Positions 1 to 64,000 of a stretch of DNA of 64,000 nt are shown in pieces (the stretch's first letter is position 1; each line of letters opens with the position of its first letter). The stretch comes from Streptomyces sp. NBC_00690. Lineage in GTDB: Bacteria; Actinomycetota; Actinomycetes; Streptomycetales; Streptomycetaceae. A program made the translations under genes and the position numbers. The notes under the pieces are model-generated. The model saw only the letters and a program-made list of their open reading frames with translations, did no database searches and was not told where the DNA came from. The stretch is from assembly GCF_036226685.1 (NCBI RefSeq), contig NZ_CP109010.1:62001-126000 (forward strand), read 5' to 3'.

Positions 1-1
1 C

Positions 2-121
2 GAACGCGCGATCAACCGGCTCCAGCACGCAAGAGCAGTGGCAACCCGCTATGACAAGCGCGGCTAGGTCTTCCTGGGCACGGCAACGGCAGCAGCTCTC
101 GTCATCTGGCTCCGGACATGA
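2..121 (+). pseudogene. IS5-family transposase, C-terminal remnant
   Basis: The frame beginning at base 2 reads ERAINRLQHARAVATRYDKRG, then an amber codon at 65-67, then VFLGTATAAALVIWLRT and a stop. This matches the C-terminal end of IS5-type transposases, where a Tyr codon is expected at the amber position (TAC to TAG). The 5' part lies outside the window. It could be the edge of a larger element. The family call comes from recalled motifs. Confidence 0.6.
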
Positions 122-136
122 CCGGGCTTGACGGCG

Positions 137-433
137 TCAGCCCACGGATGCACCTGGAGCCAATGCCAGGCCAGAGGTATCAAGGAAGGCTTCAAGGCTG
201 ATGACTCCGCTGCCGGTTCCGTCGTCCCATTCGGTCAGGAGCTCCGAGAGGCCCTCATTCCAGGAGTCGGATGTGTCGATGTCAGGGCCGGGATGACGCT
301 CGACGCAGCCAGCACCGTGCCGGTAACGAAGGGACAGGTACTGGCCCCCCGCTGTCCAGGCATCCCACTGGGACGGGTAGGCGGGACACGTCTGCACGAC
401 CCGCACCAGCATCAGACTCTCGACTTGACCCAT
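137..433 (-). CDS. hypothetical protein, 98 aa
   Basis: Family not recognised. The protein is small, acidic and soluble, rich in Trp and Tyr (QWDAWTAGG, YLSLRYRHG), with an acidic C-terminal half (WNEGLSELLTEWDD) and no signal peptide or membrane segment. Composition and codon bias look like a real actinomycete protein rather than a shadow frame. The ribosome-binding site before the ATG is weak. It lies between IS debris and another gene fragment, so it may itself be a leftover cargo gene. Confidence 0.45.
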   Translation of the reverse strand: MGQVESLMLVRVVQTCPAYPSQWDAWTAGGQYLSLRYRHGAGCVERHPGPDIDTSDSWNEGLSELLTEWDDGTGSGVISLEAFLDTSGLALAPGASVG

Positions 434-518
434 CCGAGAATGGTCGCGCGCCTACGGAACTCGGGCAATCGACTTCAGGTCGACGGCAACCGTGGTCGGC
501 CGGACAAGTCCTAGGAGT

Positions 519-605
519 ATGGATCTCCAGCGCCCGAGCAAGGAGGACAAACTCACCCCAGAACAGTTGGACGCACTGCGCAGGCTGGGGGTGCAGCGGG
601 CGTGA
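519..605 (+). pseudogene. possible C-terminal remnant of a helicase-associated protein
   Basis: A 28-codon frame contains DKLTPEQLDALRRLGVQRA followed by a stop. This resembles the last residues of helicase-associated-domain proteins of Streptomyces, which end in an LTPEQ...L..LG pattern. Nothing upstream continues the frame. Treat it as a weak gene scrap. Confidence 0.3.
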
Positions 606-841
606 CACGCTCTACCACCGGCCGCTGAACCCGACGGCCAAGCGAAGACCACACCAAACCCCGGGGACACGGCGGGTTCCCGGGTTCTCGTATCTATCTG
701 CAGGTTCAGGCTTCTGGCCGCTGGGGCGCGGTAACGCGTCGCACAAACCGCCATTTACGCGAACCCCTTCCCGCCTCACGGATCGCGTGTAACTGGGTGT
801 TGGGTCGGCCCCGAAGGTTCGGAGGGCTTGTGGGCGTGTTC
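606..841. other. region without a recognisable gene
   Basis: About 240 bp between the gene scrap and the stop codon of the WYL regulator. I see no convincing frame, strong hairpin or repeat. Confidence 0.4.
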
Positions 842-1843
842 TCACCGCACCGGGCCGGCCTGTGGTCTTGTGGTGCGGGCGGCGTGGGCGTAGCGGGCGG
901 CGAGGTCCCCGAATGCGGTGGCCAGTTGGGGTGGGCCGATGACTTCGATGTCGGTGTCGAAGCGGCCGATGGCGGCGGCGAGTCCGGTCCATGACCAGGA
1001 GCCGAGGATGAGCCGGCAGTGACGGGGGCCGAGTTCCTCAACGATGCCGTCCTGGGTGAAGGGTGCGACGTCGGCGGCCGGGAGGCGGAGGATGACTTCG
1101 CCTTGGCAGGGCCAGTCGGTGGTGGTGCCGTCGTTGCCGCGGAATCGGCTGGTGATGAAGGTGGAAAGGTTGCCGCTGGGGAGGTCTCGAGGCGTGAAGC
1201 GGGGGCCGGTGGGTGTGCGGGGCTGGATGCGGTCGACGCGGAAGGTGCGCCAGTCCTCGCGGTGGAGGTCCCAGGCCACGAGGTACCAGCGGTGACGCCA
1301 GGTGACCAGGTGGTGGGGTTGTACGCGGCGGACGTCATCGGCCGAGGTGCTGGGAATCGGGGAGTAGTCAAAGCGCAGTTCCTCGCGGGTGTGGATGGCG
1401 CGGCTCAGGTCCATCAGGACCTGAGCGTCGACCTGGGGGGTGCCGCCGGCCGCGGCGGGCGGTTGGACGGCGGTGATGTGCAACAGGTCGATACGGTGGC
1501 GCAGGCGGGGTGGCATGACCTGGCGGAGGGTGGCCAGCGCGCGGGTGGCGTCTTCGGCGACGGTGGTGCTGGCGGCCGCGGTCTGCAGCGCGACGGCCAG
1601 GGCGACGGCCTGGTTGTCGTCGAACAGCATGGGCGGCAGGTGAGTGCCGGCCTCCAGGCGGTAGCCGCCGGCTGGTCCTTTGAGGGTCTTGATCGGGTAG
1701 TCGAGTTCGCGCAGGCGGTCGATGTCACGGCGCACCGTGCGCGACGTGATGCCGAGACGTTCGGCGAGATCATCGCCGGACCAGTCACGGGGTGTTTGAA
1801 GGAGGGAGAGCAGCGCGAGGAGCCGGGCAGATGTTTTATGCAT
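842..1843 (-). CDS. WYL-domain transcriptional regulator (YafY/DeoR type)
   Basis: The N-terminus has a winged helix (residues about 5-60, LLALLSLLQTPRDWSGDDLA then SRTVRRDIDRLRELDYPI), as in DeoR/YafY regulators. A WYL domain follows in the middle (RRVQPHHLVTWRHRWYLVAWD and RTFRVDRI), then a C-terminal extension typical of WCX-type WYL proteins. These proteins usually bind DNA in response to a ligand or nucleic acid seen by the WYL domain. The start at 1843 has GGGAG about 10 bases upstream; an ATG at 1852 is the alternative. The gene is divergent from the VOC-family gene at 2005, and such pairs in actinomycetes are commonly a regulator and its target. Length (333 aa) fits the family. Confidence 0.9.
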   Translation of the reverse strand: MHKTSARLLALLSLLQTPRDWSGDDLAERLGITSRTVRRDIDRLRELDYPIKTLKGPAGGYRLEAGTHLPPMLFDDNQAVALAVALQTAAASTTVAEDATRALATLRQVMPPRLRHRIDLLHITAVQPPAAAGGTPQVDAQVLMDLSRAIHTREELRFDYSPIPSTSADDVRRVQPHHLVTWRHRWYLVAWDLHREDWRTFRVDRIQPRTPTGPRFTPRDLPSGNLSTFITSRFRGNDGTTTDWPCQGEVILRLPAADVAPFTQDGIVEELGPRHCRLILGSWSWTGLAAAIGRFDTDIEVIGPPQLATAFGDLAARYAHAARTTRPQAGPVR

Positions 1844-2004
1844 GGCACTCATACTCCCTGAAGTACCGGACACAACCTGTCCTCTACCTCTGCCATCGTG
1901 GCATACGAGCCGTTCGGGAGGCATCGCTCCTCCTGGTCACGGCAGCCGCCGCTGGAGCTGGGACGGTAGGCGGTGTATTCATCACATCGAGCAAGGAGCA
2001 GGTC

Positions 2005-2427
2005 ATGTCCGTCACGACCACCACTCACCTGAACTTCCGGGGCACCGCACGTGAGGCGCTGGACTTCTACCAGTCCGTCTTCGGCGGGCGTACTGTCGCG
2101 GTCACCTACAAGGACGCGGGCGCCGTGCAGGACGAGAGTGAGGCGGACTGGGTGATGTGGGGCGAGGTGGCCGGCGACAACGGCTTCCACGTCATGGCCT
2201 ACGACGTGCCCTCGCGGCTCCCCTGGAACCAGGGCGAGAACCCGTTCTTCGTCTCCGTGCGTGGCGACGAAGCCGAGGAGATCAGCGCCCTGTGGGGCAA
2301 GCTCGCCGAGCGCTCGACCATCGTGCGTCCGCTGGAGCCCGCGCAGTGGGCACCGCTGTACGGCATGCTCACCGACCGCTTCGGCATCACCTGGGTCCTG
2401 GACGTCACCGCTCCGTACAACGACTGA
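2005..2427 (+). CDS. VOC-family (PhnB/glyoxalase-like) protein
   Basis: A 140-aa protein with the PhnB-type vicinal-oxygen-chelate fold: it opens with THLNFRGTAREALDFYQSVF, has the central GFHVMAYDVP strand, and ends in the conserved YGMLTDRFGITWVLDV. Such proteins resemble 3-demethylubiquinone methyltransferase-like and glyoxalase-like dimers; the substrate is unknown. The ATG at 2005 is preceded by AAGGAGCAGG, a strong ribosome-binding site, so the longer frame upstream is not used. It is divergent from the WYL regulator and probably under its control (inference from context). Confidence 0.9.
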   Translation: MSVTTTTHLNFRGTAREALDFYQSVFGGRTVAVTYKDAGAVQDESEADWVMWGEVAGDNGFHVMAYDVPSRLPWNQGENPFFVSVRGDEAEEISALWGKLAERSTIVRPLEPAQWAPLYGMLTDRFGITWVLDVTAPYND

Positions 2428-2442
2428 ACCGACCCCATCACC

Positions 2443-2575
2443 ACCGTGGACGGCTGCGACGGGAAGCCGTGGGCGCACTCCTGCCCGGCAGCGGCGCTCG
2501 GCCCGACTGCTCCTGGAGATCCTGTGCCACGGCGACGGCGCCTGCCTGCATGACATTGAGGTCGAGGCCGGCGCC
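2443..2575 (+). pseudogene. frameshifted remnant of the 26.5-kb element protein
   Basis: The frame reads DGKPWAHSCPAAALG and, after a one-base shift near 2500, RLLLEILCHGDGACL. The intact gene at 26544-26987 has DGEPCAHSFLAAALG and RILLELLCHGECLACL at the same place. This is a decayed copy of that gene. The repeat-rich noncoding region that follows the intact gene also follows this remnant. Confidence 0.65.
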
Positions 2576-2740
2576 ACGAAGGCGTTCCCAGTGGGGCGAT
2601 CGGTCCACCAACAACGGAAGGCGCTGCGGACGGGTGAGTTTGAGGAGCAGCGCAAAACCCAACTCGACGCGCCAGAAACCGGGACGGAGTGGAAACCCGG
2701 CGCTCTTCGCTCTGAGCGACAAGTGGTGGCCAGGTCCCAC

Positions 2741-3330
2741 CCACAGAACCACTCCGCCAACCACCGCGCGCCATCACACCAGCGGTGGCGACGCACCGAC
2801 GCGCACCAGTGCAGCGCACTCCCCCACCCGACGGTGCGCACCGAGTGGACTCCCCCCATCCGGGGCGCGCACCACGATGCCCCCCCACCACCACCAGGTG
2901 CGCACGAACTCGCGCACTCCCACCCGGCAGAGCGCGCTGCGGGCCCCAGAGGGAGCGGCATCGTCCGAGCCGCGCACCCCCTACACACGGTGCACGCTAC
3001 GCAGGGAGCGAGAGATCACCCCGTCGCCACCGCCCATCGCGGGGCCCGTGCATGGCCCCGCTGGCGCGGTAGCGGACGTGGTCTAGGGGAAACGTCGAGA
3101 AACTCGCAGAAACCCGTCGCTGGACAAGGGTTGCTTTCCACCCGAGGACGGATCGGAATCCGGCTGCGCACCTGGTCAAGGGGCAGCGCACCGAGCGCAC
3201 GACACCCGATGCGCCGTCACCCACTGTGTACGCACCGGGCCGAGTGGCGTGAGAAGGGCGGGCACTGGGGCTCGCGCCTGGCCTGGCGCCTCGGTCCGCA
3301 GTGCAGGGGCGGGGCATGCCTGCCGTCATC
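2741..3330. other. repeat-rich noncoding region, relic of the element's origin-like locus
   Basis: About 600 bp with no credible gene, saturated with GTGCGC/GCGCAC words. It carries two phrases also found at 27.2 kb: TAGCGGACGTGGTCTAGG (about 3071-3088; TAGCGAACCTGGTCTAGG at 27.2 kb) and CACCTGGTCAAGGGG near 3171 (CACCTGGTAAAGGGG at 27.2 kb). Its position behind a remnant of the 26.5-kb gene is the same as in the intact module. Likely a cis-acting replication or transfer locus (inference). Confidence 0.5.
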
Positions 3331-3432
3331 CCGGGTGTCGGGCGGCTTCTTCACCCGTTCCGGGTGTTGCGTCGCAGAGGGGGACTGGACTCCGTCGCCC
3401 ACAGCGGTTTCCTTGGCGACCAGATTGACTCG

Positions 3433-3497
3433 GCAGTCGAAGGTGAACTGCGCAGCGATCTTCCCCGCCGTGATTGGGCGGTGCTCCGCTATCCCGG
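3433..3497. repeat. 65-bp dispersed repeat, copy A
   Basis: Begins GCAGTCGAAGGTGAACTGCG and matches 14521-14585 with only a few mismatches. No gene around either copy explains it. In one frame both read EGELRSDLPRRDWAV, so it may be a shared coding scrap. Confidence 0.7.
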
Positions 3498-3768
3498 CTA
3501 CTCGGCCGACTGGTCAACCTACTCCTCACGTTCTGGCCGACCTCAAGGGAATGGCAGGCAGGGGGCGCTCTAGTGGGGCGCCGACTGATCGTTGTACTTA
3601 TCACGCGTATCACGCCGGGTTGTTGAGCTCCTCGCAGGCAATCGGCATGATGAGTGGCTCCTTGGGGGTGCGTTCTGCGAGAGCGAACGGAAGATTGCCG
3701 AGCGATCGCACGACAGGGCGGGACCGCATCCCCTGGCCGCAGTTCACTGTTGGAGGAGAAGGAACCCC

Positions 3769-4188
3769 ATGAAGTTGAGATTCGCTGCCGCAGCCGTCGC
3801 AGGCTGTGCCACCTTCGCCATGACGATATCTCCCGCACAGGCTGACAACGTTGCCTCCAGTCCCCGTGCGTCGGTCATCTACTGTCAGTGGCTGGATGAC
3901 AACGGCGGGCCCGCGGTCGGCATGGGCTGCTTCGATCACGTCGGGGACGTGATCACTGCCGAGGACAGACGGAGTGATGGCCTGCGGGTAGTCGTGGAGA
4001 CCAAGTACAACTACAACCGCGCCAATGACGAGTGCCACGCAGCTGGCGGCTCCGGAACGACCAAGGTCTGCAACTACAACATGAAGGAATCCGGCAAGGT
4101 CAGCTTCCGCGTCCTCACCCGAAACGGCGCTAACGGAGCGAACGTGCACACAGGCGCCTGGGGCCCGTGGAACAACATTTCTGGGTAA
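3769..4188 (+). CDS. small secreted protein, 139 aa
   Basis: A Sec signal peptide (MKLRFAAAAVAGCATFAMTI, cleavage likely after SPAQA) precedes a mature part of about 113 residues with four Cys (IYCQWLDD, MGCFDHVGD, DECHAAGG, KVCNYNMKE) that could form two disulphides. GGAGGAGAAGGA at 3752-3763 fixes the ATG at 3769. No enzymatic motif is seen. Another secreted protein of the same length (139 aa) is at 31086, but I could not align the two. Probably exported to the envelope or medium; role unknown. Confidence 0.8.
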   Translation: MKLRFAAAAVAGCATFAMTISPAQADNVASSPRASVIYCQWLDDNGGPAVGMGCFDHVGDVITAEDRRSDGLRVVVETKYNYNRANDECHAAGGSGTTKVCNYNMKESGKVSFRVLTRNGANGANVHTGAWGPWNNISG

Positions 4189-4355
4189 CCTTCCCCCGCC
4201 TGAATGCGACTCGGCAACACACGCTCCCCTTCTCGCCTCACGGGGGCGGGGACGGCGCGTCAGGTACTCGGCGCGGGGACGTGTACCCCGCCCCCGCTGC
4301 CGGCGCCCAGGGCGGCGAACATGCGTTGACGCCGGAGCAGATCCGGGTGACCCAC

Positions 4356-4402
4356 TCCCGTCCCGGGCTGCGAACGGCCAACGTCCGCAGCCCGGGACGG
4401 GA
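4356..4402. terminator. perfect 17-bp hairpin
   Basis: TCCCGTCCCGGGCTGCG pairs perfectly with CGCAGCCCGGGACGGGA across a 13-base loop. It lies behind the secreted-protein gene and just before a hydrolase remnant. No T-run follows, as is usual in Streptomyces. Confidence 0.7.
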
Positions 4403-4422
4403 ACCTCTCGCACTCACAAGCC

Positions 4423-4620
4423 CACGACATCTTCCTCCCACCCCACCGACTACGCCGCGCAGTACGCGACATCCTCAAAAACGACCTACAAGTCGTCCCC
4501 GGCGGCGGACACCTCCTCGTCGAGGAACACCCCGAACTCCTCACCAACCTGCCAGCGGCAACCCGCGAGCCGCCGGAGAAGAAACCGGCGACAAAGGTGC
4601 CGGAACAGCGCGATAGACGA
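4423..4620 (+). pseudogene. alpha/beta hydrolase, C-terminal remnant
   Basis: The frame reads HDIFLPPHRLRRAVRDILKN, then LQVVPGGGHLLVEEHPELL and a basic tail. It is nearly identical at nucleotide level to 16326-16405 in the hydrolase at 15627. It carries the GGGHLLVEEHP segment with the expected catalytic His, which is exactly the part missing from the 15627 gene. The N-terminal two thirds are absent here. Confidence 0.75.
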
Positions 4621-4786
4621 CGCCCGGCCTGTCGCAGACCACCCCGGTGCACCCCATCCCCCACCAGAGGCAAAGCACAGGTGTCGGCCCGGGGACGCAA
4701 CCCACACCGAGCACAACCGAGGGCAGCCGGTCAGACAACGGTCCCGTGATGTGCGCCGCCGGCACACTGCCACTCCCCCGGGCCGG

Positions 4787-5016
4787 ACCGCCGTCCAGCT
4801 CGGTAACGCCCGGTACGACGTCGGCGAGATGACACGCACTCTCGACCGCCTGCTCGGCCCGCTGATCGACCCCGGCGCGGCCCGCGCGTTCAGGCCCATA
4901 CCCAGGTCAACAATGCAGCCGGGGAAGCGATCACCACGGATCACGCTGGTACTCAGTGGTGGAAGCGGCGACTACAGGCGCTCGCGCGCGACCGCCGCCT
5001 CGCACGCACCGTATAG
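4787..5016 (+). pseudogene. frameshifted gene remnant, family unknown
   Basis: A natural-looking stretch VQLGNARYDVGEMTRTLDRL then LLGPLIDPGAARAFR is followed, in another frame, by NNAAGEAITTDHAGTQWW and RRLQALARDRRLARTV before a stop at 5014. Codon use switches frame near 4895. I do not recognise the family. Confidence 0.35.
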
Positions 5017-5059
5017 GACCGGGTGGCGGGTATGCCTCAGTCGTCTTCCAACGGTCGTC

Positions 5060-5285
5060 GGCAAGAGTTCGCTTCGAGCAGACCGGCAACTGTTCCGAAC
5101 CGGGTCGGCTCGTTCCCCGGCGCTGGTGTGCGTGTCGGGCTCGGACGATGAGGCAGGTGGCGCAGTAGCCGGCGCCGACGCTCACCAGCAGGGTGTGGCT
5201 CCCGGGTGGGGGCCGTTGCTTGAGGGTGAAGGCGAGGTTGGCGATGCGGTCGCCGCCTCCGAGGTGACCAGTGTGGGAGCCGTAC
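5060..5285 (-). pseudogene. KAS III (FabH-like) C-terminal remnant, inverted
   Basis: Read on the minus strand, GSHTGHLGGGDRIANLAFTL and PPGSHTLLVSVGAGYCATCL match the C-terminal end of 3-oxoacyl-ACP synthase III-like enzymes, where a GH..G.DR.aNL segment precedes a Gly-rich final strand. A middle piece of a similar enzyme lies head to head on the plus strand from 5285. An inversion inside a former KAS III-like gene is the simplest explanation. Confidence 0.65.
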
Positions 5286-5545
5286 CGCCCGCACCGCCCT
5301 CGCCGATGCCGGCCTCACCCCCGAGGACGTGGACCTTCTCATCCACTGCTGGGTTTACGAACAGGATGAGGGGGTCTGGAGCCCCGCCCACCGCGTCGCC
5401 CGGCTCACCGGTGCGCACCACTGCATGGCGTTCGGCCTGCTGCAGCAGTCCAACAGCGGAGCCACAGCGATCGAGACAGCCCTCCACAGAATCACCACGG
5501 ACCCCAGAACCACCACGGTCTTGATCACCACCGCCGACAAGACGA
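5285..5545 (+). pseudogene. KAS III (FabH-like) middle fragment
   Basis: The frame gives ALADAGLTPEDVDLLIHCWV, WSPAHRVARLTGAHHCMAFG and SNSGATAIETALHRI ending in VLITTADK, as in KAS III-like enzymes of secondary metabolism. Where the family has the active-site Cys (often QMCNGGA) this copy has QQSNSGA, so Ser replaces Cys. Both ends are missing; the C-terminal end of such an enzyme is inverted next to it. Confidence 0.65.
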
Positions 5546-5640
5546 TGCAGGTCGTATTCGCCGAGTCCCTCCAGCCTGGAGAGCAGACCAGCCCGTGCAG
5601 CCCGCAGCTTGCGGTGCAGCTCCGCTTTGAGATCAGTCAT
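5545..5640 (-). pseudogene. DinB-family (mini-DinB) N-terminal remnant
   Basis: On the minus strand an ATG at 5640 opens MTDLKAELHRKLRAARAGLL followed by SRLEGLGEYDL, the usual start of DUF664/mini-DinB four-helix proteins. After about 32 residues the frame enters the KAS III fragment in antisense, so the gene is cut off. From here to 5993 I see no supported gene. Confidence 0.55.
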
Positions 5641-5993
5641 CCCACGGGTGGCAGGAGCGAGATCGGCATCAAGGTGATCGCCACGTCCTTTCACGCCTCG
5701 GACCGCCTGAGCATCGTGCAGCCGGTGGACCTTCCCGAACCCCGGCGCTGGAGCAGAACGGATGCGGGACCGGAGAAGAGGTGGCGACAGCGCGAACCAA
5801 CTCCCGGGAGCACCTGAACGGACCCCGTTGTGCAGTCAGCGGGATGCGGATGCGCTCGTTGTACGTCAGTGGCGCCTCCGGTGACATGGTCGACTCGGCC
5901 ACGCACGGCCACGGGAGGTACGTCGCCTCATCTCCTGATCGCCGTGCGGGCAGCGGTAGGGAACTCAGTGGCGAGAGCGGCGGGCCGTTTTCC

Positions 5994-7145
5994 TTATGTG
6001 CACAGAGCGGTATCAAGGACGTCGTTGGCGTGTTCCACGGACGGGTGTGAAGCCAGGCGGATTCCGGTCAGGGCGAGGGTGGCCGCGTGGCCATTGTCAG
6101 TGACTCCGCTGAGGGTCTTGTAGCCGGGGATGTCACCGCCGTGCCCCCAGACCAGTCCGCCGCAGCTCAGCGGGGCGCTAAGCAGACCGAGCCCGTAGCG
6201 CCAGCCCGGCCAGAGCTTGTCGGCGGGGACCGTGGTCCGCATCTGCTCCAGCAGCGCGGGATTCAGCAGCCGTCCGTTCATGAGCCCGGAGAAGAAGCGG
6301 CTGAGATCGCTCGGGGTGGCGATCATACTTCCGACGGCCCAGGCCCACGATGGGTCCATCCTGGTGATGTTCCGGGGTGTCTGCTCCGGGTCGTCCGCGT
6401 GGTAGCCCTGGGGGTGCGGGCCCCGGATGCCGCGTTCGCCGGGGACGGGGGTGTAGGTGTCGCGCAGCCCGAGCGGTTGGAGGATCCGCCGTTCGATCTC
6501 CTCGGCTGGCGGACGGCCGGTGACCTTCTGCACCAGCAGACCGGCCAGCAGGAAGTTGGTGTTGCTGTACGACCAGTCCGTGCCCGGCGGGAAGGTCGCC
6601 TTGTGGGCCGGCGCCAGGTCGAGCAGTTCGCGCGGCTCCCAGTAGATGTCGCGGATCCTGAACCAGTCCGGGTCCAGGTAGTCGGTGTAGTTGGGCAGTC
6701 CGCTGGTGTTCTGGAGCAACTGCCGGACGGTGATGTTCCGCCCGTCGATGTCCTCGCCGCGCACCAGCCCCGGCAGATGGGTCTCGATGGGCCCGTCCAG
6801 ATCCACCCGGCCCTCGCCGACGAGCTGGAGCACCACCACGGCGAGATAGGTCTTGCTGTTGCTGCCGATGCGCACCCGCCCGTCGGACGGCACCGGCGCC
6901 CCCGTATCCAGATCGGCTACCCCGGCAGTGAGATGACGGAACCGCCGATCGCCCGGACCTCGCACGGCAGCCAGGGCACCTGGCCACCTGTCCTCGGTCA
7001 CCAGCCGCTCCATGCCCCGCTGTACCGGGTCCTCAGCCATGGGCAAGCCCGCCGCCGGGGTACTCACCAGCAAGGCGCCGAGCGCGGCCGGCGCGACCAG
7101 CGCCCTCGCCGCCCTCCGGGAACGGGTACAACAGTGTCCGGCCAA
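5994..7145 (-). CDS. secreted serine hydrolase (class C beta-lactamase/DD-peptidase family)
   Basis: The three signatures of the family are present in order: the nucleophile motif SNSK (GSNSKTYLAVVV), YSN (WSYSNTNFLLAG) and HGG (WGHGGDIPGY). Such proteins act outside the membrane as D-Ala-D-Ala carboxypeptidases, esterases or beta-lactamases; the substrate cannot be read from the sequence. A TTG at 7145 with GAAGGAG 8 bases upstream starts a signal peptide (hydrophobic ALVAPAALGALLVSTPAAG). The open frame runs further upstream, but that part is a remnant of an unrelated plasmid gene, so a fused protein is unlikely. Length 383 aa is normal. A second, distantly similar copy is at 8157. Confidence 0.88.
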   Translation of the reverse strand: MAGHCCTRSRRAARALVAPAALGALLVSTPAAGLPMAEDPVQRGMERLVTEDRWPGALAAVRGPGDRRFRHLTAGVADLDTGAPVPSDGRVRIGSNSKTYLAVVVLQLVGEGRVDLDGPIETHLPGLVRGEDIDGRNITVRQLLQNTSGLPNYTDYLDPDWFRIRDIYWEPRELLDLAPAHKATFPPGTDWSYSNTNFLLAGLLVQKVTGRPPAEEIERRILQPLGLRDTYTPVPGERGIRGPHPQGYHADDPEQTPRNITRMDPSWAWAVGSMIATPSDLSRFFSGLMNGRLLNPALLEQMRTTVPADKLWPGWRYGLGLLSAPLSCGGLVWGHGGDIPGYKTLSGVTDNGHAATLALTGIRLASHPSVEHANDVLDTALCT

Positions 7146-7384
7146 AACGATCACTCCTTCTGCGAGTCCTGCCCGAAGGCCCACACCCGGGCAGGACCCA
7201 GCATCAGGGAACCCGAACCAGCAATGCGCGGCAGCGGACCGCCATACCCCCGTGTTCCCGCGCCCCACCCATTTAGAGCCACCCATACGGAGGCACCGCC
7301 GGGCCCCGTGGGAGTCCCCTCCCAAGACACGCTCACGGCCCAGGACCCAGAAGCAGCACAAACCCGCCGCCTGGGCAGAGCTCT

Positions 7385-7667
7385 CAGGGGGCGGTGTCCT
7401 CCACGAGCGTTGCCGATCCGGTTCTGCCGAGAGCGGGGCCGGCGCGACTGCCCAGCAGCGAAGCGGCGCTGTCCCGCGTTCCGCAGTCGCTTGCGTTGCT
7501 TGCGCAGCTCCGCCTTCCTCATTCTGTTCGCTCTTCGGTTTCCGGGGGCGCTGCCAGACCGGCTCCCACAGCAACGGCGGCCCGTATATGTCGGCGCGCT
7601 CCTGGAGGTCCTTCCTCAACCGGGCGGCGATGGCCTTAATCCTCGGGTCCGGGGACCGTGTGGTCAT
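7385..7667 (-). pseudogene. frameshifted copy of the relaxase-linked protein (27.5 kb)
   Basis: The start MTTR... and LWEPVWQRPRKPKSEQ correspond to GWQPVWKRPRKPKSKAEKK in the protein at 27505-27918. A frameshift near 7520 leads into RKAELRKQRKRLRNAGQRR and RRPRSRQNRIGNA, which match the same protein further on. The ATG overlaps the stop of the upstream remnant by ATGA, as in the intact pair. A clear decayed paralogue. Confidence 0.75.
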
Positions 7668-7837
7668 CCGAGTCCTCCCGTGGGTATCGCCCCGCCCGCC
7701 CGGGGTGGGGCGGGCCGCTGGGTGTGGTGCGTCGGGTCCGGTGGCGCCATGGGCTGGGAGCCGGAGCGGTGCGCGGCAGCTCGGTCCTTCACGCCTTTCT
7801 GGAGCTGGGCGGCCATCTCAGCAACGGCCGTGTCGAT
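7664..7837 (-). pseudogene. MobF relaxase, C-terminal remnant
   Basis: The minus frame reads VAEMAAQLQKGVKDRAAAH and ends PAPPRAGGAIPTGGLG, matching VAKMAAKLQDGVRERAVAR and TPGRTPTGGPA at the end of the relaxase at 27915. All upstream sequence has been replaced by an IstB scrap on the other strand. Confidence 0.7.
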
Positions 7838-7935
7838 CAATGGACGAAGACGTTCACCGACCTGCGGCTCAGCGCGGCCATCATCGACCGGCTGACTTCA
7901 ACGGCGCCATCATCCAGGCCGGCACCGAGTCCTAA
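7838..7935 (+). pseudogene. IS21 IstB-like ATPase, C-terminal remnant
   Basis: The frame WTKTFTDLRLSAAIIDRLT, then after a one-base deletion FNGAIIQAGTES and a stop, resembles the IstB C-terminus (AAIVDRLTF..NIIETGT.S). It abuts the relaxase remnant exactly, which suggests an IS21-type insertion that later decayed. From 7936 to 8156 nothing is recognised. Confidence 0.55.
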
Positions 7936-8156
7936 TACCTGCTCACATCAGGGCCACACCGGACAGGCCCCGGAGGCTGACCGGGCGCCAGAGGGAGGGG
8001 CCGAACCGCACGATAGCCAGCCAGCCGGCCAGGCCAAGAGCGGGAACCGGCCAGCGACGCCAAGGGGCGGCCTTGGACACTTCGGCTCCCATCCTGCTCA
8101 GGCGCGCGTTCCCGGGGCAGTTGGGGTACCAGTGGAGACGGATCAGGCCCTTGAGG

Positions 8157-9323
8157 TCATGAACGGTGGCAGAACTCCGCTTCGGTGACGTCTTTGGCTG
8201 TCGTGCCCTCCAGGGCCAGGTGGTCGGTGTTGATGTAGAGGGTCATGCGGTGGCGGCTGTCGCGGGTGGAGACGGTGAGGGCTTCGAATCCGTATCCGGC
8301 GCCGCGCTGTCCCCACAGTTCGATTCCGCAGGAGGTGGCCATGCGCATGAGGCCGAGGCCGTGGTCCTCGGTGCCGGCGGAGATAGTGGTGGTCATCTTC
8401 CGCAACTGGGCCTCGGGCAGCAGTCGGCCGGTGAGCAGGGCGCGGTAGAAGCGGTTGAGGTCGCCGGCCGTGGTGATGAGTTCGCCGCTGGCGCGCAGCG
8501 GTGAGGGGTTGAACTCGGTGACGTCGATGCCTGGCAGGGGTGCCTGGATCTGGGCGGTGGAGTAGGCCCGTCCGGACGGGCGGGGCAGCGTTTCGCGGGT
8601 GCCCGGTGAGCTGGTGTCCCGCAGGCGGAGGGGGTCGATGATGCGCCGGTGCAGCTCGTGCTCGTAGGAGTTGCCGGTGATCTTCTCCACGATCATCGCG
8701 GCCAGGAGGTAGTTGGTGTTGGAGTACACGAACCTCTCGCCCGGCCGGGCGGGCGGGGGGTTCGACAGGGCGACGGCCAGGAGCTGCTCGGGTGTCCAGG
8801 TCTCGTGCAGGTGCTGGAGCCAGGGGGGGCCGATCTGGTGGAGGGCGGGGTCGTTGAGGTAGTTGTACACACCGCTGGTGTGGTTCAGTAGCTGCCGGAC
8901 GGTGATGCGGCGGCCGTCGTGACCGTTGCCCCGGACCACGCCGGGCAGCCACTTCTCCACCGTGTCGTCGAGACCGAGCCGGTCCTCCGCCTCCAGCTGG
9001 AGAACGAGGGTGGCCGTGAAGGTCTTGGTGATACTGCCCGCCCGGAAGTGGTCCGCCGGATGCGGTGGTCGCGTCGTTCTGCGGTCCGCGACCCCCACCG
9101 CCCCCGCCCACCGGTCCGCGCCGTGGATCACGGAGACGAGGACCCCGGGCGCACCATCTCTTACCGCCCGCTCCATGGCCGCGCGCGTCCGCGCGTGTGC
9201 GTCGTCCCGACCCGCCGGCGATGCGGCTGCCGACCAGGGCGCCGGGATGATCAGGACCACGGTCAGGAAGGCCGCGGTTACGGTTGCAAGGGCGGTACGA
9301 AACCCTCCCGCTACCTTGGGCAT
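8157..9323 (-). CDS. secreted serine hydrolase (class C beta-lactamase/DD-peptidase family)
   Basis: A 388-aa protein with a long signal peptide (hydrophobic LATVTAAFLTVVLIIPAP), the nucleophile motif SITK (GSITKTFTATLVLQL), YSN (FVYSNTNYLLAAMI) and ITVRQLLNHTSG typical of the family. The third motif, usually HGG or KTG, reads WGQRGAGYG, so the expected His/Lys is absent; activity may be changed. It is a distant paralogue of the 5994 gene on the same strand, separated by mobile-element debris, which suggests an old tandem pair. Confidence 0.85.
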   Translation of the reverse strand: MPKVAGGFRTALATVTAAFLTVVLIIPAPWSAAASPAGRDDAHARTRAAMERAVRDGAPGVLVSVIHGADRWAGAVGVADRRTTRPPHPADHFRAGSITKTFTATLVLQLEAEDRLGLDDTVEKWLPGVVRGNGHDGRRITVRQLLNHTSGVYNYLNDPALHQIGPPWLQHLHETWTPEQLLAVALSNPPPARPGERFVYSNTNYLLAAMIVEKITGNSYEHELHRRIIDPLRLRDTSSPGTRETLPRPSGRAYSTAQIQAPLPGIDVTEFNPSPLRASGELITTAGDLNRFYRALLTGRLLPEAQLRKMTTTISAGTEDHGLGLMRMATSCGIELWGQRGAGYGFEALTVSTRDSRHRMTLYINTDHLALEGTTAKDVTEAEFCHRS

Positions 9324-9497
9324 CGGTCGTGCTCACCTCCATGGACGGGGTACCCCGTCACCAGCCAAACAGAGCCGCCCCCACCCCGCACCCCCGGTTG
9401 GTACGTGTTTTTGAACCGGGACTGCTGTGGGTCGGCCGCCGACTGGAACTATCGCTCCGGGGTTCAGATGTGAGGGCTCGTGGCCGAAGAAGGTGGT

Positions 9498-10506
9498 ATG
9501 CCGAACTTTCCTTCTCGTCGCGCTGTGCTGGCCGGCGCGGCTTCGCTGACCGTTGTCGGTCCGTCGCCGGTCGCGGTGGCTTCTTCTGCCCGAGCGGGTG
9601 GAGAGGTCATCGCGGAACGGCGCCTGGACGAACGGCTGGTCGAGCTGACCATCGACTCCCCCGCCCTGGGCAGCACCATTCCCGTGGCTCTGCTCACCCC
9701 GCACGGCTGGGACCGCCGTGGCCGGGGTGACCGGTGGCCGACGCTCTACCTGCTGGCAGGCGGGGACGGGGACCACACGACGTGGACCACGATGTTCCGG
9801 GTGCAGGAACTGACGGAGCTGCACGATGTCCTGGTGGTCATGCCGGCCATGCCGCTGTTCGGGTTCTGGACCGACTGGTGGAACAACGGCCAAGGTGGCA
9901 CACCACGGGTGCGCACATACTTCCTCAAAGAGGTCGTGCCCCTGATGGAGCGCCACTACGGGGCCGGGCCGCGGCGGGCAGCGGGAGGCGAGTCCCAGGG
10001 AGGCTTCGGCGCCCTGGGCATGGCGGCACGAAACCCCGGCCTGTTCCGCGCCATCGCCGCCTTCAGCGCCCCCGTCCACCCGATCCAGCACCCCGAGATG
10101 TGGCTGTCCGGCGCAGCGTACCTGGGCGTTGACGGCTACAAGATCTGGGGAGACCCCTGGAAACAGTGGGAGGTCTGGCTGGACTGGGACCCGTTCTACC
10201 GCGCCAAGGGCCTGCGCGACACACCCCTCTACCTCGCCTCGGGAGACGGCACCCCCGGCCCACTCGACGGCGACGCCGACGTCCACATCCCGGGCACCGA
10301 GAAATGGATCGCCCTGTTCCCCGACGACGTCGTCTCCGTCACCGAAGCCGCAGGCGGCTTCGAGACCCGCACCCTGACACACCGACTCAGGTCCCTGGGA
10401 GCCCCCCGTCACCACACACATCTTCCCCGGCACCCACAGCGGCACCTACGGATACCGCGAACTACGCCACGCACTACCGATACTCCTCGATGCCCTGCGC
10501 CCTTGA
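9498..10506 (+). pseudogene. Tat-exported esterase (antigen 85/esterase D family), frameshifted
   Basis: The start MPNFPSRRAVLAGAASL is a twin-arginine signal. The body shows the esterase fold with the nucleophile elbow GGESQGGFGALG and strands LYLLAGGDGDHTTW. At 10402-10407 a run of six C causes a +1 shift. With five C the frame continues VTTHIFPGTHSGTYGYRE and stops at 10504-10506, restoring the catalytic His in GTHSG. As written, the protein instead runs on to 10679 in a nonsense frame. Either a recent pseudogene or a homopolymer sequencing error. Confidence 0.8.
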
Positions 10507-10549
10507 CCCAGCCCGGCGAGACGCGCCCAATCCTTCGGACCCCTGGCAC

Positions 10550-10690
10550 CTACCTGGCCCGCGCCGGCTTCCCCGGCCAGCTACGGGTGGCACCCTGCCG
10601 TGCGAGTCGCCGGGTCATGAGGGTGATGGTGGCCCAGGTGATAAGGGCTTCGGAGTGTTGGACGAGGCGTGTCGGGTAGCGGGGACGCAT
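10550..10690 (-). pseudogene. IS5-family transposase, C-terminal remnant
   Basis: The minus frame RYPTRLVQHSEALITWATIT then LMTRRLARQ resembles the last helix of IS5-type transposases (YER...SEALI..A.I.LMTRRLAR). The rest of the element is gone. Confidence 0.55.
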
Positions 10691-10702
10691 TGCTGCGTCC
10701 CC
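10681..10702. terminator. 9-bp perfect hairpin
   Basis: GGGGACGCA pairs with TGCGTCCCC across a 4-base loop, next to the IS remnant. Confidence 0.5.
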
Positions 10703-10935
10703 GCCCCCTCAGAGAAGGGCTGGCACTGCTCTCTCCGGTGATCACCAGCGTGGTGCTGCTGGTGACAGGCGGTGTGTCAAAGTTCCAGGTTCTTCAGCTC
10801 GTCGGAGCCACCTGCACGCCGGTAGACGACGTGGTGCACGCGTCCCGAGCAAGGCGATGGTCCTCAGAGGTCCGTCGAATACAACACGCGCACACGGCAA
10901 CAGGCTTATAGCGATCAGCCACCAGGCTGCATTAG

Positions 10936-11619
10936 CTATGCGATGGTTTCGAAGCCCAGCCCAGACCCCTGGGGGCCCATGGTGAGTCGCAGGGTCGCGT
11001 AGCCGGGCTCGCCCTGGTTGGCGTGCTTGCCCCAGTACTGGCAGGTGTAGCCGGTGTCCTTACCCAGGGGGACGGCTTTGGCGGGAGGCAGCGTCTGGCA
11101 GGCCAGTTTGCTGGCGTCGGTGCGACCGGAGGTGGGTCCGTACTGCTCATTCAGCGAGTCGTAGGCCGTGCTCGCCACCAGCAGGCCCTTCTTGGGGGTG
11201 GTGGTGAAGAAGATCAGGGAGCTGCCCTCTTTGGCTGATTCGCTGATCTTCACCTCGTAGGGGATCGCGACTCCCTCGTAGACGGCGACGCACTGGCTGA
11301 CGGCGCCAGCTGTCTCATCCACACCGTCGGGGCACTCCGCGCTGGTCTCCCCGGGCACCCGGGCGGAGCGCAGGATGTCCTGGCGCAGGTTGTGCTCCAC
11401 CTTCTCGGCGAAGGGCGCGTTCATCGGGGGAAGCGGGGTGATCTTCAGCTTCTCGCCCGCTTCACGCTGGGGAATAACACCCTTCTGGGGACCGTCGACG
11501 GCAACCGGCAGTGCCTTCTGCGCGGCGCCCCCGGCGCTGTCCTGGTCATCGGAGGAGCCGCACCCGACGGTGAGCAAACAGGCCGCGATGAGGCCGAAAG
11601 CGATCTTGGAATTATGCAT
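10936..11619 (-). CDS. secreted lipoprotein, 227 aa
   Basis: The N-terminus MHNSKIAFGLIAACLLTVGC ends in a lipobox (LTVGC), so the mature protein is probably anchored through Cys20 outside the membrane. A Ser/Asp/Gly-rich linker follows, then a globular part with four further Cys (ECPDG, QCVAV, ACQTLPP, TCQYWGK) that could form two disulphides. I do not recognise a catalytic motif; the layout resembles small actinomycete lipoproteins of unknown function. It stands alone, facing IS debris. Confidence 0.8.
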   Translation of the reverse strand: MHNSKIAFGLIAACLLTVGCGSSDDQDSAGGAAQKALPVAVDGPQKGVIPQREAGEKLKITPLPPMNAPFAEKVEHNLRQDILRSARVPGETSAECPDGVDETAGAVSQCVAVYEGVAIPYEVKISESAKEGSSLIFFTTTPKKGLLVASTAYDSLNEQYGPTSGRTDASKLACQTLPPAKAVPLGKDTGYTCQYWGKHANQGEPGYATLRLTMGPQGSGLGFETIA

Positions 11620-12051
11620 GAAGTGAGATTAAGTGCCCCCACTGACAAAGCGATCACCGGGGACCACAACCCCCACCCGAAGGACGCCGACCAGAACGCA
11701 GCGCGCCCGCCGGTCACTGACGTGGTCAACCCGGGCGGGGGGGGCTCACGGCTACCCGACTCCAACCGGCGCAAGCCGCTACAGCGCTGACGCCTGACCA
11801 ACTGACGCCGCGTGACATATCCGCGACCGAACCCACGCACCTGCCCCATCGCAGCAATCCCACAAGAACACCCACGGACCCAGCCCCTTCCACGCGATCC
11901 CACCTGTCTCCAACAGCGACGTCGGAGGGATGGTTCTCATCCGCTGTGCGGCGCTATCACGTCGCTGGTCGGGATTGGGTGGGAGTGGGGCGAAATTTCG
12001 CGGGTATGCGGGGGTGAGTCAGCTCAGCGCTGGGAGCAGAAGGGCGGATGT
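11620..12051. other. intergenic region
   Basis: About 430 bp between divergent genes. It should contain both promoters; I could not pick out a convincing -10/-35 pair or hairpin. Confidence 0.4.
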
Positions 12052-12528
12052 ATGGACCTGTCTGCGCAGGACAAGGGACCCGAGCTGCTGGGCTACCACC
12101 CGATCACTGTCTCCGCCGTGTTCGAGGAGAGCGGGGGGATCGCTGAGGCGCGCGATCTGGTCCGCGACTTCCTCACCTCCGTGCAGGCCGCGCACGGGCT
12201 GCCGGTATCGAGGCGGGCGATGGATATGGTGAAGCTCGCGGTGAGCGAGCTGGTGACCAACGCGCGCAAGTACGCCCCCGGCCCGTGCCTCCTCACCCTC
12301 CAGGTCGAGGACGGAGCGGTTCAGGTCAGCGTCTGGGACAGCAGCACCGCCCTACCGCTCCTCCTGCCCGCAGATCCCACACGGGTAGGCCAGCACGGCT
12401 TGGAGATCGTCATGGCGATCAGCCAGAGCTTCGCGATCCACCGCGAGCCCGTAGGCAAACGGATCACCATCTCCATCGTCCTCGCCGGCGACCCCGGCGG
12501 ACACCCCTCCGGCCGCCAAACCACCTGA
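12052..12528 (+). CDS. RsbW-like ATP-binding protein (anti-sigma kinase family)
   Basis: A 158-aa HATPase_c protein with N-box [14 protein letters not shown]1-like VWDSS and G2 [12 protein letters not shown], the layout of the single-domain serine kinases that Streptomyces has in dozens and that act on anti-anti-sigma (STAS) proteins. The ATG at 12052 is chosen because homology starts there; an upstream open frame has no protein-like composition. Its substrate STAS protein is not adjacent. The tail [11 protein letters not shown] recurs as a scrap at 60090-60143. Confidence 0.88.
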
Positions 12529-12608
12529 CCCCAGACCGCGAGACGACTGGGTCTTCACATTCGGCTCGGGTGACACCAGGCCGGGATCCGTACGAACACG
12601 GTGAAAGC

Positions 12609-12917
12609 ATGGGGAGACCAGTCAGGCACCGTGCCAATGGCAGGGATCCGCGCCTCGCCACTCAAGTCGAGTTCTGGGCGGAGTGGGCCGGTCCGTCCAG
12701 GATGGTGGCGGCCACACTCGACGAGATCGCCGGCGCGTACGAGGGCAGGCTCGTGATCACCAAACTCAACATCGACCACAACACCACTACCCCTCCCACC
12801 TACGACATCAGCGCGCTCCCGACACTCCTGCTGTTCAAGAACGGCACGGTGACGGCCACCAGGATCGGAGCCCTCTCCCGAGGGCAGATCGAAGAGTTCC
12901 TGGACGCCAACCTTTGA
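12609..12917 (+). CDS. thioredoxin-like protein lacking both active-site cysteines
   Basis: The core aligns with thioredoxin: [20 protein letters not shown], then [10 protein letters not shown], the cis-Pro loop [13 protein letters not shown] and the C-terminal helix [14 protein letters not shown]. Where thioredoxins have WCGPC this has WAGPS, and there is no Cys in the fold. Only about 18 residues precede the first core strand, so the usual N-terminal strand and helix are also missing. The start at 12609 is the first ATG but has no good ribosome-binding site. Either a redox-dead paralogue kept for binding, or a decaying gene. A terminator follows at 13049. Confidence 0.7.
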
Positions 12918-13048
12918 CCAGACCCACCCCGGCAAACCGAATGGACTCCGCAGACCCTGTGTCCACCACCTGACACCCACATCCACGGCCGGTGAACACA
13001 ATGCCGTGCGTGCGTTCCCACCCGGTGGTCTGCACACTTAACTGGGTC

Positions 13049-13073
13049 AGCCCGGCCGGGTTCCGGCCGGGCT
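13049..13073. terminator. bidirectional hairpin terminator
   Basis: AGCCCGGCCGG pairs with CCGGCCGGGCT across a 3-base loop, between convergent genes. Confidence 0.75.
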
Positions 13074-13191
13074 GGCGTTCGTGCGGGGTGCGTGGTGAAG
13101 GCTCTGCTTCGTGGGGGCCGTCTGAAGGCTAGCGGTGTGTGCCGCTTGCCTGGTCGCGGTGTTTGGTGCGGTGTCTTGTGTGCGCTGCCCG

Positions 13192-14352
13192 TTATCCGGC
13201 GAGGCTGAAGGCTCCGCCTCCGGCGATCAGCGAGACGCTGCTGAGGCTGTTGATGGGGGTGGTGAGGGCGGTGCGGTCGGTGGCGGTGCCGTCGCCGAGC
13301 TGGCCGTTGTTGTTGTAGCCGACGGCGCTGACCTTGCCGTCACGGTCGAGGACGAGGGTGTGGTAGTGGCCGGCGGAGATGGCGCGGATGTTGGTGGCGC
13401 CTTCGAGGGTGATGGGGGCGGGGCGGTCGGTGCGGGTGCCGTCGCCCTGCTGGCCCTGGGCGTTGTAGCCCCAGGTCTTCACGGTGCCATCGGCGAGCAG
13501 GGCGACGCTGTGGTGGACCCCGGCGCTGATCTCGCGGGCGGTGCTGATCTCGTCGACCTTGACCGGGGTGAGGCGCCTGGTGACGGAGTTGTCGCCGAGC
13601 TGCCCCTGGACGTTGTAGCCCCAGGACCAGACCGTGCCGTCAGCCAGACGGGCGAGGCTGTGGGCATTGCCCCCGGCGACGCTGCGGACATTGGCGAGGC
13701 CGGTCACGGTGACGGGGGTGTTGCGCTGGGCGAGGGAGTTGTCGCCGAGCTGGCCGTTGGCGTTGTAGCCCCACGCCTTGACGGTGCCGTCGGCGAGGAC
13801 GGCAAGACTGTGGTGGTCCCCGGCGGCGATGGCCTCGACGTTGGTGAGACCGGCGACGTTGACCGGGGTGACGCGGGTGGCGACGCTGTTGTCGCCGAGC
13901 TGGCCGTATGTGTTGAGGCCCCAGGCGCGCACAGTGCCGTCGGCGAGCAGTGCCAGGCTGTGGTTGGCGCCGGCTGCGATGGCGACCACGCCGCGCAGTC
14001 CGGTGACGGTGGATGCCTGGTCCTGGTTGGTGACGGTGCCGATGCCGAGCTGGCCGCTGGTGTTGAGGCCCCAGCTCTCCACGGTCCCGTTGGAGAGCAG
14101 TGCGAGGCTGTGGCTGGCGCCGGCATCGATGCTCTTGATGTCGGTGTCGGTGAGCCCCGCCACGGTCACGGGCTTGTACTTGGCGTTGGCGACCACGCCG
14201 CCGAGCTGGTAGCTCTCGTTGGCTCCCCAACCCTTGAGCCGGCTTTCCTGCGCGGTGGCGGTCGAGGGCCACGTCATCAGGATTGCCAGCAGCGTCAGCA
14301 GGCCCACCAGGAGCGGGGCGCTGCGGTGGCGGCCGCGGTGGAGTGCGTTCAT
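13192..14352 (-). CDS. secreted RCC1-repeat beta-propeller protein
   Basis: A signal peptide (LLVGLLTLLAILMTW, cleavage near STATA) leads into about seven repeats of 50 residues, each carrying HSLALLADGTVRAWG and YGQLGDNS-type signatures of the RCC1 fold. A seven-bladed propeller of 386 aa is therefore complete. The repeats are also visible at DNA level with a period of about 150 bp. In eukaryotes the fold is a chromatin-bound exchange factor; bacterial secreted versions are binding scaffolds with unknown ligands. It ends at a shared terminator, and a 22-bp near-palindrome lies about 60 bp upstream of the ATG. Confidence 0.9.
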   Translation of the reverse strand: MNALHRGRHRSAPLLVGLLTLLAILMTWPSTATAQESRLKGWGANESYQLGGVVANAKYKPVTVAGLTDTDIKSIDAGASHSLALLSNGTVESWGLNTSGQLGIGTVTNQDQASTVTGLRGVVAIAAGANHSLALLADGTVRAWGLNTYGQLGDNSVATRVTPVNVAGLTNVEAIAAGDHHSLAVLADGTVKAWGYNANGQLGDNSLAQRNTPVTVTGLANVRSVAGGNAHSLARLADGTVWSWGYNVQGQLGDNSVTRRLTPVKVDEISTAREISAGVHHSVALLADGTVKTWGYNAQGQQGDGTRTDRPAPITLEGATNIRAISAGHYHTLVLDRDGKVSAVGYNNNGQLGDGTATDRTALTTPINSLSSVSLIAGGGAFSLAG

Positions 14353-14409
14353 GTCGGTCCTTAGCGATTCGTGTGGCGCAGGCAGGCAGCAAAAGCCGAA
14401 CCATTGCGC

Positions 14410-14431
14410 ATAGTGATTACTCAGTCACTAT
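14410..14431. promoter_or_regulatory. near-perfect palindrome upstream of the RCC1 gene
   Basis: ATAGTGA and TCACTAT flank an 8-base centre (TTACTCAG). It is unusually A/T-rich for this region and about 60 bp from the start codon of the 14352 gene, as expected of a repressor operator. Confidence 0.45.
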
Positions 14432-14520
14432 ATGCAACCGTGCGAGTGGGTCCCCGCTCCGTCAGGGACCTCTCACGCGGGCGGGCTACACACCCCGACA
14501 TGCTGATATGGCGAACCGCC

Positions 14521-14585
14521 GCAGCCGAAGGTGAACTGCGCAGCGATCTTCCCCGCCGTGACTGGGCGGTGATCCGCTGTCCGGG
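14521..14585. repeat. 65-bp dispersed repeat, copy B
   Basis: Begins GCAGCCGAAGGTGAACTGCG; matches 3433-3497. It sits in the intergenic region between the RCC1 and hydrolase genes. Confidence 0.7.
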
Positions 14586-14659
14586 ATTCCCGATCGGGCC
14601 CGTAGGCAGGGTGATGGTGCGCCACGTGCTCGTGGAACTGCCGCTGCGGGCTCAGGGGT

Positions 14660-15415
14660 TCAGCGGTTCAGGAATGCTTCGAGGCTGGTGGCCAGGGCCA
14701 CAGGTGTCTCGTGCATGGGGTAGTGGCCGCTGTTGGCGATCTTCTCCAGTTCGGCGTTCGGATAGTGGCTGAGCCACGTGGCGTGCATCGCGTCGGCCGT
14801 CAGGGCGAGATCGTGCTCGCCGACGATGACCTTGACCGGGACGGGGTTGCCGATGATCCGTTCCGTGAGGTCTGCGGTGACCCAGTCCTTCACGTAGCCG
14901 CCGAACGCCTCGCGGGTCGACCACTGCAGAGAGTGGTCGACCATCAGGTCGACCCACACCCGGGAAGCACGTCGGCCGGTGACCAGGTCCACGATGGACC
15001 GCCGCTTGTCGCGGTCCTGTGCTGCGCCGTAGAACAGCGCTTCTCCCTCGGCGTTCAGCGGATAGACACCGGCGGGGACAGGGGCCACGCCGACCAGCTT
15101 GCGTACTCGGTGCGGCGCCTGGGCCAACACCTGTTGGGCCGCCTTGCCGCCCATGGAGTGGCCGATGAGGGAGAAGCTTTCCCAGCCGAGCTCGTCGGCC
15201 AAGGCGAGGGCGTCCTCGGCGATCTCAGCGAGCGTGTACGCACCGCGCACGGTTTTGCGATCGCCGTAGCCCCGGTAGTCGAGGAAGGCGTAGCTGAAGG
15301 TGTCACCGTCCAGGTAGTCCAGGAAGGGCCCCCAGCCGGCGCTGGTGCCGAACCAGTCGTGGAGCACCAGCACTTTGTGGTCGCCGGAACCGATCAGGCG
15401 GCGGGAAATGCTCAT
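14660..15415 (-). CDS. alpha/beta hydrolase, 251 aa
   Basis: A complete hydrolase fold: oxyanion region VLVLHDWFGTSAGWG, nucleophile elbow GHSMGGKAA, acid at VKVIVGEHDLALT and catalytic His in SGHYPMHETP. It is cytoplasmic (no signal). The start at 15415 has GAGGAAAG 8 bases upstream; an ATG at 15439 is possible. Substrate unknown; the opening VLHDWFGTS resembles small esterase/haloperoxidase-like proteins. It is divergent from the hydrolase at 15627. Confidence 0.88.
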   Translation of the reverse strand: MSISRRLIGSGDHKVLVLHDWFGTSAGWGPFLDYLDGDTFSYAFLDYRGYGDRKTVRGAYTLAEIAEDALALADELGWESFSLIGHSMGGKAAQQVLAQAPHRVRKLVGVAPVPAGVYPLNAEGEALFYGAAQDRDKRRSIVDLVTGRRASRVWVDLMVDHSLQWSTREAFGGYVKDWVTADLTERIIGNPVPVKVIVGEHDLALTADAMHATWLSHYPNAELEKIANSGHYPMHETPVALATSLEAFLNR

Positions 15416-15626
15416 GGCGGGCTTTCCTCTCGTCGTCATGGGCGAACGTCGCTCTCCTTTGAGAACGCACCCTTCCAGGTCAGGCCCCGGAAGCCTCGGC
15501 AAGTGACGCTTAAGCGTCCAGGGACCGCATCCGCGGCACCATCCGGGCGCCCGCGGTGGTGCCGTGCGACAGGTCGTGCTCCGCTCGTGATGTTCCTCAG
15601 CCACTGTGATCGCCATACTCCGGTAG

Positions 15627-16604
15627 ATGGGATCCATATACCGCTCCATCGCGGGGCGCGAGGCCATCAGCCGCTGGTGCACAGACCGGCTCGACGGCTG
15701 GGCGGTGGCTCATAAACGGGTGACGCTGACCGTGTCCGGTGTGCGGACGCATGTGGTGACCGCCGGGACGGGGAGCCCGGTGCTCTTCCTACCGGGGACC
15801 AACTTCAACGCAGCAGCATCCCTGCCGCTGGCCACCGCTCTGGCCGCGGCGGGGCACCGCGTCATCCTGCCGGACGTCCCCGGACAGCCCGGCCTCAGCT
15901 CCGGTGAACGCGGGCTCGCCAAGGGTCGGCTGTCCTGGTACGGCACCTGGCTGAACGAGGTCATCGAACAGACCATTGCCGCCCCCGTGACGGTGATGGG
16001 GCACTCCTTCGGCGCCGCCGTAGCCCTGTCCTGCCACTCCCCGCACATCGAACGGCTCGTCCTCGCCTCCCCCGCCGGACTGACCAGACTCAGCGTCCCC
16101 CCACACCTCCTCGCCGCCTCCACCGCCTGGTTCCTACGCCCCACCCCCACAAGCAGCGCCCGCCTGCTACGCGCCATGTCCGCCCCCGGACGCCAACCAC
16201 GTAACGAGCTGGTCGAGTGGATGACCCTCGTCGCACGGCACTCACGCTCCAGCGGGGCACCCGGCCGCGCCGAACCACCATCCGGCCAGCGGTGCACGCA
16301 GCTGGCCGTCACAGGAGCCAACGACGTCTTCCTCCCACCCCACCGACTACGCCGCGCAGTCCACGACACCCTCAAAACCGAACTACAAGTCGTCCCCGGA
16401 GCCGGCTCGTACTGCATCGTGCTGGCATCGGGCGTTCAGGCCATCAAGTCCATCCCGATGGCCACCCTCAGCAACGACGCCCCCAGGGGCAGCGACGTCC
16501 GCGTCTCGCGCAACGACGCCTCCTGTCCGGGCAACTCCATTCGCGTGACCACCGGCACCGACGGTGTGGCGGTGAACCGGCCGTTCTACTTCCTCGTCCC
16601 GTAG
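15627..16604 (+). CDS. alpha/beta hydrolase with a foreign C-terminus
   Basis: Residues 1-258 follow the hydrolase fold: VLFLPGTNFNAAASLP, nucleophile GHSFGAAVALS and acid region TGANDVFLPPHRLRRAV. At about 16405 homology to the remnant at 4423 stops, just before the catalytic His (GGGHLLVEEHP there). It is replaced in frame by a Ser/Asn-rich tail that ends TDGVAVNRPFYFLVP. The end of that tail and the hairpin behind it recur at 24771-24852. The protein is therefore a chimera without its third catalytic residue and is probably inactive or re-purposed. Expression is not disproved, so it is kept as a CDS. Confidence 0.65.
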   Translation: MGSIYRSIAGREAISRWCTDRLDGWAVAHKRVTLTVSGVRTHVVTAGTGSPVLFLPGTNFNAAASLPLATALAAAGHRVILPDVPGQPGLSSGERGLAKGRLSWYGTWLNEVIEQTIAAPVTVMGHSFGAAVALSCHSPHIERLVLASPAGLTRLSVPPHLLAASTAWFLRPTPTSSARLLRAMSAPGRQPRNELVEWMTLVARHSRSSGAPGRAEPPSGQRCTQLAVTGANDVFLPPHRLRRAVHDTLKTELQVVPGAGSYCIVLASGVQAIKSIPMATLSNDAPRGSDVRVSRNDASCPGNSIRVTTGTDGVAVNRPFYFLVP

Positions 16605-16618
16605 CAGCTTCGTGCTGA

Positions 16619-16651
16619 GGTGTCCCGTCCCGGTAGCCCGGGCGGGACACC
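16619..16651. terminator. hairpin terminator
   Basis: GGTGTCCCG pairs with CGGGACACC with further G/C pairing inside. A near copy follows the same coding tail at 24818-24852. Confidence 0.75.
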
Positions 16652-16928
16652 CCGGCCCGGCCCGGGCGTCTTCCAAGGCCGGGCCGTGAGGCGGGCCGGT
16701 CCGGATCCCGGGCGGGCTGCCCTCGCGATCGGCGTGCCGCGCCACGTGCCCGGTTCGTGGAGTCGACCAGCCGGGTCTGCCGTCCCCGGCCGTCCGGTGT
16801 CCGCGAAGCCGCCGGAGACAGGTGAGCGAGGTGTCCCCCGGGCCGGTGAAAATCCCCGGCCCGTGCCCGATCCGCCCCCGTTCCCACGAAGCTTCTCCAC
16901 GACCCGTACGACCTGCTGGAGGAGTGAG

Positions 16929-17204
16929 ATGAGCACGGTGGACGAAACACAGCACACGTGGAGCAGTGACGACCCGGTGATCGTGCGGGCGACGGCCATC
17001 GTGGCGCAGACGCTGGGGCGCGACGCCGAGTCGCTGCGGCCCGAATCGGTTCTGGCCGACGGCCCGGGCGCCGACGAGGAGGGCCTGGCCAACGTCGCCT
17101 CCCTGCTGGAGATGGAACTGGACATCGACGGTCTCTACGAGGACGCCGGCGACTGGGAGACCGTCGGCGACATCCTCGACAGCGTCCACGACCAGACGGC
17201 CTGA
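16929..17204 (+). CDS. acyl-carrier-protein-like protein without the carrier serine
   Basis: A 91-aa acidic protein whose residues 22-91 align along the whole ACP fold: IVAQTLGRDAESLRPESVL, then DGPGADEEGLANVASLLEME, then WETVGDILDSVHDQ. In carrier proteins the motif is GADS, with the Ser bearing phosphopantetheine; here it is GADEE, so the Ser is Glu. It could not be loaded in the normal way. GGAGGAG before the ATG gives a strong start. The HMG-box gene begins 39 bp downstream on the same strand, so the two are probably co-transcribed. Confidence 0.75.
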   Translation: MSTVDETQHTWSSDDPVIVRATAIVAQTLGRDAESLRPESVLADGPGADEEGLANVASLLEMELDIDGLYEDAGDWETVGDILDSVHDQTA

Positions 17205-17243
17205 CCGCCGCACACCTCGCCGCTTCGAGAACGAGAGACCGGG

Positions 17244-17543
17244 ATGACCAGCGAAACCACCAAGACCACCGCCAAGGACAAGACCCGCGCCCGGGGCAAG
17301 AAGGACCCCCACGCCCCCAAGCGCGCCCTGAGCGCCTACATGTTCTACTCCCAGGACCACCGCGAACGCGTGAAGCAGGCCAACCCGGACGCTTCCTTCT
17401 CCGAGACCGGAAGGATCCTGGGGAACGAGTGGCGGTCCCTGTCCGACACGGACAGGAGGCCCTACGAGGAGAGGGCCGCCAGGGACAAGTCGCGAGCCGA
17501 CGCCGAGATGGAAGCCTACGAGGCCCGGCACGCGGACGACTAG
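17244..17543 (+). CDS. HMG-box DNA-binding protein (Nhp6/HMGB-like)
   Basis: A 99-aa protein made of a basic N-terminal arm (TTAKDKTRARGKKD) and one HMG box (about residues 20-92). KKDPHAPKRALSAYMFYSQ is almost the same as the start of the box in yeast Nhp6A and other fungal/animal HMGB proteins. The NPDASF turn, LGNEWRSLS with the core Trp, and RRPYEERAARDKSR of helix 3 are also conserved. HMG boxes bind the minor groove and bend DNA; the box is essentially a eukaryotic fold. It probably acts on the nucleoid. Codon use is normal for this G+C-rich host, so any transfer was not recent or has been ameliorated. The ribosome-binding site (GAGAG) is modest; it may be coupled to the ACP-like gene. 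Confidence 0.9.
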   Translation: MTSETTKTTAKDKTRARGKKDPHAPKRALSAYMFYSQDHRERVKQANPDASFSETGRILGNEWRSLSDTDRRPYEERAARDKSRADAEMEAYEARHADD

Positions 17544-18114
17544 CACGAAGGCGAGCGGAGCACACCGCGTCGCCGGCCCCGCAAAGAGCCAGCAACGCAC
17601 ACAAAAGCGCCGACACCCGCCCGCGCGCCACGGCAGCGCCTCGGGCAGCCTCACCGCCACCCGGCCGCAGACGCCTCCCGGCTCTCCCTGCGGGCAACCC
17701 GGCCCTCCGGCCGCACTCAGCGGCACCGGGGCCGCCGCCACGCACCAGGCCGAAGCCGACACCGACACCTTCCGGGACTCCTGGTCCGCCCCGGCCAGGT
17801 GAGTTGCCGTCGTGCCTAATGATCCAGCGGCACCTACCGGCAGGCCCTTCCTGGAGCGCCGAGTGGCTGGCGTGGAATGTTCCAGGTGGAGGCTCTGCGG
17901 TGTCCTTCGAGCGGGGTGTGGCTGCCTTGGCTCCGCAGTACCAGTCGGGGCGGTAGCGTGATCGCCAGGAGCAGTCGTGGTTCCGAGCTGAGCTCGACCC
18001 GTCCGCGGTTACGGGCGTTTTCACTATCCGGGACAGCGATCGGGTGGGGTCCGGCCGGACGCGGCGGTCGCGCGGTGCGGCTCGTCGGCGGCTGCGCACG
18101 TTGAGGAGAGCAGC
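17544..18114. other. intergenic region upstream of the cold-shock gene
   Basis: About 570 bp with no supported gene. The last 100 bp before the cold-shock start probably hold its promoter and a long leader, as usual for csp genes. Long open frames on both strands here have no protein-like composition. Confidence 0.4.
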
Positions 18115-18318
18115 ATGGCTACGGGTGTCGTGAAGTGGTTCAACGCGGAGAAGGGCTTCGGTTTCATCGAGCAGGATGGCGGCGGCCCCGACGTCTTCGC
18201 TCACTACTCGAACATCGCCGCCCAGGGTTTCCGCGAGCTGCAGGAGGGCCAGAAGGTCGAGTTCGACGTGGCACAGGGCCAGAAGGGCCCACAGGCGGAA
18301 AACATTCGCCTGGTCTGA
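18115..18318 (+). CDS. cold-shock protein (CspA family)
   Basis: A 67-aa single OB-fold protein with RNP1 KGFGFIEQ and RNP2 VFAHYSNI, starting [17 protein letters not shown] as in actinomycete CspA/ScoF proteins. It binds single-stranded RNA and DNA and acts as an RNA chaperone. GAGGAGAGCAGC precedes the ATG; a strong terminator follows at 18338. It is monocistronic. It follows the HMG-box gene at a distance of 570 bp. Confidence 0.97.
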
Positions 18319-18337
18319 CACAGCCCCCTGACCCCAT

Positions 18338-18376
18338 GGCGCCCCGCAGCCGGCTCTCAGCCGGTGGCGGGGCGCC
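18338..18376. terminator. strong hairpin terminator
   Basis: GGCGCCCCGC pairs with GCGGGGCGCC, with an inner stem AGCCGGC/AGCCGGT around TCTC. It lies directly behind the cold-shock gene. Confidence 0.8.
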
Positions 18377-18792
18377 GTCGCGCGTGTGGCCTCCTTGCCC
18401 GGGGTCGGGACACCATCGGCCCCGAGCGGTGAAGTGTGACGCCGCGGAAGGTGGAGCCGACGCGGAAGGCCGCCGGGGGGTGCTGGTGGCTGGGGTTCGC
18501 GTTCGGAGGCTTGTTCCGGACTCTGCGGGGGCGGATGAGTGGGGTGGGGCAGCCTGTTCGTACCCGGGTGGATGCGGTCCGCCGGATGTGCCGGTTCGGG
18601 GCTGCCGCAGCTGCGCGCGGTGTCATGCTGAGCGGGCCGAGGGGGCCACATTTGCTGGCTGCCCGGCGTGTTCGCTCCGTCTCGGGCTTCCCGGTGGCGG
18701 TGACCGGGGGCGGCGGACACGCAGCGTCCCCCGGGCGCTGCTGCGGCATCCCCGGGGGCGGGTCGGGCCCCGAAGAAGGGATGAGGCATCTG

Positions 18793-20706
18793 ATGTCCTC
18801 ACGTTCCGCGTTACACCCATCGCTTATGCGGCGGCTTTCCGCGCTGGTCGTCTCCGGCGCCCTGGCCCTGACCGGGCTGGTCGCGCTCACCGCCCCGGCC
18901 GCGCAGGCTCTCGCGGCGGCGCCGGTGGCATATGTCGCCGACCTGAACGACAACACCGTCTCCGCGGTGGACACCGCCACCAACACCGTCACCGCGACGA
19001 TCCCCGTCGGCAACAGCCCGGTGGGCGTGGCGGTGTCCTCGGACGCGGCGTCGGTCTATGTCGCCAACTCCGGCTCGAACTCGGTGTCGGTGATCGACAC
19101 CGCCACCAACACGGTCACCGCGGCCTTCGCGGTCGGCGCGGGGCCCGTCAAGCTCGCGCTGTCTCCCGGCGGCGCCAGCCTCTACACCGCCAACTCCGGC
19201 GCGAACACGGTCTCCGTCGTGGACACCGCCACCAACACCGTCACCTCCACCGTGGCCGTCGGCAGCGCCCCGTACGGTGTCGCGCTGTCCCCGGACGGGT
19301 CCCGCGCGTATGTCTCCAACAACTCATCCGCGTCGGTGTCGGTGATCGACACCGCCACCAACACCGTCACCGCCACCGTCGGCGTGGGCGCGAAGCCCAA
19401 TGTCATCGCGGTGTCCCCGGACGGGTCCCGGGCCTATGTGACCAACCAGAACTCTCAGAGCGTGTCGGTCATCGACACCGCCACCAACACCGTCACCGCG
19501 ACCGTGGCCGTCGGCTTCGGTCCGTTCGGCATCTCGCTCTCCCCGGACGGGTCCCGCGCGTACGCGAGCAACAACAGCGGCAGCTCGGTCTCCGTCATCG
19601 ACACCGCCACCAACACCGTGACCGCCACCGTCGGCGTCGGCAGCGGCCCGTTCGGCTCCGCCGTCACCCCCGACGGCGCCTCCGTCTACGTCCCCAACGG
19701 CTACGACGGCACCGTGTCGGTCATCGACACCGCCAGCAACACCGTGACCACGACCTTCACGGTGGGCACGTTCCCGTACGCGATCGGCTTCAAGCCCGCC
19801 AGCAGCGTCCCCTCCGCGGACCTGGCCTCGACGGTCACGGACTCGGCCGACCCGGTCCCCCTGGGCGATGCGCTCACCTACACCCACACCGTCACCAACA
19901 ACGGCCCGGCCACCGCGACGTCGACGACCTCGACGCTGACGCTGTCCGGCTCCTCGGCCACCATCCTCTCCGCGACCAGTTCCCAGGGCTCGTGCACCAT
20001 CAGCGCGCCCACCGTGAACTGCACCCTCGGCACCCTGGCCAACGCCGCCTCCGCGACCGTCACCGTCACCGTCGAACCCCAGTCCACCGGCACCATCACC
20101 GCGACCGGCACCACCGCCTCGGCCGTCGCCGACGCCACCCCGGGCAACAACTCCGGCGCGCAGAACACCACGATCGCCAACAGCCACGGCTGCACGATCA
20201 CCGGCACCCCCGGCAACGACACCCTCAACGGCACCAGCGGCAACGACGTCATCTGCGGCCTGGGCGGCAACGACACCATCAACGGCGGCAACGGCACCGA
20301 CACCGTCCACGCCGGAACCGGCAACGACAAAATCGACGGCGGCAACAACGACGACACCCTCCACAGCGGCGCCGGCGACGACATCATCAGCGGCGGCAAC
20401 GGCGCCGACCACCTGTACGGCGAGGCCGGCAACGACACCAGCTACGGGGAAACCCTCCTCGGTTCACTGCTGCACCTGTTCGACAACGGCAACGACCACA
20501 TCCAGGGCGGCCCCGGAAACGACGACCTCGACGGCCAGAACGGCAACGACACCCTCACCGACACCAACGGCACCGACACCATGAGCGGCAGCCTCGGCAA
20601 CGACAACATCAACGTCCAGGACGGCACCGGCGGCGACACCGCCCACGGCGGCCTCGGCTCCGACACCTGCACCGCGGACACCACAGACACCACCACCGGC
20701 TGCTGA
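18793..20706 (+). CDS. secreted YVTN beta-propeller / DUF11 / RTX-like protein
   Basis: A 637-aa secreted protein. After a signal peptide (ALVVSGALALTGLVALTAPA) come about eight YVTN repeats of 42 residues (unit VSVIDTATNTVTATVAVG with AYVSN/VYVAN), enough for a propeller. A DUF11-type strand-rich domain follows (ALTYTHTVTNNGPATATS). The C-terminus has RTX-like nonapeptides (GGNDTINGG, GNDKIDGG, GDDIISGG) that bind calcium. RTX repeats usually go with type I secretion, yet this protein has a Sec signal. The 126-bp repeats are strikingly alike in DNA sequence, so unit number may vary. Start 18793 was preferred over 18781 because GAAGAAGGG would lie too close to the latter. Confidence 0.88.
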   Translation: MSSRSALHPSLMRRLSALVVSGALALTGLVALTAPAAQALAAAPVAYVADLNDNTVSAVDTATNTVTATIPVGNSPVGVAVSSDAASVYVANSGSNSVSVIDTATNTVTAAFAVGAGPVKLALSPGGASLYTANSGANTVSVVDTATNTVTSTVAVGSAPYGVALSPDGSRAYVSNNSSASVSVIDTATNTVTATVGVGAKPNVIAVSPDGSRAYVTNQNSQSVSVIDTATNTVTATVAVGFGPFGISLSPDGSRAYASNNSGSSVSVIDTATNTVTATVGVGSGPFGSAVTPDGASVYVPNGYDGTVSVIDTASNTVTTTFTVGTFPYAIGFKPASSVPSADLASTVTDSADPVPLGDALTYTHTVTNNGPATATSTTSTLTLSGSSATILSATSSQGSCTISAPTVNCTLGTLANAASATVTVTVEPQSTGTITATGTTASAVADATPGNNSGAQNTTIANSHGCTITGTPGNDTLNGTSGNDVICGLGGNDTINGGNGTDTVHAGTGNDKIDGGNNDDTLHSGAGDDIISGGNGADHLYGEAGNDTSYGETLLGSLLHLFDNGNDHIQGGPGNDDLDGQNGNDTLTDTNGTDTMSGSLGNDNINVQDGTGGDTAHGGLGSDTCTADTTDTTTGC

Positions 20707-20927
20707 CCCACCAGACACCAACCGATCCACCCACACGGCCCTTCGCCGGGTATCAGCACTCCATGAACCAGACCCTGATACCCGGCCCCCGGCCCACCAC
20801 CCACACCCCACGGCAGCCAGGTCCAAAGGGGCTCACGAGCTTCAGGAACAGCGGGTCCTTCACGTCACTGTCCAGGATGTTCACGCCCTCGCCGGCCGGA
20901 CTGACTGCCCAGGGCAGAGACGGTAGT

Positions 20928-20956
20928 CGCCCCCGGGGATGCAGACCCCGGGGGCG
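20928..20956. terminator. bidirectional hairpin terminator
   Basis: CGCCCCCGGGG pairs with CCCCGGGGGCG across 7 bases, between convergent genes. Confidence 0.8.
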
Positions 20957-20962
20957 TGCCAG

Positions 20963-22495
20963 CTACCGGCGGCGTCCGAACAGGCCGCGGCTCTTCTTCA
21001 CCCCCGCTTCCGCCACCGCGCGGGCAGCGGCCTCCTCCGCCCGACGGCGGGCAGCACGTTCGGCTTCGGCGGCGGCTTCCCTCCGGGCGACGTCGTCGCC
21101 GTGGCACACCCCGCACACGGACAGGTCGCCGGCCTTCCAGGCTCCGGGGCGCGCAGTGGTCTCCTCCCAGCGCTGGTCGGTGAACTTCGCCCCGCACCGC
21201 GAGCACACCGGCCGCTGCGCCTCCCGTTCGGCGGCCCGCTGCCGCTTGTCCTTCTCCTCGACCCGCTCGTACTGGCGCCGGTAGAGGGCGTCGCCGTCGG
21301 GGTTGTCGAGCGCGGCGGTCAGCGTCTGCTCACCGGTGCGGCCGAGACGTCGCCACACCGCCGCGTCCGCGCCGTGCTCCTGGAGCCGCTCCAGGGTGGT
21401 GACGACCACGGGCACCACCTGGCCGTAGTCGAGGGCCGTGATCCCCCCGTAGAAACTGTCGTACCGGCGCGGTGCCCAGTACCGTCGGCCCGCCTCCTCC
21501 AGCACCTTCACGGTGTTGGCGACCCTGGCGGCCGTGGTGTCGGCGAACACAAACGCCAGCGGAGGTGTGCCCTCCCTGCCGGTCGGCGGGTAGACCCGGC
21601 GCCACAACCGCTCCTCGTGGCCGACAAGCTGCTCGATCGCGTCCGGCCGGGAGCGGACCAGGTCCACGGTGCGCTGGTCCGCGTCCGGAGGGAGCAGCCG
21701 GAACCAGTCGGCGTAGCGGCGGAGTTTGCGGACCAGCTGGTGGGCGTCTTCGGTGCGGCGGTCGATCTCCAGGAGCAGGATCGGCACCTTGGCCTGGGGT
21801 GCCCGCATCACGAGGTCGGCCCGCTGGACGTAGCCGCCTGTGAGCCGGTGAGGGATCTCGGTCTGGAAGGCGAGCGGGTACCCGATCCCGGAGCGGTGGA
21901 GTTCGGCGGCGGTCGAGGTGACCGCCGCGGCGTGGTCGCTGTAGCCGGTGCCGAGCAGCTCCCCCGTGTCCGGGTCGTACTCCTCCTTGCGGAGCACCGA
22001 GACCCGTATGCCCTCCGGCTCCAGGAGCTTCCTCGCCTCACGGTGTCCCCGGTCGGTGAGCACCCACACCTGCCGCTGGTCCTTCTGGACCGATTCAATC
22101 CTCACCAGGCGGTGGTCCTCCATGTCCAGGAGGTTGTCCCGCGTGAGCCTGTCGTGGCGGTTGCCGGGGCGGGTCAGCTTCCACAGCTGCTCGGGCGTAG
22201 CCCTCTGGAAGATCCCCAGCGCTTGCAGCAGCTCCTGGCGTCGAGGTTCGGTCGAAGTCCTCCGGTGCTCAGGGCGCCTTGCTACATCTACATGAGGGAT
22301 GTCGGCGCTGCGACGACCCCCCGACCGTCCGGGCTGACCTGCGGAAACGCGCCTGGCGGGGGAAGTGGCCGCGGAGGGGGTGATGGAGGGGCCCACGGAG
22401 AGGGCCTCTCCGGTCTGGTCAAGGGGATGCTCGGGGCCGTCGGGAATGCCCACAGGAGGCTCCTGGAGGTGGGGCGGGCCAATCCCGCCATTCAC
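20963..22495 (-). CDS. replication-relaxation family protein
   Basis: A 510-aa protein with the winged-helix start of the replication-relaxation family (ELLQALGIFQRATPEQLWKL), a central nuclease-like region (YVQRADLVMRAPQAKVPILL then EIDRRTEDAHQLVRKLRRYA) and a C-terminal zinc-ribbon-like CSRCGAKF...CGVCHG followed by an Ala/Arg-rich coiled coil. Members are found on actinomycete plasmids and integrative elements and are thought to act in replication. The first about 85 residues are low-complexity, so the true start may lie downstream. The region upstream (22.5-22.9 kb) holds a cluster of TTGGC repeats that could be its binding sites or an origin. Confidence 0.8.
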   Translation of the reverse strand: MNGGIGPPHLQEPPVGIPDGPEHPLDQTGEALSVGPSITPSAATSPARRVSAGQPGRSGGRRSADIPHVDVARRPEHRRTSTEPRRQELLQALGIFQRATPEQLWKLTRPGNRHDRLTRDNLLDMEDHRLVRIESVQKDQRQVWVLTDRGHREARKLLEPEGIRVSVLRKEEYDPDTGELLGTGYSDHAAAVTSTAAELHRSGIGYPLAFQTEIPHRLTGGYVQRADLVMRAPQAKVPILLLEIDRRTEDAHQLVRKLRRYADWFRLLPPDADQRTVDLVRSRPDAIEQLVGHEERLWRRVYPPTGREGTPPLAFVFADTTAARVANTVKVLEEAGRRYWAPRRYDSFYGGITALDYGQVVPVVVTTLERLQEHGADAAVWRRLGRTGEQTLTAALDNPDGDALYRRQYERVEEKDKRQRAAEREAQRPVCSRCGAKFTDQRWEETTARPGAWKAGDLSVCGVCHGDDVARREAAAEAERAARRRAEEAAARAVAEAGVKKSRGLFGRRR

Positions 22496-22589
22496 CCCGT
22501 ACAGGTGTGGAAATCGGGCTCCGTGTGACGGCCGACCTCGGAAAACCCCTCCACCGTGACCGCATCGTGATCAACCCGTGTGACTGGAC

Positions 22590-22900
22590 ACGATGGTTGG
22601 CGGCTGGGCCTTGGTGTTCTGCCTGGTCACGGCATTTCTGGCCAAGGCGGTCGGCGGGCCCAGGTCGACGTAGTTGGCGGGGCCCCGACCGAAATGGCCG
22701 ACTGCGCGGACAAATCCGCTGCTCATGTGATCGTCTGCTCCAGGTCCGCCAACTACGTGGCCAGCTGCCAACAAGCACGTCCAGTCACAACCCGGTGTGA
22801 CAGTGCAGCCTTGTTGGCAAATAGGGAGGCGCGGCGGTCCTGCTCAGCGGGATGTGACGCGTCGTAGTTGGCAAGAATGACGCGCGCTAGTTGGCAACTT
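22590..22900. repeat. cluster of GTAGTTGGC/GCCAAC repeats
   Basis: Seven occurrences in both orientations within 310 bp: GATGGTTGGCGG, GTAGTTGGCGG, CCGCCAACTAC, GCTGCCAACAAG, CCTTGTTGGCAAAT, GTAGTTGGCAAG and CTAGTTGGCAAC. The same word appears three times at 26.37-26.41 kb. It lies upstream of the replication-relaxation gene. Candidate iterons or regulator sites. Confidence 0.55.
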
Positions 22901-23077
22901 ACGACTACGCAGGGTTTTCGTGGTCGGTGGTCCCGGATCCGATCCAGGACGGTCTCCGTCAACGCAAACCGCGAAGGCACCCATTGGTGACTTTGCCGTC
23001 CGGCTGTCCGCATGCCTTGTTGGAATCGATCTACAGCCGGCTGTAGTGAGCGGTCGGTGCACGGCGAAGGGACGACA

Positions 23078-24604
23078 GTGAGCACTCCTCAGGCGGCAGA
23101 CACCGGTGGCGAGGACTCGGCACCCCGGATCAGCACGGTCGCGGGGACCGGGGTTGCGGGGTTCGCCGGGGACAGCGGACCAGCCGTGTCCGCGCAGTTG
23201 AACCGTCCCTACGGTCTCGTGATGGACAGCGCCGGCACCCTCTATTTCTCCGACCGCGACAACCACCGGCTCCGCAGGATCACGACCGACGGGAAGATCA
23301 GCACGGTCGCGGGCACCGGCACCGCCGGATCCGGGGGAGACGGTGGCCCCGCCACCTCCGCCCAGATGAAGCACCCGCGTGGGATCACAGTGGACAGCGC
23401 TGGCAACCTCTACGTCGCCGACAGTAACAACCACCGCATCCTGAAGATCACGGCCGATGGGAAGATCAGCACGGTCGCGGGCACCGGCACCGCGGGATTC
23501 GGGGGAGACGGTGGCCCCGCCACCTCCGCCCAGTTGAAATCCCCTTTCGCGGTGGCGGTGGACAGCTCCGGCGTCCTCTACGTCTCTGAGTTCGGCAACC
23601 ATCGGGTGCGGAAGGTTACGCCGGACGGGAAGATCAGCACGGTTGCAGGCGTGGGAACTGCGGGCTTCGGCGGTGACGGCGGCCCGGCCGATTCGGCCCA
23701 GCTGAACAAGCCGAGCGACCTGTGTCTGGACAGTACGGGCACCCTCTACTTCGCCGATGGCGGCAACCATCGGGTGCGGAAGGTTACGCCGGACGGGAAG
23801 ATCAGCACGGTTGCAGGCGTGGGAACTGCGGGCTTCGGCGGTGACGGCGGCCCGGCCGATTCGGCCCAGCTGAACAAGCCGATCGGCCCGGTTCTGGACA
23901 GTACGGGCACCCTCTACTTCGCCGATGCCGCCAATCATCGGGTGCGGAAGGTTACGCCGGACGGGAAGATCAGCACGGTGGCCGGTACGGGTGCTGCCGG
24001 CTTCAGCGGCGACGACGGCCCGGGAACAGCCGCCCAGCTGAACAACGTGATCGGGCTCGCTGTGGACTGTGTCGACACGCTTTACATCGCCGACCTCTTC
24101 AACAACCGGATCCGGAAGATCGCGTCGGAGAGGATGGCCGGTTTGCCCGAGTCGGGCACGGTGGTTTCCTGGGCCAATGTGCGCAGCAGGCTGCGGATGG
24201 GGGTCCTGCGTGAGTCCACGAAGGACAGGGCCGAGATCCACCAGGCCCTGGCTTCTCCCAGGTCTCACCAGCGGTGGCGGCTGATCGTGTCGGGCCAGGA
24301 CGAGGGTGAGGTCCTGTACCGGATCGAGAACGTGCGCAGCGGCAAGGTGCTGGAGGTCGTCGGAGGAGGCACCGTCGACGGGGCGGTGGTCGCGCAGCGT
24401 GCCTACGAGGGCAGCGACGCCGAGCACCAGCAGTGGAGGCTGATCCCGATGGGGTCGGTGACCGACACCCCGCGGGTCTATGAGATCGCGAACCGCAACA
24501 GCGGTCTGCTGCTGCGCGTCGACACCAACGCCCCCACGGTGATCAAGCAATACAGCGTGCAGGACGATCACCGCGACCGCCAGTGGCAGCTGCTCCCCGT
24601 GTGA
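23078..24604 (+). CDS. NHL-repeat propeller with ricin-type lectin domain
   Basis: A 508-aa protein with six NHL-type repeats of 56 residues (unit ISTVAGTGTAGFGGDGGPA then LYVADSNNHRIRKI) followed by a ricin-B-like trefoil with RWRLI, QQWRLI and RQWQLL motifs. It probably binds a carbohydrate or another extracellular ligand, yet no signal peptide is visible after the GTG at 23078 (GAAGGGA upstream). The longer open frame also lacks one. Two neighbouring repeat units (about 23598-23714 and 23766-23882) are identical in DNA, period 168 bp, showing recent duplication or conversion. A perfect 34-bp palindrome terminates the gene. Confidence 0.85.
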   Translation: MSTPQAADTGGEDSAPRISTVAGTGVAGFAGDSGPAVSAQLNRPYGLVMDSAGTLYFSDRDNHRLRRITTDGKISTVAGTGTAGSGGDGGPATSAQMKHPRGITVDSAGNLYVADSNNHRILKITADGKISTVAGTGTAGFGGDGGPATSAQLKSPFAVAVDSSGVLYVSEFGNHRVRKVTPDGKISTVAGVGTAGFGGDGGPADSAQLNKPSDLCLDSTGTLYFADGGNHRVRKVTPDGKISTVAGVGTAGFGGDGGPADSAQLNKPIGPVLDSTGTLYFADAANHRVRKVTPDGKISTVAGTGAAGFSGDDGPGTAAQLNNVIGLAVDCVDTLYIADLFNNRIRKIASERMAGLPESGTVVSWANVRSRLRMGVLRESTKDRAEIHQALASPRSHQRWRLIVSGQDEGEVLYRIENVRSGKVLEVVGGGTVDGAVVAQRAYEGSDAEHQQWRLIPMGSVTDTPRVYEIANRNSGLLLRVDTNAPTVIKQYSVQDDHRDRQWQLLPV

Positions 24605-24610
24605 ACGCAC

Positions 24611-24644
24611 GAGTGGTCAGGGGCGGTACCGCCCCTGACCACTC
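24611..24644. terminator. 34-bp perfect palindrome terminator
   Basis: GAGTGGTCAGGGGCG and its complement meet at GTAC. It stands 7 bp behind the stop codon. Confidence 0.85.
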
Positions 24645-24656
24645 GGACCTGTGAAC

Positions 24657-24770
24657 CTAGTTGGGATCGGACGGCTTCTCGGCGGTGGCCTTGGGCGCCT
24701 TGGGAGGCTCCTCGGCCTGGGTGCCGGCGGACGCCTGGGTGGTCTGGATGAAGGAGCCGAGGAAGCCCAG
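24657..24770 (-). pseudogene. C-terminal gene remnant, family unknown
   Basis: The minus frame GFLGSFIQTTQASAGTQAEE, then PPKAPKATAEKPSDPN and a stop looks like a natural Pro/Ala/Lys-rich C-terminus. Upstream the frame runs into the inserted VNRPFYFMVP tail sequence, so the gene is cut off at about 24770. Confidence 0.35.
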
Positions 24771-24852
24771 GTGAACCGGCCGTTCTACTTCATGGTCCCG
24801 TAACAGCCGCATGCGACGGTGTCCCGCCCGGGTTCTCCCCGGACGGGACACC
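24771..24852 (+). repeat. second copy of the VNRPFYF tail and terminator of 16.56 kb
   Basis: Codes VNRPFYFMVP and stop, then a hairpin (24818-24852: GGTGTCCCGCCCGGG with its complement), as at 16571-16651. Here no upstream coding part remains. In both places a small gene with a good ribosome-binding site follows. Confidence 0.6.
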
Positions 24853-24916
24853 TCGGCAGCGTTCTACCGCCCAGCTCCTCCTGCCAGCCGCATGTATCCA
24901 TCAGGAGACAGCCGAG

Positions 24917-25456
24917 ATGACCACGTCCGTGCAGAACGGCCGTGTCCAGAGCAGCTTCGCCGGCTGGGACGTCGACGGTGACGGCCGTATCGACCGGGCC
25001 GACTGGGAAGCCGATGCCAGGCGCGTCCTCCAGGCTTTCGGCGAAACCCCCGCCTCCCCGTCCGGCCGTGCGCTGAGCGACGCCTACCTGGACCTGTGGG
25101 ACTTCCTTGCCGAGAAGGCCGGGATCGACGCGCACACTGGTGCGCTGACTCCCGAACAGTTCAAGACTGTGGTCGATGACCGCATCATCGGCAGTGACGG
25201 CGCGGGCTTCGCCAAGGCCCTCACGCCGGCCATCAAGGCCCTGATCAAACTGGCGGACAGGGACGGCGACGGCCAGATCAACCCGCGCGAGTTCATGACC
25301 TGGCTGAAGGCGGTCGGCGTCCGGACCTCCGACATGGGCACCCCGTTCGCCCAGATCGACACCAGCGGCAACGGGCAGCTTTCCACGGAAGAACTGGTCC
25401 AGGCCGTTCGCGCCTACTACCTCGATGAGGTCGACGTACCGCTTCTCGGCCACTGA
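24917..25456 (+). CDS. EF-hand calcium-binding protein (calerythrin-like)
   Basis: A 179-aa cytoplasmic protein with four EF-hand positions. EF1 (DVDGDGRIDRADW), EF3 (DRDGDGQINPREF) and EF4 (DTSGNGQLSTEEL) look able to bind calcium; EF2 (DAHTGALTPEQF) is degenerate. This is the calerythrin arrangement known from Saccharopolyspora and Streptomyces, a sarcoplasmic-protein-like calcium buffer or sensor. CAGGAGACAG precedes the ATG. A hairpin terminator follows at 25482. Confidence 0.93.
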   Translation: MTTSVQNGRVQSSFAGWDVDGDGRIDRADWEADARRVLQAFGETPASPSGRALSDAYLDLWDFLAEKAGIDAHTGALTPEQFKTVVDDRIIGSDGAGFAKALTPAIKALIKLADRDGDGQINPREFMTWLKAVGVRTSDMGTPFAQIDTSGNGQLSTEELVQAVRAYYLDEVDVPLLGH

Positions 25457-25481
25457 GCCCCGAAGACAGGCACGGAACCAG

Positions 25482-25499
25482 CCCCGGCGAAGGCCGGGG
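25482..25499. terminator. hairpin terminator
   Basis: CCCCGGC pairs with GCCGGGG across GAAG, 25 bp behind the EF-hand gene. Confidence 0.7.
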
Positions 25500-25614
25500 G
25501 CATACCGGAAACCTCCAGTGGCCGTCCTGTCGATCCGGAGGCCACGTGCACTTTCAGCAATCCGCTGTGCGGCGAACCGTCACCGCGCACAGTTCGGCAG
25601 GATCCACTGGCCTA

Positions 25615-26094
25615 TCAGTGGACCTTGATGTTGAACTCGCCCTCATAGTCGGTCGGCTTACCGGCCAGGGCCCGAAGGTAGACGCTGTCGCTGCCCTTCA
25701 CCTTCTCCGAGGTGATCCGCACGTAGACCTCGTAATCCGGCGACGACCAGGTGTAGTACGGCCCCTCATCTTCGAAATGCCACCGCAGTGCATTGCTCCT
25801 GGCCTGCAAGTAGTGCTGCGGACTCAACGAGAGGTAGTACCCGTCATAGTCGCCGCCGCTGATCAGCAGGTCTGCCCCGAAGCCCCAATCCGTCCGCTTG
25901 ACGTTCTGGAACACCAAAGTCTGGTTGCCCAGTGAGTAGTTGGGGGTGCCGCCCTCCGACGTCTCCGACAGGTACGACGTGTAGTCCACCCTTTTGTCGT
26001 TGCCCTTCCAGTATGTGTATTGGAACGTCAGTTTGGACTTGCTGACCTTCCGACCCCTGTAGATGTAGCCCTTGTTTCCTTCGCTCGGCGGCAT
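25615..26094 (-). CDS. hypothetical protein, 159 aa
   Basis: Family not recognised. The protein is rich in Tyr, Ser and Lys and low in Ala, unlike its neighbours (KGYIYRGRKVSKSKLTFQYT, YLSLSPQHYLQARSNALRWH, YTWSSPDYEVYVRITSEKV), and is predicted to be mainly beta strand. No signal peptide or membrane segment. AGGAG six bases before the ATG at 26094 settles the start; the open frame upstream is shadow. Lower G+C than its surroundings hints at transfer. TTGGCA repeats lie about 280-320 bp upstream. Confidence 0.75.
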   Translation of the reverse strand: MPPSEGNKGYIYRGRKVSKSKLTFQYTYWKGNDKRVDYTSYLSETSEGGTPNYSLGNQTLVFQNVKRTDWGFGADLLISGGDYDGYYLSLSPQHYLQARSNALRWHFEDEGPYYTWSSPDYEVYVRITSEKVKGSDSVYLRALAGKPTDYEGEFNIKVH

Positions 26095-26370
26095 GAAGCA
26101 CTCCTGACTCCGTCGACTACAGGTCGTGATCACTCCACAACAAGCGGCAACCGTAGTCAAGATCGGCGTCAACTCTCTGACGACGCCCAAGGGCCGGTAA
26201 GAACACACATGCGGGCGCGGTTCGCGTGAGCGTCCAAGGCGGCGAGGGCTGCGCCCGCCGCTCGAGGGAGCCCACAAACGCTGCAGCCCCGCATCGAGCT
26301 TCCTCCCAGTGCGCCACGCAGATCGTGAGCCCGGTAACTGCGGCTTCGCAGAGTAGCCGCAAAGGTACGT

Positions 26371-26413
26371 TGGCACCGTTTGCCAACAAGCCTGCTGATT
26401 TGCCAACTCTCGT
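26371..26413. repeat. second cluster of TTGGCA/TGCCAA repeats
   Basis: Three copies in 43 bp: ACGTTGGCACC, TTTGCCAACAAGCC and TTTGCCAACTC. The middle one is nearly the complement of the copy at 22809. It lies upstream of the first gene of the mobilisable module. Confidence 0.5.
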
Positions 26414-26543
26414 GTGTCGTCACACCCGGAGGGGGGAGAACTCTCCCCCGTCAACGCCCGGACTCTGTCCACAGGGCTGCGGTTCGAGGGTGGCTTCGAG
26501 GTCGCCGCGATCCGCGGGGTGGCCCGTACATGAGGGAGTCGTC

Positions 26544-26987
26544 ATGCCCGAGAACACCGTCACCGCGCCGCTCGCTCCGATGGAGCCGCAAGACGTCGCC
26601 GACGCCTTCGCCTACATCCGGGCGCTGCAGGCCGACGACATCGACACCGCCTGCGCGGTCGCCGACGCCACGGGCCCGGAGCTGCACCGGCTGCTCCTGG
26701 ACGTCGCCGCGCGCGTCATCATCCCGGTCACCGCCGCGGACGACCACGACGGAGAGCCGTGTGCCCACTCGTTCCTGGCCGCCGCGCTCGGACGGATTTT
26801 GCTGGAACTTCTGTGCCACGGCGAGTGCCTGGCATGCCTGCCGGGCATCGCCGACACCATCGTCCGCTTCACCGACAACATCCTCACCGACGAACACGAA
26901 GACGTCGCCAACGTCCTGCACCGACTGGAAGCGGCCGGGATGGAGCAGGCGATGGAAGCGCACCCGGGACACCCGACCGCCCGGTAA
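26544..26987 (+). CDS. element-associated protein of unknown function, 147 aa
   Basis: An acidic, helical, cytoplasmic protein (VADAFAYIRALQADDIDTAC, FLAAALGRILLELLCHGECL, DVANVLHRLEAAGMEQAME) with four Cys, two of them close together (GECLACLPG). No known domain. The ATG at 26544 has GAGGGAG upstream. It is the first gene of the mobilisable module; a frameshifted copy at 2443 is also followed by a repeat-rich noncoding region, so gene and region travel together. The TTGGCA cluster before it may be its operator. Confidence 0.7.
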   Translation: MPENTVTAPLAPMEPQDVADAFAYIRALQADDIDTACAVADATGPELHRLLLDVAARVIIPVTAADDHDGEPCAHSFLAAALGRILLELLCHGECLACLPGIADTIVRFTDNILTDEHEDVANVLHRLEAAGMEQAMEAHPGHPTAR

Positions 26988-26995
26988 CACGGCAC

Positions 26996-27504
26996 CGACA
27001 CTGGCGGTGGCGGTGGCGGTGGCGGTGGCGCGCGCCACCGCCAGTGTCGGGCATCGCGATGCGCGCGCCACCATCCGGCGCACCACACCAGGCGCGCGGT
27101 GCGCGCGCCACGAGCGCGCGGGCCCTCTATCACACAGCCCCTTGACCGCGACCCGAGCGAAAGCCGAAACCAGACGCACCAAGGGGAAACGCGCCGGATA
27201 GCGAACCTGGTCTAGGAACAACGCGCGCCCACCGACACCTGGTAAAGGGGTGCACCGCATCGGCGCGCGCTCCGATGCGGTCGGGGCATCGGATACGCGC
27301 GCACCGGGCGCGCGTGAGTGCCGGGCATCGTCGGGTGGCGCGGCGCCGGATGCGATGCACGACATCGCGGTGCGCGCTGAAGTGGAGTCCGTCGTCTTCC
27401 GGTGCACCGGGATGGAGTCCACGTCGTTCCACATCCGGTGTCGTGCATCGCGCATCGGATGCGGAGCATCGCGGGGTCCGCTCGATGGACGATGCCTGGC
27501 TTCG
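26996..27504. other. repeat-rich noncoding region, candidate origin-like locus
   Basis: No gene. It begins with a long inverted repeat (CGACACTGGCGGTGGCG at 26997 pairing with its complement ending near 27050) around a GGTGGC tract, then carries dense GCGCGC and GCATCG/CGATGC palindromic words. TAGCGAACCTGGTCTAGG and CACCTGGTAAAGGGG (27198-27250) recur at 3.07-3.19 kb. It lies between the small gene and the relaxase operon, as expected for a cis-acting replication or transfer site. Confidence 0.5.
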
Positions 27505-27918
27505 TCACCACAGCCAGGCATTCGAGTGCCGTACCCGGGACAGGGCGCGGGCATCGCGGCGCGCGGCCGCGTTGCCGATCCGGCTCTGCCGGGACCGAGG
27601 TCGGTGCGACTCCCTGGCTGCGAGGCGGCGCTTGACGGCGTCCTGGAGCCGCCGCCGTTGCTTGCGCAGCTCCCGCTTCTTCTCCGCCTTCGACTTCGGC
27701 TTCCGGGGCCGCTTCCAGACCGGCTGCCACCCCACAGGCTCATCGGGCTCAAGCTCATCGAGCTCGGGCTCCTGGTCCTCGTCGAACTCGGAGGCCGTCC
27801 CCTCGTGGGCCGCGCGGGCTCGGGCGAGGGCGTCCTTCAACCCCGGGATCTCCAGCTTCTCGGAGTTCTCCAGGTTCTCAGGGCTTTCGGGGTTTTCGGG
27901 GTTTTCGGGCGTGGTCAT
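27505..27918 (-). CDS. relaxase-coupled basic protein, 137 aa
   Basis: Family not recognised. The N-terminus is an acidic tandem of PEN/PES units; the middle is acidic (DEDQEPELDELEPDE). The C-terminal half is strongly basic (WKRPRKPKSKAEKKRELRKQ, RRLQDAVKRRLAARE), suggesting a coiled, nucleic-acid-binding region. The ATG overlaps the stop of the relaxase gene (ATGA), so the two are translationally coupled and it may be a relaxosome accessory factor (inference). A frameshifted copy is at 7385-7667. The last about 25 residues lack conservation with that copy. Confidence 0.7.
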   Translation of the reverse strand: MTTPENPENPESPENLENSEKLEIPGLKDALARARAAHEGTASEFDEDQEPELDELEPDEPVGWQPVWKRPRKPKSKAEKKRELRKQRRRLQDAVKRRLAARESHRPRSRQSRIGNAAARRDARALSRVRHSNAWLW

Positions 27919-29756
27919 GCGGGTCCTCCCGTGGGGGTCCGGCCAGGCGTCTGCTGCGCGCCGGGCGGCGGGGTGTGTGACGGCGCGGGCGACGGCGGGG
28001 CGGGATGCGGCCGGGGGCCGCGGGCGACGGCGCGCTCCCGGACGCCGTCCTGGAGCTTGGCGGCCATCTTGGCGACGGCCTCGATCGTGGCGCGGGTCTG
28101 ATCCAGCGCGGCAACGTCGGTCCCCTGCTGCTGTGCACGGCCGGCCTTCCGGTCCGGGCGCGATGGCCGCGGGCCAGACCTCGACGCGTCGGGCACGGTG
28201 ACATGGTGCGGGCGGGTGCGGAAACCGAGGCGCTCCGAACGCCGGGCCGCATAGACCCGGGCACTCAGCGCGCCGGCGGCAATGCGGGCCCGCGCGTAGA
28301 GGGCAAGCGCTCGGTTGCGGGTCAGCGGGCGCAGCACGGCTTGGTCGTCGGTGTCGTGCGGGTACAGGGTGCGCAGGTCGGCGGTCATCGCCAGGCCCCG
28401 GCCGACGGGGCGGGTGTAGTCGTCGATCACGGTCTGCACGATCTGTTCGTCCAGGCCGGGTTCATGGGGTCGGCCGCGCAGGACGTAGGAGAGGCAGCGG
28501 CGTGCTTCGGCGAGCAGGTGATGGCGCTTGAACGCCCCGCGCATCACGTACACCACGGCCACGGTGTCGACGGCCGCCAGCACGATGTCGACCACCGGCC
28601 GCACCCGTGCCCACACCGCCGCGGCCGCCGCCCGCGCCCGCTGTGCCAGTTTGTAGATGGTGCAGGCGCCGAACGCGGCGATGGCCGACTCCCGCCAGCT
28701 CTCGCGCAGCTTGGACAGCGGCCGTGGCTCCTTGCGCTTGGGCGGGCGGGTCCGGTCGGCGGCCCGGCAGGCCAGCCCGTAGGCGGCTTTCTCCCCCGGC
28801 GCGTGCCCGTGCTCCTCCACGTACTCGGCGGTGAGGACGAACAGCGCTTCCTCGATCTGCTGACGGCGCGTGGACTGCCAGCCGATGAGCCGCTGGTCGA
28901 TGCCGGCGATCTCCATGACGGGACGGCGGCCGGGTGTCACCTCGCGCGGCTCCCAGGCCCACCCGAGCCGCGCCGACACCTCCTCCATGAAGAACAGGAG
29001 GTACAGGGTGTCGGCGGCGACGATGTGGGCCAGCAGCGTGTCCGCTGACAGGTTGCCCCATGTGCCCTTGGCGTCCGGCCGGCGGGCGCGGATCGACACC
29101 ACCGCATGATCGTGCAGTAGCGGCTTCGACTCCTCAGCTCTGGACTCGTAGTGCCGGAACACCGCGACGATCAACCCGTCGCGGACCGGTGTGCGGTGCT
29201 TGCCGCCGCTCCCCGACCGGATCTGAGCGACCGACTCCCCCACCCACGCCAACGTCTTGTCCACAGCGGTGTCCTGGCACGACTCCAGCACCAAGCGGGT
29301 CTCGTCATCGGTGAGCGCCCACGCGATGTGTGCCGTCGGCGGCGGCCGGAACACCAGGTCCATGCCCAGCCAAGGCGTGCGCTCCTTGGCCTTCTCCGTC
29401 TCCGGTGACCGGTTGTGCTCGACGGGCCTGCCCAACACCGTCGCCCGACGGGCCTTCGCCGGATCGTCGCCCGCATCCAGGCGCTCGCGCTCGATCCGGT
29501 CCGCGTCCGGGTGCCGCCCCTCCCCCAGGAGCAGCTCGGCCTGCCGCTCCGTCACCACATCCCCGGCCGTGAGGCCGACCGCCGTAAGGCCATGTCCCCT
29601 CCAGATCCCGGGCGGGACACCCGCCTCGTCTTGGGCGTCGCGCAGCGCCGTGCCCGCGGGGCGGTGGCCGTCACCGACCATCACGCCGCGGAAGAGGTAG
29701 CGCACTCCGTCACCCGGGCGGAGCGCCGATTTGCTGATCACCGGGCCATGGAACAC
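27915..29756 (-). CDS. MobF-family (TrwC-like) relaxase
   Basis: A 613-aa protein whose N-terminal half is a TrwC-type relaxase: the family opening RPGDGVRYLFRGVMVGDG, AGDVVTERQAELLLGEGRH and the metal-binding His motif LLHDHAVVSIRAR. It would nick one strand at oriT and stay bound through a Tyr near the N-terminus. No helicase motifs are seen in the C-terminal half, which is helical and ends in a Pro-rich tail, so it is a helicase-less form. The ATG at 29756 is used; a GTG at 29741 is equally plausible, because the copy at 59.7 kb aligns from there. Candidate oriT lies directly upstream. Truncated copies are at 7664 and 59410. Confidence 0.88.
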   Translation of the reverse strand: MFHGPVISKSALRPGDGVRYLFRGVMVGDGHRPAGTALRDAQDEAGVPPGIWRGHGLTAVGLTAGDVVTERQAELLLGEGRHPDADRIERERLDAGDDPAKARRATVLGRPVEHNRSPETEKAKERTPWLGMDLVFRPPPTAHIAWALTDDETRLVLESCQDTAVDKTLAWVGESVAQIRSGSGGKHRTPVRDGLIVAVFRHYESRAEESKPLLHDHAVVSIRARRPDAKGTWGNLSADTLLAHIVAADTLYLLFFMEEVSARLGWAWEPREVTPGRRPVMEIAGIDQRLIGWQSTRRQQIEEALFVLTAEYVEEHGHAPGEKAAYGLACRAADRTRPPKRKEPRPLSKLRESWRESAIAAFGACTIYKLAQRARAAAAAVWARVRPVVDIVLAAVDTVAVVYVMRGAFKRHHLLAEARRCLSYVLRGRPHEPGLDEQIVQTVIDDYTRPVGRGLAMTADLRTLYPHDTDDQAVLRPLTRNRALALYARARIAAGALSARVYAARRSERLGFRTRPHHVTVPDASRSGPRPSRPDRKAGRAQQQGTDVAALDQTRATIEAVAKMAAKLQDGVRERAVARGPRPHPAPPSPAPSHTPPPGAQQTPGRTPTGGPA

Positions 29757-29761
29757 CGGTT

Positions 29762-29870
29762 ATGACCTGCGCAAAAGCGCGATCCGGGGTCCTTCCCGCC
29801 GGGCGGGAGGCCATCACCAAGTCTTTACCGGAACTCCCGTCAGACGGGCCGCCCCACCAGCACGCGACAT
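29762..29870. other. candidate origin of transfer (oriT)
   Basis: Intergenic sequence directly upstream of the relaxase, with the inverted repeat TCCCGCCGGGCGGGA (29794-29808) between CGCAAAAGCGCGATC and CATCACCAAGTCTTTACCG. It is almost identical to 59691-59800 and partly to 36312-36385, although the genes beside those copies have decayed. Conservation of a noncoding site next to a relaxase gene is what oriT predicts. Confidence 0.6.
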
Positions 29871-29900
29871 TAAGCCACAGGCGTGTGCACAGTCCGCCCC

Positions 29901-30098
29901 ATGAACAACGAACAGATCTCCGCAGACCTCTGCCCTCTGTGCCGTCGCCCCCTCACGCTGCGCCCGACCGTCGTCGTCCGCTCGAACACGCCGTACCCCA
30001 CACGGACCGACTACCTGCCCCACTGCACCACCTGCGCCAACGACATGACCCGCGCACAGCAGTGGAACGACCTGATGAACGCCCGCTACGGCAACTGA
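29901..30098 (+). CDS. small zinc-ribbon protein, 65 aa
   Basis: Starts MNNEQISADLCPLCRRPL; a second pair CTTC lies 36 residues on, giving CPLC...CTTC able to bind one zinc. It ends WNDLMNARYGN. A paralogue at 59830 shares start, first CxxC and the end (DIMNARHKP). It is divergent from the relaxase across the candidate oriT in both places, so it belongs to the module. Role unknown; possibly a DNA-binding regulator (inference). Confidence 0.75.
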   Translation: MNNEQISADLCPLCRRPLTLRPTVVVRSNTPYPTRTDYLPHCTTCANDMTRAQQWNDLMNARYGN

Positions 30099-30204
30099 CC
30101 CCGGCCGTGCGAATACTGCGCCCGACCACACCAACCACCGACACCAACGACCACCACTGACCAACCAACGCCACCGACGCCCCTCCACACGAACACCCAC
30201 CACC

Positions 30205-30231
30205 GCCCCCGGCCAACACCTGGCCGGGGGC
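30205..30231. terminator. hairpin terminator
   Basis: GCCCCCGGCCA pairs with TGGCCGGGGGC across ACACC, in front of the toxin gene. A shortened form with the same flank (CGGGGGCTTCGTGC) is at 36.62 kb. Confidence 0.75.
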
Positions 30232-30256
30232 TTCGTGCGTACTGGAGGAGCTCGCC

Positions 30257-30562
30257 GTGCCCACCTACGAAACCCTCCCCCGCTTCACCACCGACCTGAA
30301 CCGCCTCACCCCCGAACAACGCCACCGTTTCCGCCAGACGGTGAACGCCTTCGTCCACGACCTCCGCACCGGCCGCGGCTTCCGCCCAGGACTACGCGTC
30401 AAGCAGGTCAGCGGCTTCCCCGGCATCTACGAACTCACCTGGTCCATGGGCACCGGCCCCGCCGGACGCGCCACCTGGCAATACGGATCCGCGGTGAGTC
30501 CCACCACCCCGCACGTCATCTGGCGCCGCATCGGCGGCCACGACATCCTCACCGGCCCCTGA
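30257..30562 (+). CDS. RelE/HigB-like toxin
   Basis: A 101-aa basic protein: LTPEQRHRFRQTVNAFVHDL, then FRPGLRVKQVSGFPGIYELT and the C-terminal IWRRIGGHDILTGP, the strand-rich layout of RelE/ParE/HigB-type mRNA interferases. GGAGGAG precedes the GTG. I see no antitoxin gene next to it. Three broken copies (31563, 36651, 39019) show the gene has been spread and lost repeatedly. The intact copy ends the mobilisable module. Family call is moderate. Confidence 0.65.
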   Translation: MPTYETLPRFTTDLNRLTPEQRHRFRQTVNAFVHDLRTGRGFRPGLRVKQVSGFPGIYELTWSMGTGPAGRATWQYGSAVSPTTPHVIWRRIGGHDILTGP

Positions 30563-31085
30563 CTCACCGATCGGGCGCCGGGTTGCACACCCACTACCAA
30601 CTCATCCGCGTACTCTTCCTCGGCGAAAGAACCAGGCATCAAAGACCACGGCGTGGACATCGGATAGGGCCAGGCGGGAACGCGGAGTGTATCCGCTCTC
30701 GGTCCTAGCCTTGTTCCGCGCGAACTCGCGCTCGACCGCTGAGAGTTTCAGAGGTGCACCCGCGGTACCTCCACTCACCGGCCCCCTTCGTGGTGACCTC
30801 AACTTACCGTCGAAGTAGGTCGAATCAAGCTCGGCCATCCGTCACTTTTGATCTACTTCACCCTGTTGGTGTCGATCTCTAATCTCTACTTTGCCGGATC
30901 TCTATTTCAGAGCGAGGCCGGCGGTCATGGCGTCGAAGCACGCCTAGCGTAGGAGGAATTAGCGAGTGTATTACGTGATACTGCCATGCCGGAACTCTGC
31001 TCTATTGAAATTTCGGGTGGCTGTAAGGGAAAGTAAGGACGACGGTCATGGTCTGTCGTCATCTCGGATTCAGCAAGGAGTCTCC
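30563..31085. other. intergenic, lower G+C
   Basis: About 520 bp. A minus-strand frame (30602-30838, starting MAELDSTYFDGKLRS) has some protein-like composition but no recognised family. From 30840 the DNA is unusually A/T-rich for the window and probably holds the promoter of the secreted-protein gene. Confidence 0.35.
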
Positions 31086-31505
31086 ATGTCTTTGCGCAGT
31101 TCACTGCGTCGTGGCGCGATCACTCTTATCTCTGCCGGCGTGCTCGTTGGCATGGCAGGGGCCCCCGCCCCCGCAGCTCCGGGCGATATCAAGTACTTCA
31201 AAAACAGCAGCGGAACCGATATCGCGAGCTTCCAGTGGAATGCCGACCCCCACCCGGGAATCGCAGGCGAATCCGTCAGGATATGCGACCTCGAATCCGA
31301 CGGCTGGTTCATCACAGTGAAGGTTACGCTGGCCAGCACCGGCGCGCAGATTATAGTGGCAGACACTCAGGGAAATCCCGCGTGGTATTGCACCCCCTGG
31401 ATCCGCCAGAACGACGCACCCGAGGGCGCCCAGCTCAATGTCACGGTCAAAAAGGTTCGTGCAGGGGACTCCCGTCTGCTCGACTTCTTCCCAGTCTGGG
31501 CGTAG
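31086..31505 (+). CDS. small secreted protein, 139 aa
   Basis: A Sec signal peptide (ITLISAGVLVGMAGAPAPA, cleavage near PAAPG) is followed by about 105 residues with two Cys (RICDLESD, WYCTPWIRQ) likely to form one disulphide. AAGGAG seven bases before the ATG settles the start. No catalytic motif. It sits in a stretch of lower G+C with different codon use, suggesting a recent arrival. Role unknown. Confidence 0.75.
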   Translation: MSLRSSLRRGAITLISAGVLVGMAGAPAPAAPGDIKYFKNSSGTDIASFQWNADPHPGIAGESVRICDLESDGWFITVKVTLASTGAQIIVADTQGNPAWYCTPWIRQNDAPEGAQLNVTVKKVRAGDSRLLDFFPVWA

Positions 31506-31562
31506 CGTCCGCAACCCGCCGACCGCCCCGCCACGCTCTGGATCATCCGCGAGACCGGCTGC

Positions 31563-31704
31563 GGTGCGCACCGTCGGCGTCTATGAACTCATCTGGTCCA
31601 GCAGCGGACGTGCCACATGGCGATACGGCACCCCGGCACGACCCGGACATCCCCGCATCATCGGGCGCCGCATCGGCGGCCACAACATCCTCACCAGCCC
31701 CTGA
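31563..31704 (+). pseudogene. RelE/HigB-like toxin, C-terminal remnant
   Basis: The frame VGVYELIWSSSGRATWRYG then IGRRIGGHNILTSP and stop matches the end of the toxin at 30257. It directly precedes copy 1 of the MNDENG gene, as a similar remnant does at 39019. Confidence 0.75.
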
Positions 31705-31835
31705 ACGGCCAGGAATCGGAGGACCCCGTCTCTCCAGCCTCTTCCTTCCCGGAGGGCTTGCCCTGTCCCGAATCGGCAGCAGGAAGGCGGTGCATACCCC
31801 TGGACTTGGGGAGGAAGCGGGTCAAGACTCGCGGG

Positions 31836-32279
31836 ATGAACGACGAGAACGGAAGCAAGGACTCCGGCGTCGGCCCAGCCGCATTCGTCGGCCTCTACAT
31901 GCAAACCCTCCGCGCCCGCATGGCACCCGCGGAATACAAGACACTGGCCACAGCGGTCAACGAGTTCTGCCGCCAGATCGCCAAGGGCGGTACCGGCTCC
32001 TTCCAAATCGACGACGCCGCATTCACCCCTGGCATCCACCAGGAACTCATGACCGTCATCACCATGCTCGCCACCGGCCGCGCCGACCACCACTACATCG
32101 ACGTGCCCGGCCCGAACGGAACGTTCGGCGGAGCCATGGTCCAAGCCGACATCGCCCACGACCCCGAACAACTCGCCGCCGTCCGCGCGAAACTGAACAA
32201 CTGGTGGGCACGGCGGGAAGCCGAAGACGCGACGCTCGACGGCATCGCCCGGGTTAGCGGCCTGGACACCCAGCGGTGA
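31836..32279 (+). CDS. MNDENG-family protein, copy 1 (147 aa)
   Basis: Unknown family, present three times in the window (also 39350 and 62166) at roughly 90 % identity. The protein is soluble and mostly helical: AAFVGLYMQTLRARMAPAEY, then TAVNEFCRQIAKGG, IHQELMTVITMLATGRADHH and a C-terminal REAEDATLDGIARVSGL. The about 100-bp leader (from 31737; contains GGACTTGGGGAGGAAGCGGG just before the ATG) is as conserved as the coding part. A toxin remnant precedes it, so an ancestral toxin-partner unit is possible. The gene seems to have inserted into and cut the gene at 32281. Confidence 0.85.
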   Translation: MNDENGSKDSGVGPAAFVGLYMQTLRARMAPAEYKTLATAVNEFCRQIAKGGTGSFQIDDAAFTPGIHQELMTVITMLATGRADHHYIDVPGPNGTFGGAMVQADIAHDPEQLAAVRAKLNNWWARREAEDATLDGIARVSGLDTQR

Positions 32280-32280
32280 G

Positions 32281-32485
32281 CCAACCTTCGGTCCGGATGT
32301 GTGCAGCCCGGGCAGACGGCGTGGTCCCTAGCCAGCTCCCGGCGGGGCGGCTCCCGGCTCTGGTATGGGGTGGGCAAGTAGCTGGCGACTTGGAGTCGTA
32401 CCTCCATTTCCTCCACTGAAGGCCACCGTCCAGCCAACTGTTCACCTACTTCTCGGCGCGCTCTCAGTGCCGCCTCACGGCCCAT
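32281..32485 (-). pseudogene. truncated gene, zinc-finger-like end
   Basis: From an ATG at 32485 the minus frame reads GREAALRARREVGEQLAG, then EEMEVRLQVASYLPTPYQ and HAVCPGCTHPDRR, a natural-looking small actinomycete protein with one CxxC. It then runs antisense into the MNDENG gene at 32279. It overlaps the end of the RpiR remnant, so both belonged to one operon. Confidence 0.4.
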
Positions 32486-32879
32486 CGTTTGGGAGCCAGT
32501 AGTTGCTCCCGCAGCGCGGTGAGCTGGTGGGAGGCCTCCACCGCCTGAGTCTCGTCGAAGGTGGCCAGCGCGAGCAGCAGTGCGTCGGCGATGAGTAGTC
32601 CGGTGAGCGACTCGGCTGTGATGCCGGTGGGGTGTAGGGCGCAGTGAGGACGGCCTCGACACGGTCCGAGTATTCCCCGCCCAATTCATCTGCCACCAAG
32701 AGGACCTTGGCGCCGACGGCGCGGGCCCGGTCCCTTAGCGCCCGGCAGCGAGGCGGACGTTCGTACGACAAGGCGGTCCGGTTTCGGGTCAGCGGGTAGA
32801 AGCAGGCGGAATCTAGGGCTGAGACTAGCCAAGCCACGAGTTTTCTTTGAATGGCGTTATCACGTGGGGATCTCTTCAT
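32464..32879 (-). pseudogene. MurR/RpiR-type regulator, C-terminal remnant
   Basis: The frame RALRDRARAVGAKVLLVADE, then EYSDRVEAVLTA and, after a one-base shift near 32640, GITAESLTGLLIADALLLAL and ASHQLTALREQLLAPK has the pattern of the SIS-domain half of RpiR-like regulators. The DNA-binding half is missing and the frame is broken. Confidence 0.5.
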
Positions 32880-33075
32880 TCGTATCGCGGGGTGCGCGTG
32901 ATAGATCTTCAGAGATCCGAGGGTGGCCTACCCAGGATTGATTCCTCTCGATCCTTCTCAAGGGGCTCTCGAATGCCTCTGCTGGGCAGTTAAACCGTGA
33001 TCTCGGTCATACGGCCTGAGTCGGGTATCTGCTGTGCTCTCCTCGAACATTTCTACGATCGAGGAGGATGTCAGC

Positions 33076-35133
33076 ATGGTTCACAGACGCCCGTTCCTGG
33101 CGTTACGTTGCCTTGCCGCTGGGGCAGCTGTCGCCTTACTTGTGGGGTCTAGCCCGGCGACGGCCGCCGACTTCACCCCCAACCCTTCGCCGAAGGCCGC
33201 ACCATCCGCTCGGCCAGCAGCCGGTCCCGAGAACGCAGCTGCAGCCGGCTCGCGCCCCGTCTCGGGCAGGTCCCCAGCGGCCGGTCCGAAGTTCACCAAG
33301 AGCGGCAGCACCTGGCAGGTCATCACTCCGGCAGTGATCCTGCGCAACACCGTCACCGATGCCGACGGCGACAGAAGCACCCTTACCTTCGAGGTGTGGA
33401 CCACCAACCCCAACGGCACACCGAAGGCACAGGTCAAGCTCACCGACGCCAACCCATACGGCGTTCTCGTATCGCCCTTCGTGGCCTCCGGTGCGCTTGC
33501 CAAGGTCCCCGTCCCCTACGGGAAGCTGAAGCCGGGCGTCACCTACACATTCCGCACCAACGCCTTCGACGGCAGCCTGTATGAGACGACCTGGTCACCA
33601 TGGGCGAATTTCAAGATCGTCCCGTATGTGACCTTCCCCGCGCCCCAGGCCACCTCCACGATCAACCCGGTAGCACAGACCGAGATAGAGTTCACGCGCA
33701 CCGACCCCGGCCCTGCGCTGCCGGCCGCTGCGGTCGCCAACGGAAACCGCAACAGCGGCGAAGCCGCCAAGAAGGGCAAACGCCCGCAGGTCAGTCCCGA
33801 CACGACCAGCGACGCGAAACCCGGTATCAAGCAGAGCTGCTCCAAGGCTGACGCTAAGGGGCACAAGCTGTGCGTCGAGCTGAACCCTCCGGACAAGAAC
33901 GAAAAGAAGAGCCCGTACCTGACGTCGGCCGTCGCCCCGGCTTCGGAACTGGTGGCCTGGTGCCACGGCAAGCCGTTGGGCAAGGACTACATGAACCGCA
34001 CCGACGCCTGTATGAAGAGCGTCGGCAACGCCACGCTGATCTTTACCGACACCGACCCGCAGAAACCTGCGCTGGGTACCGCGACCTTCAGCATCGAGCA
34101 ACGGATCAAGGCCTACCCCACCAAGGGCGACAGTGGCAGCAACTTTCCTGAGTTCGACCAACAGATCGTCATCACCCCGCGGAGTATCGACCCGCTCCTC
34201 AAAGGGGTCACTCTCCGGTGGAACGTGGGCAACAATTGCTCCTCTTGTGTCACCTCCAACGTCCGCTGGACTGATGACCAAAACAACTCGTCCACCGGAT
34301 ACTGGAGTACGGCTAGCGGGGCGCCTTACAGCATCCGCCGCGGCAACGTGACCACTCAGTGGAACGGCACAGGCAAGGAGACCATCGACCTCGGCTGGTC
34401 AATCACCGCGAACGTGGACGCCGGTGGAAACCCCGCGACCGCAGACTTCGGGACCAGTGGCGTGACGACCATGCGGGAGCTCGCCCCTCGCTGCGACAAC
34501 ATCTCGGGTTCTGCGGCACCCGGCTGCGTTCTACCGTTCTTCAAGCCGACCTACACCGTCGACACCAACTTCAACCCGGCAGCCGGGGCGTACTACTGGC
34601 TGATGCAGGAGAAGATGCCTGATCACGCCGGGGCGAAGCGGTGGGATTCCCTCTTGAAGTACTTGGGCCCGGACTCGACTACCAAGGGCCCCGACGGCAC
34701 TCTGTGGACCTCGGCCAAGAGTCGCGCCAAGATCTGCCCATCTGCTTGGACAGCACACCCCACCGATAGCACCCTGGAGAAGCTCACCTGTGACGAGTAC
34801 GCCATGGCCTCCACCCATCACAGCGGTGGCTTCCCCGGCGGAGTCAACGAAGTAGCCAGCGGCGACGAATGTGCCCAGCTCTACACCGACAGGATGGGCG
34901 ACGGTAGCGCCAACTTCGGTCTCCTCGCGGATACCCGCATCGCCGCGGACGGACCCACCGGGGCTGAGAGGTGCGGCCGAGCCGCGATCCCCACCACACA
35001 GAACTCTGGGGCGTTCAAACAGTATCCCGCCCCGGCGTGGCGCCTGCTGGACAAGGACGAGTTCTTCGTCTCCAATCCCGGTTTCGAGCACTGCACCAGC
35101 GCAGCCACCACCTGCGCCTGGCGCAAGGTCTAA
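33076..35133 (+). CDS. large secreted protein with a NucA/NucB-like nuclease domain
   Basis: A 685-aa protein. The signal peptide (CLAAGAAVALLVGSSPATA) is followed by a Pro/Ala linker, a fibronectin-like region (YTFRTNAFDGSLYETTWSPW) and a beta-rich middle. The C-terminal 130 residues contain CDEYAMASTHHSGG and NSGAFKQYPAPAWRLLDKDE with FFVSNPGF. These recall the DNase NucA/NucB family, where CDE[YFW]P.A and an N..G..L..[FY]...R.L.GD.F.V pattern mark the site. It would act outside the cell. GAGGAGGATG precedes the ATG. A SUKH-type immunity protein lies convergent just behind, which suits a nuclease toxin. Confidence 0.65.
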   Translation: MVHRRPFLALRCLAAGAAVALLVGSSPATAADFTPNPSPKAAPSARPAAGPENAAAAGSRPVSGRSPAAGPKFTKSGSTWQVITPAVILRNTVTDADGDRSTLTFEVWTTNPNGTPKAQVKLTDANPYGVLVSPFVASGALAKVPVPYGKLKPGVTYTFRTNAFDGSLYETTWSPWANFKIVPYVTFPAPQATSTINPVAQTEIEFTRTDPGPALPAAAVANGNRNSGEAAKKGKRPQVSPDTTSDAKPGIKQSCSKADAKGHKLCVELNPPDKNEKKSPYLTSAVAPASELVAWCHGKPLGKDYMNRTDACMKSVGNATLIFTDTDPQKPALGTATFSIEQRIKAYPTKGDSGSNFPEFDQQIVITPRSIDPLLKGVTLRWNVGNNCSSCVTSNVRWTDDQNNSSTGYWSTASGAPYSIRRGNVTTQWNGTGKETIDLGWSITANVDAGGNPATADFGTSGVTTMRELAPRCDNISGSAAPGCVLPFFKPTYTVDTNFNPAAGAYYWLMQEKMPDHAGAKRWDSLLKYLGPDSTTKGPDGTLWTSAKSRAKICPSAWTAHPTDSTLEKLTCDEYAMASTHHSGGFPGGVNEVASGDECAQLYTDRMGDGSANFGLLADTRIAADGPTGAERCGRAAIPTTQNSGAFKQYPAPAWRLLDKDEFFVSNPGFEHCTSAATTCAWRKV

Positions 35134-35156
35134 CTTGAAAAAGCCGCACATGATCA

Positions 35157-35190
35157 GGAGGGGGCCGGTCACTACGATCGGCCCTCTCCT
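35157..35190. terminator. bidirectional hairpin terminator
   Basis: GAGGGGGCCG pairs imperfectly with CGGCCCTCTC between convergent genes. Confidence 0.65.
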
Positions 35191-35201
35191 GCCGTGTGCG
35201 C

Positions 35202-35822
35202 TCAGGCCAGCGGAGCCCACGCGTCCTTGGCCTCTGGGTCAGAGGGCTCGCCCCACATCAGAGCCCCACGGGCCACTCCTGGCATGGGCCCGACAGCAAG
35301 GCCGGGCGCCTCGAGCGCGTCGGCCATCTCCTCAAGATAGTCGCTCAGAGAATCAAACCGGGGAGTGACCACCGCGTTCTCCTCCCACTCCCACAGCGTG
35401 CCGCTCTCCCCGTCCACGCACAGCCCGTAGGAGGTGTCCGTCACGGTGTACGAACAGGCCGGAATCCACGCCTCTTTCCACGTCATGTACCCCTCGGCCT
35501 CATGGTCCCGCTGAAACCGCATGCGCCTTCGGTACACGTCCTCCACCGCATCAAGCCCCATCAGCGCCCAATTGCCCAGCATGAACACCGCGCAAGCCGC
35601 CTCTTCCGCACCAGCGTTCGCCTGCCACAGCGCCTTTAACCCAGCGGACACACGAACGCCGATGGCGTCTTCCAGCGCGGCAATCTCCTCTTCAGACGCT
35701 CCCTCCCTCAGCGAAGCGAAAGAGACCGGAGCGTGCTCTGCCAGCCATGTTTCGATCCGTGCCCACGCCTCAGCCACCTGCCGAGCCTCGATCTGCCCCT
35801 GATCTGGTTGCTGACCGCTCAT
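35202..35822 (-). CDS. SMI1/KNR4 (SUKH-type) family protein
   Basis: A 206-aa acidic cytoplasmic protein. The segment ASEEEIAALEDAIGVRVSAG then LKALWQANAG is the hallmark of the SUKH superfamily, and TDTSYGLCVDGESGTLWEWE with FDSLSDYLEEMADAL completes the fold. Bacterial SUKH proteins are widely immunity proteins against nuclease toxins. Its convergent neighbour is a secreted nuclease-like protein, which makes a toxin-immunity pairing plausible but not shown; typical pairs are in the same direction. Confidence 0.82.
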   Translation of the reverse strand: MSGQQPDQGQIEARQVAEAWARIETWLAEHAPVSFASLREGASEEEIAALEDAIGVRVSAGLKALWQANAGAEEAACAVFMLGNWALMGLDAVEDVYRRRMRFQRDHEAEGYMTWKEAWIPACSYTVTDTSYGLCVDGESGTLWEWEENAVVTPRFDSLSDYLEEMADALEAPGLAVGPMPGVARGALMWGEPSDPEAKDAWAPLA

Positions 35823-36311
35823 GGGTCCCTTCCCTTCCAGTCACCGATGAAGGCACCCATCCTCACACCTCGAACTCACCGCTGGCTGCTCGCCGTTGCA
35901 GACGGACCGCCCTTTACCTGTGGAGGGTTGGGTAGATCCGGTACCTGTGGAGGGTTGGGTAGATCCGGCCGTGGCAATCGGATCGCGGCTCAAGGTCATC
36001 GAGCACGACGCCGATGTCGCGTGACCGACCACACCGATCAGACTCATCGGAGGACAGACCCACCTCTGAGTACCCGCCCCCAACCCGGTCGTCGTGGGGC
36101 GTCAGGTGGCGGTGCTGTGGTTCCACAATTGATCGAAATCTGGTAGGCCGTCATGGACGAGGCATCTGGGCGAGGAGCGTGCGGAGATCGCTCGGCTCCT
36201 CTCCCGCGAGGCGGGGACCATGCCCGGCCAGGACATGGCGCAGGTAGTAACGCCACGCATTACGCCTCTGAACCTTGGCGACACTCAGCATCCCCCAGGG
36301 GACGCCTGCTC
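35823..36311. other. intergenic region with gene scraps
   Basis: Nearly 500 bp. Apart from the tandem repeat at 35915, one frame near 36157-36250 (LGEERAEIARLLSREAGTMP) looks like a lost coding piece. No intact gene. Confidence 0.35.
35915..35968. repeat. two exact 27-bp tandem repeats
   Basis: TACCTGTGGAGGGTTGGGTA plus GATCCGG occurs twice head to tail. Copy number two; about 95 bp upstream of the SUKH start. Confidence 0.85.
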
Positions 36312-36385
36312 TGACCTGCGGAAAAGCTCGATCCCGCGAGGCGGGACAGTTCACCGAACGTTTACCGCCCATCCAGTACAGCGGG
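36312..36385. other. oriT-like remnant
   Basis: CTGACCTGCGGAAAAGCTCG, the inverted repeat TCCCGCGAGGCGGGA and TTTACCGCCC correspond in order to the candidate oriT at 29762 and 59691. The surrounding relaxase gene is gone. Confidence 0.5.
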
Positions 36386-36650
36386 AGCCGGCGGCCACGT
36401 CACACCCGTCAGGCGGACACCGGCCCGGCCATGCAAATGCTGCGCGGCGAGCGCCACACCAGCCTCACCAACCTCAAAAACGCCAAGTAACCGACGCCAT
36501 CGACGTGGCGCGTATACCTACGCGCCACTCCCCCACCCGACGGCTGAAGACGCCCCGCCCCCACCACGTCACCAACCCCTTCCTCAACCCCAGCAAGACG
36601 CCCACCGCCCCGGCAACCCGGGGGCTTCGTGCTTCCCGGAGAAGACCAAC

Positions 36651-36752
36651 GTGCCCACCACCCGCTTCACCCCAGAACAGCACCAACGCTTCCGCCAGGC
36701 CGACAACGCGTTCGTCGGTCTGCTTCTGGCCACGCTGCTGAGCGCTGTTTGA
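36651..36752 (+). pseudogene. RelE/HigB-like toxin, N-terminal remnant
   Basis: MPTTRFTPEQHQRFRQADNA then FVGLLLATLL and a stop, 33 residues, parallels the start of the toxin at 30257 (LTPEQRHRFRQTVNAFVHDL). The upstream CGGGGGCTTCGTGC flank is shared too. Confidence 0.7.
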
Positions 36753-36764
36753 CGGGCCGCCCAT

Positions 36765-36983
36765 TCACCCGTCTCTGCGATCCGCTGAGGTAATGAGCGC
36801 GATGAAGACCAGCAAGATCACCGAGAGGCTGATGACCTGTTGGACGTCCCATCCTTGCTGAACGGCGAGGGCTACGATCGCCGTGACCGCGTATGGCCAT
36901 GAACGTCGGTTGGGGCTGGGCGAGTTGGCGCTCAATTTGATCTCCCGTGGTCGACTGGACTCGTGGGACTCACGTTGGCGCAT
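36765..36983 (-). CDS. small membrane protein, 72 aa
   Basis: A basic N-terminus (about 30 residues) is followed by a hydrophobic stretch WPYAVTAIVALAVQQGWDVQ and VISLSVILLVFIALITSA, one or two membrane segments, and a short charged end. It is divergent from the large coiled-coil membrane protein at 37088 and overlaps the region where that frame could begin further upstream. Possibly a partner. Family unknown. Confidence 0.5.
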   Translation of the reverse strand: MRQRESHESSRPREIKLSANSPSPNRRSWPYAVTAIVALAVQQGWDVQQVISLSVILLVFIALITSADRRDG

Positions 36984-37087
36984 GCATTCTTTGTCCGCTT
37001 CGCTGCGCGTGTGTCTTCGCAGGCGGGCATCGGTACATCAGGGACAACGACGGGTTGTTCCTGGACAAAGGTGAGTTCGGGGAGCGC

Positions 37088-38878
37088 ATGGGGCGACCGC
37101 TGGGGGCGCTGAAAGGCCGGACTGAGCAGGCCAATGAGTTCGCTCTTTGGCTGCGAAGGGTCACGTCTGGGATAAGGGTCCGATCACTTGAGGAGGATTT
37201 TCCATACGGCAAGTCCTCCTGGAGCAGTTTTCGTGACGGAAGCAGGCTTCCGCCTCAAGAGCTAGTGGAAGAGGTGGCGGCCCGTTATCTGCCCGAGCCC
37301 GTGATGCGTAGCCGACAGCTCAGGGAAGGGCTGCGGCTACTCTCAGCCGCTCAGCAGGCGGTCAAGGCGCTGGACGGTGTGGCGAATCTTCCGGTGGCAG
37401 CCCCTGGGCCGAACCGGGCGGATGCTGTCGCTGCAGCTCTGCTGAGGCTGGATGACGCGCGGTTGCGACAGATTGAGGCGATGCAGAAGCTCGCCGCGTC
37501 GGAGAAGCGCCGCGAACAGTTAGAAGACATGGTGTCCGCTCTGCAAGAACGCTGCACCTTGCTTGAGAGCGAGCGAGACCTAGCACGGAAGGAGGTTCAG
37601 GCAGAGCTTCAGCATGAGCTGCAGTTGTCGCTGGAGTACCGGCGCCAGGCAGACGAGAAGCTGGACCAGGCCCGCCGAGCGGAGGAGAAGGCCTACTCTC
37701 TCCGGCTGGCCGCCGAGAAGCAGGTAGCAGTCGAACGCATGGCTCTACGGCACATCGACCCGAACACGTTCGGGAATGACGCTAAAGCTCGCAGTTCGAA
37801 CCTTTCACCTGTGAAAGAACTGAACCTGCCTCCACTGGAGCAGATTCATCGGCTCCTCGAAGCAGCGCAGCAGCAGCTGGACGCACAGGATCAAGAGCTG
37901 GATGACCTGGGACTTCAGATCGGACTCGACGCCGAAAGCAACTACGGCGAGGTGACACTCACCCGAATCGTGCAGACGGACACCCTCGAACGCGGTCCAG
38001 CTGGGGCAGTCCACGATACTGCCGCCGATCATGGGCTGGACAACACTGGAAAAGCCCTGACCAGGCAGGATGCGGCAGTACCGATCAGCTCAGCACACGG
38101 CTGGGACGCGTTGGCCGAGTCCAGGACCGGCACCCACCGGGACAATCTGCCGAGCCAGACAGGGGAACTACTGTCGGGCCTGGAAGGGGTCAAGACACCG
38201 ACAGCGTTGTCCGACGCTCTGTCGCTGCTGCTGCAGCGAGAGGGAAGACAGCCACTGGGGAAACTGACCCCGACCGCATTTCCAGGACACCTCAAAGACG
38301 ACCTCGTCTATATGACTGTCATGCGCTGGATCGACGACGACGTCCTTCCCGACACCTGGAACCATTTGGAGTCCCTGGTACGTGTGATGGGGGCGACAGA
38401 TCACGAAGTATCCGCCTTCGAGCGCGCCTACGCCCGCATCCTCGCTGGCTATCCTTCCGAACTGGGTATGTCGCGAGACCTCGCAGACCTGAGCCCACGC
38501 CCCTTCCGCTCCCGACTGGTCAGGGGGAGGTACCAGCTCCTGAGCCATTCACGGACCTGGTTCTACGCTCTAGCCGGGCCCAGCGCCATCGCCCTAGTCA
38601 CGACCGGTTTCACGGCTGGCCTCCAGAACTCGTCCACGGTTAGCCCCTGGAGGCTCCTCGGCTACGGAACCCTCGTGGTGCTGATATGCGTGTTCGCCAT
38701 GCTCCTCAGCGTCGGCATGGCGATGCCGACGCCGCCGAAGCGCACTCAAGGCACACGCGCCGCCGACTTCGGCCTACGGCTCTGCCTGCTTGCATTTCCC
38801 GCAGGTCTCGCAGTGCCGTGGGCCATCAGCTCAGATGTCCTAGGCCGGTGGCTCGCCGACCTAACCGGAATGCTGTAG
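37088..38878 (+). CDS. coiled-coil protein with C-terminal membrane segments
   Basis: A 596-aa protein in three parts. Residues about 25-70 (DFPYGKSSWSSFRDGSRLPP) look like a helix-turn-helix of the kind seen in many Streptomyces XRE-like proteins. Residues about 110-290 form a long coiled coil (RREQLEDMVSALQERCTLLE, YRRQADEKLDQARRAEEKAY). After a globular region come three hydrophobic segments (WFYALAGPSAIALVTTGFTA, GTLVVLICVFAMLLSVGMA, LRLCLLAFPAGLAVPWAI). Cytoplasmic DNA-binding and coiled parts tethered to the membrane is my reading; function unknown. The start at 37088 has GGGGAG upstream; the frame stays open for 47 codons before it. Confidence 0.75.
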   Translation: MGRPLGALKGRTEQANEFALWLRRVTSGIRVRSLEEDFPYGKSSWSSFRDGSRLPPQELVEEVAARYLPEPVMRSRQLREGLRLLSAAQQAVKALDGVANLPVAAPGPNRADAVAAALLRLDDARLRQIEAMQKLAASEKRREQLEDMVSALQERCTLLESERDLARKEVQAELQHELQLSLEYRRQADEKLDQARRAEEKAYSLRLAAEKQVAVERMALRHIDPNTFGNDAKARSSNLSPVKELNLPPLEQIHRLLEAAQQQLDAQDQELDDLGLQIGLDAESNYGEVTLTRIVQTDTLERGPAGAVHDTAADHGLDNTGKALTRQDAAVPISSAHGWDALAESRTGTHRDNLPSQTGELLSGLEGVKTPTALSDALSLLLQREGRQPLGKLTPTAFPGHLKDDLVYMTVMRWIDDDVLPDTWNHLESLVRVMGATDHEVSAFERAYARILAGYPSELGMSRDLADLSPRPFRSRLVRGRYQLLSHSRTWFYALAGPSAIALVTTGFTAGLQNSSTVSPWRLLGYGTLVVLICVFAMLLSVGMAMPTPPKRTQGTRAADFGLRLCLLAFPAGLAVPWAISSDVLGRWLADLTGML

Positions 38879-39018
38879 CACGTCGTTCGCAGTCAAGTTG
38901 ACGCGAGAATCGGCTACGGGCCCGGCTTCGTGTGTGAGGGGTGGGTTTGGTGACCGGGGTGCCGGGCGGGGCCGGGTCGAGCTGGGGGCATTCCGCCGCA
39001 TCGTGCACACAGCCTTCG

Positions 39019-39216
39019 TTCCACGACCTCCGCACCGGCGGTACATTCCGCCCCAGGCTCCGCGTGGAAGGTGTCCAGTGGACGCCCGCTGTCTTCGAGC
39101 ACACCTGGGACGGCAACGGGCGCGCCACATGACAATGCGGCACCCCGGTACAACCCGTGCAGGCCCACATCATCTGGCACCGCGTCGGCACCCACGACAT
39201 CCTCACCGGCCCCTGA
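39019..39216 (+). pseudogene. RelE/HigB-like toxin remnant with a nonsense codon
   Basis: The frame FHDLRTGGTFRPRLRVEGV, then FEHTWDGNGRAT, a TGA where the family has TGG (Trp), QCGTPVQPV and IIWHRVGTHDILTGP matches the toxin at 30257. It precedes copy 2 of the MNDENG gene. Confidence 0.8.
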
Positions 39217-39349
39217 ACGGCCAGGACTCGGAAGGAACTCTGTTTCTCCAGCCTCTTCCTTCCCGGAGGGCTTGCCCTGTCCCGAGTCGGCGGCAGGAAG
39301 GTGGTGCATACCCCTGGACTTGGGGAGGAAGCGGGTCAAGACTCGCGGG

Positions 39350-39793
39350 ATGAACGACGAGAACGGAAGCAAGGATTCCGGCGTCGGCCCAGCCGCATTC
39401 GTCGGCCTCTACATGCAAACCCTCCGCGCCCGCATGGCACCCGCGGAATACAAGACACTCGCCAAAGCGGTCAACGAGTTCTGCCGCCAGATCGCCACGG
39501 GCGGTAACGGCTCCTTCCAGATCGACGACACCGCATTCACCTCTGGCCTCCACCAGGAACTCGCCACCGTCATCACCATGCTCGCCACCGGCCGCACCGA
39601 CCACCACTACATCGACATGCCCGGCCCCGACGGCTCCCTCAACGGGGCCATGGTCCAAGCCGACATCGCCAACGACCCCGAACAACTCACCGCCGTCCCA
39701 ACCAAGCTCAACACCTGGTGGGCCCAGCGGGAAGCCGAAGACGCGACGCTCGACGGCATCGCCCGCGCCAGCGGCCTGAACACCCAGCGGTGA
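39350..39793 (+). CDS. MNDENG-family protein, copy 2 (147 aa)
   Basis: Same length and start as the gene at 31836, with about 20 substitutions, many conservative (KAVNEFCRQIATGGNGSFQI, LHQELATVITMLATGRTDHH, PDGSLNGAMVQADIANDPEQ). The leader from about 39251 is nearly identical to that of copy 1, and a toxin remnant lies just upstream. The open frame and the pattern of substitutions argue for a working gene under selection. Family unknown. Confidence 0.85.
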   Translation: MNDENGSKDSGVGPAAFVGLYMQTLRARMAPAEYKTLAKAVNEFCRQIATGGNGSFQIDDTAFTSGLHQELATVITMLATGRTDHHYIDMPGPDGSLNGAMVQADIANDPEQLTAVPTKLNTWWAQREAEDATLDGIARASGLNTQR

Positions 39794-40216
39794 GCAAGGC
39801 AGCGGGTCCCTGGCGCCCGCCAAGTGAAGTTGGCGCCTTGTCCGCGTCTCCAGTGCCATCTGGTTCCGAGATCAAGTGACCAGCTGTTCATCGCCTGGAA
39901 GCGAGATCGGCGCTCTGTCCGCTGCGCCCTGAAGACGGGCTTGGCACATGCACTGGCACTGCGCCGCGCTGTGCCGAAGCGGTTGAGAGCGCCACTTGGT
40001 GCCCACAGCTATCACTGGCACCTTTGTCGACCGGTATTTGCCGACTCGCGGGTGGCTGGCAGGAATCCGCCGATAATATTCAGGCATGTTCGGGCGGCGG
40101 GGGCCACTGCCTCCTGCGCAGTCAACGAGAACTGTCCAGTTGCAGGCGACTTTCCGTGCGGAGTCCCCGTCCGTGGACGTTCTCGCAATGCCGTGAGGAT
40201 TCCCAGGGGGAGCTCC
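39794..40216. other. intergenic region
   Basis: About 420 bp upstream of the TerD-nuclease gene. No supported gene; the last 150 bp are less G+C-rich and probably carry its promoter. Confidence 0.4.
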
Positions 40217-42208
40217 ATGCATGAGTTGATCAAGGGTGCGAACGTCAGCCTGCCCAGCCTGAGCCCGGACATAGGTTCCGTGATCGTCAGCCTGAGTTGG
40301 ACGAGCGCAGAGGGGGACGGAGACGCGGACGTCTCTGTGCTGCTACTCGATGCCAACGGCAAAGTGCGCAGCGAAGAGGACTTCTTCTTCTACAACAATC
40401 AGGCCAGTCCTGACGGAACTGTGCAGTTGCTCGGGAAAACGCCGACGGGCAGCGGCAGTGAGGACCGTATCAATCTCGATTTGGCAGTAATGCCCGGTGA
40501 GGTGGAGCGCATCGTCGTGGCGGCCAGCCGCTACAGGGGTGCGCGGTTCGGTGATCTGGACGATCTGAGGGTGACGCTGGCCGACAGTGCCGGCGAGAGC
40601 ATCATCGGGTTTTCCATCACGGACGCGACGGTGGAGAGTGCGTTCCTCTTCGCTGAGCTTTACCGGCGCGGTGAAGAGTGGAAGTTTCGGGCCGTTGGGC
40701 AGGGTTACGAGACCGGGTTGGTTGGGCTGGCGACCGACTTCGGCATAGATGTCGATGACGCCGAAGAGCCGGATGAGCAGGCGGCCTCTTCGGAAGCGGC
40801 GTCGCAAGTGCTGGAGCCGCGCGCCACTGCGGCCCCACCCGTGCCGGAGGCACCGGTCCCGGTTCCCGTCGTGGCATCCGAGGCCCCTGTTTCGTCACGG
40901 CGACCGCGCACTGCCAAGAAGAAGGTGATCCTGCCCAAGGCTGCCAAGAAGACTCTCGCTGAGAACGACGCCTGGCGGACGGCCCGGTTGTTCCCCGCTT
41001 CGTCGCTCAAGAGCGACCATGAGCGCGAGGTTCGGGCGACCTCGATCCTTCTGTCGGTGATGGCCCAGGTACCGGAGTTCGGGCGCCGTCTTACCGCCGC
41101 CTTCGGCGCCCCAGCCGGGCGGATGGAGACGTTCACGGAGGTCTCGCTCCCCCACGGCGACGCCCCGAAGCGCCCGGACGGCGTTATCCGGGTCGAGCGC
41201 GCCGGCAAGCTGTGGACAGCCCTCGTTGAAGCGAAGACCAACGGCAACTCGCTCAAGGGCGAGCAGGTCCAGGACTACATGGACATCGCGGCCAAACGTG
41301 GCTATGAGGCTGTGATCACGCTTTCCAACGATGTCGCTTTGGAAGGCAGTCCGCTGGTCAGTGTCAAGATCGACGGCAGGCGGAAGAACAAGGTCGCCCT
41401 CTGGCACCTGTCCTGGGCCGAGGTCACCTACCAAGCTCAGATACTCATCCGCCACGAAGGTGTCGGCAACGCCGCCCATGCGTGGCTCCTCCAGGAACTT
41501 CTGCACTACCTCCAGCACGAGAACTCCGGCTGCCACGGCTTCCAGAACATGGGCCCGGCCTGGGTTCCGGTACGCAATGGCATCGACGCGGAGACTTTGT
41601 GCCAGGGCGACCCGCGCGCGGTGGAGGTCGTTGAGAGCTGGGAACGCCTCATCCGCCAGGTTTGCCTACGCTTAGGTGGCGAGGCCGGAGAGAAGGTGCT
41701 GCCTGTCCAGCGCGCTAAGCGCGGCTCCGATCCACAATCACGCCGGGCCGCGCTCGCCGACGGTCTGTGCGAAGACGGCCGCCTACACGCCGAGATCCGC
41801 ATCGACAGCACCATCGGCATCCTCGCGATCACTGCCGACCTGCGGACCAGCAAGCTCCGTACATCCATCGACATCCCAGCCCCCGAGCAGGGCTACCCCC
41901 TCAGTTGGGCCAAGCGCCTGGTGCGCCAACTCTCCGAAGCCCCGGCCGATCTCCATGTCGAGACCCTTGTCGCGAGCCAGAGTGGCGGGCCCCGGGGCAC
42001 ACTGGAGAAGCTGCGCCCCGAGCCGGGCGACCTGCTACCGAAAGATGGCTCCCCCATCACCGGGTTCCGGCTCTCACTCCTCAAAAGCACTGGTAGCACA
42101 AGAGGTAACGCCGAATCCGGCTTCATCCGCAGCGTCGACAACGCCGTGGACCGGTTCCACACCAGCGTAATCGCGCACCTGGAACGGCGTCCGGCCCGCC
42201 GCGAGTAG
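40217..42208 (+). CDS. TerD domain fused to a PD-(D/E)XK-type nuclease
   Basis: A 663-aa protein. Residues 1-180 are a TerD domain: opening LIKGANVSLPSLSPDI, SVIVSLSWTSAEGDGDADVS, SEEDFFFYNNQASPDGTVQL and SEDRINLDL, with the Asp residues that bind calcium in this family. A Pro/Ala linker follows. Residues about 250-400 look like a restriction-type nuclease core: KRPDGVIRVERAGKLWTALV then EAKTNGNSLKGEQVQDYM, i.e. D...(E/V)EAK with a following Gln helix. The last 250 residues are a further unknown domain. TerD proteins belong to tellurite/stress and phage-resistance systems, some described as linked to nucleases. GGGGGAG precedes the ATG; a terminator follows. It stands alone. A stress- or invader-triggered DNA-cutting role is inference. 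Confidence 0.85.
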   Translation: MHELIKGANVSLPSLSPDIGSVIVSLSWTSAEGDGDADVSVLLLDANGKVRSEEDFFFYNNQASPDGTVQLLGKTPTGSGSEDRINLDLAVMPGEVERIVVAASRYRGARFGDLDDLRVTLADSAGESIIGFSITDATVESAFLFAELYRRGEEWKFRAVGQGYETGLVGLATDFGIDVDDAEEPDEQAASSEAASQVLEPRATAAPPVPEAPVPVPVVASEAPVSSRRPRTAKKKVILPKAAKKTLAENDAWRTARLFPASSLKSDHEREVRATSILLSVMAQVPEFGRRLTAAFGAPAGRMETFTEVSLPHGDAPKRPDGVIRVERAGKLWTALVEAKTNGNSLKGEQVQDYMDIAAKRGYEAVITLSNDVALEGSPLVSVKIDGRRKNKVALWHLSWAEVTYQAQILIRHEGVGNAAHAWLLQELLHYLQHENSGCHGFQNMGPAWVPVRNGIDAETLCQGDPRAVEVVESWERLIRQVCLRLGGEAGEKVLPVQRAKRGSDPQSRRAALADGLCEDGRLHAEIRIDSTIGILAITADLRTSKLRTSIDIPAPEQGYPLSWAKRLVRQLSEAPADLHVETLVASQSGGPRGTLEKLRPEPGDLLPKDGSPITGFRLSLLKSTGSTRGNAESGFIRSVDNAVDRFHTSVIAHLERRPARRE

Positions 42209-42240
42209 CTTTCCGATGAGACCTTCAAAGCAGGCTGACC

Positions 42241-42266
42241 CGCGGTGGGGCTACAACCCCACCGCG
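42241..42266. terminator. hairpin terminator
   Basis: CGCGGTGGGG pairs perfectly with CCCCACCGCG across CTACAA, behind the TerD-nuclease gene. From here to 42570 nothing else is seen. Confidence 0.8.
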
Positions 42267-42570
42267 TCTTGACACCCGTCCGTTCGGACGGCCACAGCTG
42301 ACTCTGCTGCCGGTCTCCGCATGCTTCTCGTGGCCGACGTTGCCTGCGAACGGGTTGTGGCCCACCTTGGTGCGGCCCCAGAACGGAAAGGCGAACCGGC
42401 AAAGCACGGACCAGACCATCGCCGCCTACCCGCATGGACCAATTTGGTGGGGCCATAGGGTGTTCGGTCACAGCCGCTGGGCTTCTCGTGCCCGTCCGCC
42501 TTGCACCGGCCAGGTACACGGATCAGGTGCCGACGCGATTCTCCCCATCCTTCCTGTTCGGGGTTCGCGT

Positions 42571-43540
42571 CATGACGTCACCTCTCCCTGGCCTGGCCGG
42601 GATACTGGCCGGCTTGCTGGAGGCCAGCCACCACGCCCCATTCGAGCAGACACCGGATCTCCTCGGCCGAGCCGCCGCCGGGGCCGGAAGAGCACGACTG
42701 TTCGTGTCCGACCTCCAAGAAGACGTGCTACGCGAAGTCACCGGCCGCGGAGACAACGCCGGCGCGGGCGGACAGGAATTGCGGATGGATCGACACCACC
42801 CCCGCGGGTCGCGCCTACCAAATGCTGCGCCCCATGCTCACCGCGGACGGTTTGCAGAGCTGGATCCCGGTGCTGGACGGCAGCGAACGCCTCGGCGTGC
42901 TCCACCTCGTCCAGGACGCCGCACCCCAGCCTCCATCGGAAGCCAGTGTCCTCGCGGGTATGGGGCAGGCTCTGGCGTCGATGGCCGGTCTGCTGCTGGT
43001 GTCCAAACGCACCAACAGCGACTCCTACGCGTGTCTGGCCCGTGCCCGGCCGATGAGTGTCTCGGCGGAGATGCAGTGGGCGCTGATGCCGCCCATGACC
43101 TTCGCTAACGACCGGGTCGTCGTCAGTGCCGCCATGGAACCCGCCTACCAGATCGCCGGGGACCCTTCGACTACGCCGTCGCGGGCGACACCGCGCACCT
43201 GGCGATCTTCGATGCCATGGGGCACGACACCTCCTCCGGGCTGACCGCGTCTTTGGCGATGGCCACCTGCCGCAACCAGCGCCGCCAAGGGGCGGGCATC
43301 GCCGACGTCAGCCGCGCCATCGAGGACACGCTCATCGCCCAGTTCGGCCCCACCCAGTACGCCACCGGCATCCTCGCCACTCTGCACCTGGAAACCGGTG
43401 TCCTGTCCTGGGTCAACCGCGGCCATCTCCTGCCGATCATCATCCGCCGCGAACGCTGGACGACCACCGCCCGCTGCCCACCCTCCGGCCCCATGGGCAT
43501 CCGACTGGGCCTACCCCGCCTCCGCCACTACGCACACGTA
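42571..43540 (+). pseudogene. SpoIIE-type PP2C phosphatase, twice frameshifted
   Basis: Starts MTSPLPGLAGILAGLLEASH and ends its first frame near GAGGQELR (42780). A shift restores DTTPAGRAYQMLRPML and MSVSAEMQWALMPPMTFAND; another near 43165 restores DYAVAGDTAHLAIFDAMGHD with SSGLTASLAMA and TGILATLHLETGVLSWVNRG. These are the metal-binding Asp motifs (DAMGHD) of SpoIIE/RsbU phosphatases. The final Asp motif region is missing. A dead anti-anti-sigma phosphatase. Confidence 0.8.
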
Positions 43541-43682
43541 GGCCGCGGTATCCCGTTGCCATCGCGGTGCCTGCTCGACCCGTGTAGCGGCTCCCTTCCC
43601 GCCGCCTCTCTGCTCCAGCCATGCCGCAGCGTCGGCACCGGCTGCACGGAGCTGGTCGTCCAGCGCGACCGCTCCCGGGTGA

Positions 43683-44045
43683 TCAGGCATCAGCACCAGG
43701 CCCTCCTGGACGGGCGGGCCGCAGGCTCCGGTCGACCAGTTCCTTAAGGCGGGCATCAAGGAGTTCCGGAGCGTCCGGCGCGCATGTCGCCAAGGCCACC
43801 ATGCTCGTCACGATGACGTCGCACAGCTCCTTGGTGACGTCGTCCCAGGTATGGCTGTACCCCTTCCTCGGGTTCACGCCGAGGGCCCCGTGTAGCGCTT
43901 CGACGGTCTCGCCGAACTCCTCGCCGATCTTGAGGACACGCCACAACTCGACGGACCCCTCAGCGGCAGGGGTGAGTTCCGAGTCCAGCCACGCGCGCAG
44001 CAGCTCGACGCGCTCCCACGTCCCGGAGGGTTCGGTGTTCGTCAT
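43683..44045 (-). CDS. MazG-like nucleotide pyrophosphohydrolase
   Basis: A 120-aa all-helical protein with the MazG pattern: LWRVLKIGEEFGETVEALHG supplies the EExxE metal site and DVTKELCDVIVTSMVAL the second ExxD helix. Such enzymes split nucleoside triphosphates to monophosphates. GAGGAGAACACC before the ATG at 44045 fixes the start. It is the last gene of the minus-strand run that begins at 52.7 kb, 26 bp behind the phosphatase-fold gene, so a role together with the dTMP-kinase-like and phosphatase-fold proteins on a nucleotide substrate is likely (inference). Confidence 0.82.
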   Translation of the reverse strand: MTNTEPSGTWERVELLRAWLDSELTPAAEGSVELWRVLKIGEEFGETVEALHGALGVNPRKGYSHTWDDVTKELCDVIVTSMVALATCAPDAPELLDARLKELVDRSLRPARPGGPGADA

Positions 44046-44071
44046 CAGGTGTTCTCCTCTGGAGGTGGGCA

Positions 44072-44878
44072 TCAGAAAAGGGCCGACACGGACGTACCCG
44101 GGACGGCAACCGGGAGGGGCTCTGTCGCGGTGACGGCCAGCCCCGCCGAGAGGGCCGAGTGGTCGGTCAGCCGCGGCGGCGCAGCGGTGCGCGGCTCGTG
44201 TACGTAGGCGCAGGTGCGTAGGGCATCGTGCAGCCCGGCCGAGACATGTGCGTGGTCGTACCGGTATCCGTCGCCGGTCTTCCCGACCCAGGAGTATTCC
44301 CGCGCCTCGGGGTGGAGGTGCCGGAAGGCGTCTGTGTAGCCGCGTTCGGCGAGGCCGGTGTAGAAGTCGTATTCGAAGGGCTCGAAGAAGCGGTATCGAG
44401 GGACGTGGTCCGGCTCCAGTACGTTGAAGTCGCCCATCATCAACCGGGCCCCGGTCTCACCGGCCGGCAGTCGGCTTGCAAGTTCTTCCAGGAATCGCCG
44501 CTTGCGTTCCCTCTTGGCCTCGGTGGCATCCCGGGAGGGCACATAGACACCGATCACGGTGAGCGGCCCTTCCTCGGTGTCGACCGTGACCGCGAGTGCC
44601 CGGTGCGGTAGGTACTCCAACGCCAGGGGGAATGGGTGCATGGCCAGACGGGACACGATCATCACGCCGCGCTCACGCGCCTGACGCGACGGCAGGGGGA
44701 ATGCGACGTGATAGCCGGCCCCCTCGAACTCGTTGGCCAGGTGTTCGCACCCTGTGCTGTTCGCTGTCTCCGTGAGGACGAGGATCGCCTCCGGGCGGGC
44801 CGCCAGGTAGGTGAGCTGCCGTGCTGCTCGTTCTCGACTGGGGTTGTTGAGGTTGAACGTCAATACGTCCAGCGTCAT
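44072..44878 (-). CDS. endonuclease/exonuclease/phosphatase-fold protein
   Basis: A 268-aa cytoplasmic protein carrying the motifs of the DNase I-like fold in order: LTFNLNNP, the metal-binding Glu in VLTETANSTG, MMGDFNVLEPDH, the SWVGKTGDGYRYDHAHVS segment with the second Asp, and LTDHSALSAGL with the general-base His. It would cut phosphodiester or phosphate-monoester bonds. Its ATG overlaps the stop of the upstream kinase-like gene (ATGA), so the two are translationally coupled. The substrate may be a nucleotide made or bound by its neighbours (inference). Confidence 0.88.
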   Translation of the reverse strand: MTLDVLTFNLNNPSRERAARQLTYLAARPEAILVLTETANSTGCEHLANEFEGAGYHVAFPLPSRQARERGVMIVSRLAMHPFPLALEYLPHRALAVTVDTEEGPLTVIGVYVPSRDATEAKRERKRRFLEELASRLPAGETGARLMMGDFNVLEPDHVPRYRFFEPFEYDFYTGLAERGYTDAFRHLHPEAREYSWVGKTGDGYRYDHAHVSAGLHDALRTCAYVHEPRTAAPPRLTDHSALSAGLAVTATEPLPVAVPGTSVSALF

Positions 44879-45501
44879 CGGGGGTCCTTCATGAAGCAGG
44901 TGATGGCAGCAACGATCGGGCTGGCGACTTCTCGCGGAGAGCCTGGAGTCGCGTCCACGTCGAGGACACGCGCGCCCTGGGCCCGTAGGTATCGACCGGC
45001 CTCGGCGAAGTACGCGAGCTCGATTCGGCTGCCATCCTCCTGCATCTCGTACCGGCTATGGGCGCCTCGGGCCGCGAGCCGGCTTTCGATGACCTCTGGC
45101 GGCGCGCTGAGGATCACGGTCAGGTCGGGCTGGATGACACCCTCGTTCAGCAGCCAGACGAAGTCTCGATCGACGCCGTCCATGCACTGAAGGGCCAGTG
45201 AACTGGCGATGTACCGGCCACAGATGACCACCTCTCCCCGATCCAGGGCCGGTTGAATCTCCTGCGCGTGCTGGTATCGGCCAGCCGCGATAAGGCAGGC
45301 CATCGCCGTACCTCGGTATTCCTGCGTGCCGTAGCGTGCGAGGTCCCCCAAAGGGGTGTCCGTTGGCTCTCTCGTGGCGAGGACCGGTACCCCCTGTTCG
45401 GTCAGCATCTGTGCCACGGCGGCCGTGACGGTGGACTTTCCCACGCCGCCCGGCCCTTCGATCGCAACCAGCAATCCCGGCCAGCCCGTCCGTTCGGTCA
45501 C
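44875..45501 (-). CDS. thymidylate-kinase-like P-loop protein
   Basis: A 208-aa protein with the P-loop EGPGGVGKSTVTAAVAQ, the TREPTDTPLG nucleotide-binding loop, CGRYIASSLALQ at the position of the dTMP-kinase DRY motif (here GRY) and a lid region RLAARGAHSRYEMQ. It resembles dTMP kinase, but the DRY Asp is Gly and this is surely not the housekeeping copy. The GTG overlaps the stop of the radical SAM gene and its own stop overlaps the next ATG, so it is coupled on both sides. Possibly it phosphorylates a nucleotide or a peptide-linked intermediate (inference). Confidence 0.85.
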   Translation of the reverse strand: MTERTGWPGLLVAIEGPGGVGKSTVTAAVAQMLTEQGVPVLATREPTDTPLGDLARYGTQEYRGTAMACLIAAGRYQHAQEIQPALDRGEVVICGRYIASSLALQCMDGVDRDFVWLLNEGVIQPDLTVILSAPPEVIESRLAARGAHSRYEMQEDGSRIELAYFAEAGRYLRAQGARVLDVDATPGSPREVASPIVAAITCFMKDPR

Positions 45502-46607
45502 GAGACACCCACCACGGGCAGCATGCGCGACCGCTTGGGCACGATCGGGCATTGCTCGGTATCGACGGCGCCGATCCGTTCGCCGGCCGCCACCACGGCG
45601 GCTGGGCAGCCCTTCCCGCAGGAGCCCGACAGTGAGCAGCCCCCGCAGGTGGGGTTCGCGCCGACGGTCCAATGGTCGCTGAAGCGACCGTACGCATCGA
45701 GCTTGGCTGCGACGTCGTCGTCACTCCAGATGTTGCCGACGAAAAAGTCGGTGTCCGGGTGCTGGCTCACCGTTGTTCGGGCCGCGAATACGAGGTAGGG
45801 GCAGACCGCTACCCCGCCGTCGGTGAACACGTAGATGATGCTGCCGGCCTCGCAGCCAGCGAGGGGCCGATCGTCGTTGGGGAATCGGATGTGTACGACG
45901 TCCAGGTCCTCCGCCGCGGCGGACACGGTCGCGGTCCTGATGTGCCGCATGTGGTCGTCGGGGCGAGCCAGCTTGCGCTGGGAGTTCTCCCCGCGGCCCA
46001 TGGGGCCCAGCGGATTCATCAGGACGTAGGTAGCGCCTTGCTCTTGGGCGAAGCGCACCAGGTCCTCATACTCGTGGTCTTGTGCCAGATTGTTCGGCGT
46101 GCACAGGAGGCCCTGGAGGATGCCCGCCTTGGCAAACCGTCTGACGGTCTCAGCGGTTTCCGTGAACGACTCCGGCTGGCCGCGGAACCGGCTGTGCGAC
46201 TCTTCTGCGAAGCCGTCCAAGCTGACGTTCATGTGCGCGTCCATCTCGGCCAGGGCGGAGATCTGCGGGTCGGTCACCAACGTGGCGTTGGTGCAGACGC
46301 CTACGCCCATGCCGGCTTGGCGGAATGCAGCGGCGATCTCGATCAGGTCGGGGTGCATGAACGGCTCGCCGCCGGTGAGGGTCACACGGGTGACCCGGGC
46401 TTCGGCGAGCTGGGGGATCAGCCGCTTGCGGACCTGGCCCAAGGGCATGTAATCGCCGCGTTTCGTCGCGCTGACGAAGTAGTGCGCGCACTTCTCGTTG
46501 CACGGCTCGCAGATCTGGATCAGCGCTTTGCGGTGAGGACTGTCGACGGTGGTCCGGAAGTAGCAGGACGACGCCTGTTCAGCGGTGTTGATTAAGCGGG
46601 CAGTCAC
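45498..46607 (-). CDS. radical SAM/SPASM enzyme with an altered cluster motif
   Basis: A 369-aa radical SAM protein: the SAM-binding RVTLTGGEPFMHPD is normal and a SPASM-like C-terminus holds many Cys (AGCEAGS, AVCPYLVF, CGGCSLSGSCGKGC). The cluster motif, however, reads CEPCNEKCAHYF. In the canonical CX3CX2C the third Cys would stand where Tyr is (a TAC codon; TGC would restore it). An extra Cys three residues before might substitute. SPASM enzymes often modify ribosomal peptides, and a 46-residue peptide gene lies 1.1 kb upstream in the same direction. AAGGAGA precedes the GTG. Coupled to the kinase-like gene. Confidence 0.87.
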   Translation of the reverse strand: MTARLINTAEQASSCYFRTTVDSPHRKALIQICEPCNEKCAHYFVSATKRGDYMPLGQVRKRLIPQLAEARVTRVTLTGGEPFMHPDLIEIAAAFRQAGMGVGVCTNATLVTDPQISALAEMDAHMNVSLDGFAEESHSRFRGQPESFTETAETVRRFAKAGILQGLLCTPNNLAQDHEYEDLVRFAQEQGATYVLMNPLGPMGRGENSQRKLARPDDHMRHIRTATVSAAAEDLDVVHIRFPNDDRPLAGCEAGSIIYVFTDGGVAVCPYLVFAARTTVSQHPDTDFFVGNIWSDDDVAAKLDAYGRFSDHWTVGANPTCGGCSLSGSCGKGCPAAVVAAGERIGAVDTEQCPIVPKRSRMLPVVGVS

Positions 46608-46778
46608 AGCAGTCTCCTTGATGGTCAGCTGGATCGGCAGGGAGGAAGTACCTTGACCTGCCGTTCTGTGCGCGGGTCATGACGCCGCACCTGCCATGAG
46701 GGGGCCGGGGCGGTAGGCGAGGATGGCGCGGTGGCCCAAGCCCTCGCACGGGCGCCCGTGCTCGTATGGAGTCGTGGC

Positions 46779-47639
46779 TCAGGCCGCGGACATGTCGTAG
46801 TGCGCGAACCGCTCCCCTGACACCGACTCGGCGACGAGGTCCAGGTCATAGGAGTCGGTGAACTCACGTAGCTCCTGGACGAGGAGCTGCCCGTACGGGG
46901 TGAACTGGCCGAGCTTGTCCATGAGGCCGTCGGTGCACTCCCTCAGGGAGTCGCGGAGCTGGTCGACCCGGTCCGTTTTTCCGCGACGTGCTTGCATCAG
47001 CATCAGCGGCGGCACAACTGCGCCGGAGTGGAAAGCCTGATCCAGCGGTCGCATGTGGCCGGCGTTCACGGCCGACACGACGCGGTGCTCGTCGCCCGCC
47101 AGTTCGCGGACCGGCTTCGTGTAGAGCCGGTATGCCATGTCCGCCAGGTACACGTTCAGATGGACGGCCTGGCGGACGAGTGAGTCTGCGAAGTCGTACA
47201 CCTGCCAGCTGTCACCGGGGCTCATCGACACCAGGCCCGGCAAGTGTGAAGCGGACGCACTGCCCTTGTTCTTCGAGCTGAAGCACACGATGTCGGTGAC
47301 GACCAGGTTCACCAGAGCGCCGAGACCGGCAGAGAGCTCCTCGGTGTGGGCGATCGCGGCCTCCAGTTGCCGAAACCATTCCATCTCCTGGTGCGCCTCG
47401 GTGTCGGCCAGGCCCTCGACGAGGTGCTCGAAAGTCCGGCCCTTCTCCAGGTGTTGGCCCCACGGGCCTTGCCGGAACTGGACTTCGGTGCCGACTGGCG
47501 GGGCAGGCAGGACCCGCATTTTCGAGATGACTCGCCGGTATGAAGTGTCCAGCTCATCGGGCATCGGCTCACAGCCGTGCAGGGCGGTGACGAGGCGGGA
47601 GATGGTCTCCTGGGTGTGATCCAGGTTGAGGAAGCGCAC
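46779..47639 (-). CDS. HExxH-peptide-hydroxylase-like protein with a lost motif
   Basis: A 286-aa helical protein. The segment SASASHLPGLVSMSPG followed by FADSLVRQAVHLNVYLADM parallels the mod_HExxH (aKG-HExxH-type peptide beta-hydroxylase) family, where S.SH...G.V....  is followed by LVHE..H. Here HE is RQ and only the last His remains, so iron binding is doubtful. Those proteins accompany radical SAM enzymes and small peptides in actinomycetes, as here. AAGGAG precedes the GTG at 47639. A hairpin separates it from the peptide gene. The about 170 bp between this gene and the radical SAM gene hold no clear frame. Confidence 0.6.
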   Translation of the reverse strand: MRFLNLDHTQETISRLVTALHGCEPMPDELDTSYRRVISKMRVLPAPPVGTEVQFRQGPWGQHLEKGRTFEHLVEGLADTEAHQEMEWFRQLEAAIAHTEELSAGLGALVNLVVTDIVCFSSKNKGSASASHLPGLVSMSPGDSWQVYDFADSLVRQAVHLNVYLADMAYRLYTKPVRELAGDEHRVVSAVNAGHMRPLDQAFHSGAVVPPLMLMQARRGKTDRVDQLRDSLRECTDGLMDKLGQFTPYGQLLVQELREFTDSYDLDLVAESVSGERFAHYDMSAA

Positions 47640-47676
47640 AGTCGACTCCTTGTTGCTGGGTGGCCTTATCGGGTGG

Positions 47677-47699
47677 GCCCGGGGCGGGTTGCCCCGGGC
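47677..47699. terminator. hairpin between peptide and modification genes
   Basis: GCCCGGGGC pairs with GCCCCGGGC across 5 bases. A partial terminator here would give more precursor than enzyme transcripts, as in many peptide-natural-product operons. Confidence 0.6.
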
Positions 47700-47718
47700 C
47701 GGGGCATGCGACCGAGCG

Positions 47719-47859
47719 CTACTCGGTTCCGCAGCCCATCGTCGAGATGGCCTCGGCGAGGAACGCCGAGACGTTCGTCCGGACGGTCGCCACCTCTGCG
47801 GTCACCTCGCCGGTCTCGTTCTGCACGCCTTCGGGCGTGATCGTGTCGTCAGTGGTCAC
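47719..47859 (-). CDS. precursor-like peptide, 46 aa
   Basis: A short gene with AAGGAGAAGACC before its GTG. The product has an acidic, hydrophilic N-terminal part (TTDDTITPEGVQNETGEVTA), a helix-like middle (TNVSAFLAEAIS) and ends in STMGCGTE. An acidic leader plus a short Cys/Gly/Ser/Thr-rich end is the usual plan of precursors of ribosomally made, modified peptides. It stands upstream of an HExxH-like and a radical SAM gene and is split from them by a hairpin. The core and any modification are unknown. Confidence 0.65.
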   Translation of the reverse strand: MTTDDTITPEGVQNETGEVTAEVATVRTNVSAFLAEAISTMGCGTE

Positions 47860-47959
47860 GGTCTTCTCCTTGTTGGTGTTCTCCACCGGGCCATCCGCGG
47901 TGGAGTCGTGCCCTGGCCGGCCCCCTCCCCCGGGTTCACCCTCGGGGTGGTTCCGGCCC

Positions 47960-48412
47960 CTACCCGACGTCCGGGTGGGAGTCGTCGAGCGCGGCCCGTT
48001 CCACGCAGGTAGGGCACCGGACCCGGGAGTAGACGACCGCGCTGCTCTCAAAGGTGTCCTCAACCCCTCCTGCCGGTGAGCTCGTCCCGGCGCCACGGCA
48101 GCAGGTCAGGCAGAAGCGGTGAGGGGCTCTCGCCTGCGCGCAGGCCCGGCAGAGGGCTTCTTCCGGGTACTCGGCTTGGATCACGACGACCTGCGGGCCG
48201 CGCCCGACGAGGTGGAGGCAATACGTCGCCGCCCGTGCCTCGACGGCTTCGGCGAAGGACTGGTGCGCCTCCTTCAGCCACGGCGGCGCCTGGTCGAGCG
48301 GCAGGGAGGTCCCTTCACCCGCACCTCTTTGTGCGAGCCATGACGCGGCCTCGGCGCTCGCGGCCTGGAGTTGGTCGTTCCGAGCGACCGCTGCCGGGTC
48401 AGGCACGGTCAC
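47960..48412 (-). CDS. zinc-finger-like protein of unknown function, about 150 aa
   Basis: Family not recognised. The N-terminal half is helical (AVARNDQLQAASAEAASWLA). The C-terminal half has three CxxC pairs (CRACAQA, CLTCC, CPTCVERA) suited to one or two zinc ions. Start could be GTG at 48412, 48415 or 48406; all overlap the end of the upstream gene, so translation is coupled. It is the gene immediately before the peptide gene, and may bind nucleic acid or peptide. Confidence 0.65.
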   Translation of the reverse strand: MTVPDPAAVARNDQLQAASAEAASWLAQRGAGEGTSLPLDQAPPWLKEAHQSFAEAVEARAATYCLHLVGRGPQVVVIQAEYPEEALCRACAQARAPHRFCLTCCRGAGTSSPAGGVEDTFESSAVVYSRVRCPTCVERAALDDSHPDVG

Positions 48413-48980
48413 CACCCCGGCCCATGGCGCTTCCCGCTCGCCGCCCCGTAGAGCGTTCTCGCTCTTGGGTTCCGGCCTCGATCGCCTCGATGAGGAGCCG
48501 AACCTCTTCCAGCGTGGCGGTGCCGATGAGGATTTGGTGAGGGCGGTCCGCCGCGCAGCTCGCACAGGCGGGATGCGGGGTGACCTTCACTTCGGGGGAG
48601 AGGCGGCGGAGCCGGCCGCGGAGGCGGTCCGCGATCGCCTCGGTGTTGCGCCCGGTGGCCGGGTTCGAGCGGGGCGGATGCGTCCCCCCGAGAACGGTGA
48701 TCAGGGTGAGGGCGTCAGCTGTGCGGATGGTGCCGATCTCGATGCCGAGTTCGTTGATCGTGGTCTCACTGATCGTCAGCCCGACACCTGTCAGCGCGGT
48801 GCTCAGGTGGTGTACCAGTAGGTGCGGCTCGGGCATCTCCTCCCAGATCAGGGCGGCCAGCTTGTGTGCGTCGCCGGGGCTATCCAGGGCCTCCTGTACG
48901 GCGCTGATGGCTGCGCGAATCTCCTCGATGCTGGGCTCGGTGCTGGGCTCGTGGTCGGGCGTGGGGCTGGGTGTGGTCAT
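48399..48980 (-). CDS. hypothetical protein, 193 aa
   Basis: Family not recognised. Acidic N-terminus, helical centre (IRAAISAVQEALDSPGDAHK, LAALIWEEMPEPHLLVHHL), a region TIRTADALTLITVLGGTHPP, a CASC pair, and a basic C-terminus (RERSTGRRAGS). AGGACACACC precedes the ATG. Coupled to the zinc-finger-like gene by overlap. No signal or membrane segment. Confidence 0.65.
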   Translation of the reverse strand: MTTPSPTPDHEPSTEPSIEEIRAAISAVQEALDSPGDAHKLAALIWEEMPEPHLLVHHLSTALTGVGLTISETTINELGIEIGTIRTADALTLITVLGGTHPPRSNPATGRNTEAIADRLRGRLRRLSPEVKVTPHPACASCAADRPHQILIGTATLEEVRLLIEAIEAGTQERERSTGRRAGSAMGRGGDRA

Positions 48981-49133
48981 GGTGTGTCCTGGGGGCGGTG
49001 CGAGCGAGGCGGTGGACGTGGAGGCCGCTTCCTCCGTCACAGCGGAAGCGGCGCCCGTCATCAGTGCCGGCGGAGTCCTGGGCCAGCACGGGAGGCGTTC
49101 CCGAAGATGACGGGAAAACAGGGGCCGAGGGGC

Positions 49134-49967
49134 CTATCGGAGGCGGCGCCACGCGAGGAATCCGACGCATGTGTCGCGCGTAGGCGTCCTGGGGCGTACG
49201 GGTTCCTGCACCTCGTAGCTCGCAGCGATCAGAGCCCGACGAATGGACTCGATACCCGTATGCCAGTGGCGTGCGGCCCCAGGGGGCGCCACCACGCTGT
49301 TCGGGTCACGCTGGTATTGCACGGTGGGCTGCCACAGCACCCGTACGCACATCCCGGCGTGCGGCGGCCACCACGCGGGTAGGGCTGGCTCCGCCGACAG
49401 CGTCCCCTGAATACGGCGCCGCCCTCGCTCCACCTGTCTCAGCACGCCCCGTACCCGCAGGACCGCCTCACGCTCCGCGGGGGACGGGGGGCCGAAGTGG
49501 GTCGAGGCCGGCTCCGAGCCGAACCACGCAGACACCGGGGGCCAGTGCCGATCGCCGGGCTGGCGCCACACGAGGATGTCTTCGTGGGTGTGGAGGGCCG
49601 GCGCGCGGTACGGGCCGGTGTTCTCGGCCCAGAAGCCGAGGGCGCGCAGACGCCCCATGATGTCCGTCGTGCGGTCCCTCCAGTGCTCGTCGGCACCAGC
49701 CGGGATGAGCCCCGTGCGGCGATCGCGGCGGTACGTCCTGTCCGGGTACCAGCGCACGACGACACACTGCGTTGCGCCCGGCGGCCATGCCTCTTCCGGC
49801 ACAGGGAGCGTCTGGCACCAGCCGAGCCCCTCGGGCAACGTCTGGTAGGAGACACCGTCGCGGCGGGTCACCGCGGGGGTGAACCCGAGGCCCTGGAGAT
49901 GCCACTCCACGCTGAACGCCGCCTTACAATCGCGGCCGTGGCGGGGTTCCATATCAATTCCGGTCAT
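49134..49967 (-). CDS. hypothetical protein, about 277 aa
   Basis: Family not recognised. Two similar Trp-rich halves can be seen: LPVPEEAWPPGATQCVVVRW with YRRDRRTGLIPAGADEHW, and PALPAWWPPHAGMCVRVLWQ with YQRDPNSVVAPPGAARHWHT. This indicates an internal duplication, each unit ending in a helix (DIMGRLRALGF; SIRRALIAASY). Cytoplasmic. The start at 49967 or 49952 is uncertain, both with weak ribosome-binding sites; the frame stays open upstream without protein-like composition. Confidence 0.65.
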   Translation of the reverse strand: MTGIDMEPRHGRDCKAAFSVEWHLQGLGFTPAVTRRDGVSYQTLPEGLGWCQTLPVPEEAWPPGATQCVVVRWYPDRTYRRDRRTGLIPAGADEHWRDRTTDIMGRLRALGFWAENTGPYRAPALHTHEDILVWRQPGDRHWPPVSAWFGSEPASTHFGPPSPAEREAVLRVRGVLRQVERGRRRIQGTLSAEPALPAWWPPHAGMCVRVLWQPTVQYQRDPNSVVAPPGAARHWHTGIESIRRALIAASYEVQEPVRPRTPTRDTCVGFLAWRRLR

Positions 49968-50085
49968 GAGCTTCCAGTCGAGAATGCGAACAGCGGGATT
50001 GGCTATCAGCTGGTGACGCTGTACGCGAGGACGGCCATAAGGGCGGCGATAGCGATCACGCAGAGAATTTGGCGCATGACCTCGC

Positions 50086-50562
50086 TCACGGCATCGGCCT
50101 TTTGATGCTCGCGGCTTCCGCTTTACTTCGGAAGGGGACTCCCCATTCGGCGAAGCGTCGGTCCAGCCAATCGAGATGGACCCGGTATGCGTCAGCGAGA
50201 GCGCGCCGGGGCTCACCGTCCCGATAGCGGCGGATAACGGTCTCCTTCGCCTTGATGACGCGTTTCCTCGACGCGTCGCATTCCTCCCTCGTGCGGCGCT
50301 GGGCAGCACGTCGGGCCGCGGCCCCCTTCTCTGCCTGCTGCCTCCCCCACAGCTCCATCGCCTGGGCCCGGCCCCGCTGCGGAACCTGCCACTCGTCAAA
50401 CCGCCGGCTGAGCCAGTGTTCGTAGACCTCGTACTCCCGGGCGAGGGCACGCCGGGACTCACCGCCTCGATAGCGGGCGACCACGATGGCCCTTTCCTTG
50501 ACCACGCGTTCTTTCGACGCGGCAATCTCGGCTTTCGTGCGGCGTCGGCCTTCGCGGTTCAT
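50086..50562 (-). CDS. basic protein with two HTH-like repeats, 158 aa
   Basis: The sequence is a tandem of two units of about 60 residues: VVARYRGGESRRALAREYEV then HWLSRRFDEWQVPQRGR, and VIRRYRDGEPRRALADAYRV then DWLDRRFAEWGVPFRSK. Each looks like a resolvase/invertase-type helix-turn-helix (RY..GES.R.LA..Y.V). A DNA-binding role is likely. Its ATG overlaps the stop of the STAS gene (ATGA), so it is coupled to it. Confidence 0.75.
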   Translation of the reverse strand: MNREGRRRTKAEIAASKERVVKERAIVVARYRGGESRRALAREYEVYEHWLSRRFDEWQVPQRGRAQAMELWGRQQAEKGAAARRAAQRRTREECDASRKRVIKAKETVIRRYRDGEPRRALADAYRVHLDWLDRRFAEWGVPFRSKAEAASIKRPMP

Positions 50563-51074
50563 GTCGCTCGCCCGGTGAGTCGCGCGAAAGCCGAACGGAG
50601 CGGAGAGACTTCAGCGGCCGGCCCGATCCCCGCTGCGATAAGGGCGCCCGGGAGGTCATCGCGCAGACGCAGAATCGTGGTGAGGCCGGTAATGCACAGG
50701 ATTCTGAGGACCGGCCCCGTGGGGGCGGCTGCGATATACAACCTGCGGCGCTGATCACAGAGGCGGTTATGGAGCGCAATCACCGCTCCGGTTCCGTACG
50801 CGTCAAGGAATTCGACACGGGTGAGGTCGAGGACCGCATCGCCCTGGCCCATGCCGGTGTGCGTGTGCAGCCGATCGCGGAGCGCCATTCGGACCTGGTA
50901 GTCGACGGTCCCGCCGACCGCGACCACCAGCCGGTTCCCGTACTCCGGAAACCGTTGCAGCCAAGCCTGACCGAAGCGTTCGATCCCGCCCTCGGCTCTG
51001 CCGCTTTCCTCGGGTGCAGAGGGCCCTTGAGTGTCCCGACGAGACGGCAGGAAAGTCGAGCGAGGGTGTTTCAT
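50559..51074 (-). CDS. STAS-domain protein (anti-anti-sigma type) without the phospho-serine
   Basis: Residues about 45-160 form a STAS domain: RLVVAVGGTVDYQVRMALRD, then VLDLTRVEFLDAYGTGAVIA and LRILCITGLTTILRL. In SpoIIAA/RsbV the loop is DSSG, whose Ser is phosphorylated by an RsbW-like kinase; here it is DAYG, so no Ser is available. An RsbW-like gene lies two genes upstream in the same operon. The start at 51074 is the best homology-supported ATG but has a weak ribosome-binding site; an Arg/Pro-rich open frame precedes it. Confidence 0.78.
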   Translation of the reverse strand: MKHPRSTFLPSRRDTQGPSAPEESGRAEGGIERFGQAWLQRFPEYGNRLVVAVGGTVDYQVRMALRDRLHTHTGMGQGDAVLDLTRVEFLDAYGTGAVIALHNRLCDQRRRLYIAAAPTGPVLRILCITGLTTILRLRDDLPGALIAAGIGPAAEVSPLRSAFARLTGRAT

Positions 51075-51217
51075 CTGAAAGTCCCAGTGGTGCGAGAGAT
51101 ACGGGCAGAAGAGGAGGGCAAAGCAAGGCGAAGGCATCGAGGTGGTCGCCCTGCCGGCCCCGCAGGGAAGCGTCGATTCACGGCCCGGCAGGGCGAGGAG
51201 AGGCAGCGCGAAAGGTC

Positions 51218-51673
51218 TCAGCGCCGGACGAGGGCTCTCCCGATCGGGGAAGGCGGCCACGGAATCCCGTACCCGGGCTCGTGAGAGTGCCAGGGCCAGG
51301 CCGTCAGCTCGTATCGACCGGACCAATCGGCGACGTCCAAGCGGAAAGACTGACCGGCCTTGAGGTCCTGCACGATCGGGTGCCGCGCGTCCTCATCGGC
51401 GACCCAGGCCCGAAGCCGGGCCGGCGCGTCACCAAGGTCGAGATCGAGGGTGCTCCGGGCATCGATCGAGATGAGGCCAGCCGACCACGGAACATCGGGA
51501 TCGGGATTCAGCCCGTTCGCGATGAACACCGCCTGCACACACAGCCACCGCATCGCCCGCGCCGCATACGGACTCACGAACGTGCCGAGAACGGACCTAC
51601 CGGGTTCGGGGTGCCCGGAGGGGTAGCTAGCCACCTCGGCCCGGAACAGAGGCTGCTGCTGGATCAGGGTCAC
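51218..51673 (-). CDS. hypothetical protein, 151 aa
   Basis: Family not recognised. Sequence features: YAARAMRWLCVQAVFIANGL, WSAGLISIDARSTLDLDLGD, VADEDARHPIVQDLKAGQSF and a Trp-rich C-terminus. Soluble, mixed alpha/beta. GGAGGGGCACC precedes the GTG at 51673, and the GTGA overlap with the upstream RsbW-like gene shows tight coupling, so it may work with that ATPase. Confidence 0.65.
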   Translation of the reverse strand: MTLIQQQPLFRAEVASYPSGHPEPGRSVLGTFVSPYAARAMRWLCVQAVFIANGLNPDPDVPWSAGLISIDARSTLDLDLGDAPARLRAWVADEDARHPIVQDLKAGQSFRLDVADWSGRYELTAWPWHSHEPGYGIPWPPSPIGRALVRR

Positions 51674-52218
51674 GGTGCCCCTCCGGGGTCTCCCGGTCGG
51701 CTCGCGATCCCTAGGTCGGCCCATACCCGCTTGCCCCAGGGCAGCGGGTCAACTCCCCAGTGCCCGTGGCTCAGGACCTGGATCAGTTCCAGGCCGCGCC
51801 CGTGTTCCTCGTCTTCATCGGCGTGGTGTCGCTGCGGGGTCTCGCGGGACCGGTCCACGACGGCGACCCGCACCGTGAACGCATCCCGCCGCTGGGTCGT
51901 CACCAGGATCGTGTCGAGCCGGGCGTGCTGCACGGCGTTCGCCACCAGCTCGGTCACCACGAGGTGGGCCGCGTCCGCAGCCTCTCCCAAGCCCCATGCG
52001 TCAAGGGCCGTCGACACCATCTGCCGCGCGGTCCGCGCGGACTCGGGCTTTCGCGGCATGTTCTGCTTATAGGCGGGTTCCGAGATCACTGACGATGAGG
52101 GTTCGGTGGCCATGCGCGCGCTGCTCCTCACGGGCCGAGGATCGAGGGCGCCGTCACCGGCCATGTCCGAGGTAGGTGAGGATGTTCTACCCAGCTCGCG
52201 GGTGTGAGGGCTGTCCAT
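51670..52218 (-). CDS. RsbW-like ATP-binding protein
   Basis: A single HATPase_c domain: N-box VVTELVANAVQHARLD, VAVVDRS at the G1 position and EEHGRGLELIQVLS at G2, followed by WADLGI. This is the anti-sigma/serine-kinase type common in Streptomyces. The ATG at 52218 overlaps the stop of the upstream gene and has GAGGGGG 9 bases before it; an internal ATG at 52113 would give the bare domain. The operon also holds a STAS protein, the usual partner class, although that protein lacks the serine. Confidence 0.85.
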   Translation of the reverse strand: MDSPHTRELGRTSSPTSDMAGDGALDPRPVRSSARMATEPSSSVISEPAYKQNMPRKPESARTARQMVSTALDAWGLGEAADAAHLVVTELVANAVQHARLDTILVTTQRRDAFTVRVAVVDRSRETPQRHHADEDEEHGRGLELIQVLSHGHWGVDPLPWGKRVWADLGIASRPGDPGGAP

Positions 52219-52748
52219 CACAGAACGTCCCCCTCGCGGGCGATCCGCTCCCGTCCCACCCCGATCAGCGAGGCGAGCAACGTCGGCGTACACAGCGCCC
52301 CCGAACCCCCGGGCGGTAGAACCCACCACGGGCCGTGGTCGTCGGGTTCGCACCGGTTCGGGGCGGGCACCAGCAGGAGCGCCCGAGGGGACTCCACCAC
52401 CGAGCCCGCCACCCGCCAGATCTCCCCCGCGCTTGGAAGGAGTAACACCGTGTACCCGGCCTCCCGCCCGAAGATCTGCTCTCGGTAGAACACCGGCCCG
52501 TCCAGGACCAGTCCGAGCGGGGCACCAACGTCCTCCGGGCCGGGCACGTTCACGGCGGCGTGCACGAGACTCGCGGCCACCGATACCGCGGTGAACACGA
52601 GGCCCGGCCGCAGCCACGCCGCCCCGCTTCCCTGCCACTCCCGGACCGCTTGCGGCTCCGACGGGGCAGCAGCCAGGAGCCAGGGCCGACCGACGGCCTG
52701 CCGTTCCGAGCCTGTCGTCGCCGCGGAGGGGGCGGCTCCCCCAATCAT
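52218..52748 (-). CDS. hypothetical protein, 176 aa
   Basis: Family not recognised. A hydrophobic helix in the middle (GLVFTAVSVAASLVHAAVN) may touch the membrane or be buried. The C-terminal half is a mixed domain (YTVLLLPSAGEIWRVAGSVV, ALLLVPAPNRCEPDDHGPWW) with a Pro/Gly loop. It is the first gene of the minus-strand run; its stop overlaps the start of the RsbW-like gene. Start codon uncertain. Confidence 0.6.
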   Translation of the reverse strand: MIGGAAPSAATTGSERQAVGRPWLLAAAPSEPQAVREWQGSGAAWLRPGLVFTAVSVAASLVHAAVNVPGPEDVGAPLGLVLDGPVFYREQIFGREAGYTVLLLPSAGEIWRVAGSVVESPRALLLVPAPNRCEPDDHGPWWVLPPGGSGALCTPTLLASLIGVGRERIAREGDVL

Positions 52749-53181
52749 GAGATGCCGCCCGGCGAAACCGTCTTGCGGGCTCGGACGCTCGGGGTCGGGG
52801 CGCTGCCTGCTCGCCGCATTCCGCTGCCCTCGGCTGGCAAGGGACGGATGGGCTGGACGGTGGGGTGTGTATCGAGATCGACCGCGCTCTCCGATGAGAA
52901 CTGAACGACGGGGCCGACACGCATGGTCTGACTAGGCGCTGAGAGCGACATGAGGCTGTCTCTCCATCAGGTCTGGGCGAGCACTGAAGGGCTGGCATCC
53001 CCGTGACCGAAAAGCAGGTTGAGGTAGTGGTCCTGGCCTCGAAGTCACGGTCGTCCACAAGCAGAAAACCGTTCAGACCCCTTCACGAGACAGGCAATTC
53101 CCGCCCCAAGCCAGCGCAGGCAACCGGTAATTTTTACCTGGAGAGGTCTACCCAAAGCGGTCGCAGCGCTACGTTAGGTAG
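52749..53181. other. divergent regulatory region
   Basis: About 430 bp between the minus-strand run and the regulator at 53182. It should contain both promoters. The last 60 bp hold TACCTGGAGAGGTCTACCC and, just before the start codon, TTAGGTAG, which could be related half sites. No gene. Confidence 0.45.
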
Positions 53182-54474
53182 ATGACGGAGAACGTCCTTC
53201 TTGCAGCTCACATGTCAGCAGCAGGGTTGACGCAATGCGAGTTGGCGCAGCGTCTGAACGTCCACGGCGAGCGGTTAACGGGCAAGCCTGCCAACGTCAC
53301 AGACCGGCACATCCGCAACTGGCTGACCGGAAAAACTCGATGGCCACAAGAGCGGCTGAGGCTCGCTTTGGAGGCAGAGTTCGGAGTCCCCATCCTGGAC
53401 CTGGGATTCGTGCCCCGCTCGTCGGGCAGCACGAGTGAGGGGGGCCCCTGTACGCCAGCATCGGAGGACCCAGTGAAGCGCCGTACCTTCACAACCGCCA
53501 CTGCCTCTCTGACAGCAGCCATGCTGCCCGCCCCCATGGCCGTGGCTCGGCCACGCGTGGGTATGCGTGACGTCAGGGAACTCGAAGCGGCGTTCGGCCA
53601 GCTCGTTGCCGCAGACAATTCACACGGTGGCACGATCAAGCTGGAGACCCGCGCTCTAGCGTTCGCCCAACATGCCCTGGAGCGGCAGACCGTTGGCTCC
53701 GCGACGGATCGAGTCCGGTCCCATCTGTACCGCCTTGCCGCAGCGTTCACTGGCACCGCGCTGTGGGCGGCAGTGGATGACCGGCGCCTGGACCGGGCGC
53801 AGCGCCACTTGGAGCGCGCGCTCACCCTTGCCGGGCTCTCCGGGAACGAGGACGTCAAGCTACGGCTGTGGAGTCATGCATCGCTGTTGGCTACGCAGCG
53901 GCCAGGGGGCGCGTCCGAGGCGTCCGCCGCAGCTCAGGTAGCCCGAAGCTCTCCAGCCTGCCGTCGCGATCCCTTGTACGCCTCGCTCGCTGCTGCCCGT
54001 TTGGCCGGCGTTCATTCTCAATCCGGCGAGGAGAGGATCGCACTGCGAACTCTTGACCAAGCGCGCGCAGCCTTCGACCGTGCCGACCTCGACCTGCCTC
54101 GCCCAGCATGGATAGCCTTCTTTGATGAGGCCGAACTCCATGGCCTCTCAGGGTTGATCACTACGGAAGTCGGTCGGCACAGCGAGGCCGAGGCACAGTT
54201 CCATCGCGCCCTCGCTCGGCTGCGCCCCCAGTACCGGCGCAATAGGACGTACTACACCGTCCACCTTGCCCTCGCTCAGATCCGTCAAGGCGCCGTCGAT
54301 CAAGCGTGTGCCACCGCCCTGACTGTCCTGCCCGACCGCGACGGTGATTCACTTACTGGGCGAACGGACCGGCTTTTCGCGCGCTTCGACCGCATCGTCG
54401 AGACCAAACGGAGGCCCACATCTGCCGCCGAATGGACGGAGCGCTACACAGAACGAGTGGGGCGACGAACGTGA
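53182..54474 (+). CDS. XRE-like regulator with TPR-type C-terminus
   Basis: A 430-aa protein. Residues 1-70 are an HTH of the XRE kind (SAAGLTQCELAQRLNVHG, DRHIRNWLTGKTRWPQERLR); the remainder is helical repeats with TPR-like pairs (RAQRHLERALTLAGLSGNED, AALRTLDQ-type ARAAFDRADLDLP, EAEAQFHRALARLRPQYRR). Such proteins are frequent Streptomyces regulators that may sense a peptide or partner protein. AGGTAG precedes the ATG. It is divergent from the peptide/radical SAM run and coupled to the acetyltransferase gene behind it. Confidence 0.8.
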   Translation: MTENVLLAAHMSAAGLTQCELAQRLNVHGERLTGKPANVTDRHIRNWLTGKTRWPQERLRLALEAEFGVPILDLGFVPRSSGSTSEGGPCTPASEDPVKRRTFTTATASLTAAMLPAPMAVARPRVGMRDVRELEAAFGQLVAADNSHGGTIKLETRALAFAQHALERQTVGSATDRVRSHLYRLAAAFTGTALWAAVDDRRLDRAQRHLERALTLAGLSGNEDVKLRLWSHASLLATQRPGGASEASAAAQVARSSPACRRDPLYASLAAARLAGVHSQSGEERIALRTLDQARAAFDRADLDLPRPAWIAFFDEAELHGLSGLITTEVGRHSEAEAQFHRALARLRPQYRRNRTYYTVHLALAQIRQGAVDQACATALTVLPDRDGDSLTGRTDRLFARFDRIVETKRRPTSAAEWTERYTERVGRRT

Positions 54475-55025
54475 CTATCGAGTTTCGCCAGATCACCTCT
54501 GAGCACTTGCCCGTCATCCGTCAGTCGATCCTCGACATCCACGCAGAGGTTCGTCTGCGTGACTTCGGGCTGACCGGGCCTTTCTACGACGTGGCGCGCT
54601 TCGACGAACGACTGTCGGTCTACGCGTCCCGGCCCGGTTGGACGGCCGTGATCGGATACGAGGACGACGAGCCGGTCGGCTTCTGCTTCGGGATGCCGCT
54701 CGGGGCCGACACCAAATGGTGGTCCGCCATGACCGAGCCCCTACCCAGGGAGTACCTGCGCGAGGACGGCAAGAGAACCCTTGCACTCAACGAAATCGTG
54801 GTGCGCAAGCCGTGGCGCGGCAGGGGTGTGGCCTGGCAAATACACGAGGCATGGCTGTCCACCCGAACCGAGGACCGAGTCACACTCCTGGTGAATCCCG
54901 CCGCAGGCGACGGAGCCGTACAAGCCGTCTACGAAGCCTGGGGGTACCGGAAGATCGGCGAACAAAAACCATTCCCCGACTCTCCCGTCTTCGCGTCGAT
55001 GATGCGTCAGGTACGGTCCGACTGA
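54471..55025 (+). CDS. GNAT-family acetyltransferase
   Basis: A 184-aa protein with a GNAT core: GYEDDEPVGFCFGMPL, LALNEIVVRKPWRGRGVAWQ with the acetyl-CoA loop RGRGVA, and NPAAGDGAVQAVYEAWGYRK near the C-terminus. The GTG overlaps the stop of the regulator by GTGA, so the two are made together. The substrate could be an amine on a small molecule or on a peptide from the divergent cluster (inference). Confidence 0.88.
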   Translation: MTIEFRQITSEHLPVIRQSILDIHAEVRLRDFGLTGPFYDVARFDERLSVYASRPGWTAVIGYEDDEPVGFCFGMPLGADTKWWSAMTEPLPREYLREDGKRTLALNEIVVRKPWRGRGVAWQIHEAWLSTRTEDRVTLLVNPAAGDGAVQAVYEAWGYRKIGEQKPFPDSPVFASMMRQVRSD

Positions 55026-55119
55026 TCGAACCTGCGGCCCGGTGACGGTGCAGTGCCACCACGAGGTCACCGGGCGCGGACTACGAGCCTGAGCACCACT
55101 GTCCCACCCAACGGGACGC

Positions 55120-56367
55120 CTACGAGTGGACGCCGATGTGGGCTGCCATGGAGCGCATCTCCATAGTCAAGCTGCGCTTACGGCCCTTGAGGACGTCCTC
55201 CATGATGTCTCGCGCCATCGGCTGGTGCTTGATCCAGTTCCCAGCAGTGCGCTTGATGCGGGACAGCTCGTCCATCGCGTCTTGGGTGGACCCCAAGCGC
55301 ACATGGGCCTGCGCCACATCTAGACGGTGCCTGTTCCAATTGATGCTGGACGGCGTCCCAAACTCCTCCAGGGCACGCGAGGCGAGAATGCCGTCATCTG
55401 CCCGCCTCAGAACACCCCTGTAGTCCTCCGCCAGCCCCAGGTCCTCCACGGCCTTAAGCTCGGCTGTGACCGGCCCGAACCGTGACCAGTGCTGCCGGTA
55501 GTCGGTGTGCTCTTGGTTCAGCGCGCTCGCCGCCGTCGCGGCCATCCGCCTTGCATCGCTGGACACGTCCGGCCGGTTGTTGCGCACCGCCGCTGCCGCG
55601 ATCCGCAGCGACAACTCGCCCCACAGGGCTAGTTCGCCGGCACTCGCGGAGGAGAACCGCGGCTCGACCTGACTTGCTGTCACGGTCGCGAGCTTCTCTG
55701 CATCGTCGAAGCGATCTTGACGAAGGAGCAGCCAGCACATGCCGACCACCCCTGTTGCGGCCCCGGCCTTGTCGTCGATGTCTCGCGCAACCCGGATGCC
55801 CTCCGCCAGCGCGTGATAGGCCATGTCGTACTGCCGCACCTGGGTCAAATACTTCCCGGAGAGCAGCAGAGCCCGTGAACGCATAGCTGCCGCCTCATGC
55901 CGCTCCAACTCGTCTTCCGCCACGGAGACGGCAGCTTCAGCGGCCCGTAAGAGGTCGGGCAGCATTCTGGAGACCGACTCATACCGATCGGCGTGATAGA
56001 GCGCCTGGCCGTCGTCGATCTGCTGCCACAGATCCGTGGCCACCCCCGCCTCACCCGGATCTATCAGCGTCTTCTCCACCCCTACAGGTGGCATAAGCAC
56101 CTGCCGAAGCGACATCAACGCCTGCCGGGTGGACTCATCCCCTACGACCGGAGCCGGGGCGCCCGCAGCGAACAGTTGTGCAGTGGTGACCCCAAGAGCA
56201 CGGGCAAGGCGGCGCAGGGGCTCGACCCTCGCGCGGCCTCCCTTCTCCAACTTCCGGACCACGGATACCGAAACGCCAGCCTCATCGGCTAGCTGTTCCT
56301 GACTCCACCCTGCAACGAGGCGATGTGATCGCAGGGGATCTCCTATGCCTGATGACTGAGAGGACAT
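55120..56367 (-). CDS. XRE regulator with TPR-type C-terminus
   Basis: A 415-aa protein. The HTH is canonical (LRSHRLVAGWSQEQLADEAG, SVSVVRKLEKGGRARVEPL), and about 300 residues of helical repeats follow (RYESVSRMLPDLLRAAEAAV, YDMAYHALAEGIRVARDIDD, RFDDAEKLATVTASQVEP). It belongs to the same broad class as the 53182 regulator but has a true XRE domain. Monocistronic and convergent with the acetyltransferase gene. Target unknown. Confidence 0.87.
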   Translation of the reverse strand: MSSQSSGIGDPLRSHRLVAGWSQEQLADEAGVSVSVVRKLEKGGRARVEPLRRLARALGVTTAQLFAAGAPAPVVGDESTRQALMSLRQVLMPPVGVEKTLIDPGEAGVATDLWQQIDDGQALYHADRYESVSRMLPDLLRAAEAAVSVAEDELERHEAAAMRSRALLLSGKYLTQVRQYDMAYHALAEGIRVARDIDDKAGAATGVVGMCWLLLRQDRFDDAEKLATVTASQVEPRFSSASAGELALWGELSLRIAAAAVRNNRPDVSSDARRMAATAASALNQEHTDYRQHWSRFGPVTAELKAVEDLGLAEDYRGVLRRADDGILASRALEEFGTPSSINWNRHRLDVAQAHVRLGSTQDAMDELSRIKRTAGNWIKHQPMARDIMEDVLKGRKRSLTMEMRSMAAHIGVHS

Positions 56368-56509
56368 GCTTACGCTCCGTTCTGACGTCGATACTCAAAA
56401 CCGTACTCAGAACTGCATCCTGCGTGTTCGGCAAAGCCATGCGGAGAGCAGGCCAGGGCCTCCTTCCGCACCGGGCCGTCCAGCGCATCACCGGCTCGCT
56501 ACCGCGACG

Positions 56510-56758
56510 TCAGAGGCCCACGACGCGCAGCACGGTGACGATCAGGACGCCGGAGCTGACCTCGTACCGAATGAGCGCAACGCCGCCGATCGCGGCGTCG
56601 CGTCGGTCCCGGGAGCCCTTCACCGAACTGGAGCGGCAGCCGTACGGGTCTCGGGCGAGGGCGGCGATGCCAGCGTCGAAGCGTTTACGCGCGTCGGCCG
56701 GGAGCGCGTTCCGCCCTACGGCGGCCGGGTCGGCGTAGGCCACGCGGTAGCGGCTCAT
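56510..56758 (-). CDS. RelE/ParE-type toxin
   Basis: An 82-aa basic protein: LPADARKRFDAGIAALARDP, YGCRSSSVKGSRDRRDAAIG and the final IRYEVSSGVLIVTVLRVVGL follow the RelE fold, with the basic patch expected for an mRNA interferase. Its ATG overlaps the stop of the upstream gene (ATGA), the usual antitoxin-toxin order. Confidence 0.8.
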   Translation of the reverse strand: MSRYRVAYADPAAVGRNALPADARKRFDAGIAALARDPYGCRSSSVKGSRDRRDAAIGGVALIRYEVSSGVLIVTVLRVVGL

Positions 56759-57069
56759 CCGGCACTCCGGTACTCGTCATCGCCCAAGTCCTCGACGAAC
56801 GTGACACCCGTGAAGTCTCCGGCCCGGACCCGTTCCACAAGGGCCCGTTCCTCATCGTCGTGCTCGGTCGGGATGCTCATCGCCCACCGGATCAGCACCG
56901 TCGCGAGGTCGCCCGCAGGGGTGTTCTCGATCTCGTCGATGAACTTCGCGCGCTCCTCCTCTGACAGTGCCTCGCGGACGCCGCGGATCGTGGCAGGCAC
57001 CGCCACCGGACCGCCCGTCATATGCATAGTCAAGTGATGTGCTGGCTGCGGCATTTGACTCCATACCAT
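56755..57069 (-). CDS. putative antitoxin of the 56510 toxin
   Basis: A 104-aa acidic protein: VREALSEEERAKFIDEIENT, DLATVLIRWAMSIPTEHDDE and DFTGVTFVEDLGDDEY. Acidic, helical, directly upstream of and coupled to a RelE-like toxin, as expected for its antitoxin. No clear DNA-binding fold is seen. AAGGGGGGACG precedes the ATG at 57069; shorter starts exist. Confidence 0.7.
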   Translation of the reverse strand: MVWSQMPQPAHHLTMHMTGGPVAVPATIRGVREALSEEERAKFIDEIENTPAGDLATVLIRWAMSIPTEHDDEERALVERVRAGDFTGVTFVEDLGDDEYRSAG

Positions 57070-57544
57070 CGATACGTCCCCCCTTGCCCCGGCATCGTAG
57101 GAGCGCGGTGACCTGCCCACACGGTCCCACCAGTCAGCGCGTGAAGCCCCCAGGGGGCGCACTCCCCGAGCGCGCACGCCTCGCACGCCTCTCCACGGTG
57201 CTTCGACGAGACCCTCACCCACACGCGAAGGCGCCCCGCTCGGTTCCAGAGAGCGGGGCGCCTTCGCGTCAGCACAGCAGCCAGCATGCACGTGGACACA
57301 GCAACGGTACGACCCGGGCCCCATCCAGTAGCCCGGACACGCGAAAGCCCAGCCGCTCAGGGGAATGAGCGTCCGGGCTTCTGCGTCACCGCGAGGGCGG
57401 CGGCTATCGTGCCTCGGCCTAGCCTCGGGCTTTCACGAGTGGGTTTGTGCGGGTCTTGATCGGATAGGCCGAGAGTGCTTCTGAACTGCAACGATGGGAC
57501 TTGTCTAGGGTCCTGTCCGCTGCAAGGAAAGAAGCACCCTCCAG
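57070..57544. other. intergenic region before the IS debris
   Basis: About 470 bp containing a strong hairpin (57223-57269) and, from about 57430, sequence that is probably the left end of the decayed IS1380 element. No gene. Confidence 0.4.
57223..57269. terminator. strong hairpin, 19-bp stem
   Basis: ACGCGAAGGCGCCCCGCTC pairs perfectly with GAGCGGGGCGCCTTCGCGT across a 9-base loop. No gene in the correct position uses it now; it may belong to a lost gene. Confidence 0.75.
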
Positions 57545-57958
57545 GTGAAGAAGCTTATCGGGTCCTACCCGCGCGTCCGCGTCCAGGGCGACGGTGGTGC
57601 GGTGGTCTCGCAGGCCGGCGGGGTGCTGCTTGACCTCACCCTGGCGGTAGCGCTGGGCGGGGACTGCCTGTCGGGCGTGGCCGTGCTGCGGGCCGAACCG
57701 CAGGTGTTCGGGCCGGTGGCCTGCGACCCCACCGTCTCACGCCTGGTGGAGACCCTGGCCATGGCCGGGCCCCGCGCGCTGACCGCAATTCGCCGAGCCA
57801 GGGCCGAGACCCGCGAACGGGTCTGGAAGCTCGCCGGAGCCGATGCCCCCGACGCGAGCGGACAGGTGATCGTGGACATCGACGGGGTACTGGTGCTGGC
57901 GCACTGCGAGAAGCAGGACGCGACCGCTACCTGGAAACGGACGTTCGGACACCACCCC
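57545..57958 (+). pseudogene. IS1380-family transposase, deleted and truncated
   Basis: KKLIGSYPRVRVQGDGGAVV with SQAGGVLL is the usual start of actinomycete IS1380 transposases. DLTLAVALGGDCLSGVAVLR, GPVACDPTVSRLVETLAM and IDGVLVLAHCEKQDATATWK follow, but about 40 residues between them are deleted. The frame ends where the IS701-family element starts. Confidence 0.8.
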
Positions 57959-57962
57959 CTAG

Positions 57963-59405
57963 TAGGGCTTGGTCATGTGCGGTCTGTGGCGGCGTGTCTT
58001 CTTGATCGGTCGTGTCGTTGACCGGGTGTGCTGAGTGAGGAGTTGGCTGCGGTCCGGTGTGATCTGGAGGACTTCGCTGCGGAGATGTTCGAGCCGTTCG
58101 CGCGGGCGGATCAGCGTCGGTGGGGCGGGGTCTATCTGCGTGGTCTGCTGCTGGACGGCGGTCGCAAGTCGGTGGAGCCGATGGCCGCCCGCCTGGGCGA
58201 GGACGGTAACCGGCAGGCCCTGGCTCACTTCGTCACCTCCAGCCCGTGGGATGCGGCGCATGTGCGGGCCCGGCTGGCCTGGCGCATGCAGCCGGTCGTC
58301 AAGCCCACCGCGTTGATCATTGATGACACCGGGTTCCTCAAGGACGGGGACGCGTCGGCGTGCGTGACCCGGCAGTACACCGGCACCGCGGGCAAGGTCA
58401 CCAACTGCCAGGCCGGAGTCTCGCTGCACCTGGCTTCCAACGGAGCGTCCACGGCCGTGAACTGGCGTCTGTTCCTGCCCGGGCGCTGGGATCCCGCCTC
58501 GCCGAAGGCCGACCGGGCCGAGGTGGCCCGCCGTGACACGTGCGCCACCCCCTGCCCAGGTGGGGCATGTCGAGAAGTGGCAGCTGGCCCTCGACATGAT
58601 CGACGAGACGCGGTCCTGGGGCATCGAGGTGCCCCAGGTCATCGCCGACGGCGGCTACGGGGACACCGCCGCTTTCCGGCTCGGCCTGGAAGAACGAGGT
58701 CTCGATTACGTGGTGGGCATCTCGACCACGACCACCGCGCAACCCGAGGACGCACAGCCGCGCACCCCGGCCTACTCCGGCCGCGGTCCCCATCCGGTTC
58801 CGGCCTACCCCGAGCCGGCCCAGAAGGTGAAGAGCCTGGTCATCGCGGCCGGTAAATCTTCCGCACGGCCGGTGCAGTGGAGAAAAGGATCGCGGCCGGG
58901 CAGCGGCCGCAGCGGATTCAAGCGCATGTACTCGCGCTTCGTGGCCCTGCGGATCCGGCCCGCCGGACGCGAGATCCGCAAGACAACGGCCACCGCCGGG
59001 CTTCCGGTCCGTTGGCTGCTGGCCGAATGGCCCGCCGACCAGGACGAGCCCGTGCAGTTCTGGCTCTCCAACCTGCCCGCAACCACCCCGCTGCCCGTCC
59101 TCGTGCGCACCGCGAAGCTCCGCTGGCGCATCGAGAACGACTACCGCGAGATGAAACAGGCCCTCGGTCTGGCCCACTTCGAGGGCCGAACCTGGCCAGG
59201 CTGGCACCACCACGTCACCCTCGTCTCGGTCGCCCACGCCTTCTGCACCCTGCAGCGACTGAGCCGATCCCCAAAAGAGACGGCGTCGGCCTGAGCCTCT
59301 ACCGAGTCATTCGCGAACTGCAGATACTCCTCGCGACCTGGACCGGCGCCTGCCCCACCTGTCACCGCGACATGCCGGACCCCGCACCAACATGACCAAG
59401 CCCTA
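57963..59405 (+). mobile_element. IS701-family insertion sequence
   Basis: The ends TAGGGCTTGGTCATG and its complement form perfect 15-bp terminal inverted repeats (57963-57977 and 59391-59405). They are flanked by CTAG on both sides (57959-57962, 59406-59409), matching the YTAR target of IS701 elements. Length 1443 bp. It separates an IS1380 remnant from a relaxase remnant. Confidence 0.88.
58028..59294 (+). pseudogene. IS701-family transposase, one frameshift
   Basis: The first frame has LSEELAAVRCDLEDFAAEMF, RADQRRWGGVYLRGLLLDGG and ALIIDDTGFLKDG (first catalytic Asp). Near 58545 a one-base shift moves the reading to the second frame with VGHVEKWQLALDMIDE, PQVIADGGYGDTAAFR (second Asp), RWRIENDYREMKQALGL (Glu) and VTLVSVAHAFCTLQRL. 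All catalytic residues survive, so the element was intact until recently. A programmed frameshift is not expected in this family. Confidence 0.85.
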
Positions 59406-59409
59406 CTAG

Positions 59410-59670
59410 GAGTTGGCGCTCGATCCGGTCGGCGTCCGGGTGCCGCCCCTCCCCCAGCAGCAGTTCAGCCTGCCGCTCCGTCACCACATCCCCGGCCTTG
59501 AGCCCGAGCGCGGCCAGGCCCCGGCCCCTCCACACACCGGGCGGGAGACCCGCCTCATCCTGAGCGGCACGCAACGGCGTGCCCGCCCGGCGGCGGCCGT
59601 CACCGACCATCACACCCCGGAACAGATAGCGCCACCCATCCCCCGGACGAACCCCCGCCATGCTGATCAC
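59410..59670 (-). pseudogene. MobF relaxase, N-terminal remnant cut by the IS
   Basis: VISMAGVRPGDGWRYLFRG, VMVGDGRRRAGTPLRAAQDE and GDVVTERQAELLLGEGRHPD match the first 85 residues of the relaxase at 27915 at about 80 % identity. The frame then enters the IS701-family element. The remaining 500 residues are not found on its other side. Confidence 0.88.
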
Positions 59671-59690
59671 CCACCCAGGAAACCCCGCCC

Positions 59691-59800
59691 ATGACCAGCG
59701 CAAAAGCACGATCCCGGGTCCTTCCCGCCAGGCGGGAGGCCATCACCAACTCTTTACCGCAGCTCCCGCCAGACGGGCCGCTACGGCAGCACGCGACAGT
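59691..59800. other. candidate oriT, second copy
   Basis: Closely similar to 29762-29870, including TCCCGCCAGGCGGGA, CATCACCAACTCTTTACCG and CAGACGGGCCGC. It lies between the relaxase remnant and the zinc-ribbon gene, as in the intact module. If still recognised by the 27915 relaxase, it could be mobilised in trans. Confidence 0.55.
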
Positions 59801-59829
59801 AGACCGCAGGCGTGTGCACCATCCCGCGC

Positions 59830-60036
59830 ATGAACAACGAACCGTTCTCCGCAGACCTCTGCCCCCTGTGCTCCCGACCGCTCCGCCCAGAGTTCCGCAG
59901 CACCCGCCCCTCAGGACAGCAGAACCGCCCGGTCCGCGTCTGGTTCGACCGGTACCACTGCGACCACTGCGAGGCCGCCGATCCAATCAGGAAACAGGAA
60001 TGGGCGGACATCATGAACGCCCGCCATAAGCCCTGA
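59830..60036 (+). CDS. small zinc-ribbon protein, 68 aa (paralogue of 29901)
   Basis: Starts MNNEPFSADLCPLCSRPL and has a second pair CDHC 37 residues later (RYHCDHCEAADP), giving a complete CxxC...CxxC site. It ends ADIMNARHKP, like the 29901 protein. Intact, although the neighbouring relaxase is dead. The middle differs strongly from its paralogue, so only the metal site and ends are conserved. Confidence 0.72.
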   Translation: MNNEPFSADLCPLCSRPLRPEFRSTRPSGQQNRPVRVWFDRYHCDHCEAADPIRKQEWADIMNARHKP

Positions 60037-60089
60037 ACCCGACCGTGCGAATACTGCGCCCCCACCATACGAGCCCTACCCACCACGAA

Positions 60090-60143
60090 ACTGCCATCGC
60101 CCTCGTCGACGACCCCGGCGGCACCCCTCCGGCCGCCAAGTGA
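60090..60143 (+). pseudogene. tail of an RsbW-like ATPase gene
   Basis: TAIALVDDPGGTPPAAK and stop corresponds to the end of the protein at 12052 ([19 protein letters not shown]). Nothing of the ATPase domain remains upstream. Confidence 0.4.
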
Positions 60144-60238
60144 TGTGACGCCACACTCCCCAACCAGCACTGGGACCTGCCTGCTCCCATCGTGTAGCGC
60201 CAGGTGGGCACTCACTTCACCGTACGTCGCGGGCCGGT

Positions 60239-60418
60239 TCAGTCGTTGTCCTCGTCGTCTTCGACGGCGTCCGGGCCCAGGAAGGGGCGCGGGCCCCTGG
60301 CCGGTTCACCCTGTTCAGCAGCGGTCTTGGCGACCGTCACCTTGTCGGGCAGGTCGGGCACGACCTTCAGGAACGGGGCGGGCGCAGGCTCGGGGATGAC
60401 GACGGCTTCGGTGATCAC
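60239..60418 (-). CDS. small acidic-tailed peptide, 59 aa
   Basis: Family not recognised. VITEAVVIPEPAPAPFLKVV, then PDLPDKVTVAKTAAEQGE and an acidic end (DAVEDDEDND). GAGGGTGG eight bases before the GTG at 60418 supports the start. The nested palindrome at 60428-60467 overlaps the ribosome-binding region, so expression is probably repressible. It could be a small regulator or a peptide precursor; no modification gene is adjacent. Confidence 0.5.
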   Translation of the reverse strand: MITEAVVIPEPAPAPFLKVVPDLPDKVTVAKTAAEQGEPARGPRPFLGPDAVEDDEDND

Positions 60419-60427
60419 GGCTGCGCC

Positions 60428-60467
60428 ACCCTCAAAACGCACCTTTTAAGAGGTGAATTTTGAGGGT
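60428..60467. promoter_or_regulatory. nested palindrome, candidate operator
   Basis: Outer repeat ACCCTCAAAA ... TTTTGAGGGT encloses a near-palindrome CACCTTTTAAGAGGTG. It is markedly A/T-rich for the region. It lies at the start of the 59-aa gene. From here to 60700 no gene is seen. Confidence 0.6.
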
Positions 60468-60700
60468 GAGTTGTACTTCGACGCATCCCCGATGGATCTG
60501 ACACGGCCTCATTCCCGCGTCTGGCAGCGCGGCTTCAGTCCGCGTCTACGTGACACCTCTCACACAGGCGGGTTGCGCGGCTTGCATGCTGGCGAGCCAG
60601 TGTTCCGGACACCCCGGCAGGAGACGGGAAGTCCATCGGACTCTACGAAACTCGGCGCAGCTCAGTGCGCGCTGGGGCGCGTGGCCGCAAGGATGGCGGT

Positions 60701-61663
60701 TCATAGGTAGTCCCAGTAGTGGTCTCTGACGGCTCTCGCCACCTCCTTCCGGACTTTGCGCAGCACCCGTTCGAGGGCATCGGGATCGGGGGGGTCGCCG
60801 AGGCGGGCGACGGTGCGGGCGTGGGCGACGATGATGCCCGGGGCGCCGCTCCCCCGTCCGGACACGTCCAGTGCGAACGGGCCGTGCTTGTCCTCGCCGT
60901 GTCTGACGTACAGCACGGGGTTCTTGTCCGGGCAGTCCAGGAGTCGGCGGATGTGGTGCTCCTCCACTACGGGCGTCCGGGCGCGGTGCAGCGCCTCCCT
61001 GACTGTGCCGCGCTGGACGGCGTCCTCGGTGAGGATCGCCTCGATCTCCGCGGTGCCGATCCCGAGCGCGGCGACAGCCGAGGAGGCGTCGCCGCGCTGG
61101 ACCAGCTTCCCGACGAGCCGGGCTTCGGCGCGCAGCCAAAGCCCTTCCTGGCGGGCGGTCCGGCGGCGGTGCCGCCGGATCTCGGCGCGGGCGGCACGCA
61201 GATCGCCGTGGCGGGAGAACGGATCGCTCGGCACCGTCAGCAGGAGGATGTCGGCGTACTCGTCGAGAGCCTTCTGGTCCCCTTCGAGGTCGGCGTAGTA
61301 GGTGAGGTACTCGGGAACCTCGGGGTCGTAGAGGCGGAGGTGGCGGCGGTACCCGAAGTCGGCGCCGGTGATGTGGTCCATGCGGTCCAGTAACCAGTGG
61401 GCGGATTCGCTCGCCCGCGCTGCGGCGGCCACAGGGGTCAGATGCTCCACTGTGCAGTGGTCGTCGACGGTGTCGTGGTACGCCCACCAGATGGTACGGG
61501 TCTCGGGGTCGAGGACGATGGTGTCCGTCATCGCGCCGAGGGCGGTGCTCAGGTGCAGCAGCGTGTAGGCCCGGTCGCTCGCTTTCCGCTGTATGTAGGT
61601 CTCGGCGTCCTCCATGCTGCCGAGCGTGGCGGTGGAGAGGATTTCGGAGTGTGCGGCGTCCAT
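60701..61663 (-). CDS. hypothetical protein, 320 aa
   Basis: Family not recognised. Mostly helical and soluble: DAETYIQRKASDRAYTLLHL, VAAAARASESAHWLLDRMDH, YLTYYADLEGDQKALDEYAD and a basic helical centre (RAARAEIRRHRRRTARQEGL). The C-terminal third has strands NPVLYVRHGEDKHGPFALDV and PGIIVAHARTVARLGD. The N-terminus resembles phage- or plasmid-type regulators in composition only. AAGGGG upstream supports the ATG at 61663. It stands alone between mobile debris. Confidence 0.65.
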   Translation of the reverse strand: MDAAHSEILSTATLGSMEDAETYIQRKASDRAYTLLHLSTALGAMTDTIVLDPETRTIWWAYHDTVDDHCTVEHLTPVAAAARASESAHWLLDRMDHITGADFGYRRHLRLYDPEVPEYLTYYADLEGDQKALDEYADILLLTVPSDPFSRHGDLRAARAEIRRHRRRTARQEGLWLRAEARLVGKLVQRGDASSAVAALGIGTAEIEAILTEDAVQRGTVREALHRARTPVVEEHHIRRLLDCPDKNPVLYVRHGEDKHGPFALDVSGRGSGAPGIIVAHARTVARLGDPPDPDALERVLRKVRKEVARAVRDHYWDYL

Positions 61664-61827
61664 GGCGTGCTGAATCCCCTTGTGCGTCGGCGGACGGATG
61701 CCGCGAATTACGTCCCGGCATGTATCAATCTCGGGGCGGGATGGCGGTTTCCGGCCGCCTGAATGGCCGGACCACGACACTGTGCCGATGGCCCGGCCCC
61801 GGATCGCTTCAGTCCTTCAGGGGCCAG

Positions 61828-61962
61828 CTATCGGGGTCGCGGTCCCAGTCCTGCGGGCGCAGGGCCCGGTCCAGGGCGGCGAGTGCCGGTGCCTTCGTCG
61901 GCCAGGTGGCTGATCCGCTGCAGCTTCACCGGCCGGACGAACACACTCGGTCGACGCCCCAT
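61828..61962 (-). pseudogene. IS630-type transposase, N-terminal remnant
   Basis: MGRRPSVFVRPVKLQRISHL then ADEGTGTRRP begins like IS630-family transposases (MGRRP.VFVR...LQRI), but about 15 residues are missing after VRPV and the reading is lost within 45 codons. Confidence 0.4.
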
Positions 61963-62165
61963 GACCACCTCCAAGATCAGTCCCTGGGGACAGTCTGCTG
62001 GCCGACGGGCAGCAGGTCGATTACCCGGCCAAGGCTGCATGACAAACCACTAGCTAGGCCTCTCCAGCCCCTTCCCTCTCACAGGGCTTGCCCTGTTCAG
62101 GATCGGCGGCAGGAAGGCGGTGCATACCCCTGGACTTGGGGAGGAAGCGGGTCAAGACTCGCGGG

Positions 62166-62609
62166 ATGAACGACGAGAACGGAAGCAAGGACTCCGGCGT
62201 CGGCCCAGCCGCATTCGTCGGCCTCTACATGCAAACCCTCCGCGCCCGCATGGCACCCGCGGAATACAAGACACTCGCCACAGCGGTCAACGAGTTCTGC
62301 CGCCTGATCCCCAGGGGCGGTAACGGCTCCTTCGAGATCGATGACACCGAGTTCACCCCAGGCATCCACCGGGAACTCATGACCGTCATCACTATGCTCG
62401 CCACCGGCCGCGCCGACCACCACTACATCGACATGCCCGGCCCGAACGGAACGTTCGGCGGAGCCATGGTCCAAGCCGACATCGCCAACGACCCCGAACA
62501 ACTCGCCGCCGTCCGAACCAAGCTCAACACCTGGTGGGCGCAGCGGGAAGCCGAAGACGCGACGCTGGATGGCATCGCCCGCGCCAGTGGATTGGGCCCT
62601 CGGCGGTGA
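62166..62609 (+). CDS. MNDENG-family protein, copy 3 (147 aa)
   Basis: Same start, length and layout as the genes at 31836 and 39350 (TAVNEFCRLIPRGGNGSFEI, IHRELMTVITMLATGRADHH, NGTFGGAMVQADIANDPEQL). The conserved leader begins at about 62067 and is slightly shortened; here no toxin remnant precedes it. Three full-length, non-identical copies in 31 kb suggest a gene that is maintained and moved as a unit. Family unknown. Confidence 0.85.
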   Translation: MNDENGSKDSGVGPAAFVGLYMQTLRARMAPAEYKTLATAVNEFCRLIPRGGNGSFEIDDTEFTPGIHRELMTVITMLATGRADHHYIDMPGPNGTFGGAMVQADIANDPEQLAAVRTKLNTWWAQREAEDATLDGIARASGLGPRR

Positions 62610-63091
62610 GCGAGGCAGCGGGTCCGGAGCTGCGCAGTCCGGCCCGTTGGCGTGGCCCCTGGCTCGGAAACACCCCAGGCCAACCGCCTCGCCGTACACC
62701 AACAAACCACCCACCCAGCGTCAGAATCCTTGTGTTTCCCTGCCGGCTTGGACGGGCGGGGCACTTGCCTTGCCAGGAGCCGACAATGCCGCGTACGAGG
62801 TTCTTGGGTAGACGAATGGGCTGCGTCAGCGGCCCCGCGTCAAACCTGTGCGTCCCCTTTCAGGTGGAGCCGCTGACCGCTTGCGCAACCAGGTGGTGCG
62901 TTGGAGCCCAGCCCAACCGATGGGTACTGAAGCGTGACCCGGTGATACCAGCCTGGGCCGAAGCCGCTGCTGAGGAGGTCCCCACATGTGGCGACCGACC
63001 TCGAGCATCTTCCACCGCATCTCCACGCGAGGAGTCGGTGCCCGACGGGCATCACGTCCCTGGGGGCTGGGCCTTGAAAACGTCGTGCCTC
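62610..63091. other. region without a recognisable gene
   Basis: About 480 bp between copy 3 of the MNDENG gene and the membrane-anchored protein. No frame with convincing composition, no strong hairpin. Confidence 0.4.
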
Positions 63092-63808
63092 TCAGGATGC
63101 CGACAGGATCGCGTCCCCCAAGCCGCCGACTGCGCTGCGTCTCTTCGGGGTTCCCGACTTGACCAGAGCGCAGGTGATCTTTACTTGGTCCTGCCCGGCG
63201 ATATCCACCGATAATTCGGTGGTAGCACTAGATCGGATACTCACGGGCTTGCCGATCTGATTGCCGGCCGAGTTGAAGACCTTGATCGAGCCGATCGAGC
63301 CGATGGCGTTGTCGGTGTCGGCCGGAATACCCACCGTGGCCGTCAGCCGCTTGTAGCCGCTGACGTTGTACACCGCCTCGTCCCCACTGGATGTGTTGCA
63401 GCCGAGCCGGATACTTTTGGGGTAGTTGGTGCCGAGCATGGTCACCGGCGTTGTGTCCACATAGCCGCGGTCACTAACCCGAGAGAGATCGGCCAAGTAG
63501 ACCTGCGAAGGCTGTGACGCTCCACTGGTCTCCCCGCCGCTCGTCGGCCAAGCGCTGGGCTCGCTGATATCCCCCGAAGGCGAAGGGCTGGGCGTCGCCT
63601 CGGCGGACGCTGTGACGGTCTGCGTCGCCGTGACGGTGGTCGTTACCGCCGGCTCGGCGGCCCGTTCAGAAGACGATGTGCCAGCATCGGTCACGCGTCC
63701 CCCGACGAACCCCGTCACCACGGTCGCGACGAACACCACCGTCAACTCCACCCACCGCGGCCCGAGCTGCCACCGTGAACGCTCCGGCTGCTTCTTGCTG
63801 AGATCCAT
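63092..63808 (-). CDS. membrane-anchored protein with NPCBM-like domain
   Basis: A 238-aa protein. A short basic N-terminus and one membrane segment (VELTVVFVATVVTGFVGG) are followed by a Ser/Thr/Pro-rich stalk and a C-terminal beta domain: VYLADLSRVSDRGYVDTTPV, MLGTNYPKSIRLGCNTSSGD, YKRLTATVGIPADTDNAIGS and VDIAGQDQVKITCAL. This resembles NPCBM/NEW2 domains that bind carbohydrate beside glycosidases. The stalk would place it outside the membrane. No operon partner is visible; the last 190 bp of the window hold no gene. Confidence 0.78.
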   Translation of the reverse strand: MDLSKKQPERSRWQLGPRWVELTVVFVATVVTGFVGGRVTDAGTSSSERAAEPAVTTTVTATQTVTASAEATPSPSPSGDISEPSAWPTSGGETSGASQPSQVYLADLSRVSDRGYVDTTPVTMLGTNYPKSIRLGCNTSSGDEAVYNVSGYKRLTATVGIPADTDNAIGSIGSIKVFNSAGNQIGKPVSIRSSATTELSVDIAGQDQVKITCALVKSGTPKRRSAVGGLGDAILSAS

Positions 63809-64000
63809 TCCACCCCTTGTAGCCGTACCTGCTCACGTCAGGCGGGAAGGACTCCGTCGACGCTTACGTATGAGACAACACACTAAGTCGGAAGAGTGCA
63901 AAGCGACCGAGAACCGCCCCTCTCGTCCCAGAGCGCGCAATGCAAAGGGGCCTCAAGAGGCTTAAAGGAGGCGCCAGTTCACGGATCGTGTACGAAGAGA

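Follow-up and report, generated by a model that had tools for sequence, protein, structure and literature searches.

The open reading frame at 17244..17543 (plus strand) of a 64,000-nucleotide stretch of Streptomyces sp. NBC_00690 DNA, hereafter the window, encodes one HMG box, complete and of the Nhp6/HMGB kind. Just upstream of it lies a gene for a protein that has the fold of an acyl carrier protein (ACP) but lacks the phosphopantetheine serine, and in S. natalensis related units carry an actinobacterial IHF where the window carries the HMG box. On the whole, we consider it probable that this is a real and host-adapted HMG gene, of eukaryotic and probably fungal Nhp6-type ancestry, that fills the second slot of a two-gene module and acts there as a DNA bender together with its ACP-like partner.

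An HMG box in an actinomycete

The frame is translated without interruption into 99 aa, with the box at about residues 22-95 and an N-terminal arm before it. The Pfam model HMG_box (PF00505) matches the product with 77.5 bits (E 1.1e-21; cut-off, 25.4 bits) and is covered in full, from position 1 to 69 of 69, while HMG_box_2 reaches 63.3 bits. In a phmmer search of the PDB, HMGB1 was the leading match (3e-25), and yeast Nhp6A (1cg7) was retrieved at 2.3e-23. The stretch KKDPHAPKRALSAYMF is identical to its Nhp6A counterpart at 15 of 16 positions, with H replacing N. More generally, the likeness to yeast Nhp6A and fungal Nhp6 comprises the single complete box, the basic N-terminal arm, the motif KKDPxAPKRALSAYMF, and the M, F, and W positions. 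The core Trp (W63) is kept in all five bacterial HMG-box proteins compared here, as is M33, which aligns with Met29 of Nhp6A; F52, aligned with Phe48 of Nhp6A, is kept in four of the five and is V in the Kitasatospora protein. Met29 and Phe48 are what we take to be the intercalating (wedge) residues of Nhp6A. Thus, with one box, a basic N-terminal arm, and M33 and F52 at the wedge positions, the protein falls in the Nhp6/HMGB class.

An AlphaFold2 model built on 25 sequences predicts helices at residues 31-46, 52-65, and 68-95, with a core pLDDT of about 95 and a disordered arm. This is the three-helix HMG fold, and in a Foldseek comparison of the model with the PDB, yeast Nhp6A ranked first (49% identity across 78 columns), other HMG boxes matching as well. 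The preliminary description of this DNA, which was made from the letters alone, had recognized a complete eukaryote-type HMG box in an actinomycete, nearly the same in sequence as Nhp6A and with the core Trp in place, and the profile, the PDB sequence matches, and the predicted fold all bear this out. The basic arm, which it had likened to that of Nhp6, and the helix-3 basic pattern stand only in part: the arm is mostly basic but contains some acidic residues too, and the helix pattern is roughly present, with a net charge of the box core of +1 versus +4 in Nhp6A. The window protein further differs from Nhp6A and fungal Nhp6 in its bacterial host, in its pairing with an ACP-like gene, and in E62, which is found in all five bacterial proteins versus 37 of 209 other boxes.

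In the five bacterial proteins, the reading frames are open and the box core is intact, with 35 invariant columns; the four other than the window's are 56-89% identical to it. Codon use is host-like, as had been stated, with a GC3 of 0.94. Between the window and S. natalensis, the differences by codon position are 22, 20, and 31 of 85, which alone is no demonstration of selection.

Textbooks treat HMG boxes as chromatin proteins of eukaryotes. A PF00505 match occurred in 1 of 392 genomes of the genus, 3 of 394 of the family, and 1 of 396 of the phylum (these samples overlap, and each includes the window's own genome), and in none of 14 control genomes. A single-sequence protein search with the 99-aa product gave six matches, namely, the window's own protein and those of S. 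anulatus (89% identity), Streptomyces sp. P8-A8 (85%, on a replicon that the source labels a plasmid), a metagenome (56%), Kitasatospora purpeofusca (62% over 79% of the query), and Mycena (62% over 75% of the query). A profile search gave 3876 matches; among the 120 listed, the named organisms are eukaryotes except for Streptomyces and Kitasatospora, and many matches are nameless. The nearest kin of the window protein, among the matches listed, are four Streptomyces/Kitasatospora proteins, followed by fungal Nhp6. The S. natalensis gene was found at the DNA level, as the sole genome-contig match of an alignment-based scan. No match was obtained when that scan was applied to viral contigs, when the single HMG protein was used to scan genome contigs and viral contigs, or when this protein was compared with plasmids and phages by tblastn. 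This rare and patchy distribution supports the view, implied in the preliminary description, that the HMG box does not represent a broad native bacterial family.

The accompanying statement that HMG boxes are almost confined to eukaryotes is mostly right, with a known exception in Spiroplasma endosymbionts. Their HMG boxes also reside on plasmids (four records; loci L038 and L039), but they are 30-37% identical to the S. natalensis box and belong to arthropod symbionts. No ACP-like ORF was found at the two Spiroplasma loci in a standard-code ORF scan, which may split Spiroplasma genes. HMG-box proteins are mentioned for S. ixodetis of the pea aphid in an excerpt of PMC13085286. In the best-matching open-licence literature, no account was found of an HMG box in Streptomyces or of a module of ACP-like and HMG genes.

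Genomic setting and ancestry

The HMG ORF is the sole PF00505 match in its genome, which is assembled in two contigs (completeness 100, contamination 0.61), and it sits on the secondary one, of 335,986 bases. Because the window contains genes for a TrwC-type relaxase (27915..29756, minus strand) and a Replic_Relax (replication-relaxation) protein (20963..22453, minus strand), this 336-kb contig is most likely a large plasmid. Contamination is unlikely as the source of the ORF, since relatives at 85-89% identity occur on other contigs from other organisms, and chance is ruled out.

Several other features of the window are recorded here in their own right. Where the hydrolase gene ahead of the pair ends, about 250 bases (16402-16651) are 73-88% identical to at least seven S. 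anulatus plasmids. Close to the HMG gene, 23078-24604 and 24917-25456 encode a protein with NHL repeats and a ricin-type lectin domain and then an EF-hand protein; these domains are frequent in eukaryotes. Three 147-aa ORFs (31836-32279, 39350-39793, and 62166-62609) are near-identical over their first 40 residues (MNDENGSKDSGVGPAAFVGLYMQ...), and a Pfam search with the product of the first gave no match. Farther along, at 45498-46607, 46779-47639, and 47719-47886, a radical SAM protein gene lies close to a short 55-aa ORF, possibly as a peptide-modifying cluster.

Movement of the HMG gene from a eukaryote to a bacterium is well supported by the distribution of HMG boxes. Its ancestry is probably of the fungal Nhp6 type, a fungal Nhp6-like donor being the best guess. 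The suggestion that it came from soil fungi agrees with the closest eukaryotic matches listed, which are fungal Nhp6 proteins, mostly basidiomycete, but trees place no donor. In a 75-row tree, four of the five bacterial rows group with two basidiomycete rows and a metagenome protein, P0008 (support 88/81), and the S. natalensis row has no resolved placement. In a 56-row tree, the window, S. anulatus, P8-A8, and Kitasatospora proteins form a clade (95/85), and neither S. natalensis nor Nhp6A has a fixed placement; a single clade of all five bacterial rows is not rejected (p 0.17), and the gene may have been acquired once or, with S. natalensis separate, twice. Constraining the bacteria and 24 sampled basidiomycete-type rows of this tree to one clade is rejected (p 0.027), in a test that omitted P0008 (two metagenome boxes), which nests among basidiomycetes. 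The attempt to name a donor from the trees was abandoned, as these were built on 92 and 99 columns and many of their forks are open. The shared residues Y35 and E62 also failed as an argument for a single origin, the pair being present in 28 of 209 other boxes.

The ACP-like partner and the two-gene unit

The ACP-like gene (16929..17204, plus strand) encodes a protein of 91 aa with a pI of 4.05 and a charge of -19 at pH 7. Its ACP fold is indicated both by a 13-sequence profile, which retrieves ACPs from the PDB (best E 3.3e-13), and by the predicted model (pLDDT 80), which matches ACPs in fold. Nevertheless, the members scanned fall below the curated cut-offs of acyl carrier proteins (PF00550/TIGR00517). 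For the window protein, Pfam gave no match at 0.001, and NCBIfam ACP models gave at most 28.3 bits against a cut-off of 71; three of four relatives scanned score just below the cut-off of PP-binding, and that of K. purpeofusca has no match. PHROGs yielded nothing beyond a weak match to ACP (0.041), and a PADLOC match to Cas8b (0.0074) was dismissed as being at chance level. When the position of the missing serine is set by alignment to the serine of ACP 2ehs, none of 14 aligned members has it: 11 have E, 2 have D, and 1 has L. The window protein has E, reading GADEEGL in place of the GADSL of ACPs. Without the serine, the protein could not serve as an acyl carrier in the ordinary sense.

A search with the ACP-like protein gave 17 matches: 4 are ordinary serine-bearing ACPs, and the other 13, which clearly belong to the group, come from Streptomyces, Kitasatospora, and nameless sources. 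Hosts of the gene that carry a name include Streptomyces sp. AV19, S. morookaense, S. klenkii, DK15, NPDC057249, and NPDC015346. The three members of S. natalensis have a glycine-rich start in common. A tree separates the 14 members (93/89) from serine-bearing ACPs and from a more distant serine-less ACP-like gene of another genome, G119 (L037:1483-2031; 51 bits), which clusters with ordinary ACPs and has neither HMG nor IHF alongside. Strong matches are scarce. A search of 297 genomes gave two (the window's genome and G602), with other matches at 36.9 bits or less, and one of 392 genomes also gave two (the window's genome and G119); the absences in these searches are soft, because only 16 and 12 candidates per genome, respectively, were scored. 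Among 29 S. natalensis relatives, only S. natalensis itself has the gene, in three copies, and in a genus presumed by guess to be Kitasatospora there were 0 of 70 matches in a search that had no positive control. No match was found in viral contigs, or in plasmids with either the window member or the S. natalensis C18 member as the query; the S. morookaense member gave a single weak plasmid match, from Ensifer (39.7% over 63% of the query).

At all three HMG loci read as DNA, the ACP-like gene lies 36-39 nt upstream of the HMG gene, with gaps of 39 nt (window), 37 nt (S. natalensis), and 36 nt (Streptomyces sp. MZ04). The 39-nt spacer of the window (17205..17243, plus strand) resembles that of S. 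natalensis, which suggests that the two genes form one transcription unit. In K. purpeofusca, the HMG and ACP-like proteins are each assigned to a contig with a length of 9,296,031. The second gene of MZ04 encodes an HMG box of another type (YABBY, 36.5 bits; HMG_box, 34.7 bits over model positions 4-48), and it stops short at its overlap with a DDE transposase gene of the opposite strand (L006:4758-4982 and 4909-5703).

In S. natalensis, two further ACP-like genes are each followed, 35 and 34 nt on, by a gene for a 104-aa actinobacterial IHF. These two proteins score 118.2 and 117.1 bits with actino_IHF (NF041260; cut-off, 60), are 90% alike, and have about 40% identity to the genome's separate IHF copy; the first has mIHF (6tob) and SCO1480 (4itq) as PDB relatives, and a search of phages with the partner IHF gave no match. 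At five of five strong ACP-like loci (at least 94 bits) read as DNA, three of them from the one S. natalensis genome, the product of the next gene is therefore a DNA-binding protein of the small architectural sort; the sixth, weaker locus of G119 has no such neighbor. The window's genome also encodes its own actinobacterial IHF, on its other contig. The pairing is not general to plasmid IHFs, as none of 10 plasmid mihF loci, chosen from 56 matching records, has an ACP-like ORF within 2 kb.

Since both come 34-39 nt after an ACP-like gene, the HMG box and IHF occupy the same slot of one apparently undescribed two-gene module. The preliminary description mentioned neither the partner gene nor this module. 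The fold of actinobacterial IHF is S13-like H2TH, unrelated to that of the HMG box, and IHF is native to actinobacteria; units that carry it instead of the HMG box suggest that the latter is a borrowed chromatin part, exchangeable for the native one. Among the neighbors scanned, no family recurs between the three HMG loci beyond the pair itself. The window has hydrolase, cold-shock, and beta-propeller genes there, S. natalensis has genes of the glyoxalase, GNAT, and transposase families, and those of MZ04 are of MFS, L-PSP, TetR, and phosphatase type.

Possible function and meaning

In the module as we envisage it for Streptomyces and Kitasatospora, slot one would hold an acidic, serine-less ACP-fold protein and slot two either actinobacterial IHF or an HMG box. 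The HMG-box and IHF families both bend DNA, and mIHF and sIHF are small DNA-bending nucleoid proteins. Because the two families share no fold, the most economical view is that the slot calls for a protein that bends DNA, and the nucleoid-bending role suggested for the HMG box in the preliminary description becomes more plausible given that the ACP-like gene elsewhere precedes IHF. If expressed, the box would bind in the minor groove largely regardless of sequence, M33 and F52 would be wedged between base pairs to bend the DNA, and the protein would serve plasmid and host as an additional nucleoid-associated protein. The ACP-like protein would be produced along with it and would most likely act as a non-catalytic adaptor or as an acidic modulator of DNA binding. 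With its charge, it would be suited to contacting a basic DNA binder or to mimicking DNA, and as an adaptor it may resemble apo-AcpP on MukB. In an excerpt of PMC8602292, the MukB ATPase is stimulated alike by apo- and holo-AcpP, an instance of cofactor-free ACP action on a chromosome machine. As the HMG-box and IHF folds are unrelated, it is difficult to see how the ACP-like protein could engage both through a single specific contact, and thus the contact would have to be electrostatic or the proteins would have to have a third target in common.

That this amounts to an undescribed actinomycete module, with a serine-less ACP as the dedicated regulator of an interchangeable DNA bender and a eukaryotic HMG box in replacement of IHF, is put forward tentatively, its chances falling a little short of even. 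Against our preferred explanation stand the box core, less basic than that of Nhp6A, the G119 gene without an HMG or IHF neighbor, and the MZ04 gene, which is of another HMG type and is shortened beside a transposase gene.

The box could instead be a stand-alone acquired nucleoid protein that bends plasmid DNA, with the ACP-like gene as a merely co-travelling neighbor. Nhp6 is not known to need any ACP-like partner in yeast, and the plasmid mihF loci show that IHFs occur without one; the recurrence of the pair at three HMG and two IHF loci with a spacing of 34-39 nt, together with the similar spacers of the window and S. natalensis, makes this rather unlikely. Less likely still is a regulator of biosynthesis or lipid metabolism, in which the ACP-like protein would sense or carry acyl groups in an unusual manner and the DNA bender would relay this to transcription. 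The ACP fold would fit, as would three upstream genes: one for an alpha/beta hydrolase in the window (15627-16604); one for a GNAT acetyltransferase in S. natalensis, some 1.3 kb ahead of the pair; and one in MZ04 that precedes the pair by some 2.2 kb and matches Peptidase_S15 below the cut-off. However, the attachment serine is absent from all 14 members, the neighbors scanned include no ketosynthase or acyl-ACP enzyme family, and only the pair recurs across the three loci.

Export of the HMG box as an effector on the chromatin of fungi or other soil eukaryotes is very improbable: bacterial IHF occupies the same slot elsewhere, and no secretion-machine family was matched by Pfam among the 24 scanned of 47 called window genes. 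RTX-repeat proteins are often secreted, and one with RTX calcium-binding repeats is encoded downstream (18826-20706). The eukaryotic ancestry of the box would also be in keeping with export, and Spiroplasma HMG-box proteins are postulated, in the excerpt of PMC13085286, to contribute to the manipulation of host reproduction. Finally, a decaying, functionless import retained through plasmid hitch-hiking alone would account for the rare and patchy distribution and for the shortened MZ04 copy, but it is the least credible of these readings in view of the open frames and conserved box core of the five bacterial proteins and the high GC3.

Under the preferred reading of a borrowed DNA bender, the finding has a precedent at the bench, as HMG boxes have been able to replace bacterial HU in laboratory work. 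Here, a free-living bacterium appears to have made and kept such a swap naturally. This would offer a clear-cut way to ask whether DNA bending, rather than a particular fold, is what such an architectural slot of bacteria demands, and it hints at a second life for the ACP fold beside DNA. If true, bacteria would have naturally swapped a chromatin part of their own for one from another domain of life, and a retired carrier protein would regulate it.
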